Source: a bacterium (lineage in GTDB: Bacteria > Desulfobacterota > Deferrisomatia > Deferrisomatales > Deferrisomataceae). From it: DNA of 64,000 nucleotides. The first letter of the stretch is position 1. Each line of letters begins with the position of its first letter. This document shows positions 1 through 64,000 of this stretch, piece by piece. Location of the stretch: contig JALUTY010000118.1 of assembly GCA_027021615.1 (NCBI GenBank), forward strand, positions 1 to 64,000. Reading direction: 5' to 3'. Under the pieces are notes generated by a model. It was not told the DNA's origin. It saw only the letters and a program-made list of their open reading frames with translations, and searched no databases. Made by a program: the position numbers and the translations under genes.

Positions 1-1501
1 CACCCTGTTCGCGGCCACCGACCCCTACGGTATCCGGCCCGTGGTGTACGCCGAGGTGCCGGAGGGGCTGGTGGTCGGGTCCCGCATCCGCCACGTGCTG
101 CTCCACCCCGACGTGGATCGCGCCCTTGATCCCGACGCGATCTACCAGTACCTCTTCTTCTCCGCGATCCCCTCGCCCCACACCGTCTACCGGGGCGTGC
201 GCAAGCTCGAGCCGGGCCACTGGATCCGCTGGACCCCCGACGGCGGGAAGGTGGGGCGGTACTACGACATTCGGTACCGGCCCGACCGCACCGTGGACGA
301 GGGGTACTGGCGGCGGGCCGTCCCCCTGGAGGTGCGGCGGGCCGTGGGCCGGTTCGTTCCGCTGTCCGACCCGGGTCGCACGGGCTGCTTCCTGTCGGGC
401 GGCACCGACTCGAGCTCGGTCGCGGGCTACTACACCCGGCTCGCCGGGCGGCCGGCCCGCACGTTCTCGATCGGGTTCGACGAGCCCGGCTACAACGAGC
501 TCGACTACGCCCACACCGCGGCCCGCCACTTTGGCACCGAGCAGCACGACGCGTTCGTGACCCCGGCCCAGGTGCTGGAGCTCCTGGAGCACCTGCCCTC
601 CGTGTACGACGAGCCGTTCGGGAACTCGTCGGTGATCCCCACCTACTACTGCGCCCGGTTCGCCCGGGAGCACGGGGTGGAGGTGCTGCTGGCCGGCGAC
701 GGCGGCGACGAGATCTTCGGCGGAAACGAGCGCTACGTCACGAACCTGGTGTTCGAGCGGTACCGCCGGATTCCCGGGCTCCTCCGGAAAGGCGCGATCG
801 AGCCCCTGGTCCGGGCGCTTCCCGGCCGGGGGGTGGTGTACAAGGCCCGGCGGTACATCCGGCGGGCCAACATCCCGAACCCCGATCGGTTCTACTCGTA
901 CAACCTGCTGTACGAAGAAGGGGCGGCCCGGGTGTTCCGGCCGGAGTTCCTGGGCCAGGTGGATCCGGAGGGCTTCCTGCGCCTGGCCCGGCGCCACTAT
1001 GCCGCGGCCGCCCCAGCCGACGACACCGACCGGCTGCTCTACCTGGACATGAAGTTCACCATCACCGACAACGACCTGCGCAAGGTCACCCAGATGACCG
1101 AGGCGGCCGGGGTGCGGGTGCGCTACCCGCTCCTGGACCGGGACCTGGTGGAGTTCACGGCCACCATCCCCCCGGAGCTCAAGGTCAAGCCCGGCCGGAA
1201 CCGTTACGTCTTCAAACGCGCCATGGAAGGGTTCCTCCCCCGGGAGATCATCGAGAAAACGAAGCACGGCTTCGGGCTGCCGGTGGGGCCCTGGTTCGCC
1301 CGCCACCCCCAGCTGAACGCCCTCGTCCGCGACACGCTCCTCACCCCCGGCGCGCGCATCCGCGACTGGATCCGCCCCGAGTTCCTCGAAGAACTCCATC
1401 AGGGCCTCTACGGCGACAGCTCCTCCTACGCCGGCGGCAACCTGTGGGTGTTCTTGGTGCTTGAATTGTGGCTCCGCCACGCGGGGACGGGTGGACGTTA
1501 G
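1..1501 (+). CDS. Asparagine synthase-like amidotransferase (5' end outside window)
   Basis: The frame is open from base 2, so the gene begins upstream and lacks its N-terminal nucleophile cysteine here. The first visible residues (FAATDPYGIRPV) match the end of the glutaminase domain. The synthetase domain follows, with a PP-loop SGGTDSS near base 398 and LLAGDGGDEIFGG near base 690. The family transfers glutamine amide nitrogen to an aspartate-type carboxyl or a sugar acid using ATP; in glycan loci it often amidates sugars. The last codons and TAG stop (1499-1501) lie inside an octamer array, so the native C-terminus may have been altered. It heads the exopolysaccharide locus. The family call is firm; the substrate is unknown. 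Confidence 0.9.
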   Translation, partial: TLFAATDPYGIRPVVYAEVPEGLVVGSRIRHVLLHPDVDRALDPDAIYQYLFFSAIPSPHTVYRGVRKLEPGHWIRWTPDGGKVGRYYDIRYRPDRTVDEGYWRRAVPLEVRRAVGRFVPLSDPGRTGCFLSGGTDSSSVAGYYTRLAGRPARTFSIGFDEPGYNELDYAHTAARHFGTEQHDAFVTPAQVLELLEHLPSVYDEPFGNSSVIPTYYCARFAREHGVEVLLAGDGGDEIFGGNERYVTNLVFERYRRIPGLLRKGAIEPLVRALPGRGVVYKARRYIRRANIPNPDRFYSYNLLYEEGAARVFRPEFLGQVDPEGFLRLARRHYAAAAPADDTDRLLYLDMKFTITDNDLRKVTQMTEAAGVRVRYPLLDRDLVEFTATIPPELKVKPGRNRYVFKRAMEGFLPREIIEKTKHGFGLPVGPWFARHPQLNALVRDTLLTPGARIRDWIRPEFLEELHQGLYGDSSSYAGGNLWVFLVLELWLRHAGTGGR

Positions 1502-1548
1502 GACGGGTGGACGGTAGGACGTTAGGACGGTGGGCTGGTGGGACGGGA
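1485..1548 (+). repeat. Octamer array, GGACGKTA family, 8 units
   Basis: Eight consecutive 8-nt units in one register, most beginning GGACG. The array contains the stop codon of the asparagine synthase-like gene and ends just before the S23-like ORF. The inverted form of the same word lies at 2014-2141, on the other side of that ORF. Confidence 0.85.
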
Positions 1549-1948
1549 GGGGGTGCCATGGGTAGCGACGATCGGTGGAAAAACCTCAGAGGTGTGGCAG
1601 ATGGCCGACGGGTTGGTGCTCCGGGTCTACCAGGCCACGAGGAGCTTCCCGCCGGAGGAAATCTACGGCCTCACCAGCCAGTTGCGTCGGGCGGCGCTGT
1701 CGGTGCCGACGAACATCGTGGAGGGATATGCCCGGGGCGGAACCAAAGAGTTGGTCCGGTTCCTGACGATCAGCTTGGGTTCGTTGGCGGAGACGAAGTA
1801 TCTGTTGTCGGTGGCCGAGCGACTGGGTTACGGCAGGGCGGAAGAACTTTCCGCCCTCGGCGCCCAGTACGACCGCCTGGGTCAGCGCCTCTGGAGGTTC
1901 TATGAATCGGTTCGGAAACGACCGCCCACCAAGCTCGTTAGCCGGTGA
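1538..1948 (+). CDS. S23/four-helix-bundle protein, N-terminus frameshifted
   Basis: This resembles the S23 (23S rRNA intervening-sequence protein, Avd-like) four-helix-bundle family; signature segments are YGLTSQLRRAALSVPTNIVEG and the closing LWRFYE. No function is assigned. The open frame begins at GTG 1538 inside the repeat array. The expected family N-terminus (MGSDDRWKNL, from ATG 1558) is in the next frame and joins the body if the single A at 1588 is removed. The similar ORF at 29725 begins MGEDRWRNLEV, which supports this reading. The gene is therefore probably frameshifted, or it uses a replacement start. It is bracketed by inverted octamer arrays. Confidence 0.75.
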   Translation: MGREGVPWVATIGGKTSEVWQMADGLVLRVYQATRSFPPEEIYGLTSQLRRAALSVPTNIVEGYARGGTKELVRFLTISLGSLAETKYLLSVAERLGYGRAEELSALGAQYDRLGQRLWRFYESVRKRPPTKLVSR

Positions 1949-2013
1949 GGGCGCGTGCGATGGGGGGAATGCGTTGCTGCCCGGTCTACGGCCGCCCCTG
2001 GGTTCCCCCTCCG

Positions 2014-2141
2014 CACGTCCACGCGTCCCAGCGTCCGAGCGGTTGTCCGTCCACGCGTCCTCACGTCCTAACGTCCGCACGGATGCCCGTCCGCACGGTA
2101 TCCCGTCCGCGCGTCCACGCGTCCTAACGTCCCAACGGATC
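2014..2141 (-). repeat. Octamer array, inverted GGACG family, 16 units
   Basis: Sixteen consecutive 8-nt units keep perfect register over 128 bp. Most fit NNCGTCCN, the reverse complement of the word at 1485-1548. It ends 9 bp before the GTG start of the next glycosyltransferase. It accounts for most of the 201-bp gap after the S23-like ORF. Confidence 0.85.
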
Positions 2142-2149
2142 AAAACGAA

Positions 2150-3409
2150 GTGAAAATCTTACACCTTCTTGACCACAGCCTGCCCATCTCCGACGGCTAT
2201 GCCATGCGAAGCCGCAAGGTCTTGGCGGCCGTGCGGGACGCGGGGTTCGAGCCGCTGGTGCTAACCTCCCCCAAGCACGAGCAGTACGTGCCGGGGCCGG
2301 TCCCGCCGGAAGACCGGATCGACGGGATCCGCCACGTGCGATCCGGAAAGGTCGGGGGGCGACTGCCCGTGGTCAAGGAGCGCGCCCTCATGGACCGGAT
2401 CCGGGCCCGGCTCGCCTCCCTCGTTCGGCAGGAAGGCGTGCGGCTGATCCATGCCCACAGCCCGGTGCTGAACGTTCTTCCCGCGCTTCGGGTGGCCCGG
2501 CAGAACCGGGTGCCGGTCGTGTACGAGATCCGGGCGTTCTGGGAGGACGCGGCCGTGGACCAGGGCACCCACCGGGAGTGGGGGCTGCGGTACCGGGTGA
2601 TCCGGGCCCTCGAGACCCGGGCCTGCCGCCGGGCCGACGCGGTGGTGACCATCTGCGAGGGCTTGCGGGAGGACCTCGTCGCCCGGGGCATTCCTGCGGA
2701 AAAGATCACCGTGGTGCCCAACGCCGTGGACCCCGACGAGCTCCGGCCCGTAGCCCGCGATCCGGCCCTGCGGGCACGCTGGGGCGTGGGGGAGGCCGAC
2801 TTCGTGGTCGGGTTTATCGGCTCGTTCTACCACTACGAGGGCCTCGACCTCCTCCTCCACGCCCTCGCCCGGCTGACAACTGCGGTGACGGGTGACGGGT
2901 CACGGGTGACGGGTGGCAAACGTCCCCACGTCCGCGCGGTGTTTATCGGCGGCGGCCAGGAGGACGAGCGGCTCCGCGCCCTGGCCCGGGACCTGGGTGT
3001 GGCCGACCGGGTGGTGTTCGCCGGCCGCATCCCCCACACCGAGGTGCCGGCCGCCTACGCGGCCTGCGACGCCCTGGTCTTGCCCCGCAAATCGATCCGG
3101 CTCACCGAGCTGGTGACCCCGCTCAAGCCCCTGGAGGCCATGGCCCTGAACACCCCGGTCATCGCGAGCGACGTGGGGGGGCACCGGGAGCTCGTACGGG
3201 ACGGCGAGACCGGCCTCCTTTTTCCGGCGGGGGACCCGAAAGCCCTGGCCGACCGGATCCTCGCCCTGGCCCGGGACCCGGACCGGGCGGCCCGTCTGGT
3301 GAAACAGGGCAAACGCTGGGTGCTCGCAGAACGCACCTGGCGCCGCAACGGCGAGATCTACCGGGGGGTGTATGGGAAAAGCTGGGAGGCTAGCCCCCAT
3401 GATTCATGA
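2150..3409 (+). CDS. GT4 glycosyltransferase, exosortase A system-associated type
   Basis: A 419-residue GT-B glycosyltransferase that transfers a sugar from a nucleotide-sugar donor onto the growing glycan, probably at the inner membrane. The N-terminus (MKILHLLDHSLPISDGYAMR) and the donor-site segment TPLKPLEAMALNTPVIAS strongly resemble the PEP-CTERM/exosortase A-associated family (TIGR04063 as I recall it). The start is GTG 2150. Residues around 243-257 (VTGDGSRVTGG) come from a heptamer array inserted in frame between HALARL and RAVFIGGG. The C-terminal residues and stop run into two octamers and an inverted repeat-B copy. The fold should tolerate the loop, but activity is untested. Confidence 0.88.
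   Translation: MKILHLLDHSLPISDGYAMRSRKVLAAVRDAGFEPLVLTSPKHEQYVPGPVPPEDRIDGIRHVRSGKVGGRLPVVKERALMDRIRARLASLVRQEGVRLIHAHSPVLNVLPALRVARQNRVPVVYEIRAFWEDAAVDQGTHREWGLRYRVIRALETRACRRADAVVTICEGLREDLVARGIPAEKITVVPNAVDPDELRPVARDPALRARWGVGEADFVVGFIGSFYHYEGLDLLLHALARLTTAVTGDGSRVTGGKRPHVRAVFIGGGQEDERLRALARDLGVADRVVFAGRIPHTEVPAAYAACDALVLPRKSIRLTELVTPLKPLEAMALNTPVIASDVGGHRELVRDGETGLLFPAGDPKALADRILALARDPDRAARLVKQGKRWVLAERTWRRNGEIYRGVYGKSWEASPHDS
2885..2916 (+). repeat. Heptamer array (GTGACGG) inside a glycosyltransferase gene
   Basis: Four 7-nt units plus a partial fifth, with one G-to-C change in the third. The array lies within the coding frame of the glycosyltransferase and encodes a loop rich in V, T, G and D that I would not expect in this family. 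Confidence 0.8.
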
Positions 3410-3471
3410 GCGTTCGTCGCGGAACCGTCGAGTGTGCGTCAGATCGGGGCAAGCGCAGCGCCGAGGGGCGC
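3391..3471 (-). repeat. Repeat B, copy 1 (inverted)
   Basis: The reverse complement closely matches 27546-27627, sharing CGCTTGCCCCGATCTGACGC and CGCTCATGAATCAT. It provides the last residues and stop of the preceding glycosyltransferase. Together with the plus-strand copy at 3502 it forms a divergent pair. Confidence 0.75.
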
Positions 3472-3501
3472 AGGCGCACGGGACGGTACGTCGAGCCCCG
3501 A

Positions 3502-3660
3502 GGCGCGAGCACGCCCCGAGATGGCGTGCAATCGGCGGTTGCAGCAGAAGGCTTCATGAACAATGCGGGCTAAGGGGCCGCGCCCGGCTCTCCGGCAGGT
3601 CCCTTGCCCCCCGAGCAGGGAGCGGTAGTGCCTGTTTATCCGCCGGGTTGATAATTAACC
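3502..3660 (+). repeat. Repeat B + A, copy 2 (longest copy)
   Basis: The first part matches repeat B (ACGCCCCGAG, then CATGAACAATGCGGGCTAA). It continues directly into the repeat A core GGGCCGCGCCCGGCTC and a CCTGTTTATCC...TTGATAATTA end. This copy suggests that repeats A and B are parts of one element of about 160 bp. No open reading frame of its own is convincing. Confidence 0.65.
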
Positions 3661-3683
3661 ACAGGCCCACCCAGGTGAAGGGC

Positions 3684-3778
3684 GGTGACAGGTGACTGGT
3701 GACGGCACGACCCGCCACCAACGAGCAACGAGCTGTGGTCCTTCCCAACGGTTCACCATTTACGGCTTACGGCAGCTC
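3684..3778 (+). repeat. Heptamer arrays (GGTGACN, then ACGAGCN and TTYACG words)
   Basis: Three short runs: four units of GGTGACN type at 3684-3711, two ACGAGCN units at 3721-3734, and five units ending in ACC or ACG at 3744-3778. Together with repeats A and B they fill the first half of the 689-bp gap between genes. The rest, to about 4030, shows nothing recognisable apart from the promoter below. Confidence 0.65.
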
Positions 3779-4034
3779 CGATCCACGACGAGTGTGGACC
3801 TCATTTCCCTGCCCGCCTTCCCAAGGCACTCGATGTTACAGTGTAGGAAAAAAAGTTCCCTTTCAAGGGGCCTGGCACGCCTCAAAGGGCTCACTCGCAC
3901 CACCTCGAAGAGATGAGGCAACCGCTCGCGCGCCCTCGTGGAGCAGGCATCCGGGCATCGACAAGGACTCTGCCGGGCCTTCCGGCCTGGAGGCCGCTGC
4001 TACACACGTCGGGCTCTCCGGAGCGCTCCCAACT

Positions 4035-4050
4035 TGGCACCCCTCTTGCA
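4035..4050 (+). promoter_or_regulatory. Putative sigma-54 (-24/-12) promoter
   Basis: TGGCAC (4035-4040), five bases, then TTGCA (4046-4050) matches the classical TGGCAC-N5-TTGCA spacing. It faces the broken S23-like ORF and the chain-length determinant gene at 4566. Exosortase A-type loci are commonly controlled by the sigma-54-dependent PrsK/PrsR pair (established knowledge), which fits; that pair is not in this window. Confidence 0.6.
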
Positions 4051-4098
4051 GGACAGGCGTCGCCGGTAAGAAAGGTGGTGGCCAGGAAGGCGGGACCC

Positions 4099-4482
4099 AT
4101 GCATCTCGATCGCACACACAAGAAATTGGACGCGCGGAAAGTGACCTTGGAGCTGTGCGAGGAGGTCTATGTCTTTTGCGAGCGTCTGCCGCCGGAAGAA
4201 CGCTACGGGTTGGGGAGCCAGATGCGGCGGGCGGCGGTTTCCGTCCCGAGCAACATCTCGGAGGGCGCCGCAAGGGGGACCACGAAGGAGCTCTGCCACT
4301 ACCTGACCGTGGCGCAGGCGTCCTTGGCGGGACTGGACACGTAGCTTGAGCTTTGCGCCGCGTACTTGGGTTTGGTGGACAGGAAAGGAGCCGAGACGGT
4401 CATTGAGAAAGCGGCGCGAGTCGGCCGAGTGGTCTCTCGCCGCACCGTTCACTTAAAAAAAAGATGTGAGGGTTCCCGATGA
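4099..4482 (+). pseudogene. S23/four-helix-bundle gene with nonsense codon
   Basis: From ATG 4099 the frame reads MHLDRTHKKLDARKV and contains the family core YGLGSQMRRAAVSVPSNISEG. It stops at TAG 4342-4344 after ASLAGLDT, where related proteins usually continue with a glutamine (CAG). Reading through, the same frame runs on as LELCAAYLGLV to TGA 4480-4482, with the expected total length. A single C-to-T change therefore appears to have truncated it. It lies between the putative sigma-54 promoter and the chain-length determinant gene. No function is assigned. Confidence 0.75.
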
Positions 4483-4513
4483 TAAGACACCCTTCACGAG
4501 TCCAGGAAGTACT

Positions 4514-4555
4514 CGATTCATGATTCACGGCATCTAACCCATTCCCGACTCCCGG
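4514..4555 (+). repeat. Weak heptamer array (CGATTCA words)
   Basis: Two clear CGATTCA/TGATTCA units, followed by four degenerate 7-nt units in the same register, immediately before the chain-length gene. Alone this would be weak; it resembles stronger arrays at 27865-27892 and 37331-37351. Confidence 0.45.
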
Positions 4556-4565
4556 AAAAGAGCCC

Positions 4566-6359
4566 ATGAACACCCCGATCCCCAACACCACTTTCGACGT
4601 CTTCCGCTACCTGCGGCTGCTGTGGAAACGGAAGTGGCTGGTCCTGGTGCCCGCCATCGTATTTCCGGCCGTGGGGGGGTGGTACGCCATGCAGCTGCCC
4701 GACCGGTACAAGTCCACCACCCTCATTTTGGTGCAACCCCAGAAAGTGCCCACACAATTCGTGCCGAGCACCATCACCTCGAGCATCCGGGACCGGCTTC
4801 AGACCATCAGCCAGCAGATCTTCAGCCGCACCCGGCTCGAGCAAATCATCCAGGAGTTCAACCTGTTCGAACGGGAACGCAAAGAAAAGACTCCGGAGGA
4901 GATTATCCAGATGATGCGGTCCCGCATCAACCTCCAGGTGCATCGGAACGACGCGTTCCAGTTGTCGTACATCGACGCGAACCCGCGGCTTGCCATGCTG
5001 GTGACCAACAAGCTGGCGAGCCTGTTTATCGAGGAGAACCTGAAGGTCCGGGAGCAGCAGGCCATCGGCACTACCCAGTTCCTGGAGGACGAGATCCAGC
5101 GCTACCGTTCGAAGATCCGGGAGAAGGAAAAGCTGATCTATGAGTTCAAGCGCAAGCACATGAACGAGCTCCCAGAGCAGCTCGCCTCGAACCGGGCCCG
5201 CCTGAACCAGTTGCAGAACCAGCTTCAGATCAACAACGACAACCTGAACGCGGCCGAGTCCCGAAAGATCCAGATCCAGCAGCAGATTGCTGACATTGAG
5301 CAGAGGGTGGAGGAGCAGACGAAGGAACAGACCCCTGCGAGTCCGATAGGGGGGCCGGAGCTCAGCATCTCCCGGCAGCTTGAGGAGCTATTCCGGCAGA
5401 AACTAGCGGGGGGAACGGGGTCTGACACGATCCAGATCGACGAGGGCCGACTCGAGGCCATCCGCGAGGAGAAGCAGAAGGTCCAGAGCAAGATCGACGC
5501 TCTGTTGCTCCGTTACACCGAGAAGCACCCGGATGTGGTGGCCCAAAAGGCCGTCCTGGCTCGGCTGGAGGAGCAGGAGCAGGCCGAGATGGCCGTGCTG
5601 GAAAAAAAGCGCCAGGAGCTGGAAAAGCAGCGGGCCGAGCAGAAGGCGGAAGCCGCGGCTCAGGAGCCGGAGGTGGCCCAGGAGGAGGCCCCCCCCGAGC
5701 CGCCCAAACCCCAGTATCCGCCGGCCTACGAGCGCTTGAAGGCAGAGCTGGCCCGGGTGGACGCGGAGATCGCCCGCATCACGGCCGAGAACCAGGAGAT
5801 CCAGCGCCAGATCGAAAAGTATCAGGCCCGAATCGCCGCCGTGCCGGCCCGGCAGCTCCAGCTCCAGCAGCTCTCCGAGGACTATGACAACTTGAAAAAT
5901 GTTCTCGAAAGTCTAATCAACAAAAAGCTCCAGGCCGATCTGTCAGAGAATCTGGAGCGCAAACAAAAGGGTGAGCAGTTCAAGATCTTGGACCCCGCCA
6001 ATCTGCCTGAGAAACCGTTTTACCCGAAGCGGCTCCGGTATGTGGGAGGTGGACTCATGGCGGGGTTGGGGCTCGGCGTGGGGCTCGTGCTGTTGCTGGA
6101 CGTGCTGGACGGAAGCATCCGAAGCCGTGACGAGCTGGCCGAGATCGCGGGAACGCCTGTGCTCACCGTCATTCCGGAAATCGTGACGCCGGAGACCCTG
6201 CGGCGCAAATGGTTGATTCGGGTGGGTGCCACCGGGGTGGGGCTAGCCTGCGTGGCGATCCTGCTGATCGTCGTTCACTTCCAGGTGAAACCGCTCCCGA
6301 AGGCGCTATCGGATTTCTATACCGAGGTGAGAAATACGCATTGGACCACGGTGGAGTAG
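4566..6359 (+). CDS. Polysaccharide chain-length determinant (Wzz/GNVR type, XrtA-associated)
   Basis: A 597-residue inner-membrane co-polymerase. Transmembrane helix 1 is at about residues 22-40 after a basic LLWKRKW segment. A long periplasmic coiled coil rich in Q, E and K spans about 150-460. It contains an Ala/Glu/Pro-rich stretch (EVAQEEAPPEPPKPQ). A proline/glycine region and two further membrane segments follow near 490-515 and 560-575. The N-terminal LPDRYKSTTLILVQPQKVP resembles the exosortase A-system chain-length family. It sets the length of the exported polymer. There is no fused tyrosine-kinase domain. ATG 4566 is the only sensible start. Confidence 0.85.
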   Translation: MNTPIPNTTFDVFRYLRLLWKRKWLVLVPAIVFPAVGGWYAMQLPDRYKSTTLILVQPQKVPTQFVPSTITSSIRDRLQTISQQIFSRTRLEQIIQEFNLFERERKEKTPEEIIQMMRSRINLQVHRNDAFQLSYIDANPRLAMLVTNKLASLFIEENLKVREQQAIGTTQFLEDEIQRYRSKIREKEKLIYEFKRKHMNELPEQLASNRARLNQLQNQLQINNDNLNAAESRKIQIQQQIADIEQRVEEQTKEQTPASPIGGPELSISRQLEELFRQKLAGGTGSDTIQIDEGRLEAIREEKQKVQSKIDALLLRYTEKHPDVVAQKAVLARLEEQEQAEMAVLEKKRQELEKQRAEQKAEAAAQEPEVAQEEAPPEPPKPQYPPAYERLKAELARVDAEIARITAENQEIQRQIEKYQARIAAVPARQLQLQQLSEDYDNLKNVLESLINKKLQADLSENLERKQKGEQFKILDPANLPEKPFYPKRLRYVGGGLMAGLGLGVGLVLLLDVLDGSIRSRDELAEIAGTPVLTVIPEIVTPETLRRKWLIRVGATGVGLACVAILLIVVHFQVKPLPKALSDFYTEVRNTHWTTVE

Positions 6360-6370
6360 GGGCAGCGAAC

Positions 6371-7669
6371 GTGTGCGAAAGTCGTTCTGAGGGACTGCAG
6401 GAAGCTCCGGGGTCCGGAAGAAGGGTGAGCACCGAGCCCGCCAGGAATGTTCCGGGCGTGTTGATGGTGATGCCGTGGGAGTTGGGACCCATCGGCGGGG
6501 TGAACGCCGTGGTGTCAAACCTTTACCGGCGGCTTGCAGAGGAGGGCAATTGGAAACCATGGCTCCACGTTTTGAGTTGGGAGAATAGGAATCCGGTTTT
6601 CTTGAAGAATGGCGACGTCAATGCTGTGCGCCTGCGGGTACGTAGCCCTCTAGAAAAGGGCCTCGTGCTGCGTTCTTTGGTCACCTACGCAATCTCGCTC
6701 CCCGGTGAGCTGCTCAAGGTCCGGCGGCTCGTGAAGCAGTTAGGGATTCGCGTGGTGAACGCTCACTATCCCACTTTGGCCATGGTGACGGTGTCCTTGG
6801 CGCGGGCCGTGGGCCTAGTGGAGGTGAAGCTCGTCCTTTCGTTTCACGGCACCGACATCCGGTGCGCCGCCGCGGCCTCACCGCTTACCAAGGTTCTCTG
6901 GCGGTGGCTGCTCGGTCGCGCCGATTCCATCGTGGCCGTCTCGCAGGGGCTGGCGGACGAGATCCGGGCTTTCGTGCCCGCGGCTGCGGCCAAGACCGTG
7001 GTCATCCACAACGGTATCGACGCTGACGCGTTCGTCCAACTTTCAGATACCCGTACCGAGCTGTCCGAAGACCTACGGGGAAAAACCGTCGTCGTCGCTG
7101 TAGGCGCGTACGAGTACAAAAAGGGCCACGACGTCCTGCTACAGGCGGTTTCGCGATTGATCAAGGCATACCCAGACCTCCATCTCCTTCTGGTGGGCCA
7201 GACCGGCCCGAAGTCGATCGAGCGGGAGGTCGAGGGACTGGCCGCCGAACTTGGGCTTTCGGGCCGCTACACGCTCCTCATGAACGCCCCCCGATCCCGG
7301 GTAGCCGAGTGCATGCGGCTCGGGCACGTGTTCGTGTTGCCCTCCCGGGCCGAGCCCTTCGGCCTAGTTCTTTTGGAAGCCGGTGCTCTCGGGCTTCCGG
7401 TCGTGGCGAGTCGGGTCGGCGGGATTCCCGAGATCATCGTCTCTTCCGACCTGGGCGTGCTCGTGGAGCCCGACAACCCTGATGCGCTGGCGACGGCCCT
7501 CCACGGCTTGCTCCAGGACGAGCGTCGATCCCGGGAGATGGGCGCGGCGTTTCAGCGGAGGGTGCTGGACGTGTTCACGTGGGAGGCGGCTCACCAGAAG
7601 TACGAGGGAGTGTTTGGTAGCTTATGTGAGCTAGGCAAGCGAAAGGCGACGTGGGAGAAAGTTTCGTGA
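6371..7669 (+). CDS. GT4 family glycosyltransferase
   Basis: A GT-B retaining glycosyltransferase of about 432 residues. Visible features are the N-terminal acceptor-side GPIGGVNAVVSNLYRRL, SFHGTDIR, the hinge VIHNGIDADAF, and the donor-site LVLLEAGALGLPVVASRVGG. It probably adds a hexose during repeat-unit assembly on the cytoplasmic side. The frame is open from 6209, overlapping the previous gene; I prefer GTG 6371 because AGGGG precedes it at good distance. GTG 6425 is an alternative. It follows the chain-length gene by 11 bp and precedes the exporter genes. Confidence 0.82.
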   Translation: MCESRSEGLQEAPGSGRRVSTEPARNVPGVLMVMPWELGPIGGVNAVVSNLYRRLAEEGNWKPWLHVLSWENRNPVFLKNGDVNAVRLRVRSPLEKGLVLRSLVTYAISLPGELLKVRRLVKQLGIRVVNAHYPTLAMVTVSLARAVGLVEVKLVLSFHGTDIRCAAAASPLTKVLWRWLLGRADSIVAVSQGLADEIRAFVPAAAAKTVVIHNGIDADAFVQLSDTRTELSEDLRGKTVVVAVGAYEYKKGHDVLLQAVSRLIKAYPDLHLLLVGQTGPKSIEREVEGLAAELGLSGRYTLLMNAPRSRVAECMRLGHVFVLPSRAEPFGLVLLEAGALGLPVVASRVGGIPEIIVSSDLGVLVEPDNPDALATALHGLLQDERRSREMGAAFQRRVLDVFTWEAAHQKYEGVFGSLCELGKRKATWEKVS

Positions 7670-7718
7670 ACTCGACCCGGGCGGCGTCGTGCGTCGGGTG
7701 ATGTGAAGGAGGATATGG

Positions 7719-8543
7719 GTGCGTCAAACCCAGGTGATTATAGAGCCCCGGCGGGGGTTGAAGTGGGTTGATTGGAAGGAGTTGGCTGAGTACCGGGACC
7801 TCTTCTTCTTCATGGTCTGGCGGAACATCCGCACGCGGTATGCTCAGTCGGCGCTGGGTATCGGCTGGGCGCTGATCCAGCCCCTCTTTTCCATGATCGT
7901 CTTCACCGTGATCTTCGGCCGGCTCGCCAAGGTGGACTCTAACGGGGTGCCTTACGCGATCTTCAGCTACACGGCGTTGGTGCCGTGGACTTACTTCGCC
8001 AACGCCTTGACCGAGAGCACGTCAAGTTTGGTGGCAAACGCCAACATGTTGAAGAAAATCTATTTTCCGAGGGTCCTTCTGCCCCTCGCGTCCCTCGTGG
8101 CGAGAGCCGTGGATTTTGCAATTGCTCTTATCTTTCTCGTGGTTCTGATGCTCTGGTACCGCCTGTATCCTACTTGGAATGTTCTCGTCATTCCTTTACT
8201 GGTTTTGATTCTTGTCCTGGCCGCTTCTGGGCTTGGGTTGGCGCTGACCGCCATGGCCATCCAGTACCGAGACGTGGCGTATGCTATGAACTTCGTGGTG
8301 CAGCTCCTTATGTATGCGGCACCAGTCGTGTATCCTACAACCCTGATCCCTGAACCGTATCGAATCTGGTACGCCCTTAACCCAATGGTAGGCGTGATTG
8401 AGGGGTTTCGATCCGCGCTTTTGGGGACGATCCCGATGCCCTGGCATTGGATCGCGCTAGGAGGGCTGAGTTCTGTCGCCATGGTGGCGTGCGGGCTCCT
8501 GTACTTTCGCTCAAGGGAGCGGTTTTTCGCCGACGTGGCTTAG
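7719..8543 (+). CDS. wzm: ABC-2 type polysaccharide export permease (Wzm-like)
   Basis: A 274-residue inner-membrane permease with about six transmembrane helices. The start, ELAEYRDLFFFMVWRNIR, is typical of TagG/KpsM/Wzm proteins. It partners the ATPase encoded next and moves lipid-linked polysaccharide to the periplasm. GTG 7719 is supported by AAGGAGGA placed 6 bases upstream. Base composition becomes more AT-rich than in flanking housekeeping genes. Confidence 0.9.
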   Translation: MRQTQVIIEPRRGLKWVDWKELAEYRDLFFFMVWRNIRTRYAQSALGIGWALIQPLFSMIVFTVIFGRLAKVDSNGVPYAIFSYTALVPWTYFANALTESTSSLVANANMLKKIYFPRVLLPLASLVARAVDFAIALIFLVVLMLWYRLYPTWNVLVIPLLVLILVLAASGLGLALTAMAIQYRDVAYAMNFVVQLLMYAAPVVYPTTLIPEPYRIWYALNPMVGVIEGFRSALLGTIPMPWHWIALGGLSSVAMVACGLLYFRSRERFFADVA

Positions 8544-8581
8544 CCCACGGCGTCCGATCGGCATAACGGAGAGTTTGGAAA

Positions 8582-9868
8582 ATGGGTGATCTCGCGATTC
8601 GCGTGGAACGAATGAGCAAGCTTTACCGCCTGGGCCAGAAAACGGCCAACTCCGACACGCTGGCCGGTACGCTTTTCTCTTTGGCGGCCGCCCCGGTGAG
8701 AAACCTACGAGCGTTGCGCAGCCTGACCCGATTTGATCCGGCCCGCGAGTCCGAGAGCGTGGTGTGGGCGCTGAAGGACGTCACGTTCGACGTCAAAAAG
8801 GGCGAGGTTCTCGGTATCATCGGCCCAAACGGCGCAGGCAAGAGCACGGTGCTTAAGGTCCTTTCGCGGATTACCCAGCCGACGCAGGGTAGGGCTGTCG
8901 TGTACGGCAGGGTGGGGAGTCTTTTGGAGGTGGGCACCGGCTTTCACCCAGAACTCACAGGGCGCGAAAATATTTACATGAACGGTACCATCCTCGGAAT
9001 GTCGAAGAGAGAGATAGACGGGAAGTTCGACCAAATAGTCGATTTTTCGGGCGTAGAGCGGTTTTTGGACACCCCCGTAAAAAGGTATTCGAGCGGGATG
9101 CAGGTGCGGCTGGCCTTTGCCGTGGCGGCGCATCTCGACCCAGAGATCTTGATCATTGACGAGGTGCTGGCCGTTGGGGACGTGGAGTTTCAGCAAAAAT
9201 GTTTGAAACGGATGGAGGAGGTCTCCAAAGGCGAAGGTACAACCGTTCTGTTTGTCTCTCATAACCTTGGCGCGATACGAAATTTGTGCACTCGAACGAT
9301 TGTTTTGATGAAAGGACAAATAGTTTGTGATGATACACCCGAGAGGGCTATTAAGCTGATTATGGGGGGCAGGTCCTCTGGTTCAAACAACAACACAAAG
9401 GGTGAAGGGTGGCAGTTGCGCGGTGGTGATGGGCGGGTGCGAATCGTGGCCGCTCGTGTTCTCGATAAATATAATGTAGAGAGGGAGAGCCTTGTTTCCG
9501 GGGAGGATGCCATATTTGAGTTCCAGTATGTGAATAGTGGGGTGGATGTGTTTGATTTTAGTATGATAATTTTTGATTCCACAGGGGTGGCGGCGACATC
9601 TTTCTCCACGCTTTTTAATGGTTCCAAGATAGAGGCTTCAAAGAAGGGCGTGGTGCGTTGTGTCGTGCCTCGCCTGCCTCTGAATATTGGCACATACAAT
9701 GTTGGTGTGATGGTCTTTGATAGATCAACTATATATGACCATATTCCACAGAATGCCTTGTCGTTTAATATCCCGATTTCAGTATTCTATCCTACTGGTC
9801 AGACTCCGTCCTTTGGTAAGGGGCTCACTCTGACTGATTGTATCTGGGACGCGGACTCTCTATCGTAA
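8582..9868 (+). CDS. wzt: ABC polysaccharide exporter ATPase with C-terminal glycan-binding domain (Wzt-like)
   Basis: 428 residues. The ATPase part (about 1-250) has Walker [10 protein letters not shown], signature YSSGMQVR and Walker [13 protein letters not shown]. The C-terminal part (about 290-428, with [19 protein letters not shown]) resembles the Wzt C-terminal beta-sandwich that recognises the modified non-reducing end of the polymer. It energises Wzm. The C-terminal third is clearly AT-richer than the ATPase part, consistent with module exchange to fit a new glycan. Confidence 0.92.
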
Positions 9869-9882
9869 GCAAGGACGGTGAC

Positions 9883-11817
9883 GTGCTTTCAAAAAGGTGT
9901 GGGGAAAGCCCGCCAGGGGGTAGACATTGCGGTGCAGTGCCTATGGTGGCTACCTCATGCGGCTTAAGGACCCATTTTCTTGCGCTAGCAGAGGAAGTTC
10001 TCGTTGATTGGTGCCATGGACTTTTGGATTATCAAATTCACCGCCCTGATGATGTGCGCGCACATGGAGCACTTTGGAGCCCCGGTGAGGACTCGATTCT
10101 AGGCCGCGGCGTAGACGCGGTCTATCCGTTTCTTTGGTACGCACACCAGAGGGGCGACGAAAAGTTTCTCGATGCCGCCATCATGCTGTTCGACTGGACC
10201 GACCGAAACCTGAGTTTGCCCGACGGGGCGTGGCGGAACGGGATTGAAGAAGAATGGCAAGGGATTACCGTGTTTACCGCAACGAGCATCGGAGAGGCTC
10301 TAGCGCACCACGGTGATATTTTACCACCTCAGGTTCGAGAAGCGTGGCGGGTTCGTTTGGGGTTGGCGGCGGAGTGGCTGTATCGGACGGTCGATATCGA
10401 CTATTCGAACATCAACTACGCCATTGGCAACGCGTACGCCATGGCGTTGCTCGGCCGGCTCTTCGAAGAGAACCGCTACTCCGAAAAGGGGCGCAATCTG
10501 GCCCACGCGGCACTGGAATATTTTACTCCACGGGAACGGTTGCTCGCCGGGGAGGGCGGCAAGCCTTCGGCACAGAGTCCGAAGGGCTGTTACCCTGTAG
10601 ATCTCGCCTACAACGTGGAGGAGTCCCTGCCCGCCCTCGTTTTATTCGGGCTATTAGAGGGCGATGAAACCGTTCTAGAAGCCGTCGTTGCATCGCTTCG
10701 CACCCACGCAGAGTTCCTGTTACCAGATGGCGGTTGGGACGACAGTTGGGGTACTCGCAACTACAAGTGGACCTGGTGGGGCGGCCGAACCACGATGGGG
10801 TGTCAGGCCGCATATGCACTGCTCGCCGACAGGGATCCTTTATTTCTGCAGGTGGCACATCGGAACGCGTTACTGCTTCGTCGGTGTACCAAAGACGGTA
10901 TCCTCTATGGGGGGCCCCACAACATCGCAAGGGGCGTCTCCTCCTCACTGCACCACACCACTACCCACGCGAAATGCTTGGCGACCGTGCTCGACGTTGG
11001 GATCCCGCCGATCGAGGATCTCGCGGGCGGCCCTTTACCCAGCGAGGCGGGGAACCGGGTTCGTGAGTTCTCGGACGTGGGGACGTGGCTCATCACGCAC
11101 GGTCCTTGGCGGGCCACGGTCACGGCGTACGACTGGCCGTTCAACAAGTGGAGCCATCCAACAGGGGGCGCCCTGAGCTTGCTGTGGCACCGTGAAATCG
11201 GTCTCACGGCGGTAGCCAGCATGACCATTTTCAAAATGGTAGAGCGTTGGGACATGCAGGATGAGCATGGCCCTGGCTTCGGCACCTTGACGCCTCGTAT
11301 CGAATATGCGCCACGGCCGAGTTGGCTCCGAGATCTCTGGAGTCGCCTGCGGGGACACAAGAGCGCTCATGGGCGCTACATGAATATCTTCGATAACAAC
11401 GCCCACGTTGAGGTCCGGCGTCAGGGGGATGAGCTCAAAGTGAGCGTGAAGGGCTCTCTCGTAGATCACATGCGAACCGATCCTCGGCCGGGGAAGGTCA
11501 AGTGTGAGCTCGAATACATTTTCAGGGAAGACGAATTTACGGTTCGAACTCACGTAAAAGGTTCCATGGAAAGGAATCAGGTGAAGCTGGTGTTTCCTGT
11601 TGTCTCGAAGCCGGGGGAACGCATCGAAAAGTCTGGTGACGGAACTGTGCACCTTCACAAGGAGAGAGGTGTGTTACAGGTCCGCTCATGGCCGAAACCC
11701 GCAGCCGAGGTCTTCGGGGAAAGAATTTTCAGCTACGTTCCGGGAGTTGCATGTACGCCCTTCACCTTCGGTTTCGCCGACAGAGCGGAGGTGACGCTCC
11801 GCGTGCACAGAGGGTGA
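9883..11817 (+). CDS. Large alpha-helical toroid-like protein, possible polysaccharide lyase or hydrolase
   Basis: About 644 residues, not assigned to a named family. The first 370 residues carry repeated helix pairs with aromatic and glycine turns (GVDAVYPFLWYAHQRG, DYSNINYAIGNAYAMALLGR, DGGWDDSWGTRNYKWTWWGG), the look of an (alpha/alpha) toroid. The last 230 are beta-rich (VEVRRQGDELKVSVKG, EYIFREDEFTVRTHVKG), as in heparinase-II/III-type proteins. I see no signal peptide. It may cut or tailor the exported glycan; this is inference from fold impression and position. GTG 9883 has AAGGA upstream; ATG 9943 is the alternative start. Confidence 0.6.
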   Translation: MLSKRCGESPPGGRHCGAVPMVATSCGLRTHFLALAEEVLVDWCHGLLDYQIHRPDDVRAHGALWSPGEDSILGRGVDAVYPFLWYAHQRGDEKFLDAAIMLFDWTDRNLSLPDGAWRNGIEEEWQGITVFTATSIGEALAHHGDILPPQVREAWRVRLGLAAEWLYRTVDIDYSNINYAIGNAYAMALLGRLFEENRYSEKGRNLAHAALEYFTPRERLLAGEGGKPSAQSPKGCYPVDLAYNVEESLPALVLFGLLEGDETVLEAVVASLRTHAEFLLPDGGWDDSWGTRNYKWTWWGGRTTMGCQAAYALLADRDPLFLQVAHRNALLLRRCTKDGILYGGPHNIARGVSSSLHHTTTHAKCLATVLDVGIPPIEDLAGGPLPSEAGNRVREFSDVGTWLITHGPWRATVTAYDWPFNKWSHPTGGALSLLWHREIGLTAVASMTIFKMVERWDMQDEHGPGFGTLTPRIEYAPRPSWLRDLWSRLRGHKSAHGRYMNIFDNNAHVEVRRQGDELKVSVKGSLVDHMRTDPRPGKVKCELEYIFREDEFTVRTHVKGSMERNQVKLVFPVVSKPGERIEKSGDGTVHLHKERGVLQVRSWPKPAAEVFGERIFSYVPGVACTPFTFGFADRAEVTLRVHRG

Positions 11818-11845
11818 GCGCCACGGCGCCGGGTGCGATCTGCTT

Positions 11846-12784
11846 ATGTGTGTAGCGCTGTCGGTACTGATTGCGACCCACAATGGGGCGCCGACCATCG
11901 GGCGCAGTCTCTCCCGGTTGGCTGAAATGCAGCGTCCCGGCGGCCGCTGGGAAGTGGTGGTTGTTGACAATGCCAGCACCGATGACACGGCGTCGGTGGT
12001 GCGATCGTTCGAGGGTCAACTGCCCTTGCAAGTGTTTGACTGCCACAGGCGGGGAAAGAATAGGGCCCTCAATGTCGGTTTAGCCCATGTGCGTGGGGAC
12101 GTCGTCGTTTTTACCGACGATGACATCCTGCCTGAGCTGGATTGGCTGGTTCGGATACGCGACCGGGTAAAAGCCCATTCCGATGTAGACCTTTTCGGCG
12201 GCCCGATCGTGCCCGAGTGGGAAGAGCCTCCGCCCCGATGGCTCGCTGAGGCGGTGCCTTTCGGTCCGGTGTTCGGAGTAACGCCGCCCGATCTTGGTGA
12301 CGGCCCAGTGGATCCCGGCAGGCTTTGGGGGGGCAATATGTTCGTGCGGCGCCGGGTGTTCGAGCGGGGGATCCGTTTCGATGAGAACCGGGGGCCCGGG
12401 GCGGGAAACTATGTTATGGGTGGAGATACAGAGTTTGCAGTGCGGGCCGTATCGGCAGGGTACCGGGCCTGGTGGTGTCCCGAGGCTCGGGTGGGCCACA
12501 TCGTACGCGCACATCAGCTCCGGCGAGGATGGTTGCTGCGGCGCGCCTACCGCCACGGCAAGAGCGTGTACGCCGGAGAGAGGGCGGGTGGGGCCGGGGG
12601 TGCCTGGGAGAACCGCTTGGGGTTCCCACGGTTTTTGGTCCGGCAGGCGGCTGGGGCCGCGGCGGCAGCGATGGGACGCGACCTGGTCGGCGACAAGGCA
12701 GGGGCGCTTCGATGCTGGTGGCGGTTCTTCCACCTGTGTGGATTTATGGCGCAGGCTCGGGCGATGCGGACTCGCGACGGATAA
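11846..12784 (+). CDS. GT2 family glycosyltransferase
   Basis: A 312-residue GT-A inverting glycosyltransferase. The N-terminus has LSVLIATHNGAPTIGRSL and VVVVDNASTDDT. The metal-binding DxD region is VVVFTDDDI. A later GGDTEFAVRAVSAGY matches the catalytic-base region of the family. It probably adds one sugar to the lipid-linked intermediate at the cytoplasmic membrane face. The gene starts 28 bp after the toroid-like gene, in what looks like one transcription unit. Confidence 0.88.
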   Translation: MCVALSVLIATHNGAPTIGRSLSRLAEMQRPGGRWEVVVVDNASTDDTASVVRSFEGQLPLQVFDCHRRGKNRALNVGLAHVRGDVVVFTDDDILPELDWLVRIRDRVKAHSDVDLFGGPIVPEWEEPPPRWLAEAVPFGPVFGVTPPDLGDGPVDPGRLWGGNMFVRRRVFERGIRFDENRGPGAGNYVMGGDTEFAVRAVSAGYRAWWCPEARVGHIVRAHQLRRGWLLRRAYRHGKSVYAGERAGGAGGAWENRLGFPRFLVRQAAGAAAAAMGRDLVGDKAGALRCWWRFFHLCGFMAQARAMRTRDG

Positions 12785-12804
12785 TCGGTGGACAAGGGAG
12801 TTCG

Positions 12805-13908
12805 ATGGCATCAAGGACGGTACACGTGGTCCTTCGGTTCGATGATCCCTCGGCAGTGAGCCCCGCCGAACTCGAGGCCGCGATCGTTGAAGAACTGCGC
12901 CATCGGAGGATGTCCGCGACCTTTGGCGTGATTCCGTTCGTTCGTGGCAAAGGCGCTACCAGCCCAGGGGAACAGGGGTTGCTGACACTGCCGGACGACA
13001 AACGCAAATTTCTCGCAGAGGCGGTGGCGGACGGCACGGTCGAGGTGGCCCTGCACGGGTACTCGCACCAGGCAAGGGGGCCAGGCATAAAGTCGGAGTT
13101 CGCAGGGCTAACCCTGGACGAACAGCGGTGGCGGCTGGCTCAAGGCAAATCGGAGCTCGAAGCTGCCGGGCTGGGACCGGTCCGGAGCTTCATCCCGCCT
13201 TGGAACGCCTACGACCAGAACACCTTGGCCGCGTTGGAGGCCGAGGGCTTCGATGCCATCTCAGCCGGCTGGAAAGGTGTCATCCCCCATGAGGCCCGCC
13301 TAGCCTTTGTCCCTGCGACGACCGACCTGGTTCGGGTGCGCGAGGCTGTGGGGTTGGCCCGCAAACAGGCCGATCGGAACCCGGTCGCGGTCGTTCTCTT
13401 CCACCCCTATGACTTCGCCGCGGTGGACCCGGCTCGAGGCCATTGGAGCCTAGATGCGTTCAGGACCCTTATGGACTGGCTGGCCTCCCAGCCGGACGTG
13501 CGCGTGGTGTCGGTGGCTAAGGCCCTCGACCGAGTACCTGACCTGGGACCCGGGAGGTTTCGCGCGGCAGCAGCATGGCGAACAGTACAGGCCGCCACAC
13601 CGCCGCGGTTTCGACACAAGGGGCCGGTCTTGGTGTATCCCGATCGGGGGGCCTACGACCGAGCTTTGCGGCGAGTGTTGGCGTTGTACGCTATGCTCCT
13701 GTTCGCGGGGGCCGCGGCGACCGGCGCAGGGCTTGCGGCTCTCTCTATAACTGGGGGCGCACGCACGGCTGCGGCCGTGACGTTCATGGTGTCAGCCGCA
13801 GCAGGAGGGTACGGGGTTTGGGGCCTGGGCATGTCCCCCGGCGCTCTGAGGTCTGCCTGGGCGAGCCGGGCCCTCCGCCAGCAGGCCATGATGGGAGAGG
13901 AACGATGA
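12805..13908 (+). CDS. Polysaccharide deacetylase-like protein with C-terminal membrane helices
   Basis: 367 residues. HVVLRFDDPS at the start, EVALHGYSHQ near residue 76, and PPWNAYDQNTL with VVLFHPYDF further on match the NodB/DUF2334-type deacetylase fold: an Asp-Asp pair, an H-x-x-x-H-like metal site and a late His. Two hydrophobic helices at about 295-350 suggest membrane anchoring. It likely removes N-acetyl or O-acetyl groups from the glycan or its precursor. ATG 12805 has AAGGGAG just upstream. It overlaps the next gene by 4 bp (ATGA). Confidence 0.7.
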   Translation: MASRTVHVVLRFDDPSAVSPAELEAAIVEELRHRRMSATFGVIPFVRGKGATSPGEQGLLTLPDDKRKFLAEAVADGTVEVALHGYSHQARGPGIKSEFAGLTLDEQRWRLAQGKSELEAAGLGPVRSFIPPWNAYDQNTLAALEAEGFDAISAGWKGVIPHEARLAFVPATTDLVRVREAVGLARKQADRNPVAVVLFHPYDFAAVDPARGHWSLDAFRTLMDWLASQPDVRVVSVAKALDRVPDLGPGRFRAAAAWRTVQAATPPRFRHKGPVLVYPDRGAYDRALRRVLALYAMLLFAGAAATGAGLAALSITGGARTAAAVTFMVSAAAGGYGVWGLGMSPGALRSAWASRALRQQAMMGEER

Positions 13909-14903
13909 CGCCGCCAAGGGTCTCGGTGGTGATGCCCGCCTACAATGCGGGGCGGTATATCCGAGAGGCGATCGAGTCCATCTTGGCCCAGGATTTCACG
14001 GATCTCGAGTTGATAGTAGTGGACGATGGGTCCAGCGACGACACGGCCTCGATCGTCCGGGCCGCGGGAGACATTGACCCCCGGGTGCGACTCATCCGGC
14101 AACCGAACTCGGGCAAGCCCGCCATCGCGAGAAACCGTGGAATCCGGGAGTCCCGGGGCGACGTGATCTGCTTTCTGGACGCGGACGACGTGTGGAAACC
14201 TGGCAAGTTGACAACATGCTTAGGGATTTTGACCCGAAGCCCGGATCTAGATCTGGTTTTCCACGACGTCGAGTACATGAGCGAAGATGGAACGTTCACC
14301 AGCCGCCACAATCTTAGCTCACTGGATTTCGATAAACAGGTTTTATGTTTTTCTGAAGCTTTAGATGAGGTAACTTTTCTGTGCAATGAAAAGGTGTTGT
14401 TTTTCTTTATGTGTACGAAAGTCACAACAATTTTTCCATCTGCAGCCGTGATCCAACGGGCGCGCTTGTTCCAAGAGGCGACATTTTTCGCGGAAGACGT
14501 GGTCGCTGGTGAGGATGCGGACCTCTGGTTTCGAATCGTGAGGACAGGAGGCGTCGCGTACGTAAATAGAGCGTTGAGCGGTTACCGCATTCACCCGAGT
14601 AGTGTTACCCATCAAGATGGCGGTCAACTGATTGACGCTGTTCAGGTCCATGAACGCAATTACGCACGCCATGGGGATTTTCTGAATTGGACACAACGAT
14701 TGGCGTACCGTCGCCGCATTGCAGAGAAACTGTTCGTTATCGGGTACCGTCAAGCGGTGGCAGGGCAGCACGACGCCGCTCTCCGATGGTACAGCAAATC
14801 GTTGCGATGGTGGCCCGAATGGAGGACCGGAAAAGGGTTAGCTAAGTCTTTAGTATTGCGCGTGGCGCAGGGGTTCGAGCAACGGGGCGACTACACAAGA
14901 TAA
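13905..14903 (+). CDS. GT2 family glycosyltransferase
   Basis: 332 residues. It begins RVSVVMPAYNAGRYIREAIE, has LIVVDDGSSDDTAS, a DxD-type CFLDADDVWKPGK and the later AGEDADLWFRI. This is a GT-A inverting sugar transferase for the glycan repeat. The start is fixed by an ATGA overlap with the deacetylase-like gene. A stretch near 14320-14430 (LDFDKQVLCFSEALDEVTFL) is AT-rich compared with its flanks, suggesting a recombined segment. The C-terminus ends shortly before an IS4-type transposase remnant. Confidence 0.88.
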   Translation: MTPPRVSVVMPAYNAGRYIREAIESILAQDFTDLELIVVDDGSSDDTASIVRAAGDIDPRVRLIRQPNSGKPAIARNRGIRESRGDVICFLDADDVWKPGKLTTCLGILTRSPDLDLVFHDVEYMSEDGTFTSRHNLSSLDFDKQVLCFSEALDEVTFLCNEKVLFFFMCTKVTTIFPSAAVIQRARLFQEATFFAEDVVAGEDADLWFRIVRTGGVAYVNRALSGYRIHPSSVTHQDGGQLIDAVQVHERNYARHGDFLNWTQRLAYRRRIAEKLFVIGYRQAVAGQHDAALRWYSKSLRWWPEWRTGKGLAKSLVLRVAQGFEQRGDYTR

Positions 14904-14955
14904 TCAAGGCCCGGAAGCCTCGTCCCCACCGCACCCCAAGGCGGGGGAGACCGCG

Positions 14956-15293
14956 GTGCTTCTGATGAACTACGAGATATTCGCAGTCGACGCGGCCCCA
15001 TGAGTTTACCGCTACCCGTGGAAGATTGAGCTGTTTTTCAAGACCTGGAGGCGAAACTTCGAGGACAAGGGTTTTTGGGGCACAACAGAGCGCGTTGCCA
15101 GGGCAACCCCGGACAGCGTTGACTGCTCTGCGGTTGGTGAAACACTTCCTGTGGCGGTGCTGCGCTCGAACCTGTTTCAGTACGAGGAGTTGTGGAAGTG
15201 GTTGGAGAACCCGTTTGAGACACCACCTGGAGTTTCTGACCACCCCCAACTTGTGTTACCCGGGTGCGAAGTTGGACAGCTGTCCCGATCCGC
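14956..15293 (+). pseudogene. IS4-type transposase remnant
   Basis: A decayed C-terminal fragment. In one frame, LLMNYEIFAVDAAP is followed by an in-frame TGA (15001) and then YRYPWKIELFFKTWRRNF, the Y-(2)-R-(3)-E-(6)-K signature region of IS4-type transposases. A second frame carries TALTALRLVKHFL, and the first frame resumes with LRSNLFQYEELWKWLENPF. The remnant therefore has at least one nonsense codon and two frame changes. No terminal repeats are visible. The rest of the 513-bp gap to 15416 shows nothing recognisable. Confidence 0.7.
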
Positions 15294-15416
15294 CCAATGC
15301 TCCGTTACGAGGTCGCCTCCAGCGCTCCTCGTCCCATTTTGTTGTTCGTTTCCGGGCAGCAGTGGGTCGAATAGGGGCAAGCAGGAGGCAAATACCGGGG
15401 TCGCAAAGGTGATTCC

Positions 15417-16124
15417 ATGAAGCTCCCAAATGTTTTTTGTGTAGTTGTAGTGCTGGTTCTTGCTGTTGTAATTGGTTTCTCTCTTGAGGAACATGCATAT
15501 GCAAAGCAAGACATACTTCGCTTAAATAAGCCGTGGCCTGAGTCTGACGAACTTGATTTTTTGCCTAGGTATTGCTGGGCACGAAAACAACTTCAATTAG
15601 TAGGCTATGAAAACCTTGAGGACCTAGAGCCGGGAATCCGAGACGAAGTGATCCGATGGAAAGAGTACCTGGGTGAAGACGTCTTTCTCCATGTCCATCA
15701 CTACTGCGCGGGCCTCAATCGGCTTCGGAGATATTGGCTTTCTGTAGAAAGAGATGGGCGAACAGTAGGGGAAGATGGACGCCTTACCGGTAAACAGGCG
15801 ATAACATTGAAACAGGCTCTGCGCGGGCTTAAATATGTGCGCAACTATTATAGGAAGGCCAAATCGCCTCTGTATGTTGAAGATCTTTATTATACCGCTG
15901 TGGCGAATTGGCAGTTGGGAGATGTGAGGAAGGCCATATCAGATTTAATGTTGGTTGTCAAAGAAAAACCTGATTACGCAGCAGCCTATATCACGTTATC
16001 CAAAATTGCAGAAGAGGCTGGAAACGTAAAGGACGCGATTGAGGTCGTAAAACTAGGTATCAAGAATACTGGCGGCGACTCCTCTCTGCGAGATCGGTTG
16101 AAGGAGTTGGAAGGAAACAACTGA
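15417..16124 (+). CDS. Exported TPR-like protein, low-GC
   Basis: 235 residues. A signal peptide is evident (MKLPNVFCVVVVLVLAVVIG, cleavage probably after AYA near 30). The middle has DELDFLPRYCWARKQLQ and several cysteines. The last 100 residues form helix-turn-helix units like tetratricopeptide repeats (YTAVANWQLGDVRKAISDLM, AYITLSKIAEEAGNVKDAIE). It is presumably periplasmic and may scaffold glycan assembly. The gene is markedly AT-richer than its neighbours, suggesting recent acquisition. I do not recognise a specific family. Confidence 0.75.
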   Translation: MKLPNVFCVVVVLVLAVVIGFSLEEHAYAKQDILRLNKPWPESDELDFLPRYCWARKQLQLVGYENLEDLEPGIRDEVIRWKEYLGEDVFLHVHHYCAGLNRLRRYWLSVERDGRTVGEDGRLTGKQAITLKQALRGLKYVRNYYRKAKSPLYVEDLYYTAVANWQLGDVRKAISDLMLVVKEKPDYAAAYITLSKIAEEAGNVKDAIEVVKLGIKNTGGDSSLRDRLKELEGNN

Positions 16125-16362
16125 CCAGGTAGGCTCCGGTTTTATCAGGGCAGTCGGAGTTTGGGCGTGTGGGGGCGCGCAAGTATCGCATTGTGTGAAT
16201 TCCAAAGAGTTGCCGGAAGGTGCCGTATGGTCGGGTCCGGAGGGCTTACTGGTTGCGATCTGGGAGTTGGTGCCGGCAAAAGGAGCACGGGGTGGTTGAG
16301 GGGCATCGGGTGTCGGGCCACGGGGTTGAAGGGTTGATCCGGACGTTGCTGGGGAGATACCA

Positions 16363-17652
16363 GTGACAAGCACCCTGCTGATCGCTTATCACTTCCCTCC
16401 AATCGTTGGGAGCAGCGGGGTGCATCGGACCTTACAGTTCGCCCGCTATTTGCCCGAATGGGGATGGGAACCTGTGGTGCTTACCGTACATCCGCGGGCA
16501 TATCCAAGAGCGAGCGTGTCGGTGCTGGATCAGGTTCCACCTCGGCTGCACGTGTTGAGGGCTCAAGCGTGGGACACGGCTCGGCACTTTTCGTGGCGCG
16601 GTCGCTATCTGGAAGCGATGGCAGTGCCTGATCGATGGGCTTCCTGGTGGATTCCCGGGGTGGTGAAGGGGTTGAAGCTGATTCGGCGGCATCGACCCGC
16701 TGTTCTGTGGTCCACCTTCCCGGTGGCCACGGCGCACCTGATCGGTGTGACACTCCAGCGGTTGACAGGAGTTCCTTGGGTGGCGGATTTCCGGGACCCG
16801 ATGGTGCAGCCAGGGTTGCCAAGGTCGCCGGTGGCCCAGAGGAGTTGGCGGTGGATTGAGGCTCAGGCCGTGAGGCAAGCGGCCCGGTGTTGTGTGACGA
16901 CGCCTTCGACATTAGAGGACATGCGGTCACGCTACCCTCAAGCGCCGGAGTCCCGTTGGGTACTGATTGAGAATGGGTTCGACGAGGGACTGTTCGAGAG
17001 CGTGAGGGATGGGCAAAGCGGAGAACGAAGCTTGCCCGGGGGTAGGCCGTTAACGCTTCTTCACAGCGGCATCCTTTACGCAGAGGGGCGGAACCCGATC
17101 CCCTTCTTAAAGGCTTTTCGCGTATTTCGGGACGAGGCTCCCGGCCACGTCCAGGTAGTGTTTCGGGCAGCGGGGGGGGAGATCGACTTCGCCTCGGTGT
17201 TGGAGGACCTCGGGCTTCGCGACGCGGTTCGGGTGCTGCCGGCGATGGGATACCGGGAGGCCGTTCGAGAGATGGTGGAGGCGGATGGCCTGTTGCTGTT
17301 CCAAGGTGCCCGGTTCAACCGCCAGATCCCGGCCAAAGCGTACGAGTATATTCGGGCCGGCCGGCCGGTCGTGGCTTTGATCGATCCGGAAGGAGACACG
17401 ATGCGGATGCTCCGAGGATGGAGCTACGTGTACCCGGCGCGGATCGATTCGGAAGAAAAAATTCTGGCCGCACTGCGGCGCTGGTTCGAGGATCTCGTGA
17501 CCGGCCAGCGTCCGGTGCGCCCTTCAAGCGAGGTCAATCGCCTGTCTCGGCGAGCCCGGACCGAGCAGTTGGCTGCCGTGTTCGACGACGTAACTCGCGG
17601 CCCGGGTTCTCGCATGCAACGACCAACGGGGCATCGCCTCCATTGCTATTAA
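16363..17652 (+). CDS. GT4-like glycosyltransferase
   Basis: 429 residues. The N-terminus TLLIAYHFPPIVGSSGVHRT is the glycine-rich acceptor-side motif of GT-B enzymes. LWSTFPVATAHLIG and WVADFRDPMVQ follow, and the donor half has IPAKAYEYIRAGRPVVALID. It should transfer a sugar to a lipid-linked precursor in the cytoplasm. Start GTG 16363. The 238-bp gap upstream contains no gene I can support. Confidence 0.82.
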   Translation: MTSTLLIAYHFPPIVGSSGVHRTLQFARYLPEWGWEPVVLTVHPRAYPRASVSVLDQVPPRLHVLRAQAWDTARHFSWRGRYLEAMAVPDRWASWWIPGVVKGLKLIRRHRPAVLWSTFPVATAHLIGVTLQRLTGVPWVADFRDPMVQPGLPRSPVAQRSWRWIEAQAVRQAARCCVTTPSTLEDMRSRYPQAPESRWVLIENGFDEGLFESVRDGQSGERSLPGGRPLTLLHSGILYAEGRNPIPFLKAFRVFRDEAPGHVQVVFRAAGGEIDFASVLEDLGLRDAVRVLPAMGYREAVREMVEADGLLLFQGARFNRQIPAKAYEYIRAGRPVVALIDPEGDTMRMLRGWSYVYPARIDSEEKILAALRRWFEDLVTGQRPVRPSSEVNRLSRRARTEQLAAVFDDVTRGPGSRMQRPTGHRLHCY

Positions 17653-17790
17653 CTCGGCGAAAAAATACCCCCGTTTCTCCGTAGACCGGGTAAAGACCTG
17701 TCTTTGGTCCCGGGTGTTGAGATTCGTAGCGGATAAGTCCTTGAAATGGGGGTCAGCTCATGGATTGAGTGACAGAGGCACTGCACGACG

Positions 17791-17880
17791 AGCGAAAGGG
17801 CCGCGCCCGGCTCTCCCAGCAGGTCCCTCGCCCCCGGTCAGGCGAGCGAAAGAGCCTGTTTAGCCACTGATTTATAATCG
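17791..17880 (+). repeat. Repeat A, copy upstream of sulfotransferase gene
   Basis: Contains GCGAAAGGGCCGCGCCCGG and the later GCCTGTTTAGCC, matching the second half of 3502-3660 and 19165-19260. With its flanks it occupies much of the 335-bp gap before the sulfotransferase gene; the rest of that gap shows no gene. Confidence 0.7.
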
Positions 17881-17987
17881 GAGAAAAGTGGACAATGATT
17901 TTGACGCCCATTGAGCGCATATATGAGTTGGAGCGAGTCGATTAACAACAAAAAAGCCGCACGAGAAAAAATAGTGTGGAGCGATAG

Positions 17988-18956
17988 ATGAAGAAGAGGA
18001 TTAATAAGTTTGTAACAGAGATGCTCTGCCGTATCGTTAGGACGTGTCGCAGCTTTCCACCTGAAGAACATATCCTGATATTCGCAGAACCTAGAGGGGG
18101 CAGTACCTGGCTAGCAGAGATAATGTCTAAGCTGCTTCGGATACCTATATTATGGGAACCATTACATTTGAGAGGTGTCGAACATTTTAAGAAAGCCGGT
18201 CTCGGGTGGGAGCAAGTCATCCCTGAGGATGCGCAGTGGGAGGAGGCAAAAAATGCGTTTGAGGAGTTGCTCAGGGGGAAAGTGCTAAACGAATGGTTAT
18301 GCATTGCGTCACCGCCGTTGCGTTTTTTGTTCGCCAAAAGGATGTTGATCAAGTTTTGCAGGGGTAATGCTCTGTTGCCATGGCTAACTAGAATGTTCCG
18401 TTTTAAGTACGCACCAATATATCTGGTACGACATCCTTTGGCAGTCGTGTGTTCACAGCTAAAGCATGGAGCCTGGGACGCATTGCCAGAAAAATTCGTC
18501 CTCCCTAACAATAAATATAACGACATATATGTTGAGAATATAGATTTTTTGACAGGTCTGAAAAACAAGGCCGAAGTTTTGCTCGCAAACTGGTGTATTA
18601 TGAATGCTTCCACTATCACTAATCCGAGAAACGATAAAGACTGGATAACAGTGCATTATGAAGACCTTGTTCTTGATCCAGAGTTCGAAATGAGAAGAAT
18701 CTTCGGCAGATTAGGGTTGCCTGTCCCAGATTCTTTTGTGGATCTGATGTCTGTCCCAAGTAGAACTGCAAAGGATCAACCGCTTTTAGATAACAAGAGA
18801 TCGCAACTCGAAAAGTGGATGTATTATTTTGATCAAGAGCAGCTCGACAGGTTTTCTATGATAATGCGCCATTTTAAGGTTGAATGCTATAATGTTGTTT
18901 CACCTGTAAAAGCGGTTAATGAATGTTCGACTGGGTCTGGCGCTCCTTCTTTATGA
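17988..18956 (+). CDS. Sulfotransferase family protein, low-GC
   Basis: 322 residues. The 5'-phosphosulfate-binding loop is EPRGGSTWLAEI at about residues 34-45. The 3'-phosphate site is YLVRHPLAVVCSQLKHG near 143. It would transfer sulfate from PAPS to the glycan or its precursor in the cytoplasm. ATG 17988 is a plausible start although no strong ribosome-binding site is seen. The gene is clearly AT-rich compared with flanking genes and is framed by repeat A copies in direct orientation, suggesting acquisition as a cassette. Confidence 0.8.
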   Translation: MKKRINKFVTEMLCRIVRTCRSFPPEEHILIFAEPRGGSTWLAEIMSKLLRIPILWEPLHLRGVEHFKKAGLGWEQVIPEDAQWEEAKNAFEELLRGKVLNEWLCIASPPLRFLFAKRMLIKFCRGNALLPWLTRMFRFKYAPIYLVRHPLAVVCSQLKHGAWDALPEKFVLPNNKYNDIYVENIDFLTGLKNKAEVLLANWCIMNASTITNPRNDKDWITVHYEDLVLDPEFEMRRIFGRLGLPVPDSFVDLMSVPSRTAKDQPLLDNKRSQLEKWMYYFDQEQLDRFSMIMRHFKVECYNVVSPVKAVNECSTGSGAPSL

Positions 18957-19164
18957 CCTTCGGGCCGGTTGTTATTATCCTGGCGATAAACTGGACGTGT
19001 TTCTTGGAGGGACGGGGTAATAAGGGGCCTGCCTCTGGCCGGGCGCGAAGCCGAGTGCTGAGATTCGCCGCGCGGGCATGGGGCAGGGGCAGGGGACTGG
19101 ATTTCATGACGAGCCCATGGACTGAGGCCCGTTTCGCGGCTTAAACGTCGGAGGCGGTACGCGG

Positions 19165-19260
19165 CGGGCGAAAGGGCCGCGCCCGGCTCCTCCGGCAGGA
19201 GGCCCTTCCTTCCCCGACCGGGGAGGGAAGCGCGCTGGTTTACCTCACCTTGGTTTAATT
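19165..19260 (+). repeat. Repeat A, copy downstream of sulfotransferase gene
   Basis: Shares GCGAAAGGGCCGCGCCCGGC with the other copies and ends at the left tip of the IS701-like element. The remaining 200 bp between 18957 and this copy hold no supportable gene. Confidence 0.7.
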
Positions 19261-20800
19261 CTACTTTGTCAGATTTCACAACTCGCTGTACTGATTGGAT
19301 TTTCTGTGAAACCAAGCGATAGCCGCCGCCCGTTTTTGATGCCGCTTCACCAGCTGGACGCAGATGTCCTCGAACGTCACGTTCGCCCGCGGCAGCAGCA
19401 CCGCCAGCACCTGCCGGATGTCGTTCGCGCTCAACAGCGGAAGCTCCGAGCGGTGGGTCTGCCGAACCTCCAACATGAACAGCAGGGCCATCATCACCAT
19501 CGCCATATGGTGGTGCCACCCCTGCCACAGCCGAACCTGATACTGGTCCATCCCCACTTCGCTTTTGGCCTCCTGGAGACTGCGTTCCACCCAGTAGCGC
19601 TGCCCTTGCATGTACACCAACCGTTCCAACCGCGTGTCGGCCGGGGCGTTGGTGAGCGTGTACTTGATCTCCTGCGGCGCTCGCACCGAACGCCGCACCA
19701 CAAGGTGCCAACAATGCGCCCGGGGCTCTCGCTTGTCCCACAGCCACACCCGCCGATGGAGCACCTCGACGGTGAGCGGCCCCTTGGTGCTGTCTCGGTA
19801 CGTGAGGCGGGTCCATGACTCCTCGGGCTGCTCTCGTACCCACGCATCCACCCGAACCGAATCGGGCCCTTGCGCCTTGGGTCGTTTCGGGGCTCTGCCC
19901 CGGCGGCTTCTTCGGGGAGGCACCCGAGGCCGGGGATCCTCCAGGTAGATCCGTTGCGAGGCTTTCACATCAACGACGAACACTTCCCCATCCGCCTCCA
20001 GGGCCCGAAGAAACGCGCCGTCCGCTCCATAGAACGAGTCTGCCCCCACCCAGACAAACGAAACCCCAATACGCCGGGCATGGCGCACCATCTCCAGCGC
20101 CAACCGCGCCTTGCTCCGGTACTGACGCTCCTCCTCGGGAATCTTCGCCCGATTGCAGCGCGCCGGATCGTTCACCCACGCCTCCGGCAGGTACAGCCGT
20201 GCATCGGTCAGGGCCACCTCGCCCTCCGAGGCCAGGGCGGCAAACACCCCCACCTGGCAGTTCTCCACCTTCCCCAGTCGGCCGCACCACTGCCGGGCCA
20301 CGCCAGCAGAGGCTCGACCCTTCTTGGGAAAGGCGCTCTCATCCAAGATCAGACACGTGTTGGGCGAACCGGCGAATCGCTCGCTCACGTCGAGGGCGAC
20401 ATGGTCCATCACTTCCCGATGACTCCACGGGGAGTAGGACAGAAAGTGTTGCAGCGCTTGGTCATCGGTGGCGGGGACCACCTCTGCGATCCGTTCCATG
20501 TTTCGCTTCTCGGCCTGGAACAGGCCTGCCAAGTACGCCCGGGACATGGCCCCACACGAGCGAGTGCGGGAGACAAAATGAGAGTGGTAGCGCAGGAAGA
20601 ACCGGTCGAGTGCCCGAGCCAATCCAGCGAGGGCTTTGGCAGAGCTGGCTAAATAAGAAGGATTCTTACCTAGTCGGTTCCGAATTAGAAATCATTCTGA
20701 TTTCTCCTTTTGTTTCATGTGGTTACACGCAGAATCCGTTGCACTATACCGTTCCCCAAGCCCCTAGCCAAGGCCCAAAGGGGAATGTGACAAAGTAGAA
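19259..20800 (-). mobile_element. IS701-like insertion sequence
   Basis: A transposase gene flanked by imperfect terminal inverted repeats. The left end 19259-19276 begins TTCTACTTTGTCA, and the right end 20783-20800 reads the same on the other strand, with two mismatches over 18 bp. I could not identify a convincing target duplication. The right end lies 15 bp before the acyltransferase start codon. Confidence 0.8.
19276..20622 (-). CDS. IS701-family-like DDE transposase
   Basis: 448 residues, apparently intact. CLILDESAFPKKG contains the first catalytic Asp, and VGADSFYG is the region of the second. The later YWVERSLQEAKSEVGMDQY holds the Glu in the YREK-like context of IS4/IS701 relatives. 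It catalyses excision and insertion of the element. The stop codon overlaps the left inverted repeat, as is common in compact insertion sequences. Being full-length, it may still be active. Confidence 0.88.
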   Translation of the reverse strand: MARALDRFFLRYHSHFVSRTRSCGAMSRAYLAGLFQAEKRNMERIAEVVPATDDQALQHFLSYSPWSHREVMDHVALDVSERFAGSPNTCLILDESAFPKKGRASAGVARQWCGRLGKVENCQVGVFAALASEGEVALTDARLYLPEAWVNDPARCNRAKIPEEERQYRSKARLALEMVRHARRIGVSFVWVGADSFYGADGAFLRALEADGEVFVVDVKASQRIYLEDPRPRVPPRRSRRGRAPKRPKAQGPDSVRVDAWVREQPEESWTRLTYRDSTKGPLTVEVLHRRVWLWDKREPRAHCWHLVVRRSVRAPQEIKYTLTNAPADTRLERLVYMQGQRYWVERSLQEAKSEVGMDQYQVRLWQGWHHHMAMVMMALLFMLEVRQTHRSELPLLSANDIRQVLAVLLPRANVTFEDICVQLVKRHQKRAAAIAWFHRKSNQYSEL

Positions 20801-20815
20801 CTACATAGGGAACAA

Positions 20816-21835
20816 ATGTTTGGCACCTATAGAACGCTGCTTGCTTTTATGGTAGTAGGCCAGCATCTTGGAGGTGTCCCTGTAATCGGAAGCTATGCAG
20901 TGTTTGGCTTTTATGTGTTAAGTGGGTATCTGATGACTCTTATAATGCATGAGAGGTACGCTTATGGTGGCATCGGGCTCTGTAGATATTTATTGAATCG
21001 TTTTCTGAGGATATATCCATCATACTGGGTCTCCTCCCTTGTGTCGGTATGTTTGATACTTGCAGTAGGTGAGCCCTTTTCAGTTGCTTATCATAAGGCC
21101 ATGGCTTTACCTCTAGAGCCGGTATCGATAATAAGAAATATAATTATTTTTTTTCCTGGGCTGGAAACACCTAGGCTAACACCTCCGTCGTGGGCTCTCA
21201 CTGTGGAGTTGTTTTTTTATATTCTTATAGGATTGGGTCTTTCTAGATGCTTGAAGGTGACGATACTGTGGGTGGTGCTTAGCTTTGTTTACCATCTGGT
21301 GGCGCTCTGTTGGGGTGGAGATCGCTATTTTTCGGTTTTCGCCGCGTCCCTACCCTTCGCAACCGGAGCTCTCATATATCACTGTAAGGACATGGGGAGA
21401 AAAGTATTTAAGCGTGTTTGCCCTCCCAATGTGTTTGACTGGCTTCCCGTTTTGCTGGTGGGTCTTATTGGGATTAATTGTATAATTAGGGTAGTGAATT
21501 GGCGGCCTGAGGCACTTCTGTTTTACGTTAATTATGTTCTCTGCTCTGTTGCGGTACTGCTATTGGCGGACCAGAACCGTTTGTTGTGTGTCTCGAAAAA
21601 GCTTGACAGGTTTTTTGGTGAGTTTAGTTATCCTGTATACCTGCTTCACTATCAGGTTGGAATATTTGTGATCGCATGTTCTGAGCTCTTTGGATATACT
21701 CCGAAGAGGGGAAACCCGAAGGTCCTTCTGCTCTCAATCCCTATTTTGTTGATGGCTAGCTATGCGATGATTTTGAGTATCGATAGACCAATAGAGAGGA
21801 TCAGAAAAAAAGTGAAGACTGCCAAGGCTGGGTAG
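20816..21835 (+). CDS. Acyltransferase 3 family membrane protein (OafA-like)
   Basis: 339 residues with about ten transmembrane helices. The N-terminal FGTYRTLLAFMVVGQHLGG matches the R-x10-H pattern of acyltransferase-3 proteins, and FGFYVLSGYLMT follows. Such proteins O-acetylate or O-acylate surface glycans across the inner membrane. The gene is AT-rich and begins 15 bp after the IS701-like right end. Its native promoter was therefore probably separated from it, and transcription may now start inside the IS. Confidence 0.85.
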   Translation: MFGTYRTLLAFMVVGQHLGGVPVIGSYAVFGFYVLSGYLMTLIMHERYAYGGIGLCRYLLNRFLRIYPSYWVSSLVSVCLILAVGEPFSVAYHKAMALPLEPVSIIRNIIIFFPGLETPRLTPPSWALTVELFFYILIGLGLSRCLKVTILWVVLSFVYHLVALCWGGDRYFSVFAASLPFATGALIYHCKDMGRKVFKRVCPPNVFDWLPVLLVGLIGINCIIRVVNWRPEALLFYVNYVLCSVAVLLLADQNRLLCVSKKLDRFFGEFSYPVYLLHYQVGIFVIACSELFGYTPKRGNPKVLLLSIPILLMASYAMILSIDRPIERIRKKVKTAKAG

Positions 21836-21941
21836 ATTTGTTGTGAGCAGTAAGTGTAACGTGAGGAATGAAATCCAGATTGTACCGATATAGTGTGCCC
21901 TAGGCGATTGCGGCTTTTTAGGAGAAGCGGCCAAACGTCCC

Positions 21942-23237
21942 ATGCCCCTTCGAGACTTACTTCTTACGACGATTATTTTCGGGTCGGTCCCGGCGATTTT
22001 GCGGAATCCGTACTGGGGCGTGCTGATGTGGAACTGGCTCGCCTTCATGAGCCCCCATCGGTACACGTGGGAGTTTGCCCAGACCATGCGGTTCTCGCTG
22101 GTGGTGGCGGCCTCGACCCTTCTTTCGTTCGTGATCTACAAGGGCAAAAAGGCGGTGCCATGGCGAGCTCCGATGGTCCTGCTGGTTCTTCTGTTCCTGT
22201 GGGTCTGCGCTACTACCGTGGTGGCCATGAACCCGACCGGCGCGCAAGCCGAGTGGGAGCGGTTCACAAAGATCATTGTGATGGTGGTGGTGGCGTCGGC
22301 TTTGCTCCACACCCGTGACCGCATCGAGTGGCTGATCGTGGTGATCGTTCTCTCCCTCGGGTTCTATGGGTTCAAAGGCGGGATCTTTACGATCGCCCAC
22401 GGGGGACAGTACCGGGTGGGTGGGCCACCGGGCAGCTTTATCGCGGGGAACAACGAGCTGGCGTTCGCCCTGATCATCATGTTGCCGCTGGCTCGGTATC
22501 TCCAGCTCGTCGTCACCAATCCCAAGGTCCGCTGGGGAATCACCGTCCTGATGGTGCTCTGCGGGTTCTCGATCGTGGGCTCGTACTCGCGCGGGGCGTT
22601 CTTGGCGGGTGGAGCCATGGCTATAGCCCTGTGGCTCCGAAGCCGCCGGAAGGTGGCGTTGGCGCTGGCCATGGCGGTGGCGATCCCGTTGATGTACTCG
22701 TTCATGCCCCAGCAGTGGCACGAGCGGATGGGTACGATCGAAAACTACCAGCAGGACGCCTCGGCCATGGGCCGGATCAACGCTTGGAAGATGGCGTGGA
22801 ACCTGGCTCTGGACAACCCGGTGTTCGGTGCCGGCGCCCGGGCGTTTACCAAAGCGAACTTTTGGAGATACGCGCCGAATCCGCGGGACGTCCACGACGC
22901 CCACAGCATCTACTTCGAGATGCTGGCCGAGCAGGGGTTCGTGGGGTTGGGTCTGTTCCTCTTACTGGGAATCGTTACGCTGTGGACCTGCTCCTGGCTC
23001 ATGAAAGCGGGGAAGCTGCGCCCTGAGCTCCACTGGGCCTACGATCTTGGGGCCATGTGTCAGACGAGTCTCGTAGGGTACGCCGTGGGCGGGGCGTTTC
23101 TGGGGCTTTCGTACTGGGATCTGCCCTACACCATTGTGGCGATCGTGGCGGCCGCGCGGGTGATCGTGGAACGGGAGCTGGCCGGGGAGCCGGAGCCTGC
23201 TCCGGCGGCCAGCGGTTTTGTACCGGGGATGAGATGA
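21942..23237 (+). CDS. O-antigen ligase-like membrane protein, exosortase A-associated type
   Basis: 431 residues with about ten transmembrane helices. The start (MPLRDLLLTTIIFGSVPAIL, then MWNWLAFMSPHRYTWEFA) and PPGSFIAGNNELAFALIIML resemble the putative O-glycosylation ligase of exosortase A systems (TIGR03097 as I recall). It would polymerise glycan or ligate it to an acceptor on the periplasmic side. GC content returns to the high level of the core. It overlaps the next gene by 4 bp (ATGA), so the two are probably co-translated. Confidence 0.85.
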   Translation: MPLRDLLLTTIIFGSVPAILRNPYWGVLMWNWLAFMSPHRYTWEFAQTMRFSLVVAASTLLSFVIYKGKKAVPWRAPMVLLVLLFLWVCATTVVAMNPTGAQAEWERFTKIIVMVVVASALLHTRDRIEWLIVVIVLSLGFYGFKGGIFTIAHGGQYRVGGPPGSFIAGNNELAFALIIMLPLARYLQLVVTNPKVRWGITVLMVLCGFSIVGSYSRGAFLAGGAMAIALWLRSRRKVALALAMAVAIPLMYSFMPQQWHERMGTIENYQQDASAMGRINAWKMAWNLALDNPVFGAGARAFTKANFWRYAPNPRDVHDAHSIYFEMLAEQGFVGLGLFLLLGIVTLWTCSWLMKAGKLRPELHWAYDLGAMCQTSLVGYAVGGAFLGLSYWDLPYTIVAIVAAARVIVERELAGEPEPAPAASGFVPGMR

Positions 23238-24571
23238 TATTGAGCCGGGCGTGGTTGTGGGGGGGCATGGGGGTGCTAGGGGCGATGGCCGCGTACGCGG
23301 CAGAGCCCCGCATCCTTTTGGCTGGGTTCGAGCACGGCGCTCTCGTCTCCGGAAATCAGTCCCCGGGGTGGCGAGTGGAGGACGTGCGAAAGATCGCGGT
23401 CCTGACCGAGGAAGGGGGTGACCTGCAGGGGCGGTTCGGCCGGTTCTTTTTTGCGGCGGGCGGGGTGTCGGAGCGAAGCGCGTACCTGCGGTACCGCTTG
23501 CGGCGTCGGTTCCTGACCACAGGTACCAGCGTGTTGCCCGAACCGCCGGTACCCAATGCGATGGTGTTCCGGCTGCGACTTCCCAGGGACAGCCGCCTGT
23601 TTTGTGGGCCGGAGGGGCGGCCCACCTTGGGGGTGTGGACGTACCATTTCGACCCCAGCGACTTGAGCGTGGGGGGGGCGAACGGCACATCGGGCACCAC
23701 CGATTCGATGATGCACGGGTACGCGAACTTCTGCGTGGAGCCCGAGGCGGCCAGCCGTTGGATCGAGGTGGTGTTTGCGCCTTCCGCCTTCCGTCAGCAG
23801 CGGGACTACTACCACTGGTTCGCGGCCCGGGGCGTGACGGGCCGGTTGCCGTTTGTGGCGTCGCTGCGGGAGATCCAGTTCCTGGTGCTTCGCACCGAGT
23901 CGGGGCTGTATCCGGTGGACCTGGACGAGATCTCCTTGGTCCGGAGGGAGCCTGCGGCACGGTTTGAGCCGGAATACGAGGAAAAGGTCGCTTGGGCAAA
24001 CGCAGGAGACGTAGCGGTGCCCATAAAGCTGGTAAACCCCACAAATCGGGACCGGCGGTACCGGTTTTTCGTGTCGAGCGAGCTGGGGGCAAGCCGGCAG
24101 GTGCTGAACCGGGCGCTCGCCGAGGCGGATTCGATCGGGGCGCCCACCGCGGTCCAGAAGGCGGTGGGGGCGAACGGCGGGTTGAGCGCGGCCTTTCTGA
24201 CCGATGAGAACGGCCGGAGCGTGAGGCATCGGGAGATTGAGATCGGTGCCGGCGGCGAGTGGAGGGGAACGCTGGTGCACCGCATCCGACCCGAGATGCT
24301 GGGGCAGCCGGTCACGGTGCGCTACCGAGGACACATCTGGACAGCCCGCCGGGATACACTCACCACCTCGGTGATCGCATGGGACCCGGACGAACCGCGG
24401 GGAGCAGGGATGGGGTGGATTCGGGTGGCCCCGAGCAATGCGGATGACGCGAGCCACCCAGTGCCGATGGGGTTCCCTCTCCCAGAAAGGCCTCCGCAGG
24501 GCTGGAGGAGCGGAGACGTTCCTCCGGAGCAGGTTGGTGCGTATCTGGTGACGGAGTTGACCCTTCGATGA
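23234..24571 (+). CDS. Exported protein of unknown function
   Basis: 445 residues. The N-terminus ILSRAWLWGGMGVLGAMAAY followed by AAEPR is a Sec signal peptide with likely cleavage near residue 24. The body alternates hydrophobic residues and contains MVFRLRLPRDSRLFCG, GVWTYHFDPSDLS and a late segment with an IgG-like look. This suggests a beta-rich, carbohydrate-binding-like protein. No PEP-CTERM tail or catalytic motif is visible. It overlaps both neighbours by 4 bp (ligase-like and GT4 genes), which points to a role in glycan secretion. I do not recognise the family. Confidence 0.7.
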   Translation: MILSRAWLWGGMGVLGAMAAYAAEPRILLAGFEHGALVSGNQSPGWRVEDVRKIAVLTEEGGDLQGRFGRFFFAAGGVSERSAYLRYRLRRRFLTTGTSVLPEPPVPNAMVFRLRLPRDSRLFCGPEGRPTLGVWTYHFDPSDLSVGGANGTSGTTDSMMHGYANFCVEPEAASRWIEVVFAPSAFRQQRDYYHWFAARGVTGRLPFVASLREIQFLVLRTESGLYPVDLDEISLVRREPAARFEPEYEEKVAWANAGDVAVPIKLVNPTNRDRRYRFFVSSELGASRQVLNRALAEADSIGAPTAVQKAVGANGGLSAAFLTDENGRSVRHREIEIGAGGEWRGTLVHRIRPEMLGQPVTVRYRGHIWTARRDTLTTSVIAWDPDEPRGAGMGWIRVAPSNADDASHPVPMGFPLPERPPQGWRSGDVPPEQVGAYLVTELTLR

Positions 24572-25839
24572 CGTCCCCTAGCGGCCGAGGACTGCGCGTT
24601 CTGACGTTCACATCCCTTTTCCCCAACACTGCCCAGCCGGATTTCGGGGGGTTCATTGCCCGCCGCATGGAGGCGTGGGCGGAGCGGTACGGAGAGGTTT
24701 GGGCCGTGGTCGCGCCGGTGCCCTTCTTTCCGCGTCTGCCGTGGGCGACCCGGTGGCGGATTTTCTCCGAGATCTCGGATGAGGAGCAACGGGGTCCATG
24801 GCAAGTGCTCCACCCTCGGTACCCCATGGTGCCTGGCGTGGGCGGGTTCTTCCAGGGCGACAGCATGGCGTTAGGGGCTTGGAAGGTCATGGAGCGCTTG
24901 TGGCGGGAGGTCGGCCCGTTCGACCTGATCGACGCGCACTTTGTGTATCCGGATGGGTACGCCGCCGTAAAGCTGGGGCGCAGGCTTGGGGTGCCCGTGG
25001 TGGTAAGCGCACGGGGTACCGATGTGAACCTTTACCCGGAGCTGGGGGGAATCGGGTCAAAGGTGCGGTGGACCATTCAGCATGCCGATGCCTATATCGC
25101 CGTGTGCCAGGCCTTGGCTGACAGGATGATCGATCTGGGAGGCGCCCCCTCCAAGATGCATGTCGTTCCAAACGGTGTGGACACGGAGCGTTTCTTCCCG
25201 ATCCCCCGAGAGAAGGCGCGAGAGTGGTTGGGGATCCCGACGGATGTTTTCGTGTATCTGAGCGTTGGTGCGTTAATCGAGCGGAAGGGGCACGATCTTC
25301 TGGTTCGAGCGTTCGCAAGATCAGAGATCCGGCATGACGCCCGGCTCTACATCGCAGGTGCGGGTCCCGAGGAGGATGCGCTGAGAAGGTTGGCGAAGCA
25401 GGAAGGTGTGGACGATCGAGTCGTGTTGCTGGGACATGTGGAGAATACTGCTCTTCCAGTATGGTACAGCGCCGCCGACTGCTTCTGCCTGTGCAGTAGC
25501 CGGGAAGGCTGGGCGAACGTTATCATGGAGGCGTTGGCCTGTGGGACTCCTGTGGTCGCCACGAAAGTTTGGGGGGCCCCAGAGATTATTACCCGCCCGG
25601 AGGTGGGGGTCCTGGTGGCCCGCTCGGTTGATTCGATTGCTGCAGGACTTGCAACCGCGAAAGGTGGTGAGTGGGACGCCTCGCTGATCCGGTCCCACGT
25701 GCAAAGCCGAACCTGGGACAAAGTGGCAGGAGAGGTGCAAGGGGTTTTCTCCTCGGTTGTGGAATCGGGACGGACACGTCGCAGGGGGTACGCTTGCCCC
25801 GATGACGTACAGTCGATGTTTCGCGACCAGCGATCATGA
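24568..25839 (+). CDS. GT4 family glycosyltransferase
   Basis: 423 residues. N-terminal TFTSLFPNTAQPDFGGFIAR, then VVSARGTDVNLYPE, VVPNGVDTERF and the donor-site VIMEALACGTPVVATKVWG are typical GT-B features; it resembles exopolysaccharide and teichuronate glycosyltransferases. The start is fixed by an ATGA overlap. The last 15 residues (ACPDDVQSMFRDQRS) and the stop are encoded by a divergent copy of repeat B, so the original C-terminus was probably replaced. Confidence 0.87.
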   Translation: MTSPSGRGLRVLTFTSLFPNTAQPDFGGFIARRMEAWAERYGEVWAVVAPVPFFPRLPWATRWRIFSEISDEEQRGPWQVLHPRYPMVPGVGGFFQGDSMALGAWKVMERLWREVGPFDLIDAHFVYPDGYAAVKLGRRLGVPVVVSARGTDVNLYPELGGIGSKVRWTIQHADAYIAVCQALADRMIDLGGAPSKMHVVPNGVDTERFFPIPREKAREWLGIPTDVFVYLSVGALIERKGHDLLVRAFARSEIRHDARLYIAGAGPEEDALRRLAKQEGVDDRVVLLGHVENTALPVWYSAADCFCLCSSREGWANVIMEALACGTPVVATKVWGAPEIITRPEVGVLVARSVDSIAAGLATAKGGEWDASLIRSHVQSRTWDKVAGEVQGVFSSVVESGRTRRRGYACPDDVQSMFRDQRS

Positions 25840-25852
25840 GCAATTGGGGCTA
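25791..25852 (+). repeat. Repeat B, copy 3 (divergent)
   Basis: Aligns with 27562-27627 through CGCTTGCCCCGAT, TTTCGCGAC and CATGAGCAAT...GGGCTA. It encodes the tail and stop of the upstream glycosyltransferase. Confidence 0.65.
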
Positions 25853-25987
25853 AACTGATTTTAGCAGTGGGATGGTATCTTCGGGCACGGTCGGGGACTT
25901 GCATTAGAAGCAGATCAAAGTTGAGATTGGACGATAGAGTGCAGTATAATATATTAATGTAGCCGAAGGCAGAGGGGGAGGGCCAGT

Positions 25988-26818
25988 ATGAAGCTGTTGA
26001 GTTTGGCGCAAAGGGTTTCGGAAAGAACACAAAGGGTGGCGCTCCTCGCCTCCAAAAAGACGGTTCAAACCGTTCTTTACCCTTTCAGCAGACAGGGCTC
26101 AAGTACCACTGTATTTGTGGCGGGGAATCAGAGATCTGGCACAAATATGCTCATGGAGGTCCTTGAGAAGAGCTATCACACAGAAGTATTCCACGAGCGG
26201 GACCCCCGTGCCTTCGTCAACTACCAGATGCGCGAACGCCGTATCGTGAAGGAACTGGTAGAACAGTCGAAGGCTCCATGTGTAGTGATCAAGGCTCTTT
26301 GTGAATCACAAGAAATCGCGCAACTCTTGAATGAGTTTTCTCCAGCATCAGCCATCTGGGTCTTCAGAGACTACAATGACGTGGTGAATTCTATGCTAAA
26401 CCAATTTCGTGGCATGGCCGATCAAGCCCGTCGCGTTGCCAAGCATCACGATTCCTGCGGCTGGCGGGGGCGCGGCATGTCCGACGAGACCCATGCTCTT
26501 GTGCGGCGCTTAGTCCGGCCAAACATTAACGACGCCTCGGCTTCAGCGCTCCAGTGGTATTATCGCAACGTTCTCTTTTTTGAACAGGGGCTCGACTCGG
26601 ATCCTCGCGTCATCCTGGTTCGTTACGAGGACATGGTGACTCAGCCCGAAGAACAGTTTGCGCGCATCTTTTCGTTCCTTGACATCCCATTCTCTCCACG
26701 AGTTTGCAGAGACATTTTTTTGACTTCTGTGCGCAAGAGAGAGCCACCGGTTATTGATCCCGAGATCAGGGCAGCCTGCGACCAGCTCCTTGAACGACTG
26801 TCCGGGGCCACGGGATAA
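25988..26818 (+). CDS. Sulfotransferase family protein
   Basis: 276 residues. The PAPS 5'-phosphosulfate loop is AGNQRSGTNML at about 45-55. The 3'-phosphate region is IWVFRDYNDVVNSML near 124-138, and a later VRYEDMVTQPEEQF is the usual structural segment. It probably sulfates a glycan or lipid. ATG 25988 follows a GGGGGAGGG ribosome-binding region. GC content is intermediate. No transmembrane segment is evident, so it is presumably cytoplasmic. Confidence 0.83.
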   Translation: MKLLSLAQRVSERTQRVALLASKKTVQTVLYPFSRQGSSTTVFVAGNQRSGTNMLMEVLEKSYHTEVFHERDPRAFVNYQMRERRIVKELVEQSKAPCVVIKALCESQEIAQLLNEFSPASAIWVFRDYNDVVNSMLNQFRGMADQARRVAKHHDSCGWRGRGMSDETHALVRRLVRPNINDASASALQWYYRNVLFFEQGLDSDPRVILVRYEDMVTQPEEQFARIFSFLDIPFSPRVCRDIFLTSVRKREPPVIDPEIRAACDQLLERLSGATG

Positions 26819-26887
26819 GCGAGGTTTTTTGGCAGCAGGGAAGGGCGGGCGTAGACGCGGCCGTCCAAGCTGCAGGGGCTTGGCCTT

Positions 26888-27103
26888 TTGGCGAAATGGG
26901 GGGGCGGACCGGAAAGGAGCCGGCTCGAAGCTTTAGCACGGTCCCTCGGCCTGGTGGGGCGGGTCCGGTGTCCTCGGCCGGATGCCCCACGAGGAGATGC
27001 CGGGGATCTACGCCGAGGCCGACGTGTTCCGCCTTGCCAGCCGGGCGGAGGGATGCCCCAACTTGGTGCTTGAGGCGCTGGCGGTGTCAAGACCGGTGGA
27101 GTT
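26888..27103 (+). pseudogene. Glycosyltransferase GT4 remnant
   Basis: A decayed donor-domain fragment. GGGPERSRLEALARSLGLVG in one frame passes by a frameshift to MPHEEMPGIYAEADVF and ASRAEGCPNLVLEALAVSRP. This is the expected order of a GT4 donor domain. It ends abruptly at the conserved Pro-Val, where the IS21-type end begins at 27104. The upstream half of the gene is missing. Confidence 0.7.
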
Positions 27104-27263
27104 TGTCACGTTTTCACCGAAATAAAATGTCACCTGTTCACCGACCTGGTTGTTCCTCTTGTGATCTGGTGTCTGGAGGCGGGTCCGGCTTCGGCGCCCG
27201 GCCCAGGAGGCTGGCCTTTCGCTTCTCGCGGAGCCGGTAGCTCTCGCCTTTGATTTTCAAAGT
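27104..27263 (-). mobile_element. IS21-family remnant (terminal repeats plus istB 3' end)
   Basis: Two imperfect 17-bp direct repeats (27104-27120 and 27128-27144, TGTCAC...TTCACCGA) look like the multiple terminal sites of IS21-family ends. On the minus strand, 27263 to 27138 reads KIKGESYRLREKRKASLLG and ends with a stop, resembling the C-terminus of the IstB helper ATPase. The rest of the element is absent. The family call rests on this short motif and the end structure. Confidence 0.6.
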
Positions 27264-27349
27264 GCCAGGTCATAATCCTTCGCCTTTAGGCGGAATTGCT
27301 TCAGCAGGTTTTTCTTTGTAGGGTTGGCGGACCCGGAAGGTGGTCCGCG

Positions 27350-27613
27350 ATGTCAGAATATCGAAGAGGTGTGCACACGGTCCACGACATCAAGTATCAC
27401 TTTGTGTGGGTGACGAAATATCGATACAAGGTTCTCCGAGGAGAGATTGCCGAGCGCGCACGGGATATTATCCGTCAGATATGCATGGCGCGAGAGATCA
27501 CGATACTGAAAGGGTATGTAAGCAAGGATCATGTCCACCTGTTCGGCGCCCCTCGTTGCTGCGCTTGCCCCGATCTGACGCACACTCGGCGGTTTCGCGA
27601 CGAACGCTCATGA
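27350..27613 (+). pseudogene. tnpA: IS200-type TnpA transposase fragment
   Basis: From ATG 27350 the frame reads EYRRGVHTVHDIKYHFVWVT and then GYVSKDHVHLF, containing the HUH metal-binding motif (His-Val-His) of Y1 transposases. The normal C-terminal half with the catalytic tyrosine is missing. After 27545 the frame continues only through repeat B (CACPDLTHTRRFRDERS). The protein is 87 residues instead of the usual 130-150, so it cannot be active alone. The short inverted motif at 27283-27295 upstream may be a remnant of the left-end hairpin. Confidence 0.8.
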
Positions 27614-27627
27614 ATCATACGGGCTAG
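27546..27627 (+). repeat. Repeat B, copy 4
   Basis: Near-identical, over about 80 bp, to the reverse complement of 3391-3471. It truncates the IS200-type transposase. Read in another frame it encodes GGFATNAHESYGLGR without a stop. Confidence 0.75.
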
Positions 27628-27640
27628 GGCGTTCCGTTCG

Positions 27641-27664
27641 CGCGTCCACACGTCGCAGCGTCCT
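27641..27664 (-). repeat. Octamer array, CGTCC family, 3 units
   Basis: Three units of NNCGTCCN type (the middle one with one change) directly after repeat B and 19 bp before the amidotransferase start. Confidence 0.6.
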
Positions 27665-27683
27665 CGCCGACAACGGAGTTTCC

Positions 27684-29696
27684 ATGTGCGGCATCGCAGG
27701 TCTGTTCCACCGCAACGGCTCGCCCGTTGATCCCGACGTGCTGGTCCGGATGACCCGGACCCTGACCCACCGGGGGCCGGACGAGGAGGGGTACTTCGTC
27801 AACGGGCGTCCGCCCGTTGACGCGCTGGGAGGCTTGGAGGCTGGGAAGCTAGGAAGCTCCAACCATTCACGGCTCACGATTCACGATTCACGAGCCCACG
27901 GCGCCCCGATCCGCGGCACCATTGCCGCGGGCCGCGGCGACGTGGGCTTGGGGCACCGGCGGCTATCCATCATCGATCTGTCCTCCGGGCAACAGCCCCT
28001 CTCCAACGAGGACGGCACGGTATGGGTGGCGTTCAACGGCGAGATCTATAACTTCCAGTCCTTGAAGAAGGAGCTGGAGGCCCGCGGCCACCGGTTCCGC
28101 ACCCACTCCGACACCGAGACCATCGTGCACGCCTGGGAGGAGTGGGGCGAGGGCGCGGTGCAGCGGTTCCGGGGGATGTTTGCGATCGCCCTGTGGGACG
28201 AGCGAAAGCAGGTGCTGTGGCTCGTCCGGGACCGGGTGGGCAAAAAGCCGCTGTACTACCTGGTGGACGACGAGCGGCTGGTGTTCGGCTCGGAGATCAA
28301 GGCGATCTTGGAGGCTCCGGGGGTGGACCGGGACGTGGACCTGACCGCGCTGTCGGACTACCTGTCGCTTCTGTACGTGCCCTCGCCCAAGAGCATCTTC
28401 CGGTCGATCCGAAAGCTCCCCCCGGCCCACTATGCGGTGGTCACGGCCGACGCGTTCGAGGTCCGCCGGTACTGGGACCTTGCGTTCACGCCGTGCCACG
28501 ACCTGCCCGAGGAGCGGATGATGGAGGAGCTCCTGGGCATCCTGGACGAGGCGACCCGGCTTCGGATGATCAGCGACGTGCCGTTGGGGGCGTTCCTGTC
28601 GGGAGGCGTGGACTCCTCGGCCGTGGTGGCCCTGATGGCCCGGGCATCCGACGGCCGGCCGGTGCTCACGAACTCCATCTCGTTCAGCGTGGCCCAGTAC
28701 AACGAGGCCGAGTACGCGCGGCGGGTGGCGGAGCTGTTTCGCACCGACCACCACGAGTTCCACGTGACCCCCGAGGCCATCCCGGTCATCGAGGAGCTGG
28801 CCTGGCACTACGACGAGCCGTTCGCGGACTCGTCGGCCGTGCCCACGTACTACGTGTCGCGCACCGCCCGGCAGAACGTCACGGTCTCCCTCTCCGGCGA
28901 CGGCGGGGACGAGAACTTCGCCGGGTACCGGCGCTACTACATGGACGCCCGGGAGAACCTGGTGCGCAACCTGGTGCCCCGGCCCCTGCGAAGACCCGTG
29001 TTCGGCGGCCTGGGGAGGCTCTACCCCAAGGCGGACTACCTGCCCCAGATCTTCCGGGGCAAGGCCTTCATCTCGAACGTGGCCCGCGACCCGGAGGACG
29101 CGTACTTCTTTTCGGTGAGCGCCTTTTACGAGGACGCGAAACGCGCGCTGCTCAAGCCAGAGGTGCTGGAGGCCCTGGGCGGGTACGAGACCCGGGACCT
29201 GTTCTACGAGGTCTACCGCCGGGCCCCGGCCGAGGATCATCTATCCAGGATCCAGTACCTGGACATTCAGACCTACCTGTGCGGCGACATCCTCACCAAG
29301 GTGGACCGGGCCAGCATGGCGGTCTCGCTGGAGGTGCGCTGCCCGATCCTGGACCACGAGTTCATGGAGTACGTGGCCCGGATCCCTTCGCGCCTGAAGC
29401 TCGTGGGGCTCGACGGAAAGCACATCTTCAAGAAGGCCCTCAAGCGCCACCTGCCCGATGACATCCTGTACCGAAAGAAGATGGGGTTCGGGGTGCCGAT
29501 CTTGGAGTGGCTGCGGGGCGAGCTCAAGGACTACGCCCGGGGCCTCATCCTGGACGGCGAGGCGAGCCGCCTGTACTTCCGCCCGGAACGGCTGGAGCGG
29601 ATCTGGAGGGAGCACCAGCAAGGTCTGCGAAACTACGCCACCGAGCTGTGGATTGTGATGATGCTCAACTTGTGGGCTAGGAAGCTGGGAGGCTAG
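27684..29696 (+). CDS. Exosortase A system-type amidotransferase (asparagine synthase family), with array insertion
   Basis: 670 residues. Nucleophile Cys2 is in MCGIAGLF; the glutaminase domain continues with HRGPDEEG, GHRRLSIIDL and VAFNGEIYN. The PP-loop SGGVDSS lies near residue 309, and SLSGDGGDENFAGY follows. The overall sequence resembles the amidotransferase of exosortase A loci (TIGR03108 as I recall). It would amidate a sugar or glycan carboxyl. Residues about 41-80 are an unexpected insertion between HRGPDEEGYF and LGHRRL, largely encoded by octamer and heptamer arrays (27825-27892). The frame is kept. The C-terminal KLGG and stop also come from an array. Confidence 0.9.
   Translation: MCGIAGLFHRNGSPVDPDVLVRMTRTLTHRGPDEEGYFVNGRPPVDALGGLEAGKLGSSNHSRLTIHDSRAHGAPIRGTIAAGRGDVGLGHRRLSIIDLSSGQQPLSNEDGTVWVAFNGEIYNFQSLKKELEARGHRFRTHSDTETIVHAWEEWGEGAVQRFRGMFAIALWDERKQVLWLVRDRVGKKPLYYLVDDERLVFGSEIKAILEAPGVDRDVDLTALSDYLSLLYVPSPKSIFRSIRKLPPAHYAVVTADAFEVRRYWDLAFTPCHDLPEERMMEELLGILDEATRLRMISDVPLGAFLSGGVDSSAVVALMARASDGRPVLTNSISFSVAQYNEAEYARRVAELFRTDHHEFHVTPEAIPVIEELAWHYDEPFADSSAVPTYYVSRTARQNVTVSLSGDGGDENFAGYRRYYMDARENLVRNLVPRPLRRPVFGGLGRLYPKADYLPQIFRGKAFISNVARDPEDAYFFSVSAFYEDAKRALLKPEVLEALGGYETRDLFYEVYRRAPAEDHLSRIQYLDIQTYLCGDILTKVDRASMAVSLEVRCPILDHEFMEYVARIPSRLKLVGLDGKHIFKKALKRHLPDDILYRKKMGFGVPILEWLRGELKDYARGLILDGEASRLYFRPERLERIWREHQQGLRNYATELWIVMMLNLWARKLGG
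27799..27892 (+). repeat. Hairpin plus octamer and heptamer arrays inside amidotransferase gene
   Basis: An 11-bp perfect stem (27799-27809 with 27812-27822, GTCAACGGGCG arm) is followed by five octamers of CTGGGAGG type (27825-27864) and four heptamers of ATTCACG type (27865-27892). Both word families thus occur side by side within a coding sequence. Confidence 0.8.
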
Positions 29697-29716
29697 GAGG
29701 CTGGGAAGCTGGGAGG
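29677..29716 (+). repeat. Octamer array CTRGGARG, 5 units
   Basis: Five perfect-register units in which only two positions vary (A/G). It contains the last codons and stop of the amidotransferase gene and ends 8 bp before the S23-like ORF. The inverted word occurs at 30235-30266 beyond that ORF. Confidence 0.88.
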
Positions 29717-29724
29717 TCAAGGCG

Positions 29725-30098
29725 ATGGGGGAGGACCGGTGGAGGAATCTGGAGGTCCGGTTTGCGGATGACTTCGCGGCCGAGGTGTACGAAGCGACCC
29801 GGGGGTTCCCCCGGGAGGAGATCTACGGCCTGACGGCACAGCTTCGGCGGGCCGTGCTTTCGGTCCCCACGAACCTCGTGGAAGGGTATTCCCGCAGGGC
29901 GACCGGGAACTGCGACATTTCGTGAACATCGCCTTGGGGTCTCTCGCCGAGGTCAAGTATCTGCTGCGTTTCGCCCGGAGGCTGGGGTACCTGCCGGAGG
30001 CGGCCCATGAGCCCCTGGCCGGCAAAGCCGAGACGCTCGGAAAGTGCCTCTGGCGCTTCTACAGAGCCATCGGAGGCCCCGATGGTGGGAAGGGGTAG
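29725..30098 (+). pseudogene. S23/four-helix-bundle gene with frameshift
   Basis: From ATG 29725 the frame reads MGEDRWRNLEV and YGLTAQLRRAVLSVPTNLVEG, then hits TGA at 29923 after an aberrant ATGNCDIS. Near 29900-29908 the frame shifts: the third frame continues ELRHFVNIALGSLAEVKYLL and ends CLWRFYRAIGG at TAG 30096-30098, giving the normal family length. One indel therefore disrupts the gene. It resembles the ORF at 1538 closely in its core. It is bracketed by inverted octamer arrays. Confidence 0.8.
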
Positions 30099-30114
30099 GG
30101 GATGAGACCGTACA

Positions 30115-31422
30115 ATGCGGTTGCGAAAGTTAGGCTCTAGAAGACCAGTGAACTCGACTCGGCAGAGCCAGAATGGCACGATGAGGACAGGACAAGGCGG
30201 CCCTGTATCCGCCGGCACGGGTTTCGCTTTCCAGCCTCCCAGCCTCCCAGCTTCCCAGCCTCCCAGCCAGCGCGTGCACGTCGTGCACGTGCTGTACTCT
30301 TTCGGTACCGGTGGCCTCGAAAAGGGCATCGCCACGGTGGTGCGGCACGGGTCGGAGGGGTTTCGTCACTCCATCGTGTGTCTCACCGTGTCCGGGGCGT
30401 CGGAGCGGTTGCTGCCCCCCGGAACCGACGTGGTGGAGCTGAAAAAACCCCCTGGAAATTCTCTCCGTAGCATCATCAAGTTGAGGCGGATTCTGAAGGA
30501 GCTCCGGCCCGACGTGGTCCACACGCGCAACTGGCCCGGCATGGACGGGATCATCGCGGCGCGGTTGGCCGGCATCCGCAACGTGGTGCACGGCGAGCAC
30601 GGGTGGGGCATGGACGACCCCGACGGTCGAAGCCCCAAGCGGATGCGCATCCGGCGCCTGCTGACCCGCTGGGTGCGCGAGTACACCTGCGTGTCGCGGG
30701 CCATTGAGCGCTGGCTCGCGGAGGAGATCCGGGTCCGCCGTCCGGTGACCCAGATCTACAACGGGGTGGACACGGACACGTTCCGGCCCGGCACCGGCGA
30801 GCCTGTCCGGGCGGAGCTGGGGATTCCTGGCGACGCGCTCGTGGTCGGGATCGTGGGCCGATTGGACCCCATCAAGGACCACCCCACCCTGTTCCAGGCC
30901 TTCGACCGGCTGCGGGACAAGGTGCCCGACGCCCGACTCCTCGTGGTGGGCGACGGCCCGGAGCGGGCTCGGCTTGAATCCCTCGCAGGGGAGGGGGTGA
31001 TCTTCCTGGGCGATCGGGCCGACGTGCCCGAGATCCTGCGGGCGCTGGACCTGTTCGTGCTTTCCTCCCGGAACGAGGGCGTCTCGAACACCATCCTCGA
31101 GGCCATGGCCACCGGACTGCCCGTGGTGGCCACCCGCGTCGGGGGGAACCCCGAACTGGTGAAGGACGGGCAGACCGGCACGCTGGTACCCACCGGCGAC
31201 CCCGTGGCCCTGGCGCAGGCCCTGGCGGCCTACGCGGCTTCGCCCCAACGTCGCGTTGCCGGGGGCGCGACCGGCCGGACCTGGGCCGTGGAGCGGTTCT
31301 CGATCGCGGCCATGGTGCAGGGCTACGAAACGGTGTGGTCACGGGCCGGGGGGAGGGGGTCCATTGGAGGGTTGCGAAGCAGCCGGGATGCTAAGGAGAG
31401 AACGTGGGGGAGGACGGCGTGA
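30115..31422 (+). CDS. GT4 sugar transferase, PEP-CTERM/EpsH-associated type
   Basis: 435 residues if ATG 30115 is used. The family body begins at RVHVVHVLYSFGTGGLEKG and has VVHGEHGWGMDD, IYNGVDTDTF and TILEAMATGLPVVATRVGG. It resembles the sugar transferase associated with EpsH/exosortase systems (TIGR03088 as I recall). About 53 N-terminal residues, including QPPSLPASQPPSQ from an octamer array (30235-30266), precede the family start. The array may have pushed the original start away; ATG 30181 or GTG 30274 are alternatives. It should add a sugar in the cytoplasm. Confidence 0.85.
   Translation: MRLRKLGSRRPVNSTRQSQNGTMRTGQGGPVSAGTGFAFQPPSLPASQPPSQRVHVVHVLYSFGTGGLEKGIATVVRHGSEGFRHSIVCLTVSGASERLLPPGTDVVELKKPPGNSLRSIIKLRRILKELRPDVVHTRNWPGMDGIIAARLAGIRNVVHGEHGWGMDDPDGRSPKRMRIRRLLTRWVREYTCVSRAIERWLAEEIRVRRPVTQIYNGVDTDTFRPGTGEPVRAELGIPGDALVVGIVGRLDPIKDHPTLFQAFDRLRDKVPDARLLVVGDGPERARLESLAGEGVIFLGDRADVPEILRALDLFVLSSRNEGVSNTILEAMATGLPVVATRVGGNPELVKDGQTGTLVPTGDPVALAQALAAYAASPQRRVAGGATGRTWAVERFSIAAMVQGYETVWSRAGGRGSIGGLRSSRDAKERTWGRTA
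30235..30266 (-). repeat. Octamer array CYTCCCAG, 4 units
   Basis: Four units of the reverse complement of the 29677-29716 word, in exact register. In the forward reading it encodes part of the N-terminal extension of the glycosyltransferase. Confidence 0.85.
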
Positions 31423-32864
31423 GAATGGGGCGCTTTGTCAAGCGTTTCTTCGCGTTTTTTCACTGGTATCTGATGATTCTGGCGCTGGTCGCCCATCTCG
31501 TTGCGGGGGCGGCGATTGTGGCGGTGCTCGTTATCGGCCCGGCGCGTTCGATCCAGAAGGCCGGGGATGTCGCGAAAAAGGTCCGAGCGCTCGTGAAACA
31601 CGAGCTGGAACGCCGGGAGAAGGAGCGGTTGGCCAGACTGCTGGGCAAGCCCAGCCCGGACGTCTTTCGATACCGCGAGCTTCCCGACGCCCGATCGGCC
31701 ACTTTGGGATATGGCCGTGTGCTGCGGGTGGGGCCGGGTCAGGCGTTTGAGCGACCGAGCCAGGCGGCAAAGGCGGCGCGTGACGGCGACGTGATCGAGA
31801 TTACAGGTGGTGACTATGGCGGGGACACCGCGATCTGGACGGCCAACGATCTCCTAATTCGAGGTGTGGGGGGCGTGGTGCGCCTGGACGCGAAGGGGGT
31901 ACAACTGCCTCAGCACAAGGCGATCTGGATCGTCACGGGCAATAACGTGCGGATCGAGAACGTGGAGTTTGCCAACGCAAAGAGCCGCGATCGGAACGGG
32001 GCCGGGATCCGGGCCGAGGGCAAGGGGCTCCATATCGTTTCGTGCTTTTTTCACGACAACGAGTGCGGAGTCCTCACGAACAACGTGCCCGATGGGTGGC
32101 TTCGGATAGAGGACTCGGAGTTTGCCCGGAACGGGCACGCGTCGGGCCAGGCCCATCAGATTTACGTGGGTGCCATCGGCGAGTTCACATTGACGGGGAG
32201 CTACGTCCACGAAACGTTCGTGGGGTCTGCGGTGAAGACCCGCGCGCGACGGTCTTTCATAGCCGCAAACCGCATCGTGGACGAGGGAAGAGGCCGCAGC
32301 AACTATACGATTGACATCTCGAACGGAGGAGAGGCGTACGTGGTCGGCAACATCCTGCAGCAGGGCCCCGCGACGGAAAATTACACGCTTGTCACCTTCG
32401 CCCCGGAAGGGCTGCGTTGGAAACGTAATGTTTTGTTCGTTGCGCATAACACATTTGTGAACGACCGTAAAGGGGGAAACTTCATTCGGAACCATGCGAA
32501 CGCGCCCGCGTACGCCATCAACAATGTGTTTGCCGGGGAGGGAAGCCCTGCCCAGGGCCGGGTGCTGCTTGTCGGGAACCTTGTGGACCACGGCCGAGGG
32601 CTGTTCGGTGGATTCGACGAGACATTGGGTGGCGCCGGGGGAAGCGGCCGCAACCGCTACGCCAAGAGTGTTGGGTTTGTTGACAGGGAAGGGTTTGATT
32701 ACCGCCTGACATCCGATTCTCCCGCGATCGACGCGGCAGTCCCCCTGCCCCCGGAGTTGAGTCGGACGGTGGGGTCCCTCTTGGAATATCGTCACCCGCT
32801 CCGGACCGCGGCGCGTCCCGTGATGGGAACCCCTGACGTGGGGGCGCTAGAGTTCCGACCATAG
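31404..32864 (+). CDS. Membrane-anchored right-handed beta-helix protein
   Basis: 486 residues. A transmembrane segment lies at about 21-45 (WYLMILALVAHLVAGAAIVA), then a charged helix to about 85. The rest has repeated short strands and Asn/Gly turns (VRIENVEFANAKSRDRNGAG, LRIEDSEFARNGHASG, AYVVGNILQQG), the pattern of parallel beta-helix carbohydrate-active proteins. It probably binds or cleaves the glycan in the periplasm; no catalytic residues can be named. GTG 31404 follows AAGGAG at ideal spacing; ATG 31425 is an alternative. It is the last gene of the glycan locus. Confidence 0.75.
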   Translation: MGEDGVRMGRFVKRFFAFFHWYLMILALVAHLVAGAAIVAVLVIGPARSIQKAGDVAKKVRALVKHELERREKERLARLLGKPSPDVFRYRELPDARSATLGYGRVLRVGPGQAFERPSQAAKAARDGDVIEITGGDYGGDTAIWTANDLLIRGVGGVVRLDAKGVQLPQHKAIWIVTGNNVRIENVEFANAKSRDRNGAGIRAEGKGLHIVSCFFHDNECGVLTNNVPDGWLRIEDSEFARNGHASGQAHQIYVGAIGEFTLTGSYVHETFVGSAVKTRARRSFIAANRIVDEGRGRSNYTIDISNGGEAYVVGNILQQGPATENYTLVTFAPEGLRWKRNVLFVAHNTFVNDRKGGNFIRNHANAPAYAINNVFAGEGSPAQGRVLLVGNLVDHGRGLFGGFDETLGGAGGSGRNRYAKSVGFVDREGFDYRLTSDSPAIDAAVPLPPELSRTVGSLLEYRHPLRTAARPVMGTPDVGALEFRP

Positions 32865-32899
32865 GTTTTCACGAACGAGGACGGGACAGCGGGACGGTT

Positions 32900-33090
32900 A
32901 ATGCGGCTGGAGACGGCCAGGTACACCTTCGGCCTGGCCGCCCCCCTGGCCCCGTGGTGGCCGAGGGCCGGCCGGGGGTGGGCACGGCTCCCGGCCCCGC
33001 TGGGCCAGACCGCCCGGCTCCACGGGCTTCACGAATTTTTCTGCGCGGGCCGGCGCGATGTGCGCGCACTCGTGAGCCGCCACTCCGGGC
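32900..33090 (-). pseudogene. Antisense fragment similar to the receiver gene at 34169
   Basis: On the minus strand, 33035 to 32987 differs from plus-strand 34472-34520 at only about two of 49 bases. It encodes FVKPVEPGGLAQRGRE, against FVKPVEPGDLAQRVRE in the receiver. Similarity fades on both sides. A plus-strand 80-residue frame here (32901-33143) overlaps the next start by GTGA but has no recognisable motif, so I do not call it a gene. The 275-bp gap is otherwise empty. Confidence 0.5.
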
Positions 33091-33139
33091 CGCCTCCGGT
33101 CAAGTTTGAGGGGAGCCCGTCCGATCCGGGGGAGAAGCG

Positions 33140-33511
33140 GTGAGAGACGAAGGTGCAGCGCGGAGGAGCGGCGTGGACGACGGCGATGTGATCCTGGCCT
33201 GGGAGCAGGCATTGGACCGGGTGGGGGGCGACCGAGAGTTCCTGGAAGATCTCGTGGGATGCTTTCTGGTGGACTTGGAGGGGCACCTGGCAAACCTGCG
33301 GGGGGCGCCGGACCCCGATGGCCGTCGGGCCGCAGCCCACCGGATCAAGGGCGCGGCCCGAAACCTGGGAGCGCTGGCCCTGGCCGAGGCGTGCCGCCGT
33401 GCCGAGGCGTCGGGAGCGCCGGAGGATGTGGTCGCGGTGGAGCATGAGGCCCAACGCTTGGTTGCTCATTGGAAAACCCGTCAGGCCCCTGCAGGGTCGG
33501 GCAACCGGTAA
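33140..33511 (+). CDS. Hpt (histidine phosphotransfer) domain protein
   Basis: 123 residues, all helical. The segment HRIKGAARNLGALALAEACR contains the phosphorylatable His in the HxxKGxxxxxG motif at about residue 73. It shuttles phosphate between receiver domains or from a hybrid kinase. GTG 33140 has GGGGGAGAAG upstream. Two lone receivers follow, but no kinase is in the window, so the source of phosphate must be elsewhere. Confidence 0.85.
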   Translation: MRDEGAARRSGVDDGDVILAWEQALDRVGGDREFLEDLVGCFLVDLEGHLANLRGAPDPDGRRAAAHRIKGAARNLGALALAEACRRAEASGAPEDVVAVEHEAQRLVAHWKTRQAPAGSGNR

Positions 33512-33513
33512 GG

Positions 33514-33585
33514 CCGTGACGAGTGACGGGTGACGGCGGCGGGGCAGGGGGTTTCAGGAGACAGATTTCAGCGGACAGAAGACAG
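33514..33585 (+). repeat. Heptamer arrays (GTGAC and TTTCAG/GACAG words)
   Basis: Three GAGTGAC-like units at 33514-33534, then five units ending in CAG at 33551-33585. They follow the Hpt stop codon directly. Confidence 0.65.
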
Positions 33586-33650
33586 AAAACCCCGAAAAGC
33601 AGTTTGGGTTCCCGGGGGGGATCCTCTCGGGGCACCGAAGAGCCTTCTCC

Positions 33651-33789
33651 CTGTCCACCGGCTTCTGAATTCTGGCCCCTAAAACCCATACCCCCCGGAC
33701 CGTGAGGTGACGCCAAAAAGACATGGTGATGCTTGGAACGCGTGGAAAGCAGGGAGGTTTCAAAGCCTCCCAGCCTCCCAGCTTCCCAG
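33651..33789 (-). repeat. Composite repeat R, inverted copy (heptamers, conserved spacer, octamers)
   Basis: On the minus strand: three CTGGGAGG-type octamers (33789-33766), a conserved spacer of about 80 bp resembling 49850-49930, then five heptamers (33685-33651) including AATTCAG. On the plus strand, the octamers lie immediately before the receiver gene and extend its open frame upstream. Confidence 0.65.
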
Positions 33790-33807
33790 CCGAAGAAAGA
33801 GGAAACC

Positions 33808-34167
33808 GTGAAGGTGCTGGTGGTGGACGACGATGCCGTATCCCGGAAGCTGCTGGCGAAGGTCTTCGCGGATCTGGGCTGCGAGGTGGACGTGGCCTCC
33901 GGCGGGCTCGAGGGCCTGGAGAAGGCCATTCTGGACCCTCCGGACCTGCTCGTCACCGACTGGGTCATGCCGGACATGGGAGGAGGGGACCTGATCCGGA
34001 GCCTGCGGGGGGCGGGGTTTGACCGCCCCATCTGGTTCGCCTGCCCCCGGGACGGGGAGGAGAACCTGACCGAAGGCCTCGACGCGGGCGCCCAGGCTCC
34101 GGTTCACAAGCCGTTCGACCGGGACGAGATCGCCGGCCTGCTGGCCGAGGTGGGGGGGGCGGGGTAA
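33808..34167 (+). CDS. Stand-alone receiver-domain response regulator
   Basis: 119 residues, a single CheY-like receiver. The acidic pair is in VLVVDDDAVSRKLL, the phospho-acceptor Asp in LLVTDWVMPDMGG (about residue 51), and the conserved Lys in VHKPFDRDE. The usual Thr/Ser at the end of beta-4 is replaced: the segment reads IWFACPRDGEE. It has no output domain and probably works through the adjacent Hpt or another partner. GTG 33808 has AAAGAGG upstream. It is 1 bp from the next receiver gene. Confidence 0.85.
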   Translation: MKVLVVDDDAVSRKLLAKVFADLGCEVDVASGGLEGLEKAILDPPDLLVTDWVMPDMGGGDLIRSLRGAGFDRPIWFACPRDGEENLTEGLDAGAQAPVHKPFDRDEIAGLLAEVGGAG

Positions 34168-34168
34168 G

Positions 34169-34630
34169 ATGTCGTTCGTGCTGGTGGTGGACGACGTGCG
34201 GGTGAACCGGCTCATGCTCCTCAAGGCGCTCGCTCCGATCCCGGCCGTCGAGGCCGAGGACGCGGCTCAGGCCCTGGATCTTTTTTTCACGAGGCGGCCG
34301 GCCGTGGTGCTCCTGGACATCGGCCTGCCCGAGGTGGATGGGATCACTCTGCTACGGGTCATCCGCCAGCAGGATCGCCGAGCCGGGGTCCACACGCCTG
34401 TGGTGGTGGTGAGCGGGGAGGGCACCCGGCAACACGTGATGACCACCGCCCGGCTGGGGGTGGACGGCTTTTTCGTGAAGCCCGTGGAGCCGGGCGATCT
34501 GGCCCAGCGGGTCCGGGAGCTGTGGCCCAGGTCAGCCGAGGGGACCGAGGGCCGCGAGGCGGGACCGGAGGGAGTGGGAGCGGAAGGCGGGTCCGAGGCG
34601 GAGGAGCCGCCGAAAGAAGCCGAGAACTGA
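34169..34630 (+). CDS. Receiver-domain response regulator with acidic tail
   Basis: 153 residues. The receiver spans about 1-125: FVLVVDDVRVNRL, acceptor Asp in VVLLDIGLPEVDG (about residue 52), Ser in VVVVSGEG and Lys in FFVKPVEPG. The last 30 residues are rich in Glu and Gly without a recognised fold. With the Hpt protein and the other receiver it could form a small phosphorelay. The 3' end has a partial inverted duplicate at 32987-33035. Confidence 0.87.
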   Translation: MSFVLVVDDVRVNRLMLLKALAPIPAVEAEDAAQALDLFFTRRPAVVLLDIGLPEVDGITLLRVIRQQDRRAGVHTPVVVVSGEGTRQHVMTTARLGVDGFFVKPVEPGDLAQRVRELWPRSAEGTEGREAGPEGVGAEGGSEAEEPPKEAEN

Positions 34631-34655
34631 GAGGGAACGCTCGAGAGGAGGGTTC

Positions 34656-35012
34656 GTGCCCACCGCGTATGCCACCAAACGGCGCTATCCCCGCAAGCCC
34701 CTGCGAGAAGCGGCGTTGGTGCGGTGCGACCGGGTTCCGGTGGCCGAGGGGTTCACCAAGACCCGGGTCGTTGGGCCGGGCGGGTGTGGGTTCGAGAGCG
34801 ACGAGCCGTTGGGGGTGGGCCGGTTTGTGGAGCTGGTGCTCCGTTTGGATCGCCACACGATTCGGGCTCTGGGCCGGATCGTGTACGAACGCTCCCTGGA
34901 GCCCGGCCGCTACGAGGTGGGGGTGGAGTTCCTCCGGATCCCCGAGGAGCACCGAGCCGCGATCCGCGAGCTGTTTCCCGGCGAGGCGCCAGCGACCGTC
35001 CCCGAAGGCTGA
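34656..35012 (+). CDS. PilZ-domain-like protein
   Basis: 118 residues. RRYPRKPLREAALVRC fits the RxxxR cyclic-di-GMP-binding start of PilZ domains. The second motif is degenerate: VGPGGCGFESDEPLGVGRFV replaces the usual D/N-x-S-x-x-G. The late YEVGVEFLRI matches the end of the beta-barrel. Nucleotide binding is therefore uncertain. GTG 34656 follows GAGAGGAGG. It may link c-di-GMP to the neighbouring phosphorelay and glycan locus; this is inference from position. Confidence 0.7.
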   Translation: MPTAYATKRRYPRKPLREAALVRCDRVPVAEGFTKTRVVGPGGCGFESDEPLGVGRFVELVLRLDRHTIRALGRIVYERSLEPGRYEVGVEFLRIPEEHRAAIRELFPGEAPATVPEG

Positions 35013-35078
35013 CCCTCCGTTCCGGTTGGCAAGATCCGTCGCCTGCCGATAGAATCTTTCCCCTATTACGCCGTGTGA

Positions 35079-37278
<2,200 letters not shown>

Positions 37279-37393
37279 CGGGCCGAAGGCCCCAGACCGT
37301 CGACCAAAATTACTGGAAGGCCGGGAAGGACGATTCACGATTTCCGATTCACGGCAGTTGCGACCAACGACCGACGACGAACCACCAACGACC
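37279..37393 (-). repeat. GGCCTTCGGCCC hairpin and heptamer array
   Basis: The hairpin CGGGCCGAAGGCC at 37279-37291 joins the octamers before it to GACC-type words after it. Nine heptamers at 37331-37393 share one register: the first ones are CGATTCA-type and the later ones AACGACC-type. Together with the previous element this fills most of the 314-bp gap between ligA and the next gene. Confidence 0.75.
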
Positions 37394-37501
37394 GAAGTTT
37401 CCAGGAGATCCCCATGATTCGAGTCGAGCGAGAGCAGGCCGTGGCCGAGCTCCGTGGGGCCCTGCTTGAGCGGTTGGACCGAGGGGCAAAGGGGTAGGGC
37501 C

Positions 37502-38761
37502 ATGGCGCTCCCGCCGGAGGCCGACGCACATCGCAGCTTGACCGACCGGATCGAAGGGTTCCTGTGGGACTCGGTGGGCCTGGGCCGGGGAGCGGGGGTG
37601 GTGCGCACGGTGCTGATCACTGGCTGGAAGTTCCGGGCCGACCGGGGGTTCCTGCGGGCCTCGGCCCTGACCTACTCCACCCTGCTGAGCCTAGTGCCCC
37701 TGCTGGCCCTGGCGTTCTCGGTTCTGAAGGGGCTGGGTGTGCAGAGGCGATTGGAGCCGTTGGTCCTCAAGCACCTGGCCGCCGGCAACCCCGAGGTGGC
37801 CGCTCGGCTCATCGAGTATGTAGAGCGCACCAACTTCGCGTCGCTGGGCGCGGTGGGGCTGGTGGCCCTGGTGCTCACGGCGGTGGCCGTGATCGGCAAC
37901 GTGGAGCTGAGCCTGAACGACATCTGGCAGGTGCGGCGGGGCCGGTCGCCGGTGCGCAAAGTGGCCGACTACCTGTCCATGCTCGTGCTGGGACCGATCC
38001 TCTTGCTGGCCTCGATCAGCCTGACCACCAGCCTGCAGAGCCCGGCAGTGATCGAGCGGCTGCAGCTGCTGGGCCCCCTGCTGCGGCTGATGGTGCGGCT
38101 GTTGCCGTTTGTGGCGGTGTGGCTCGCGTTCACGGCCCTGTACGTGATCCTTCCGAACCGAAGGGTGCCGCTGCGCTCGGCCCTGCTGGGGGGCGTGGTG
38201 GCCGGGTCCCTGTGGCAGTTCGCGGAGTGGGGGTACATCGAGTTCCAGATCGGGGTCACCCGGTACAACGCCATTTACGGGGCCATGGCCCAGCTGCCGC
38301 TCCTGTTCGTGTGGCTGTACCTGAGCTGGTGCATCGTGCTCTGGGGGGCGGAGCTCGCGTTCGTCCACCACCTGCCCGGCCGGGGGCGCTACCTCAAGAG
38401 CCGCCACGAGCTGTGGGTGCCGCGGCTCGAGGCGGCCCTGGCGTTCCTGATTCCGGTGGCCGCGCGCCACCTCGCCGGAAAGCCCGGCCCCACCGAGGGC
38501 GAGGCCGTGGCCGCCACCGGGTTCGACCCGCCGGATGCCGCCCGGGTGCTGGCCCGCCTCCAAGCGGACGGTTGGATCGTGCAGACCCAACACGATCCGC
38601 CCCGGCTGGTGCCCGGAAGATGCCCGGAGCACACCCCGGCTCGGGAGCTGGTCAGCGGGGTCCTGCGGCTCGAGGGCGGTGGCGGGGCCGTGCGGGAGGC
38701 CTTGGAGGCCCGGTTCGGGGACCGGACCTGGGCCGATCTGGCCGGGGAGGAGGGGGGGTGA
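37502..38761 (+). CDS. YihY/BrkB-family inner-membrane protein
   Basis: 419 residues. Residues about 40-300 hold six to seven transmembrane helices with the family features FLRASALTYSTLLSLVPLLA and YGAMAQLPLLFVWLYLSW. The last 100 residues look like a winged-helix domain (DPPDAARVLARLQADGWIV), as in some longer family members. The molecular role is unknown; older names as ribonuclease BN are not supported. ATG 37502 is chosen over the longer GTG 37454. It overlaps the HAD gene by 4 bp. Confidence 0.85.
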   Translation: MALPPEADAHRSLTDRIEGFLWDSVGLGRGAGVVRTVLITGWKFRADRGFLRASALTYSTLLSLVPLLALAFSVLKGLGVQRRLEPLVLKHLAAGNPEVAARLIEYVERTNFASLGAVGLVALVLTAVAVIGNVELSLNDIWQVRRGRSPVRKVADYLSMLVLGPILLLASISLTTSLQSPAVIERLQLLGPLLRLMVRLLPFVAVWLAFTALYVILPNRRVPLRSALLGGVVAGSLWQFAEWGYIEFQIGVTRYNAIYGAMAQLPLLFVWLYLSWCIVLWGAELAFVHHLPGRGRYLKSRHELWVPRLEAALAFLIPVAARHLAGKPGPTEGEAVAATGFDPPDAARVLARLQADGWIVQTQHDPPRLVPGRCPEHTPARELVSGVLRLEGGGGAVREALEARFGDRTWADLAGEEGG

Positions 38762-39423
38762 CGCCGCCGACCTGGGTGTTCGATCTCGACAACACGCTGT
38801 ACCCGGCCGCATCCGGCCTGTTCCAGGAGGTGGACCGGCGCATCCATCGGTTCATGGTCGAGCGCCTGGGGCTCTCGCCCGACGAGGTCCCCCGCCTGCG
38901 CAGCCGGTACAAGCGGGCCTACGGGGCCACTTTGGGGGGGCTGATGGCTCACCACGGCGTGGACCCCCAGGAGTACCTGCGCTACGTGCACGACGTGCCC
39001 CTGGAGCGACACTTGGGGCCCGACCCAGGGCTGCGTGGGGACCTGGAGGCTTTGGACGGGGCCAAGGTGGTGTTCACGAACGGCAGCGTGGAGCACACCC
39101 GGCGGGTGCTCGGCCGCCTCGGGGTCGGCTCGCTGTTCGAGGCCGTCTTCGACATCGCGTTCATGGACTACGTGCCCAAGCCCCGGCCCCACGGCTACCG
39201 GAAGCTGCTGGAGGCCCTGGCGGTGCCGGCCGACCGGTGCGTCCTGGTGGACGACCTGGAGGAGAACCTGGACACCGGCCGGGCGTTGGGTATGGTGACC
39301 GTGAGGGTGGCTCCCCGAGGGACCCCGTCGACGCATCTCCGGGTGGGGCATCCTCGGAATCTTCCCGCCTTGTTTGACTCTGCGGGCCCCCCGTTCCTTC
39401 CTTCGTGCACGGAGACGCCATGA
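38758..39423 (+). CDS. HAD-family pyrimidine 5'-nucleotidase-like phosphatase
   Basis: 221 residues. Motif I FDLDNTLYP carries the catalytic Asp pair, motif II is VVFTNGS, motif III Lys is in VPKPRPHGY, and motif IV is VLVDDLEENLDTG. The sequence resembles SSM1/YjjG-type 5'-nucleotidases. It would dephosphorylate nucleotide monophosphates or related substrates in the cytoplasm. GTG 38758 overlaps the preceding stop (GTGA), and its own stop overlaps the next start (ATGA), indicating translational coupling. Confidence 0.87.
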   Translation: MTPPTWVFDLDNTLYPAASGLFQEVDRRIHRFMVERLGLSPDEVPRLRSRYKRAYGATLGGLMAHHGVDPQEYLRYVHDVPLERHLGPDPGLRGDLEALDGAKVVFTNGSVEHTRRVLGRLGVGSLFEAVFDIAFMDYVPKPRPHGYRKLLEALAVPADRCVLVDDLEENLDTGRALGMVTVRVAPRGTPSTHLRVGHPRNLPALFDSAGPPFLPSCTETP

Positions 39424-40514
39424 GCCCTTACGAAGCCCTCGCAGTCCGGCTCGCCACCCTGGCCATGGGGTATCCCCCCCGGGACGTCCTGCTGGAGATC
39501 CTCGAGGAGAACTTCACCGAGGAAGAGGCCCGGGTGGCCGCATGCCTGCCCACGGGGGTGTCGCCGTTGGACCCCGTGCCGGCCGAGGAGGTGGCCCGGG
39601 AGGCCGGGGCGGACCCGGCGCGGGTGGGGGAGGTTCTCGAGGGGCTGGCCGCGCGGAACGTGATCTACCGGAGGGTGGGGGGTGGAGGGGGTCCGCAGTA
39701 CGCGCTGCACCAGGTGGGGTTCGGGTTCCCCCAGTCGTTCTTCTGGGCGGGGGCCGACACGCCCCACGCCCGGCGCATGGCCGGGCTGGTAGTCCGGTAC
39801 TTCAACCGCCACGTGACCCGCGAGGCCTACGCTGCAGCCCCCACCAAGCCCTACCGGTACGTGCCGGTGGCTGCCTCGATCGACCGGAAGCTCCAGGCCG
39901 TGCTGCCCCACCACGCCATGGACGCGGTGATCGAGGGTGCCGGCCGGTTCGCCGTGGCCCACTGCCCCTGCCGGGTCACGGCCCGGCTTCGGGGCCGGCC
40001 GTGCCCCCACCCGGAGGAGGTATGCCTCAAGTTCGATGAGCTCGCCGAGTACCTGGTGGACCGGGGTCTGGGCCGCGAGATCTCCCGGGAGGAGGCCCGC
40101 GACCTGGTGCGGAGGGCGGCCGAGGTCGGGCTCGTGCACTTTGTGGACAATGCTCGAGACGGTGTCAAACACAACTGCAACTGCTGCGGATGTTCCTGCT
40201 GGAACGTGGGCAGCATCCGCCGCCGCAAGATCCCCCGGGACGTGCTGATGGCTGTCTACTTCCTGCGCCGCACCGACGCCGACGCCTGCACCGGGTGCGG
40301 GGCCTGCGCCGAGATCTGCCCGGTGGCCGCGGTGGAGATGGGGCCGGACGCACCGGCCGTGGACCTGGAGTGGTGCATCGGGTGCGGGGTGTGCGCCACG
40401 GTCTGTCCCACCGGCGCCGTTACCGTGCGACCGCGGCCCGACCGGGGCGAGGTCCCCGCTCGGTTTCAGGAGCTCCACGGCCGGATCCTGGCCGAGAAGG
40501 GGGTGGGGGCATGA
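39420..40514 (+). CDS. 4Fe-4S ferredoxin-domain protein
   Basis: 364 residues. The C-terminus has two cluster motifs, CTGCGACAEICP and CIGCGVCATVCP, for two [4Fe-4S] clusters. A middle region is rich in Cys (HCPCRVTARLRGRPCP, HNCNCCGCSCWN) and may hold another cofactor. The N-terminal 90 residues look like a helical, winged-helix-like domain. Similar proteins occur in sulfate- and metal-reducing bacteria, probably in electron transfer or sensing; the exact role is unknown. The ATGA overlap fixes the start at 39420. Confidence 0.8.
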   Translation: MSPYEALAVRLATLAMGYPPRDVLLEILEENFTEEEARVAACLPTGVSPLDPVPAEEVAREAGADPARVGEVLEGLAARNVIYRRVGGGGGPQYALHQVGFGFPQSFFWAGADTPHARRMAGLVVRYFNRHVTREAYAAAPTKPYRYVPVAASIDRKLQAVLPHHAMDAVIEGAGRFAVAHCPCRVTARLRGRPCPHPEEVCLKFDELAEYLVDRGLGREISREEARDLVRRAAEVGLVHFVDNARDGVKHNCNCCGCSCWNVGSIRRRKIPRDVLMAVYFLRRTDADACTGCGACAEICPVAAVEMGPDAPAVDLEWCIGCGVCATVCPTGAVTVRPRPDRGEVPARFQELHGRILAEKGVGA

Positions 40515-40744
40515 CGGCCCTTCCGAAGCTTTGCATCTCGACCCCATGGATCCGACTGGATCAGGCCCTCAAGGCGGCCGACTGGGTCCAGAGCGGCGGG
40601 GAGGCCAAGGTCCGGATCCAGGCGGGGGAGATCCGGGTGAACGGCCGGGTCGAGACCCGACGGGGCCGCAAGCTCCGGTCTGGGGACCGGGTCGAGGCCA
40701 GGGGCAAGGGGTTCGAGGTGGAAGTCGGGAGTTTAGCTTCGTGA
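40511..40744 (+). CDS. S4-domain RNA-binding protein (YbcJ/RlbA-like)
   Basis: 77 residues. WIRLDQALKAADWVQSGGEA and IRVNGRVETRRGRKLRSGD form the S4 RNA-binding fold found in YbcJ-type proteins. It probably binds structured RNA such as rRNA. ATG 40511 overlaps the previous stop (ATGA). It is the last gene of the unit that begins with the YihY-like gene. Confidence 0.85.
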   Translation: MTALPKLCISTPWIRLDQALKAADWVQSGGEAKVRIQAGEIRVNGRVETRRGRKLRSGDRVEARGKGFEVEVGSLAS

Positions 40745-40753
40745 AACATTTTC

Positions 40754-40782
40754 TTGACACGCCCCGCCCGTTCGGGTATCTC
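40754..40782 (+). promoter_or_regulatory. Putative sigma-70 promoter for TRAP receptor gene
   Basis: A perfect -35 TTGACA (40754-40759), a 17-bp spacer, and a -10 TATCTC (40777-40782) sharing the first three bases of TATAAT. It lies 45 bp before the ATG of the TRAP receptor, which has a strong AAGGAGG ribosome-binding site. Confidence 0.65.
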
Positions 40783-40826
40783 CAAAACGTCGTTTTTTGT
40801 TCCCCACCAACCCTAAGGAGGTCTCC

Positions 40827-41909
40827 ATGGAACGCCGAAGTTTTCTGAAGAAGGCTGGTGTCGCGGCTGCCGCCGGAGCGGTTACCTTCGGGAAGGCTCC
40901 CGCCGTCCTGGCCGCCAAGAAGTATAAGTGGAAGATGGTGACCACCTGGCCTCCCCACTTCCCGGTGCTGGGTGAGGGGGCCGATCTCCTAGCCAAGTGG
41001 GTCGAGGAGATGAGCGACGGCCGCCTCAAGATCCACGTGTACGGCGGCGGCGAGTTGGTGCCCCCCTTGCAGAGCTTCGACGCGGTGAGCCAGGGCACGG
41101 TGGAGATGGGGCACGGCGCCGCCTACTACTGGGCGGGTAAGATGCCGGCAGCCCAGTTCTTCGCAGCGGTCCCGTTCGGGTTCAACGCCCAGCAGATGAA
41201 CGCCTGGCTGTACGGGGGAGGGGCCTGGGAACTCTGGAAGGAGCTCTACGCCCCGTTCAACGTGGTGCCGTTCCCGGCCGGGAACACCGGCGTGCAGATG
41301 GGGGGGTGGTTCAACAAGGAGATCAAGTCCCTGGACGACTACAAGGGGCTGAAGATGCGGATCCCGGGTCTGGGCGGCAAGGTGGTGGCCAAGGCCGGCG
41401 CGAACGCGGTGCTGGTGGCGGGGGGCGAGATCTACACCAACCTGGATCGGGGCGTGATCGATGCCACCGAGTGGGTGGGGCCGTACCATGACCTAAAGAT
41501 GGGGTTCTACAAGGCGGCCAAGTACTACTACTACCCCGGCTGGCACGAGCCGGGCACCGTGCTCGAGGTTCTGGTGAACAAGAGGGCCTGGGAGAAGCTG
41601 CCCAAGGATCTGCAGGCCATCGTGGAGACCGCCTGCTGGCGCTCGAACATCTGGATGCTGTCCGAGTTCGACGCCAAGAACAACGACTCCCTCAAGGAGC
41701 TGGTGGAGAAGCACGGGGTGCAGCTGCGGCGGTTCCCGGACGACGTGCTGCGGGGCCTGCACAAGCTTGCGAACGAGGTGGTGGAGGAGCTGGCCGCCTC
41801 GAGCCCCATGAGCAAGAAGATCTACGACCATTACCAGGCGTTCAAGAAGAAGATTGATCCTTGGACCGACATCTCCGAACGGTCCTATCTGGAGGCCATT
41901 CGCCTGTAA
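40827..41909 (+). CDS. TRAP transporter solute-binding protein (DctP/TakP family)
   Basis: 360 residues. The N-terminus ERRSFLKKAGVAAAAGAVTF is a twin-arginine-type signal. The mature part begins KYKWKMVTTWPPHFPVLGEG and contains GLKMRIPGLGGKVVAKAGAN and GVIDATEWVGPYHD, typical of receptors for 2-oxoacids and related carboxylates. The protein would bind its ligand in the periplasm and pass it to DctQM membrane subunits, which are not nearby. ATG 40827 has AAGGAGG at ideal spacing. Confidence 0.93.
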   Translation: MERRSFLKKAGVAAAAGAVTFGKAPAVLAAKKYKWKMVTTWPPHFPVLGEGADLLAKWVEEMSDGRLKIHVYGGGELVPPLQSFDAVSQGTVEMGHGAAYYWAGKMPAAQFFAAVPFGFNAQQMNAWLYGGGAWELWKELYAPFNVVPFPAGNTGVQMGGWFNKEIKSLDDYKGLKMRIPGLGGKVVAKAGANAVLVAGGEIYTNLDRGVIDATEWVGPYHDLKMGFYKAAKYYYYPGWHEPGTVLEVLVNKRAWEKLPKDLQAIVETACWRSNIWMLSEFDAKNNDSLKELVEKHGVQLRRFPDDVLRGLHKLANEVVEELAASSPMSKKIYDHYQAFKKKIDPWTDISERSYLEAIRL

Positions 41910-41930
41910 CCGGGTCGGTGGCAACCGCGA

Positions 41931-41974
41931 AACGCCAGACGGGCGGCCCCCGAGGGGGCCGCCCGTCTGGCGTT
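41931..41974. terminator. Strong bidirectional hairpin terminator
   Basis: A perfect 20-bp stem: 41931-41950 pairs with 41955-41974, with a 4-base loop. It lies between the convergent TRAP receptor and carboxyltransferase genes and could end transcripts from both sides. There is no long U-run on either side. Confidence 0.8.
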
Positions 41975-42001
41975 CACGGCCTTCCGGCCTTCTCGCCGCT
42001 C

Positions 42002-43735
42002 TCACCCCTTGATGATCCGAGGGGTGATCATCTGGTGGTGGGCGCAGAGGGACTTGGGGTTCTGGTAGGCCGCGCCGGCGAACGCCGTCATGTACCGCCG
42101 GATGTCAGCGAACCGCACCACCTCGTCCACGAACCCCATCTTGGCGCAGTAGGCCGGCCGGGACTTGTCGTAGTAGTCCTGGACGAGCTGGTTCATCTTG
42201 TCGATGACGGGCTGGATCGGCTTGCCCGCGTCCTTCTCCTTGACCAGGCGGCGGGCGTAGGTGGCCGCGGCCGCGGTCTCACCATGCATCACGTAGATCT
42301 CGGTGGTGGGGGTGCCCAGGGTGAAGGCGTTGTGGTTGTTGGCGGTGGGGCCGCCCATGACGTAGTGGGCCGCGGCCGTGCCCTTCCGGAGCACCACCAG
42401 CATCATGGGCACGTCGGTCTGCTCGATGGAGTAGATCAGCGACTGGCCCAGGCCCAGCAGCTCGGCCTTCTCGGCGATGTCGCCCACGTCGATGCCCGTG
42501 GTGTCCTGGAACCAGATCAGCGGGATGCGGTCGCGGCCGCACAGGGTCACGAACTCGTTCATCTTGATGAGTCCCTGGCGGTAGAGTTTGCCCCCGATGC
42601 CCGGGTAGTCGGCGTACTCGGGGTAGCCAGCGGGCAGGAAACCCTGGCGGTTGCCGATGACCCCGCACAGGAACCCGTCCACCTTCACCAGCCCGCAGTA
42701 GATCTCGGGGCCGTAGTCGGGCCGGAACTCCAGGTGCTCGCTGCCATCCACCAGCCGGGCCAGCACGTCGTCGAAGCTATAAGTGCGCTTCTGGTTGAAC
42801 GGGATGATCCGCTCGATCTCGTCGGGGGAGAGCTTGGGCGGCTTGGGCTCGGCCACCCGGAAGAACCGGGGGGCATAGGCCGGCATCTCGCGCATGTGCT
42901 CCTTGATGATGTCGAGCACTGCGTACTCGGTGTCGGCCACGTACCGGAAGAAGCCGGTGGCGTCGTGGTGGATCTCGACCCGGCCCGGGGGTACGGCCTT
43001 GAACTTGCGGGTCGCCTCGATCAGGGCCTCACACCCCTCCTCGTCGAACTGGCCTTTGGGGCTCATGCCGCTCACGATGCCGCCCCCGCCCACAGCCATG
43101 TTGGCGTCCTTGTGGGCCACGATCAGGGTGGGGCTGATCGCCTGGTACCCGCCGCCGGCCGGGTTGGTGCCGTAGACCGCAGCCAGCACCGGCACGCCCA
43201 TCTTCTGGAGCTCGGCGTGGCGGAAGAAGGTGGTGCCGCCGCCCCGGCGGTCGGGGTACACCAGGTGCTGCTCGTTGAGCTTCACCCCACTGCAGTTCAC
43301 CAGCCATACGAGCGGCACGTTGAGCCGCTTGGCCAGGTCGGTGACCCGGAGGATGTTCTCGGACTGGCCGGCGATCCAGGCGCCGGCGAGCACCTTGTTG
43401 TCGAACCCGATCACCACCGCCCAGCGGCCCGAGATCTTGGCCAGGCCGTCCACCACGCCGGTGGTGCCCTCCTGGTTCTCCTTGGGGTTGTACAGGGTGT
43501 GCAGGGGGCACCAGGTGCCGGGGTCCACCAGGTACTCGATGCGTTGCCACACGGTCAGCTGACCCCGGTCGTTCACCTTTTTCTGGGGGATCCCGGCGTT
43601 CTTGACGCGCTCCACCTCCTTGGCCAGCTCGGCCTCGACCTTGCGGATCTCCTGCACGCTCTCCTCGGACGTCTTGAGCTGGCGCTCGGAGAGCGGCTGA
43701 CCAAACTCGGGCATCTTTTCGAAGTACGGCCTCAT
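42002..43735 (-). CDS. gcdA: Carboxyltransferase, glutaconyl-CoA decarboxylase alpha subunit-like
   Basis: 577 residues, the usual GcdA length. It has the two crotonase-like halves of acyl-CoA carboxyltransferases: GRWAVVIGFDNKVLAGAW with GTNPAGGGYQAISPTLIVAH, and PEYADYPGIGGKLYRQGLIK with MMLVVLRKGTAAAHYVMGG. In Na+-pumping glutaconyl-CoA decarboxylase this subunit moves CO2 from glutaconyl-CoA to biotin. The biotin carrier and membrane subunits are not adjacent, so another partner is possible. GGAGGAAACG precedes the ATG. It appears monocistronic. Confidence 0.88.
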   Translation of the reverse strand: MRPYFEKMPEFGQPLSERQLKTSEESVQEIRKVEAELAKEVERVKNAGIPQKKVNDRGQLTVWQRIEYLVDPGTWCPLHTLYNPKENQEGTTGVVDGLAKISGRWAVVIGFDNKVLAGAWIAGQSENILRVTDLAKRLNVPLVWLVNCSGVKLNEQHLVYPDRRGGGTTFFRHAELQKMGVPVLAAVYGTNPAGGGYQAISPTLIVAHKDANMAVGGGGIVSGMSPKGQFDEEGCEALIEATRKFKAVPPGRVEIHHDATGFFRYVADTEYAVLDIIKEHMREMPAYAPRFFRVAEPKPPKLSPDEIERIIPFNQKRTYSFDDVLARLVDGSEHLEFRPDYGPEIYCGLVKVDGFLCGVIGNRQGFLPAGYPEYADYPGIGGKLYRQGLIKMNEFVTLCGRDRIPLIWFQDTTGIDVGDIAEKAELLGLGQSLIYSIEQTDVPMMLVVLRKGTAAAHYVMGGPTANNHNAFTLGTPTTEIYVMHGETAAAATYARRLVKEKDAGKPIQPVIDKMNQLVQDYYDKSRPAYCAKMGFVDEVVRFADIRRYMTAFAGAAYQNPKSLCAHHQMITPRIIKG

Positions 43736-43800
43736 CGTTTCCTCCCGTTTTGGAACGTGAATCTAAGGACGGCGTGACTCTGGCTTCTATGTAACTTCCG

Positions 43801-43900
43801 TTAGGACGCTAGGAGGCTGGGACGCTGGGAGGCTTGAAAACCTCCCGGGTTCCCACACGTTCCAGACCATGCCTCTTCGCCTCCATCACATGCCCCTCGG
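43801..43900 (+). repeat. Composite repeat R, copy (octamers and conserved spacer)
   Basis: Four octamers of TTAGGACG/CTGGGAGG type (43801-43832) followed by CTTGAAAACCTCC and the conserved spacer with CCTCTTCGCCTCCA. Similar copies are at 49818 and 50217. Confidence 0.75.
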
Positions 43901-43994
43901 ACCAACGCACGTTACCCTTCTCCGGTGTGGGGCCGCGCAGCGGCCGATGGAGGCTTCCATGCAAGTTCTTTACCGGAACGTCGATCCTCGCTCT

Positions 43995-44168
43995 TCGGTC
44001 GCCGGTCTGGGGCCTTCGGTTCGCTGGGCGGTTGGGCGGCCGGGCGGCTCCCGAACCTCGCCGAAGCTCGGGGGCACGGGGGCTGGTAAGGCGGCCGCCT
44101 GACGGGCCGAGATACCCGGAATTTCCCTAGTCTCTAGTCTCTCGTTTCCAGTTTCTGGTCTTTTCTGG
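43995..44168 (+). repeat. Heptamer-hairpin-octamer module and CTAGTCT heptamers
   Basis: GGTCGCC/GGTCTGG heptamers, GGCCTTCGGTTCG, three octamers of NNGGGCGG type (44024-44047), then a CTCCCGAA...AGCTCGGGGG tail. A separate array of six units, CTAGTCT to CTGGTCT, lies at 44127-44168. With the previous copy it fills much of the 560-bp gap; 44170-44295 shows nothing I recognise. Confidence 0.7.
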
Positions 44169-44295
44169 TCTCTGCCCCATAGGTGAAAATTGATCACCAC
44201 CAGGTGGAATTCTTCGCGCGCCCCTTCTATACCTTTTTGGCCTGCCCTCACGCAAAGCTCTGGGTCGAGACGGTGGGCCTTGGCCCAACAGAGCC

Positions 44296-45723
44296 CTACA
44301 GCACCGGGGAGAGCAGGCGGCAGGTGGAGGTGACCACCCTGTGAAGCAGGGAGGCCGAGTCCACGTGGCTCCGGGTGAACGGACGGGCCAGGGCCCGATC
44401 GGCCTGGTAGATGGCCTCGATCCGGGCGGCCAGGTCCGGCGAGAGCACCAGCAGGTTCACCTCGAAGTTGAGCCGGAACGAGCGGATGTCCATGTTGGCC
44501 GACCCCAGCATGCCCCATCGACCATCCACCGCAACGAGCTTGGAGTGGAGCATGCCGGGCTCGTACCGGAACACCCGCACCCCGGCCTCCAGCAGGTCGG
44601 CCAGGAAGCTCTCCCCGGCCCGGTCCACCAGCGGATGATCCGTTCGTTGGGGCAGCAGGATCTCCACGTCGACCCCGCGGCGGGCCGCCGTGGACAGGGC
44701 CGTGAGGATGGGTGCATCGGGCACGAAGTAGGGGGTCTCGATCCACACCCTGCGCCGGGCCGACACGATGGCGTGGAACAGGGTGGCGTGGATCGCCCGG
44801 GCTGGGTCGTCGGGCCCGCTCGCCACCACGTGAACCGTGGCCGGTCCCTCGGGCTCCTGGACCGGGAACCGATCAGGGGAGACGATGTCCTCCCCCGTGG
44901 CGAAGTGCCAGTCCTCGGCAAACACGTGGTGCAGTTGGTGCACGGCCGGCCCCTGCACCTTCATGTGGGTGTCGCGCCAGGGCGGCTGGCGGGCCCAACG
45001 GCCCCGGTACTCGTCACCGATATTCACCCCCCCGGTGTAGGCGACCCGCCCGTCCAGCACCGCGATCTTCCGGTGGTTCCTGAGGTGCAGCGATCGGGTT
45101 TTCATCAACCCCCGTAGGGGCAGGAACCAGGCCACCCGGCCGCCGTTCTCGGTCAGCGATGTCAGGTGTGTCGGCGTAAGCTTGCGCGAGCCCACGGCGT
45201 CGAGAAGGAGCCGCACCTCTACGCCCTGGGCCGCTTTGGCGGCCAGCAGGTCCAGGAAGGCCGTGCCCGTCTCGTCGGGCTGGAAGATGTAGTACTCCAG
45301 GTGGATGCACCGCTCGGCCCGGCCCAGGCTCTGGAGCATGTCGTCGTACAGGTGGGCCACCCGGTCGAAAACATGGACCCGGTTGCCCCGGGTGGGCAGG
45401 GTGCGGGATGACGCGATGGCCACCCGCAGGGTGTCCGAGGCGCTCAGCGGCAGATCGCTGGGAGGAGACGCGACCAGATAGGAGGCGACCGGGGTGTCGT
45501 CCGGCAGCAGCTCGCCGGCCCTCCGCCTCCGGCGTCGCCACCGGCGCTCGATCCGGTCGGCCCCGAACAGCAGGTAGAGCAGCGGCCCGAGCCCGGGCAG
45601 GAACAGCACGGTCTGGAGCCATGCCAGGGTGGCCACGGGGTCCCGCCGCCGAAGCACCAGGTGGGCGGCGCACGGGAATGCGAACAGGCAGTGGAGGGCC
45701 AGGAACAGGGTGGGGTCGATCAC
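44296..45723 (-). CDS. Cardiolipin synthase-like phospholipase D family protein
   Basis: 475 residues. Two N-terminal hydrophobic segments (LFLALHCLFAFPCAAHLVL; WLQTVLFLPGLGPLLYLLFG) anchor it in the inner membrane. Two HKD motifs are clear: HRKIAVLDGRVAYTGGVN and HSKLVAVDGRWGMLGSAN. The reaction joins two phosphatidylglycerol molecules, or transfers a phosphatidyl group, to form cardiolipin. GTG 45723 overlaps the ttcA stop (GTGA), so the two are coupled. Confidence 0.9.
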   Translation of the reverse strand: MIDPTLFLALHCLFAFPCAAHLVLRRRDPVATLAWLQTVLFLPGLGPLLYLLFGADRIERRWRRRRRRAGELLPDDTPVASYLVASPPSDLPLSASDTLRVAIASSRTLPTRGNRVHVFDRVAHLYDDMLQSLGRAERCIHLEYYIFQPDETGTAFLDLLAAKAAQGVEVRLLLDAVGSRKLTPTHLTSLTENGGRVAWFLPLRGLMKTRSLHLRNHRKIAVLDGRVAYTGGVNIGDEYRGRWARQPPWRDTHMKVQGPAVHQLHHVFAEDWHFATGEDIVSPDRFPVQEPEGPATVHVVASGPDDPARAIHATLFHAIVSARRRVWIETPYFVPDAPILTALSTAARRGVDVEILLPQRTDHPLVDRAGESFLADLLEAGVRVFRYEPGMLHSKLVAVDGRWGMLGSANMDIRSFRLNFEVNLLVLSPDLAARIEAIYQADRALARPFTRSHVDSASLLHRVVTSTCRLLSPVL

Positions 45724-46469
45724 GGCGCCGCCGATTCCATCAGGTAGCCCTGCCGCACCCGGCCGAGGCTGGAGAGCATGCTGGCCTTGATGCCGGGATG
45801 CTCTGTCTCCAGCTGCCGCAGCAGGGCTTTGACCTGCTTGCGCTTCTGGTCCTCCACCCCGCACACCGGGCACCCGCAGCACACCACCGGGAAGCCCATG
45901 ACCGTGGCGTAGGCCCGGATGTCCTCCTCGAACACCCGACACAGGGGCCGGATCACCACGTTTTGCCCGTCCTCGGCCCGGAGCACCGGGGGCATGCTCT
46001 TGATCTCGCCCGTGTAGAACTGGCTGAGGAGCAGGGTCTCGATCAGATCGTCGGCGTGGTGGCCCAGGGCGATCTTGGTGAACCCCTCGCGCCGGGCGAT
46101 GCCGTAGAGCACGCCCCGCCGCAGGCGGGAGCAGAAGGCGCAGTAGCTGGTGCCCGGATGGCGCTTGGCCTCTACGATCTCGTAGATCTGAGACCGCTCC
46201 ACGAAGTGGCGGTACCCGCGGGCGGCGCAGTAGTCCTCGAGGGGCTCGGTGCGAAACCCCGGAAAGCCCGGGTGGACCGTGACCGCGTCGAGCTCGAACG
46301 CGACCGGCGCCCGGCGACGCAGGATCTCCAGGCAGTGGAGCAGGGTCCAGGAGTCCTTGCCGCCCGACAGGGCCACCAGCACCCGGTCGCCGTCCTCGAT
46401 CATGCCGAACTCGGCGATGGCCTGGCCGGTCTTGCGAAGGATCTTTTTTTCCAGCAGGTCGATGCGCAC
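45720..46469 (-). CDS. ttcA: tRNA 2-thiocytidine(32) synthetase-like protein
   Basis: 249 residues. The PP-loop SGGKDS is at about 35-40. The Cys pair of CAFCSRLRRG (about 110 and 113) and later cysteines in CCGCPVCG fit the iron-sulfur ligands of TtcA. ALGHHADDLIETLLL is the second conserved region. It thiolates C32 of certain tRNAs using ATP and a sulfur carrier. The late CxCxxC cluster has more cysteines than the single one in typical TtcA. ATG 46469 starts just before a heptamer array. Confidence 0.87.
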   Translation of the reverse strand: MRIDLLEKKILRKTGQAIAEFGMIEDGDRVLVALSGGKDSWTLLHCLEILRRRAPVAFELDAVTVHPGFPGFRTEPLEDYCAARGYRHFVERSQIYEIVEAKRHPGTSYCAFCSRLRRGVLYGIARREGFTKIALGHHADDLIETLLLSQFYTGEIKSMPPVLRAEDGQNVVIRPLCRVFEEDIRAYATVMGFPVVCCGCPVCGVEDQKRKQVKALLRQLETEHPGIKASMLSSLGRVRQGYLMESAAP

Positions 46470-46482
46470 GATGGATGACCTC

Positions 46483-46609
46483 GGTCGTTGGTCGTCAGTC
46501 GTTGGTCGTCGGTCGGGGGCCTTCGGCCCGCTGGGCGGCTCCCGGGCCCCGACGCCAAGGATTCGGGAGCATGGAAACCAGGGGTCAGAGGACAGATGTC
46601 AGTGGACAG
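46483..46609 (+). repeat. Heptamer-hairpin module and GACAG heptamers
   Basis: Five heptamers of GGTCGTY type (46483-46517), then GGCCTTCGGCCCG and CTGGGCGG, and later four heptamers ending in CAG (46582-46609). It occupies the gap between the divergently oriented array and the dehydratase-like gene; no ORF is supported there. Confidence 0.75.
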
Positions 46610-46689
46610 GTCTGGTCCCACGACGCCCCTGTGGCCACAGTTTGTAGGGCCCCGCAGGGGCCTGACGATGCTCCCCCCGGATCGACCCC

Positions 46690-47676
46690 TCACAGCCCCA
46701 GGCCTTCGATCATCTCGACGAAGCTCTCGAGCCGGGTGCGGGTGCGGGCGTCCACCGGGATCGGGCGGTCCCCCTCCAGGGTAAGCACGGGCACCCCCAG
46801 CTCCTTGCGAAGGATCACGTCCTCCATCTGGCGGAAGCAAAACGACTGCACGTAGTGGATGATCCCCTGGATCCCCCGCCGCTCCACCTCGGCGCGGATG
46901 TCGGCCAGGCGGCCGAACACGTCGTAGGGGTAGGTGTACCGGTGGTAGGCCTCGGCCAGGGGTACGTCCAGGTAGGGGAGCGCGAACTGGCGCTGGGTCT
47001 CGTTGAACACGACCCGGGCGCCGAAGGACTCGAGCAGCTCGTACAGACCGTCGAGGATCGGGGGCACCCCCACATACCCCAGCCGCACCTCCGGCCGGGA
47101 CGGGGGCCGGGCCCGGGCCTCGGCCAGGAACCGCTCGATCCGCTCGGCGTAATGCTCGGGGCGGCCCTCGAAGTCGCTGCACCCCACCAGCAAGAGGTGG
47201 TTCTCCGCTCCGGTGACCCGGTGCTCGGCCCAGGTGAGCCGGTCCACCTCCGCGGCCAGGGCCCGCACCCGGTCGAGCCGGGCCTTCTGGGCCTCGGCCG
47301 CCTGGCGGGTCGTCCCCAATCGGCGGCACAGTCGGTCGATCTGCCCGGAGAGAGCCTCGGGGTCTCGGTCGTAGGGGAAGGCGAAGGGGATCGTCTCGAT
47401 CCCCTCATACTGCCAGATCTCCACGAGGGCCTGGGTGTTGGAGCAGTCCCCGGACATCACCCCCACCACGGCGTCCACCCCGAGGCGGCGGGCCGCGGTG
47501 TACAGGCCCTTGATCCACGAGCAGGTGGTGGTGGGGAACCCGGCCGCCTCGGCCTCATCGAGGAACCGGCCACGCTCTGGGTGGGTGATGAAGGCGTTGT
47601 TCAGGTCCACGGGTTCGTGGCCGGCGGCATAGATGACCTCCACCGGCACCGTGGTGGTGATCCCGATCCGACCCAC
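46690..47676 (-). CDS. 2-hydroxyacyl-CoA dehydratase/benzoyl-CoA reductase subunit family protein
   Basis: 328 residues. RIGITTTVPVEVIYAAGHEP at the start, CSWIKGLYTAARRLG and GVMSGDCSNTQALVEIW in the middle, and GIIHYVQSFCFRQMED late are the conserved Cys-containing segments of HgdB/FldC/BcrC-type subunits that bind a [4Fe-4S] cluster. The usual partner subunit and the ATP-dependent activator are not adjacent. It may work in anaerobic glutamate or aromatic metabolism, or as a solitary member of unknown function. Start GTG 47676. Confidence 0.8.
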   Translation of the reverse strand: MGRIGITTTVPVEVIYAAGHEPVDLNNAFITHPERGRFLDEAEAAGFPTTTCSWIKGLYTAARRLGVDAVVGVMSGDCSNTQALVEIWQYEGIETIPFAFPYDRDPEALSGQIDRLCRRLGTTRQAAEAQKARLDRVRALAAEVDRLTWAEHRVTGAENHLLLVGCSDFEGRPEHYAERIERFLAEARARPPSRPEVRLGYVGVPPILDGLYELLESFGARVVFNETQRQFALPYLDVPLAEAYHRYTYPYDVFGRLADIRAEVERRGIQGIIHYVQSFCFRQMEDVILRKELGVPVLTLEGDRPIPVDARTRTRLESFVEMIEGLGL

Positions 47677-47680
47677 GGTC

Positions 47681-47998
47681 CTAGTCCTCGCGGATGAAAA
47701 GGTAGTAGATCAGAAAGGCTCCAACCGCAATCGCCCCGCCGGCGAATAGGAACATCTGCCGGTTGGGGCCTCCCTCGCCGGCGGTCACATACCGGCCGAG
47801 AAACGCCACGGCCGCGCCGCCCGCAAGCACCGCAAAGGTGATCCGCCACTTCATGAACAAAGACAGCAGCATGAGCACCCCGATCGCGGCCAGGCCGTAG
47901 GGGTGGGTCAGGGCAGCCATGATGCGCTCGTTCGTCACGTACTTGAGGAGGGAGCCCCAGTCGATCTGGTTCCACAGGTCCGTCAGGCGGTCGAACAC
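47681..47998 (-). CDS. Small membrane protein of unknown function
   Basis: 105 residues with three predicted membrane helices: YGLAAIGVLMLLSLFMKW, ITFAVLAGGAAVAFLG and FLFAGGAIAVGAFLIYYLF. The N-terminus VFDRLTDLWNQIDWGSLLK is amphipathic. GTG 47998 is chosen because GGAGG lies 7 bases upstream; a longer frame exists without such a site. It is 4 bp from the dehydratase-like gene and so co-transcribed. Small proteins of this look occur next to such genes in related bacteria as far as I recall, but I do not know the function. Confidence 0.7.
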   Translation of the reverse strand: MFDRLTDLWNQIDWGSLLKYVTNERIMAALTHPYGLAAIGVLMLLSLFMKWRITFAVLAGGAAVAFLGRYVTAGEGGPNRQMFLFAGGAIAVGAFLIYYLFIRED

Positions 47999-48127
47999 GA
48001 GCGTACCTCCGCCGGAAGGTTTGGTGGGCCGAAACACGGAAGTTTACCAGAACCCGCCGCTCCGGTCACCTTCTCGCCCACCCCGTTGCCAAACCCCCGG
48101 GCGTCCCGTACCCTTCCCAGGAACTTC

Positions 48128-48259
48128 GGTCTAGGGTCGCCAGTCTACGGTCGTCGGTCTGGGGCCTTCGGCCCGCTAGGCGGCTAGGCAGCCAGGCGGC
48201 TCTCGGATCGCGCCAAAGCTCGGGGGGCGTGGTTTCAGGGGCCAGAATTCAGATTCCTG
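48128..48259 (+). repeat. Heptamer-hairpin-octamer module with tail
   Basis: Five heptamers of GGTCNNN type (48128-48162), GGCCTTCGGCCCG, three octamers of CTAGGCGG type (48176-48199), a conserved AAAGCTCGGGGGGC segment, then four heptamers GTTTCAG/GGGCCAG/AATTCAG type (48232-48259). This is the most complete modular copy. It fills the 333-bp gap, with no gene evident. Confidence 0.8.
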
Positions 48260-48370
48260 AAGCCCATGCCCCGCTTGGGAACGTTTGATTCCAGATCTCG
48301 TTCGGAAGCTTCTGTTCCGCAAACAGGTCTCCACGGGGCCTACGGGAGCCCCTGTCACCGGTGTGAAGCC

Positions 48371-49303
48371 ATGATCGCGTTGTCGACCGCCTACTTCACC
48401 CTCCGTACCCCCGAGCCCCGCGGCTTGGAGATCGCCCAGGGCCTGATCTCCCTGGGATTTCGGGCGGTGGAGGTGGACTACCGGGTCACGGCGGAGCAGA
48501 TGCGCTCCCTGCGGCCCGCTTTGGGGCGGGAGGGGATCGGGGTGGTGTCGGTGCACAGCCCGTTCCCCCGGGATCCCTGGGCCGATCCCGGCCGCGCCCA
48601 CGTGGAGGGCCCCCGGCTCACCGCCCCGGACCGGGACGAGCGCCGGGCCGCCGTGCGCCGGGCGGTGGAGTCCCTGGCCTGGGCCGAGGACCTGGGGGCG
48701 CCGGTGGTGGTTCTGCACGTGGGCACGGTGGAGTGGGACGGGGCGCCAGATCCCCTGGACCTGGAGCGAAGGGTACGGCTGGGGCTTCGGGATCAGCCCG
48801 GGTACGAGGAGCTGCGCAGGGCCGTGGCCGAGGCCCGGGCGCGGTTCGCCCCCCGGTTCCGGGAGGCGGCCCTGTCGAGCCTGGACCGGCTCGCGGGCGA
48901 GGCCCTGCGGCGGGGGCTCACCCTGGCCCTGGAGAACCGATACCACCCGGCCGAGATCCCGAGCTCCGACGAGTTCGACCTGTTCTTCCGGGAGTTGGAC
49001 GGCGCGCCCCTGGGCTACTGGCACGACACCGGCCACGCGGCGGCCCAGTGGTGCCTGGGGTTCGAGCCCGAGGTCACGGGCCCTTTGGAGCGGTTCCAGG
49101 ACCGTCTGGTGGGAACCCACCTCCACGACGCCGTGGGCCTCGACGACCACCGGTCGCCGGGGGAGGGGGAGCTGGCGTTCGAGGCCCTGCTGGCCCTGGT
49201 GCCCGACGGGGCCCCCCGGGTGCTGGAGGTGCACCCCGGCTCCCCCGAGGACGCCCTGCGGGCCGGCAAGGAACGGCTGGAACGTTGGATCGGCCGGTCC
49301 TGA
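48371..49303 (+). CDS. Sugar phosphate isomerase/epimerase-like TIM-barrel protein
   Basis: 310 residues. The xylose isomerase-like barrel is suggested by LISLGFRAVEVDYRV, VVSVHSPF, VVVLHVGTVEW, LALENRY, GYWHDTGHAAAQ and VGTHLHDAVGLDDH. These include the Glu, Asp and His ligands of the metal site. It probably isomerises a sugar or acts as an endonuclease-IV-like relative; the substrate is unknown. ATG 48371 is a simple start without a strong ribosome-binding site. Octamers begin directly after the stop. Confidence 0.82.
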   Translation: MIALSTAYFTLRTPEPRGLEIAQGLISLGFRAVEVDYRVTAEQMRSLRPALGREGIGVVSVHSPFPRDPWADPGRAHVEGPRLTAPDRDERRAAVRRAVESLAWAEDLGAPVVVLHVGTVEWDGAPDPLDLERRVRLGLRDQPGYEELRRAVAEARARFAPRFREAALSSLDRLAGEALRRGLTLALENRYHPAEIPSSDEFDLFFRELDGAPLGYWHDTGHAAAQWCLGFEPEVTGPLERFQDRLVGTHLHDAVGLDDHRSPGEGELAFEALLALVPDGAPRVLEVHPGSPEDALRAGKERLERWIGRS

Positions 49304-49304
49304 A

Positions 49305-49358
49305 CGCGTCCCACCGTCCACCGTCCACCGTCCCGCCGTCCTACCGTCCTAACGCCCC
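49305..49358 (-). repeat. CGTCC word array between convergent genes
   Basis: Units of CCGTCCN type with period 8, then 7, then 8 again. It fills the space between two convergent genes and includes the stop codon of the minus-strand thioredoxin-like gene. Confidence 0.7.
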
Positions 49359-49795
49359 TCCCCCAACCCCAGCGCCTCGCGCAGCCCCTGCTCGCCCCGG
49401 GGGCCGGGGAGCTGGGCCAGGAGCCGGCCGTCCCGGAACAGAAGCACCATGGGAACCCCCTCGATCCCGTAACGCCGGGCCGTCTCGGGGTTCTCCTCGA
49501 TGTTGAGCCGCAGCACCCGGGCCTCGCCGTACAGGCGGATGGCCATCTGCCCCACGCTCACCTCGTAGTCCGCGCACACCGGGCACTCCGGACCCCACAC
49601 CACCACGATCACCGGCGCCCGGGACCCCAGAACCTCCCGTTCCCAGTCCGCATCGGTCACGTCGTCGGGCAGGCAGTTGCCCCGGATCAGCGGCGCGCCG
49701 CACGCGCCGCACCGCACCGCCTGCCCGGTGCGGCCGTGGGCCACCCGGTGTTCGTGCCCGCACGCGGCACACTGCAGAAGATATCCCGAATCCAT
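49349..49795 (-). CDS. Thioredoxin-like protein with N-terminal zinc finger
   Basis: 148 residues. The N-terminal CAACGHEHR and CGACGAPL form a two-CxxC zinc ribbon as in thioredoxin 2. The thioredoxin fold follows, with VWGPECPVCADYE as active site: CPVC instead of the usual CGPC. YGIEGVPMVLLFRDG holds the cis-proline. The altered CxxC suggests a different redox potential or partner. It is a cytoplasmic thiol-disulfide oxidoreductase. ATG 49795 is the only reasonable start. Confidence 0.87.
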   Translation of the reverse strand: MDSGYLLQCAACGHEHRVAHGRTGQAVRCGACGAPLIRGNCLPDDVTDADWEREVLGSRAPVIVVVWGPECPVCADYEVSVGQMAIRLYGEARVLRLNIEENPETARRYGIEGVPMVLLFRDGRLLAQLPGPRGEQGLREALGLGEGR

Positions 49796-49817
49796 AATTC
49801 CTTCCCAGTAACTTCCG

Positions 49818-49930
49818 CTAGGACGCTAGGAGGCTGGAAGGCTGGGAGGCTTGAAAACCTCCTGGATTCCCACGCGTTCTAGGAATCACCACGCCTCTTT
49901 GCCTCCACCTCACGGCCCGGGGGGCATGGG
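49818..49930 (+). repeat. Composite repeat R, copy (octamers and conserved spacer)
   Basis: Four octamers of CTAGGACG/CTGGGAGG type (49818-49849), CTTGAAAACCTCC and a spacer with GCGTTCTAGGAATCACCACG shared almost exactly with 50249-50314. The sequence from 49931 to 50200 shows no gene or known element. Confidence 0.78.
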
Positions 49931-50203
49931 GTCTGCTGGAGCGCCGGGCGCGGCTCCTTGGCTTGCCGCGCCCCCCGAAGATCCGTAGCTTTGTCGAATT
50001 CCAGGGCCCTCCGCTGTCGCCGCCCGAACAGGCTGCTCCGGCAACGGCATGCGAAGGCGCGGCGATCGGATGCTGCACTCACGCCCGGCCGGAAGCAAGC
50101 CCCATGCCCCACCGCCGCCGATGACCCCAGGACCACCAAGAAGCGTTACCTTTCCTCGTTGCCCGGCCCTGTACAGGGCCTGAAGGGGCTTCCCGGTAAC
50201 TTC

Positions 50204-50354
50204 GGGCCTTCGGCCGCTAGAAGGATGGAAAGCTAGGAGGCTGGGAGGCTTGAAAACCTCCCGGATTCCCATGCGTTCTAGGAATCACCACGCCTCTTCG
50301 CTTCCACCTGATGCCCCGCCGTCACCCGTCACCCGTCACTCGTTACCCGTCACG
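50204..50354 (+). repeat. Composite repeat R, copy (hairpin, octamers, spacer, heptamers)
   Basis: GGGCCTTCGGCCG, four octamers (50217-50248), the conserved spacer (50249-50314), then five CGTCACC-type heptamers (50320-50354). It forms a spurious upstream extension of the TetR reading frame. Confidence 0.8.
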
Positions 50355-50418
50355 GCCCCTCGCGTATGGTGCCCCGTTCACGACCCAAGAGGCAAGAATG
50401 GGCCGCAAGGACCCGGCC

Positions 50419-50456
50419 TTGACAGCGTGAAACAACTGCTTGAAACTGGTGTTTCA
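50419..50456 (+). promoter_or_regulatory. Putative promoter element and TetR operator
   Basis: A TTGACA hexamer (50419-50424) lies just before a perfect palindrome TGAAAC-TGGT-GTTTCA (50441-50456). A second TGAAAC is at 50428. The palindrome falls where a -10 element would be. It is about 100 bp before the TetR-type gene and could let that protein repress its own operon. This is inference from position and symmetry. Confidence 0.5.
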
Positions 50457-50491
50457 CTTGAGCCCGGCCGTTGGCGGCGGCGACTCGGCAG

Positions 50492-50537
50492 CCGCCCAGC
50501 CACCTCGCCGCCCCGCCGCCCAGCGGGCCGAAGGCCC
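50492..50537 (-). repeat. Octamer array and GGCCTTCGGCCC hairpin, inverted copy
   Basis: Four octamers of CCGCCCAG type (50492-50523) followed by CGGGCCGAAGGCCC, the inverse of the modular plan. It ends 18 bp before the TetR start codon. Confidence 0.75.
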
Positions 50538-50555
50538 AACACAAGGAGCGTTGTC

Positions 50556-51212
50556 ATGACCGAGCACTCCGGGCGGTGCGTCCGGGGGGAGGGCACCCGC
50601 GAGCGGCTCCTGAGGGCCGCGGAGCGGGTGTTCGCGGACAAGGGGTACCGGGCCGCCACGGTGCGGGAGATCACCGAGGCGGCCGGGGCCAACGTGGCCG
50701 CGGTGAACTACCATTTCGGGGGGAAGCACGACCTGTACCTGGAGCTGTTCCGCGACCGGATCGAGAGCATGGCCGCGATCCGGCAGGCGGCCCGGGCCCA
50801 GGCCTGGGGCGGGGACCCGGTCGAGGACCTCCGGAGGGTCACGGCCGCGTTCGTGCGATCATGGTTCGGCCTGATGCTCGGGGAGAAACGGGAAGGCGGC
50901 GGGGGTCGGTTCCCCACGCTGGTGATGCGCGAGATCGGAGACCCCGGGCCGGCCTATCCGGTCCTGCTCGATCGGCTGATCCGGCCGACCCACGAGATGT
51001 TCCAGGGGCTGATCCTCCGGGCCCGCCCCGACCTGGGGCCCGACCGGGCCACCCTGTGCGCGGCCAGCCTGGTGGGCCAGGTGATCCACTTCGTCCGGGC
51101 CCGGCGGGTGCTGGAGACCCTGCTGGGCCGGGAGTGCGACCCGGCCATGGCGGAGCGGATCTGCGAGCACGTGGTGTCGTTCACCCTGGGCGGGGTGGGG
51201 GTGGCGCCGTGA
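50556..51212 (+). CDS. TetR/AcrR-family transcriptional regulator (CecR-like)
   Basis: 218 residues. The helix-turn-helix is TRERLLRAAERVFADKGYRA followed by TVREITEAAGANVAAVNYHF. The ligand-binding helical domain, with VVSFTLGG near the end, resembles the CecR/YbiH type. It probably represses the efflux genes that follow until an inducer binds. ATG 50556 has AAGGAG 8 bases upstream; the longer frame is made of repeats. It overlaps the next gene by GTGA. Confidence 0.9.
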   Translation: MTEHSGRCVRGEGTRERLLRAAERVFADKGYRAATVREITEAAGANVAAVNYHFGGKHDLYLELFRDRIESMAAIRQAARAQAWGGDPVEDLRRVTAAFVRSWFGLMLGEKREGGGGRFPTLVMREIGDPGPAYPVLLDRLIRPTHEMFQGLILRARPDLGPDRATLCAASLVGQVIHFVRARRVLETLLGRECDPAMAERICEHVVSFTLGGVGVAP

Positions 51213-52621
51213 GCCCGACGGCGCTGGCGATCGTCGTGCTGCTGGGAGCGGCCGGGTGCGCCGACCCGGCCCGCGTCCGTCCGCCCGAGCCGCCGGTGGC
51301 CCTGGCCGAGCAGAGCTTCGGCGACCTGCCGGCCCAGGCCGGGGCGCGGGTGCTCGCAGCCCGGTGGTGGCGCGCCTTCGGCGGCCCCGAGCTGGACCGG
51401 CTCGTGGAGCGGGCGGTCCGCGGCAACCTGGACCTGCGGCGCATGGCCGCCCGGGTGGCCGAGGCCCGGGCCGCGGCGGCCCGGGCCGGCGCGGCCCGGC
51501 TGCCTGCGGTGACCGCCTCGGCCTCGGCCCAGCGCAGCCGCTCGGCCGGAGAGGTGTGGTTCGGCGACCGGATCAACGACCGCTACGGCGTGGACCTGGG
51601 CGTGAGCTACGAGGTGGATCTCTGGGGCCGGATCGCAAACCTCCAGGAGGCGGCCCGCCAGGACCTGGCCGCGGCCCGGGAGGACGCGGTGCGGGCCTAC
51701 CACCTGATGGTGGCCGAGGTGGTGCGGGCCTGGCTGGACCTGGGCTCGGCCCTGGAGCAGGCCGGGGTGGCCCGGCGGGTGCTGGAGGCCGACCGGCAGC
51801 GGCAGAAGGTGGCCGAGATCCGGTTCCGGCGGGGGCTGGCGCCGGCTCCCGACGTGCACCAGGCCCAGCAGCGGGTGGCCCAGGCCCGGGCCCGGGTGGC
51901 CGCCCTGGAGCAGCAGGCCGAGCTCGCCCGGCACCGGCTCCGGGTGCTGCTGGGGGAGTACCCCGGTGGTTGGGACGACCTCGAGCCCAGGCTGCCGGGG
52001 GTTCCCGACCCGGTTCCGGCGGGGCTGCCCTCGGACCTGCTGTGGCGCCGGCCCGACCTGCGGGCGGCGGAGCGCCGGTACCTGGGCGCCCGGCTGCGGG
52101 CGGTCGCGGCCGACGCGGACCGGTTCCCCCGCCTTGCCCTGACCGCCTCCGGGGGCCGCACCAGCGCCGTGCTGCGGGACCTGACGCTGGGCACGAACAC
52201 GTTCTGGAACCTGATCGGCAATCTGACTCAGCCGCTCTTCGATGCCGGGCTGCGCAAGGCGAACCTGGCCGAGGCCGAGGCCCGGGCCGAGCAGGCCCGG
52301 CTGGCCTGGGGCCAGGCGGTGCTCACGGCCCTGCGGGAGGTAGAGGACGCGTTGACCGTGGAGCAGGCCCAGCGCCGCCGCCTCGCGGCCCTGGAGGAGA
52401 GCCTGACCCACGCCCGACTGGCCGTGGGCACCGCCGAGATCCGGTACCGCCGGGGGCTGGAGGAGATCACCCGCACCCTGGTGGCCCGGGACACCCTGCT
52501 GGCGGCCGAGCTGGGGGTGGTGGAGGCCCGGCACGCCCTGCTCACCGCGAGGGTGTCCCTGTACCTGGCCCTGGGCGGCGATTGGGGCCACGAGGACGAC
52601 GTGGCCGGCGGAGGCGGCTGA
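51209..52621 (+). CDS. RND efflux outer-membrane factor (NodT/OprM-type lipoprotein)
   Basis: 470 residues. The signal VSPTALAIVVLLGAAGCAD ends in a lipobox LGAAGC, so the protein is a lipoprotein. Two repeats of long helices with EVDLWGRIANLQEAARQDL and LTQPLFDAGLRKANLAEAEA are typical of TolC/OprM channels. It forms the outer-membrane exit duct of the pump. GTG 51209 is fixed by the 4-bp overlap with the regulator gene. Confidence 0.92.
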   Translation: MSPTALAIVVLLGAAGCADPARVRPPEPPVALAEQSFGDLPAQAGARVLAARWWRAFGGPELDRLVERAVRGNLDLRRMAARVAEARAAAARAGAARLPAVTASASAQRSRSAGEVWFGDRINDRYGVDLGVSYEVDLWGRIANLQEAARQDLAAAREDAVRAYHLMVAEVVRAWLDLGSALEQAGVARRVLEADRQRQKVAEIRFRRGLAPAPDVHQAQQRVAQARARVAALEQQAELARHRLRVLLGEYPGGWDDLEPRLPGVPDPVPAGLPSDLLWRRPDLRAAERRYLGARLRAVAADADRFPRLALTASGGRTSAVLRDLTLGTNTFWNLIGNLTQPLFDAGLRKANLAEAEARAEQARLAWGQAVLTALREVEDALTVEQAQRRRLAALEESLTHARLAVGTAEIRYRRGLEEITRTLVARDTLLAAELGVVEARHALLTARVSLYLALGGDWGHEDDVAGGGG

Positions 52622-52665
52622 CCCCTGATCCCCATGCCCCCCGACTCCGAAGTCGAGACGAGCTT

Positions 52666-52756
52666 TCGACCAACGACCGTCGACCGAAGTGACTGGGAAG
52701 TCAGGAAGCTAGGAGGCGTCCCAACGTCCTAACGTCCCAACGTCCCAGCGATTCAA
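52666..52756 (+). repeat. Heptamers then octamers with in-phase word switch
   Basis: Three TCGACCN-type heptamers (52666-52686), then eight octamers in one register (52693-52756). The first three octamers are CTGGGAAG-type and the others CGTCCCAA-type, so the word family changes without loss of phase. Confidence 0.8.
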
Positions 52757-52775
52757 CAACTCACACGAGGTTTTG

Positions 52776-53951
52776 ATGGATAACCATCGGAAACGCCGAC
52801 GGATCGTAGTCCTATCCATGAAGATCCTGTTGCCCCTGGCGGCCCTGGCCGCGGGGGTGGCGGGGTTCAAGGCGCTGGTGGAGACCCGCAAGCCCCCGGC
52901 ACGGCAGGAGCGGGTGAGGCAGGGTCCCCTGGTGCGGGTCTGGAAGGCCCAGCCCGAGGACGTGCGGGTGGAGGTGACGGCCCACGGCACCGTGCGGCCC
53001 GCGGCGGAGATCGACCTGGTGCCCCAGGTGGCCGGCGAGGTGATGGAGGTCTCCCCCAACCTGGTGACCGGCGGGTTCGTGGCCGAGGGCGAGGTGCTGG
53101 TGCGGATCGACCGGGCCGACTACGAGCTCCAGCTCCGGGCGGCCCGGGCCGAGGTGGAGCGGGCCACCTACCAGCTGGAGCGGATCCGGGCCGAGGCCGA
53201 GTCGGCCCGGGAGGAGTGGCGGCAGGTGTACGGCGAGGACCCGCCCCCGGACGACGACAGCCTGCTGTTCCGGGGGCCCCAGCTCCGCCAGGCCCGGGCC
53301 GAGCTGGAGGCGGCCCGGGCCCGGGTGGCCACGGCCGAGCTGGCCCTGGCGCGCACGGTGCTGCGGGCCCCGTTTGCGGCGCGGGTGCGCTCCGAGGCCG
53401 TGGACCTCGGCCAGTACGTGAGCCCGGGCAAGGCCGTGGCCCGGCTGTACGCCACCGACGCGGTGGAGGTGGTGTTCCCCGTGGCTACCGAGGACCTGGG
53501 CTGGATCGGTCGGCCCGACCCGAAGACCGGGCCCCTGGCCCGGCTGGAGGGGACCTTCGGCCGGCCGGGCCGGTGGCAGGGCCGGGTGGTGCGCACCGAG
53601 GCGGTGGTGGACGAGGCGTCCCGCACCGTGGGGCTGGTGGTCCGGGTGCCGGACCCGTTCCGGCCCGGCCGGGTGCCGCTTCCGGTGGGGCTGTTCGTGA
53701 CCGGCCGGATCCGGGGCCGGGTCCTGCGGGGGGTGTTCCCCCTGCCGCGGGAGGCCCTGCGGGAGGGGGGCGTGGTGTGGGTGGTGGACGACGCCGGGCG
53801 GTTGCGGTTCCGGCCGGTGGAGGTGGCGCGCGTGGAGGGGGACCGGGTCCTGGTGTCCCGGGGCCTGTCGGCCGGGGACCGGGTGGTGGTGACCCGGGTG
53901 GGCGCGGCCACCGAGGGCATGGCCGTGAGGGTGGCGGAGGACCGGCCGTGA
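52776..53951 (+). CDS. RND efflux periplasmic adaptor (HlyD/AcrA family)
   Basis: 391 residues. A membrane anchor is at about 13-32 (SMKILLPLAALAAGVAGF). The two lipoyl halves flank a coiled-coil hairpin: ARAEVERATYQLERIRAEAE to LEAARARVATAELALARTVL. The beta-barrel and membrane-proximal domains follow (VEVVFPVATEDL, GLFVTGRIRGRVL). It links the inner-membrane pump to the outer-membrane channel. ATG 52776 has ACGAGG upstream. It overlaps the pump gene by GTGA. Confidence 0.92.
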   Translation: MDNHRKRRRIVVLSMKILLPLAALAAGVAGFKALVETRKPPARQERVRQGPLVRVWKAQPEDVRVEVTAHGTVRPAAEIDLVPQVAGEVMEVSPNLVTGGFVAEGEVLVRIDRADYELQLRAARAEVERATYQLERIRAEAESAREEWRQVYGEDPPPDDDSLLFRGPQLRQARAELEAARARVATAELALARTVLRAPFAARVRSEAVDLGQYVSPGKAVARLYATDAVEVVFPVATEDLGWIGRPDPKTGPLARLEGTFGRPGRWQGRVVRTEAVVDEASRTVGLVVRVPDPFRPGRVPLPVGLFVTGRIRGRVLRGVFPLPREALREGGVVWVVDDAGRLRFRPVEVARVEGDRVLVSRGLSAGDRVVVTRVGAATEGMAVRVAEDRP

Positions 53952-56900
53952 TCCGCGGGGTGAAGAAGGGCCCCATCGCCTGGTTCGTGGACAACCACGT
54001 GGCCGCGAACCTGCTGATGGTGTTCGTGCTCGCCGTGGGCGCGCTCACCCTGGGCACGATCCGGCAGGAGGTGTTCCCCGACATCGACCTGGACGTGATC
54101 TCGGTCACGGTGGCCTACCCGGGCGCGAGCCCCCAGGAGGTGGAGGAGGCCATCTGCACCCGGATCGAGGAGCGGGTGGCCTCGGTGGACGGGGTCAAGA
54201 GCGTGGCCTCCCGGGCGGCCGAGGGGGTGGGCACGGTGCTGCTGGAGCTGGAGCGGGGCGTGGACGCGGGCCGGGTGCTCCGGGACGTGGAGAGCGAGGT
54301 GGACCGGATCACCACCTTCCCGGACGACGCCGAGGAGCCCGTGGTCACCCGGTTGACCCGCCGCCGGCAGGTGGTGGACCTGGTGATCTACGGCGATGCC
54401 ACCGAGCGCACCCTCAAGGTGCTGGCCGAGCGGGTCCGCGACGACCTCACGGCCCTGCCCGAGCTGTCCCAGGCGGAGGTGCTGGGCACCCGGGACTATG
54501 AGATCTCCATCGAGGTACCCGAGACCAACCTGCGCAAGTACGGCCTCACCCTGTCCCGGGTGGCCGACGCGGTGCGGCGCTCCAGCCTGGACCTGCCGGC
54601 CGGAACCCTGCGCACCCGGGGCGGAGAGATCCTGGTGCGGACCAAGGGCCAACGCTACACCGGCCGGGAGTTCGAGCGGGTGGTGGTACTGGCGCGGCCG
54701 GACGGCAGCCGGGTGCTCCTGGGCGACATCGCCACGGTGCGCGACGGGTTCGCCGAGGACGCCGAGCGGATCACCCGGTTCGACGGCAAGCCGGCCGTGC
54801 TCCTGGAGATCTACCGCACCGGGGCCCAGGACGCCATCGAGGTGGCCGAGGCGGTGCGGCGCTACGTCGCCGAGCACGCGGCCGACCTGCCCGAGGGCGT
54901 GCGACTGACCCTGTGGCGGGACCGCACCGACATCCTGAAGGCGCGACGGGACCTGCTGCTTCGCAACGCGCGGCTGGGCCTGGTGCTGGTGTTCGGAAGC
55001 CTCCTCCTGTTTCTGGCGCCCCGCCTGGCGTTCTGGGTGACCATGGGGATTCCCGTGGCGTTCCTGGGCGCCCTGGCCCTGCTGCCCCACCTGGACGTAA
55101 CCATCAACATGATCTCCCTGTTCGCCTTCATCCTGGCCCTGGGCATCGTGGTGGACGACGCCATCGTGGTGGGGGAGGGGGTGTACCAGTACCTGGAGCA
55201 GGGCAAGCCCGGGCCGGTGGCAGCCGTGCTGGGGGCCCGGGAGATGGCCGCGCCGGTCACCTTCTCGGTGCTCACCACGATCGCGGCGTTCGTGCCGTTG
55301 CTGTTCGTGGAGGGCACCATGGGCAAGTTCATGCGGGTGATCCCCATCGTGGTGATCGCCGCGTTCGCCCTGTCGCTCCTCGAGGCTCTGTTCGTCCTGC
55401 CGGCTCACCTGGCCTCGGTGCCGCCGCCCACGGGCCGGGCCGGCCCCCTGGAGCGGTTCCGCCGGGTGTTCGGCCGTGGTCTCAGCTGGTTCGTTCGGGG
55501 GCCCTACGCCTGGGTGCTCGAGCGGGCCGTGGCCTGGCGCTACCTCACGGTGGCCGGGTTCACGGCCGTGTTCCTGGTGACCGTGGGGTGGGTGGCGGGC
55601 GGCCGGATCCAGTTCGTGTTTTTTCCCAAGGTGGAGTCGGACCGGGTCACCGCCAGCCTGGTCATGCCCGAGGGCACCTCCCTGGCCGAGACCGCGGCCG
55701 CCGTGGCCCGGATCGAGGCCGCGGCTCGGCAGATCCAGCAGGAGATGTCGGACGGCGGCCGGCCCCTGGTGACCCACGTGTACACCCTGGTGGGCCAGTC
55801 GGCCGGCGGGGCCGGGCCCCAGGCCGGTGGGGCCGGCGGGTCCCATCTGGCGGCGGTGCGGCTCCAGCTCCTGCCGTCCGAGGAGCGATCGGTGCCGTCC
55901 TCCCGGGTGGCGGCCCGGTGGCGGGAGCTGGTGGGGCCGGTGGCCGGGGCCGAGTCCCTCACCTTCGTCTCGAGCCTGTTCTCCGCGGGCGAGCCCATCG
56001 TGGTGCGGCTGGCCGGGGACCGGTTCGACACCCTGGAGGCGGCCGCGGCCCGGGTCAAGGAGGCCTTGGCCACGTACCCGGGTGTCACCGACATCCGGGA
56101 CTCGTTTCAGGAGGGCAAGCTGGAGATGCGGCTGCGGCTCAAACCCGCCGCGCGGGGGTTGGGGCTCACCCTGAGCGACCTGGCCCGCCAGGTGCGCGCG
56201 GCCCTGTACGGCGAGGAGGCCCTGCGGGTGCAGAGGGGCCGGGACGAGGTCAAGGTGATGGTGCGCTACCCCGAGGCCCAGCGCCGCAGCCTGGGGGACG
56301 TGGAGGCCATGTGGGTGCGCACGCCCCAGGGGGCAGAGGTGCCGTTCTCCGAGGTGGCCGAGGTGGTGCTGACCCGCGGCTACGCCACCATCTCCCGCGA
56401 GGACCGCAAGCGGGTGGTGGACGTGACCGCCGACGTGGACGAGGACGTGGCCAACGCCCGGGAGGTGCTCGCCGACCTGGCCGCGCAGCACCTGCCCGGC
56501 ATCCTTTCGGACTTTCCCGGGCTGTCCTACACGTTCGAGGGCCAGGAGAAGGGGCGAAGAGAGTCCTTGGAGAGCCTCGGCCGGGGGTTTGCCGTGGCCC
56601 TGCTGGCCATCTTCACCCTGCTGGCCATCCCGTTCCGGTCGTACGTGCAGCCCCTGATCGTGATGACCGCAATCCCGTTCGGCGTGGTGGGCGCGATCTG
56701 GGGCCACGTGCTCTTGGGGCTGCCCCTGACGATTCTGTCCCTGTTCGGGGTGGTGGCCGTGTCCGGGGTGGTGGTGAACGACGCCCTGGTGCTGATTGAC
56801 CTCGCCAACCGCAGCCGCCGCGCGGGCGCTCCGGCCGCCCGGGCCGCGGTGGAGGCCGGGGTCCGGCGGTTCCGGCCGGTGCTCTTGACCACCCTGACCA

Positions 56901-57166
56901 CCTTCTTCGGTCTGATCCCCATGATCGTGGAGAAGAGCATGCAGGCCCAGTTCCTGATCCCCATGGCCGTGAGCCTGGCGTTCGGCGTGGCGGTCTCGAC
57001 CACGGTCACCCTGCTGCTGGTGCCCTCGCTGTACCTGGTGGTGGAGGACCTGGTGGGCCTGGTCCGGGCCGCGACCGGGAGCCGGCTGGCTGCCCGGCTG
57101 CCCAGCCGCCTAGCGGGCCAAGACGACAGATCCACCGGATTGACACCTTTTGGTCCGGGCGGGTAA
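53948..57166 (+). CDS. RND multidrug efflux permease (AcrB/MexF superfamily)
   Basis: 1072 residues, twelve transmembrane helices expected. PIAWFVDNHVAANLLMVFVL begins the first helix. The proton-relay Asp pair is in LALGIVVDDAIVVGEG of TM4 (about residue 402). The second half starts near YLTVAGFTAVFLVTVGWVAG. It exports toxic compounds using the proton gradient. Residues about 1045-1058 (SRLAARLPSRLAGQ) are encoded by an octamer array, so the C-terminal tail has been replaced or extended. Start GTG 53948. Confidence 0.95.
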   Translation: MIRGVKKGPIAWFVDNHVAANLLMVFVLAVGALTLGTIRQEVFPDIDLDVISVTVAYPGASPQEVEEAICTRIEERVASVDGVKSVASRAAEGVGTVLLELERGVDAGRVLRDVESEVDRITTFPDDAEEPVVTRLTRRRQVVDLVIYGDATERTLKVLAERVRDDLTALPELSQAEVLGTRDYEISIEVPETNLRKYGLTLSRVADAVRRSSLDLPAGTLRTRGGEILVRTKGQRYTGREFERVVVLARPDGSRVLLGDIATVRDGFAEDAERITRFDGKPAVLLEIYRTGAQDAIEVAEAVRRYVAEHAADLPEGVRLTLWRDRTDILKARRDLLLRNARLGLVLVFGSLLLFLAPRLAFWVTMGIPVAFLGALALLPHLDVTINMISLFAFILALGIVVDDAIVVGEGVYQYLEQGKPGPVAAVLGAREMAAPVTFSVLTTIAAFVPLLFVEGTMGKFMRVIPIVVIAAFALSLLEALFVLPAHLASVPPPTGRAGPLERFRRVFGRGLSWFVRGPYAWVLERAVAWRYLTVAGFTAVFLVTVGWVAGGRIQFVFFPKVESDRVTASLVMPEGTSLAETAAAVARIEAAARQIQQEMSDGGRPLVTHVYTLVGQSAGGAGPQAGGAGGSHLAAVRLQLLPSEERSVPSSRVAARWRELVGPVAGAESLTFVSSLFSAGEPIVVRLAGDRFDTLEAAAARVKEALATYPGVTDIRDSFQEGKLEMRLRLKPAARGLGLTLSDLARQVRAALYGEEALRVQRGRDEVKVMVRYPEAQRRSLGDVEAMWVRTPQGAEVPFSEVAEVVLTRGYATISREDRKRVVDVTADVDEDVANAREVLADLAAQHLPGILSDFPGLSYTFEGQEKGRRESLESLGRGFAVALLAIFTLLAIPFRSYVQPLIVMTAIPFGVVGAIWGHVLLGLPLTILSLFGVVAVSGVVVNDALVLIDLANRSRRAGAPAARAAVEAGVRRFRPVLLTTLTTFFGLIPMIVEKSMQAQFLIPMAVSLAFGVAVSTTVTLLLVPSLYLVVEDLVGLVRAATGSRLAARLPSRLAGQDDRSTGLTPFGPGG
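57082..57119 (-). repeat. Octamer array within 3' end of RND permease gene
   Basis: Four octamers (inverted CTRGGCGG type) ending in CGGGCC, the start of the hairpin seen in other copies. It encodes residues close to the C-terminus of the permease. Confidence 0.72.
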
Positions 57167-57257
57167 GGTACCGCCCCCATGGGCCCGGTGGCCCCCCGGC
57201 GCCCCCCCCGGCCCCCAGGGCGCGGGGCGCGGGCTGGGGGATGAAAGAGGTATTCAG

Positions 57258-57296
57258 CCTCCCAGCCTCCCAGCCTTCCTGGGGGCCGAAGGCCCG
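57258..57296 (-). repeat. Octamer array and GGCCTTCGGCCC hairpin, inverted copy
   Basis: Two CCTCCCAG units and a CCTTCCTG unit, then GGGGCCGAAGGCCC, located between the RND operon and kdsB. Confidence 0.75.
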
Positions 57297-57319
57297 ACAG
57301 CCTTCCTTAAGGAGGCCCC

Positions 57320-58084
57320 GTGCGCGCCGTCGCCGTCGTCCCTGCCCGGTACGGTTCCTCCCGGTTTCCCGGCAAGCCCCTGGTCCCCCTGCTCGAGAAG
57401 CCCCTGATCGCCTGGGTGGTGGAGCGGGCCGGGGCGTGCCCCGCGTTCGCCGAGGTGGTCGTGGCCACCGACCACCCGGGCATTGCCGAGGCGGCTCGGG
57501 TAGCCGGGGCGCGGGCCGTGATGACCTCGTCGGCCTGCCGCTCGGGCACGGACCGGGTGGCCGAGGCGGCCCGGTCCGTGGACGCGGACGTGGTCGTGAA
57601 CGTGCAGGGCGACGAGCCCCTGGTGGACCCGGACGACCTGGCCGGGTTGGCGGCTGCCATGGCCGGCGAGGATCCGCCGGCCATGGCCACGTTGGCCCGG
57701 CCGCTCGCCGACACGGCCGAGTGGCTGCGGCCCGACGTGGTCAAGGTGGTGTGTGACGGGCGGGGGAACGCCCTGTACTTCTCGCGGGCCCCGATCCCGT
57801 ACTTTCGGGATGAGGCCGAGGCCTCGGCCGGGCCTCGGCTGCCGGACCGGCCCCCGGTCCGGGCTCGGAAGCACCTGGGAGTGTATGCATTCCGGCGCGA
57901 GGCCCTGTTCGCGTTCACGGCCCTGCCCGAGGGCCGGCTGGAGCGGGCCGAGCGCCTGGAGCAGCTTCGGGCCTTGGAGGCAGGCTGGCGGATCCGGGTG
58001 GTAGTCGCCCGGTCCGACTCGGTGGGGGTGGACCGGCCCGAGGACGTGGCCCGGGTGGAGGAGATGTTGAGGGGAGGACGTTGA
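57320..58084 (+). CDS. kdsB: 3-deoxy-manno-octulosonate cytidylyltransferase
   Basis: 254 residues. VVPARYGSSRFPGKPLVPLL is the CTP-binding loop. ATDHPGIAEAA, VVNVQGDEPLVDPDDL and IPYFRDEAEA are conserved KdsB segments. It activates Kdo with CTP to CMP-Kdo for lipid A core assembly. GTG 57320 follows TAAGGAGG. It heads the LPS precursor operon, separated from pyrG by a repeat-filled 182-bp gap. Confidence 0.95.
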   Translation: MRAVAVVPARYGSSRFPGKPLVPLLEKPLIAWVVERAGACPAFAEVVVATDHPGIAEAARVAGARAVMTSSACRSGTDRVAEAARSVDADVVVNVQGDEPLVDPDDLAGLAAAMAGEDPPAMATLARPLADTAEWLRPDVVKVVCDGRGNALYFSRAPIPYFRDEAEASAGPRLPDRPPVRARKHLGVYAFRREALFAFTALPEGRLERAERLEQLRALEAGWRIRVVVARSDSVGVDRPEDVARVEEMLRGGR

Positions 58085-58096
58085 GACGGATGGGGC

Positions 58097-60706
<2,610 letters not shown>

Positions 60707-60710
<4 letters not shown>

Positions 60711-61675
60711 GCCTGCTGCCCACCGCCCGCAGGGTTCTGGAGATCGAGGCCGGCGCGATCGCCCGGCTGGCCCGGGACCTTGGGAACGAGTTCGATGCGG
60801 CCGTGGACCTGCTCGAGGGGTGCCGGGGCAAGGTGGTCCTGACCGGCATGGGCAAGAGCGGCATCGTCTGCCGCAAGATCGCGGCCACGCTGGCCTCCAC
60901 GGGCACGCCGGCGTTCTTCCTGCATCCGGCCGAGGGGGTGCACGGCGACCTGGGCATCCTGGCCCGGGGCGACGTGGTGGTGGCCGTGTCCAACTCGGGC
61001 GAGACCGAGGAGCTGGTGGAGATCCTCCCGGTGATCCGGCGCCTGGAGCTGGGGCTGGTGGCCATCACCGGCAACCGTCGATCCACCCTGGCCCGGCGGG
61101 CCGACGTGGTGCTCCACGTGCCGGTGGAGGAGGAGGCCTGCCCCCTGAACCTGGCGCCCATGGCCTCCACCACGGCCACCCTGGCCCTGGGCGACGCCCT
61201 GGCCGCGGCCCTGATGGAGCGAAAGGGATTCACGGCCGAGGACTTCGCCCGGTTCCATCCGGCCGGATCCCTGGGAAGGCAGCTGGTTCTGCAGGTGGAC
61301 GACCTGATGCACGACGGCGAGGCCGTGCCCCGGGTGGCCGCGGCCGCGGCCATGCCCGAGGTGCTCCTGGAGATGACCTCGAAGCGCCTGGGCCTGGCCG
61401 GGGTGTTCGACCCGGAGGGGCGGCTGGTGGGGGTGATCACCGACGGCGACCTGCGCCGGGGCCTGGAGCAGGGCCCCGAGTTCCTGGAGAAGCGGGCCGG
61501 GGAGGTGATGACCCCCGACCCCAAGCGGGTGGCCCGGGGAACCCTGGCCGTGGAGGCCTTGCGCACCATGGAGCGGTTCGCGATCACGGCCCTGTTCGTC
61601 ACGGAGCCGGACGACCCCGATCGGGTGTGCGGGGTGGTGCACATCCACGACCTGGTGAAGGCAGGGCTGCGATGA
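60707..61675 (+). CDS. kdsD: D-arabinose-5-phosphate isomerase (KdsD/KpsF type)
   Basis: 322 residues. The SIS domain has [20 protein letters not shown] and [19 protein letters not shown]. Two CBS domains follow ([20 protein letters not shown] and the preceding [14 protein letters not shown]). It converts ribulose-5-phosphate to arabinose-5-phosphate, the KdsA substrate. The CBS pair may sense nucleotides. GTG 60707 overlaps the kdsA stop. Confidence 0.95.
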
Positions 61676-62211
61676 CGCTGACGGAACGGCTGGCCCGGGT
61701 GGAGCTGCTGCTCCTCGACGTGGACGGGGTGCTCACCGACGGCCGGGTGGTGATCGACGACCAGGGGGTGGAGACCAAGGCCTTCGATGTGACCGACGGC
61801 CACGGGCTGAAGCTGCTACAGCGGGCCGGGGTCGAGGTGGGATTCGTGACCGGCCGCCGCAGCCGGGTGGTGGAGCACCGGGCCCGGGATCTGGGCGTGA
61901 CCGAGGTGCACCAGCGGGTGCGCAACAAACTCGAGGTGGTCCGCGAGATCCTGGGCCGCCGGTGCCTCGCGCCCGACCGGGTGGCCTACGTGGGCGACGA
62001 CCTGGTGGACCTTCCGGTGATCACCCAGGTGGGGGTGGGGATCACCGTGGCCGACGCGCCGGAGTACGTGCGGGAGCGGGCCCTCTGGGTGACCTCGCGG
62101 CCGGGCGGCCGGGGGGCGGTGCGGGAGGTGTGCGAGGCCATCCTGCGGGCCCGGGGCGCCTGGGCCGAGGTCACCCGCAAGTACTTCCACCCCGAGCCCC
62201 TGGTGCCGTGA
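61672..62211 (+). CDS. kdsC: Kdo-8-phosphate phosphatase
   Basis: 179 residues, HAD superfamily without cap domain. LLLLDVDGVLTDGRVV has the catalytic Asp pair, VGFVTGRRSRVVEHRARDLG is motif II, and VAYVGDDLVDLPVI is motif IV. It dephosphorylates Kdo-8-phosphate to Kdo, the KdsB substrate. ATG 61672 overlaps the kdsD stop (ATGA). Confidence 0.95.
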   Translation: MTLTERLARVELLLLDVDGVLTDGRVVIDDQGVETKAFDVTDGHGLKLLQRAGVEVGFVTGRRSRVVEHRARDLGVTEVHQRVRNKLEVVREILGRRCLAPDRVAYVGDDLVDLPVITQVGVGITVADAPEYVRERALWVTSRPGGRGAVREVCEAILRARGAWAEVTRKYFHPEPLVP

Positions 62212-62741
62212 AGGCCGGCTGGGTCGCGGCCGCGCTCGTGGTGGGGGCGGTGGCGGGCTGGGTGCTCCTACAGCGGCCGGCCGCTCCGCCGCCCGAGCCC
62301 GCGAGGGAGCCGCGCACCGTGTCCGAGGGGGAGGGGATCGAGGTGGTCGGGCAGGAGCCCGGCGGCCGGGTGTGGAGGCTCCGGGCCGACCGGGCCCGGG
62401 GTGTGGAGGAGGAGGCCTCGGGCGAGCTCATGGGGGTGACCGCCGAGATCCGGGATCCGGGCCAGGACCCGGTGCGGATCGAGAGCGGCCGGGCCCGGGT
62501 CGAGGGGGGCCGGACCGTGACCTTCGCCGGGGGGGTGGTGATCCGGTGGGCGGGCCACGAGGTGCGGGGCGCCTCGGCCCGGTACGAGAGGGACCGCGGC
62601 CGAGTCGTGTCGCCCGGCCGGGTGGTGTGGAGGGGGCCGGGGCTCCGGGTGGAGGGGAAGGGGCTCATCGTGGAACTGGAACCCCGGGTGGCGCGCCTCT
62701 CCGGAGGGGTGAGGGCCTGGGTGGGAGGACGGCGACCGTGA
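62208..62741 (+). CDS. lptC: LPS export protein LptC
   Basis: 177 residues. One N-terminal transmembrane helix at about 5-21 (WVAAALVVGAVAGWVLL), then a Pro-rich linker and a beta-jellyroll with WRLRADRARG and VTFAGGVVIRWAGHEVRG. It receives LPS from LptB2FG and hands it to LptA in the periplasm. Sequence conservation in this family is low; the call is strengthened by its position before lptA and lptB. GTG 62208 overlaps kdsC. Confidence 0.88.
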   Translation: MKAGWVAAALVVGAVAGWVLLQRPAAPPPEPAREPRTVSEGEGIEVVGQEPGGRVWRLRADRARGVEEEASGELMGVTAEIRDPGQDPVRIESGRARVEGGRTVTFAGGVVIRWAGHEVRGASARYERDRGRVVSPGRVVWRGPGLRVEGKGLIVELEPRVARLSGGVRAWVGGRRP

Positions 62742-63220
62742 CCCTTCGTTTGGCGATGACCTTGGTTCTTGCGGTGCTGCTGGCCGTGGGGGCTCGAGGG
62801 GCGGAGGCGCCCTTGGGGACCTGGGCCCAAGGCAAGGAGCCCCTTCAGGTGGACGCCCAGTCCTTGGAGGTGCGCGGCGAGGAGGCCCGGGTGGTGTTCT
62901 CGGGCCAGGTTCGGGCCCGCCAGGGCGATCTGACCCTGGAGGCGGATCGCCTGGAGGTGACCTTGGACCCGAAGACCCGGGAGCTGCGAAGCGCCTTCGC
63001 TCAGGGCAACGTACGGATCCGGCGGGGGGACGTGCTGGCCACGGGCCGGACGGCCCGGTATGACGCGACCCGGGGCGTGGTGGTGCTGGAGGGCAACCCC
63101 AAAGTGTGGCGGGGCAAGAACCTGGTGGCGGGTGACCGGATTACGTTGTTTCTCGCCCAGGACCGATCCGTGGTGGAAGGGGCCCGGGCGGTGATCTACC
63201 CCCAGGAGGAGGAGCGTTGA
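62738..63220 (+). CDS. lptA: LPS transport periplasmic protein LptA
   Basis: 160 residues. Signal peptide at about 1-22 (LAMTLVLAVLLAVGARGAEA). The OstA-like jellyroll has LQVDAQSLEVRGEEARVVFS, GQVRARQGDLTLEADRLEV and FAQGNVRIRRGDVLATGR. It forms the periplasmic bridge that carries LPS to the outer membrane. GTG 62738 overlaps lptC, and its stop overlaps the lptB start. Confidence 0.93.
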   Translation: MTLRLAMTLVLAVLLAVGARGAEAPLGTWAQGKEPLQVDAQSLEVRGEEARVVFSGQVRARQGDLTLEADRLEVTLDPKTRELRSAFAQGNVRIRRGDVLATGRTARYDATRGVVVLEGNPKVWRGKNLVAGDRITLFLAQDRSVVEGARAVIYPQEEER

Positions 63221-63993
63221 CCGGCCCCCATCGCCTGGAGGCCCGGGGCCTCGTGAAGCGCTACCGGGGACACGAGGTGGTTCGGGGGATCCAGCTCGCG
63301 GTCGAACGGGGCGAGGTGGTGGGGCTGCTAGGCCCCAACGGCGCGGGCAAGACCACCACGTTCTACATGATGGTGGGGCTGGTGCGGCCGGACGAGGGGT
63401 CGGTTTGGTTGGACGACCGGGAGATCACCCCGCTTCCCATGTACCGTCGGGCCCGGCTCGGTGTGGGCTACCTGCCCCAGGAGGCCAGTGTGTTTCGCGG
63501 CCTCACGGTGCGCGACAATGTGTTCGGGGTGCTCGAAGCCCGGGGGGTACCCCGGGCAGAGGCCGGAGAGCGCACCGAGGCGGTTCTCGAAGCCCTGTCG
63601 ATCCGTCACCTGGAGGGGCGCAAGGCCCATCTCCTATCGGGGGGGGAGCGCCGCAGGGTGGAGATCGCCCGGGCCCTGGTCACAGACCCCGCGTTCATGC
63701 TGCTGGACGAGCCGTTTGCCGGCATCGACCCCATCGCCATCGCCGAGATCCGGGACCGGATATTGCAATTGAAAGCCTGGGGCATCGGTGTCATACTCAC
63801 GGACCACAACGTCCGCGAAACCCTGGGCGTGTGCGACCGGGCGTACGTGGTGAGCCGCGGAGAGCTCTTGGTGCACGGGACGCCCGATGAGGTGGCCCGG
63901 GACCCCCGGGCCCGATCGGTTTATTTGGGGGCGGATTTCGAGCTGAGGGCCGGGGGCCGACGCCCGGAGGAGCCGCGGGTGGACAGCGAGTAA
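63217..63993 (+). CDS. lptB: LPS export ABC transporter ATPase LptB
   Basis: 258 residues. Walker A LLGPNGAGKTTTFYMMVGLV, Q-loop YLPQEASVFRGL, signature LLSGGERRRVEIARAL, Walker B FMLLDEPFAGIDP and the switch His in VILTDHNVRETL are all present. It powers LPS extraction with LptF and LptG, which are not in the window. The start is TTG 63217, given by a TTGA overlap with lptA; GGAGGAGG lies upstream. Confidence 0.96.
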   Translation: MTGPHRLEARGLVKRYRGHEVVRGIQLAVERGEVVGLLGPNGAGKTTTFYMMVGLVRPDEGSVWLDDREITPLPMYRRARLGVGYLPQEASVFRGLTVRDNVFGVLEARGVPRAEAGERTEAVLEALSIRHLEGRKAHLLSGGERRRVEIARALVTDPAFMLLDEPFAGIDPIAIAEIRDRILQLKAWGIGVILTDHNVRETLGVCDRAYVVSRGELLVHGTPDEVARDPRARSVYLGADFELRAGGRRPEEPRVDSE

Positions 63994-64000
63994 GCCGGAC

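Follow-up and report, generated by a model that had tools for sequence, protein, structure and literature searches.

The intervening sequences (IVS) of 23S rRNA are located in an rRNA helix and carry an ORF in a loop, with inverted-repeat ends forming the stem; that of Coxiella burnetii, with its S23p ORF, is 428 nt long, and the mobility of IVS has been treated as a hypothesis (PMC4990558). In RAYT/REPIN systems (PMC2817692), a small gene lies between inverted copies of a dispersed repeat and the repeat tracks the lineage of the protein. RAYT is a tyrosine transposase of the IS200/IS605 type, REPs are single palindromes, and IS200/IS605 elements leave no larger target duplication. Bacterial MITEs are short inverted-repeat units with a target duplication, which contain no gene and share their ends with an autonomous insertion sequence (IS). 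Cyanobacterial STRR are intergenic heptamer repeats, i.e. degenerate 7-mers at gene junctions. Furthermore, TAACTGA intergenic heptamers were described in Beggiatoaceae and cyanobacteria, with horizontal spread suspected and no mechanism evident (PMC4679880).

We analysed a stretch of 64,000 nucleotides from a bacterium of the family Deferrisomataceae, the whole of which is referred to as the window. At positions 1485-2143 it contains an S23 gene between two inverted octamer arrays (element 1), in the following arrangement:

41..1475, + strand: upstream host gene, asparagine-synthase-like (from the ORF list); its final codons enter the left array
1485..1548, + strand: left arm of element 1, eight octamers GGACGNTN
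1538..1948, + strand: S23 / 23S_rRNA_IVP (PF05635, TIGR02436) four-helix-bundle gene of element 1 (from profile matches and predicted fold)
2016..2143, - strand: right arm of element 1, sixteen octamers of the reverse-complement word (CGTCCNNN), stopping just 5' of the next start codon
2150..3409, + strand: downstream host glycosyltransferase; homology to congeners picks up again at about 2148

In the upstream flank, homology to G001 and G002 stops at about position 1471. The left arm (1485-1548) consists, in this order, of the units GGACGGGT GGACGTTA GGACGGGT GGACGGTA GGACGTTA GGACGGTG GGCTGGTG GGACGGGA, with the GGACG core in seven of the eight octamers. In the right arm (2016-2143), the reverse complement of this core, CGTCC, is present in 12 of 16 octamer steps, the other four being variants such as CGGTTGTC. 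Both arrays were called by Tandem Repeats Finder. The arm-to-arm match had a score of 20, versus a mean of 9.6 and a maximum of 16.5 after shuffling, and none of 2000 dinucleotide shuffles of the flanks reached this value. The gene matched PF05635 (8e-32; 111.4 bits versus a cut-off of 33.8) and TIGR02436 (4e-31; 107.4 versus a cut-off of 24), and its structural model (pLDDT 95.7) had 2gsc and 2rld as the best structure matches, followed by Avd. These data bear out the sequence-only reading of the locus, which had described eight GGACG-type octamers 5' and sixteen octamers of the reverse-complement type 3' of an S23-like four-helix-bundle ORF, both arms being one word in opposite orientation. 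The N-terminus of the homologues, MGxDxRWxxL, is found in another frame in element 1 (ATG at 1558), and the gene may either have a frameshift at about 1585-1590 or start at a GTG within the array region. Between the arms we found S23 only, and no recognisable transposase or recombinase as would be expected of an insertion sequence.

Further elements and gene-less arrays were found in the window as follows:

29676..29714, + strand: left arm of element 2, word GGARGCTR
29764..30050, + strand: S23 gene of element 2, frameshifted over two frames
30231..30268, - strand: right arm of element 2, reverse complement of the left word
4120..4434, + strand: S23 gene of element 3, a remnant with an in-frame TAG and decayed arms
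2884..2940, + strand: solo array of the 7-mer GGTGACG plus octamers, in frame within the glycosyltransferase
37182..37279, no strand assigned: gene-less pair of inverted octamer arrays (mini-element)
58097..58249, no strand assigned: cluster of solo arrays with the words CGTRAAT, GGTCGTT and GGARGCTR

Element 2 (29676-30268) repeats the anatomy of element 1 with a different word, being flanked by an asparagine-synthase-like gene (5') and a glycosyltransferase (3'), and its arm-to-arm match was not reached in any of 2000 shuffles. The third S23 gene of the window's genome, which was sampled in stretches, has the array-S23-array anatomy too, with its own word. None of the three S23 genes of the window looks intact. 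At the glycosyltransferase loop (window 2884-2940; L099-L102), in-frame arrays with differing words were present in G000, G001, G002 and G005, and there was none in G004. Altogether, 23 arrays of 7-9-mers were counted in the window, versus none in composition-matched shuffles. It should be added that a tandem pair of near-identical S23 genes (L039 and L005, G000:C101) has ATCCTTC arrays in both orientations in between.

The window elements share with the IVS of 23S rRNA the protein family, a similar size and the terminal inverted repeats around the ORF. They differ in location, element 1 residing between asnB-like and glycosyltransferase (GT) genes, and in arms that are tandem arrays of 7-9-nt words, with empty sites and gene-less relatives. 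For 20 S23 loci of other phyla, no rRNA match was obtained. It may be that the IVS belong to this class as its members residing in rRNA.

Both 2gsc and 2rld were deposited with five chains, and on this structural similarity the S23 protein is probably pentameric. The Avd structures (4dwl, 8ub7) aligned to the S23 model with TM of about 0.75-0.79; Avd of diversity-generating retroelements (DGRs) thus has the same fold, whereas a DGR was excluded, as no reverse transcriptase (PF00078) was matched in G000 or G002. This absence, and the fact that reverse transcriptases and S23 showed no obvious association in a set of 59 genomes, also led us to reject a reverse transcriptase acting in trans as a general requirement. 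Two S23-like genes do adjoin reverse transcriptases (G057:C134:2099-3155 and G041:C1:2047707-2048900) and are probably Avd of DGRs. No catalytic domain was found among Pfam/NCBIfam or fold matches of S23, and we know of no catalytic motif in this protein. Between element copies, S23 dN/dS was 0.08-0.17 in nine of ten intact pairs and 0.27 in the youngest one, versus 0.64 for the decayed gene of element 2. The low values imply that the protein is selected while the element moves, as expected of a mobility protein. By analogy with RAYT for REPINs, and in spite of an unrelated fold, S23 is most likely the mobility or recognition protein of the unit; we infer that it directs the event, having recognised either the word or the hairpin formed by the arms.

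To survey the anatomy across bacteria, S23 loci were sampled from the phylum (72) and from a scan of GTDB species (80). The 5' flank matched the reverse complement of the 3' flank above the control threshold in 62 of 71 scorable phylum loci and in 61 of 77 across bacteria, in agreement with the expectation of the sequence-only reading that other S23-like genes would be flanked by inverted arrays; the opposite outcome, S23-like genes with no association with arrays, did not occur. Word-matched inverted arms (score of at least 15) were found around 75% of 144 S23 genes from more than 25 phyla, versus 9% of 261 other genes at the same loci (Mann-Whitney p 2e-40 for the arm scores), and about a quarter of the S23 genes were without clear arms. 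High-scoring genes among the controls were mostly further S23 genes, neighbours of an element sharing its arm, or GxxExxY genes, with few unexplained. Chance or composition as the source of the arms was ruled out by the shuffles and by these controls. The arm arrays comprised 79 of 7-mers, 31 of 8-mers and 8 of 9-mers, with about 4.6 copies each, and the period was equal in both arms in 77 of 82 cases. Left arms are G-rich, often AGGAG-like just 5' of the S23 start (e.g. L185), and the array may double as a ribosome-binding site. The elements insert at gene junctions, mostly within operons and in transcriptional orientation, in many cases immediately at a stop or start codon: between same-strand neighbours, S23 was co-directional in 95 of 103 cases (95:8, with a crude ORF caller), as would suit a unit dependent on transcription by the host or on an RNA step. 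One element with GGTGACA arrays (L188, Anabaena sp. 90 pANA02) is located within a type I-D CRISPR-Cas operon, in the cas6/cas4 gap. As for carriers, there were no matches to S23 elements in 50,697 phage records, and near-identical DNA on plasmids amounted to just one 48-bp match.

In the window's genus and its relatives, the same junctions have different occupants. The phbB|ech junction, with flanks 96-98% identical, is occupied in G000 by an S23 element with the word CGGTCNN, whereas G001 and G002 have two inverted octamer arrays without a gene there; other array pairs are found in more distant genomes, and G008 is bare, with no array. The gspE|deacetylase junction of G002 carries S23, that of G000 and G001 solo arrays. 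At asnB|GT, each of three congeners has a different unit, those of the two congeners of the window's genome differing from element 1 in word; as the sequence-only reading had proposed to look for, this junction also occurs without an S23 gene, in the related genome G004. The S23 of G001 at this junction belongs to the clade of element 1 and that of G002 to a different clade; element 1 and its counterpart in G001 could go back to a single old insertion whose words have since diverged. The junction of element 2 is occupied in G002 by a GxxExxY gene (G002:C1:1118195-1118530).

The unit could be regarded as a host-useful RNA device, in which the arms form a long hairpin in polycistronic mRNA that S23 binds, the unit being retained because it serves in processing the mRNA or in expressing its genes differentially, comparable to the RNase III-processed IVS. 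The arms do pair in the predicted RNA fold (element 1, -340 kcal/mol, z -5.1; element 2, z -4.0), and both the co-directional placement and the purifying selection on S23 would suit such a device. We nevertheless consider it quite improbable, as junction occupants are swapped between species at 96-98% flank identity, relatives do without the unit (G008 and the cyanobacterial empty sites described below), all three window genes look damaged, and co-directionality can also arise where a host promoter is required or antisense is avoided.

Full and empty sites were best resolved on plasmids of Nostocales, where a 428-bp array-S23-array is present in Trichormus and Scytonema and absent from plasmids with approximately 97.6% identical flanks. 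At the clean site, the empty sequence is AAAAAGTAATTAACAAATAAATATG and in the full one GTAAT is repeated on both sides, an exact 5-bp target duplication with nothing else beyond the arrays. It should be noted that the exact duplication was read at one site only, and that empty sites with clean duplications come from cyanobacterial elements rather than from those of the window; a second candidate, TTCTA, requires one indel, the insertions L189 and L202 showed no clean target duplication, and the remaining cyanobacterial full/empty sites were too diverged or unclear to read one. Two full copies (L185 and L192) differ by an exact 14-bp indel, equal to two 7-mers of one arm. Moreover, one element family occurs at unrelated junctions in Nostoc, Trichormus and Aulosira, with homology running from array to array only. 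Near-identical copies on Calothrix plasmids (L183/L184) were discarded as end markers, since they were duplicated along with several kb of flank. Separately, the element L187 of Nostoc edaphicum pNe_5 lies antisense between ribonucleotide reductase subunit genes, at a junction that is empty in a relative.

Could the arrays have been there beforehand, as slippage repeats or recombination landing pads at junctions between which S23 settled by chance? Repeats of 7-mers are common in many genomes (PMC4679880), and junctions with solo arrays in one species carry S23 in another. We give this very little credence: the empty sites L191, L200 and G008 have no array whatever, the words are specific to the element and the same in both of its arms, and other genes have no arms. 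In terms of genome comparison, the array-S23-array unit is mobile, given the full and empty sites and the junctions re-occupied at 96-98% flank identity. The sequence-only proposal of one transposable unit is therefore supported by the empty sites and by the association of S23 with arrays, S23 as its mover being what we infer.

The unit might still be a MITE-like passenger moved in trans by ordinary IS transposases, with S23 serving either the host or the element. In G049, two copies 94% identical (C23 and C33; L061, L063) have a 22-bp inverted repeat, GGTTCWTCTCCCAA...AGTTGG, outside the arrays and 8-bp duplications, AAATTAAT and ATATTTTT; from these IS-like ends and duplications it follows that these two copies, at least, were moved by a transposase acting in trans. 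The lack of a catalytic domain among S23 matches points in the same direction. As a general explanation, however, it appears unlikely, because end words differ in almost every element and are too varied for one transposase, the clean cyanobacterial site consists of arrays and the 5-bp duplication with no further sequence, and the related copies G021 C47 and C72 match from array to array only.

The word is identical within an element and different between elements, a regularity invisible to the sequence-only reading, and the words follow the S23 tree. GG[ACG][ACG]G[CGT]TN is the word of the clade holding elements 1 and 2, CGTRAAT is that of element 3 and its relatives, reaching another family, and further clades have GTKCCRN, GGATTCAA and CGTTCNG. 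Across genomes, word and protein similarity were correlated with a Mantel rho of 0.115, versus a maximum of 0.093 in 500 permutations, the overall correlation being small since words no longer resemble each other once the proteins are moderately distant; words matched in 16% of comparisons at high S23 protein similarity versus 0.5% at low. The period was the same as that of the nearest S23 relative in another genome in 84 of 118 cases, versus 61 expected. A genome-wide word preference was ruled out, since none of 57 unrelated S23 pairs within one genome shared a word. Rather than recognition, the co-variation of word and S23 could in part be a consequence of whole elements descending from a common ancestor. 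Gene-less arrays extend the pattern: in four hosts, 28 of 44 solo arrays matched the S23 words of their own host, versus one of 44 for equal-sized word sets of other hosts (p 7e-11). The density of arrays was 2.6 per 20 kb in S23-containing versus 0.2 in S23-free stretches (ten stretches each, p 0.006), a figure that is indicative, coming from few genomes.

We therefore favour, with a probability of about 70%, a minimal mobile element composed of inverted arrays of one degenerate 7-9-nt word, with S23 as the sole gene and movement directed by S23. The protein would bind either the repeated word or the hairpin into which the arms fold as RNA or single-stranded DNA. In this way it would direct how its own unit is copied or inserted, and would do the same in trans for array pairs that lack a gene. 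Breaking and joining would be accomplished by S23 or by an enzyme recruited from the host, and insertion would duplicate a short piece of the target (5 bp at the clean site). Afterwards, the arrays would lengthen or shorten by slippage and the gene would decay.

This minimal S23 element resembles RAYT/REPIN in that the gene is flanked by an inverted pair of a dispersed repeat. It differs in the protein, S23 being a four-helix bundle and not a Y1 transposase, in the tandem word arrays that replace single palindromes, and in the 5-bp duplication at the clean site. The class works like RAYT/REPIN and is not a member of it. Gene-less array pairs look MITE-like, and GTAAT at one clean site is a target duplication of the MITE kind, but S23 units have neither a fixed terminal sequence nor a recognised parent transposase; they carry a conserved gene under purifying selection and element-specific end words. 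By their description as degenerate direct repeats at gene junctions, the TAACTGA heptamers can be set beside S23 arrays, although no link to S23 or to inverted pairs was made there (PMC4679880). GxxExxY genes (PF13366, PDDEXK_3) also have inverted short-word arrays at their flanks, with words of about 8-10 nt, whereas the protein is unrelated and, by its family name, of nuclease fold; such arrays were seen at L243 and L249-L278, of the types ACGCAGATT, CACAGAGG and CGCAAAGG. In the open-access literature, we found nothing linking S23 or four-helix-bundle genes to repeat arrays apart from the IVS papers, and no prior description of S23 elements bounded by inverted word arrays.

A wider reading, to which we assign slightly less than an even chance, would make S23 the mobility protein of an overlooked class of transposable elements in most bacterial phyla. 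Each subunit of its pentameric bundle would read one copy of the tandem word, and the protein would move the unit and its gene-less copies without a known transposase; IVS and many of the intergenic heptamer arrays would be kindred, as would GxxExxY genes with their different protein, and Avd of DGRs would be a domesticated relative. S23 and four-helix-bundle genes are annotated across bacterial phyla without a function. The origins of the 23S rRNA IVS and of intergenic 7-mer repeats, open for decades, would now become parts of one mobile element. The protein-word code is testable, as S23 binding and movement are predicted to follow the word, and if S23 alone suffices for movement, it would represent a new kind of mobility protein.
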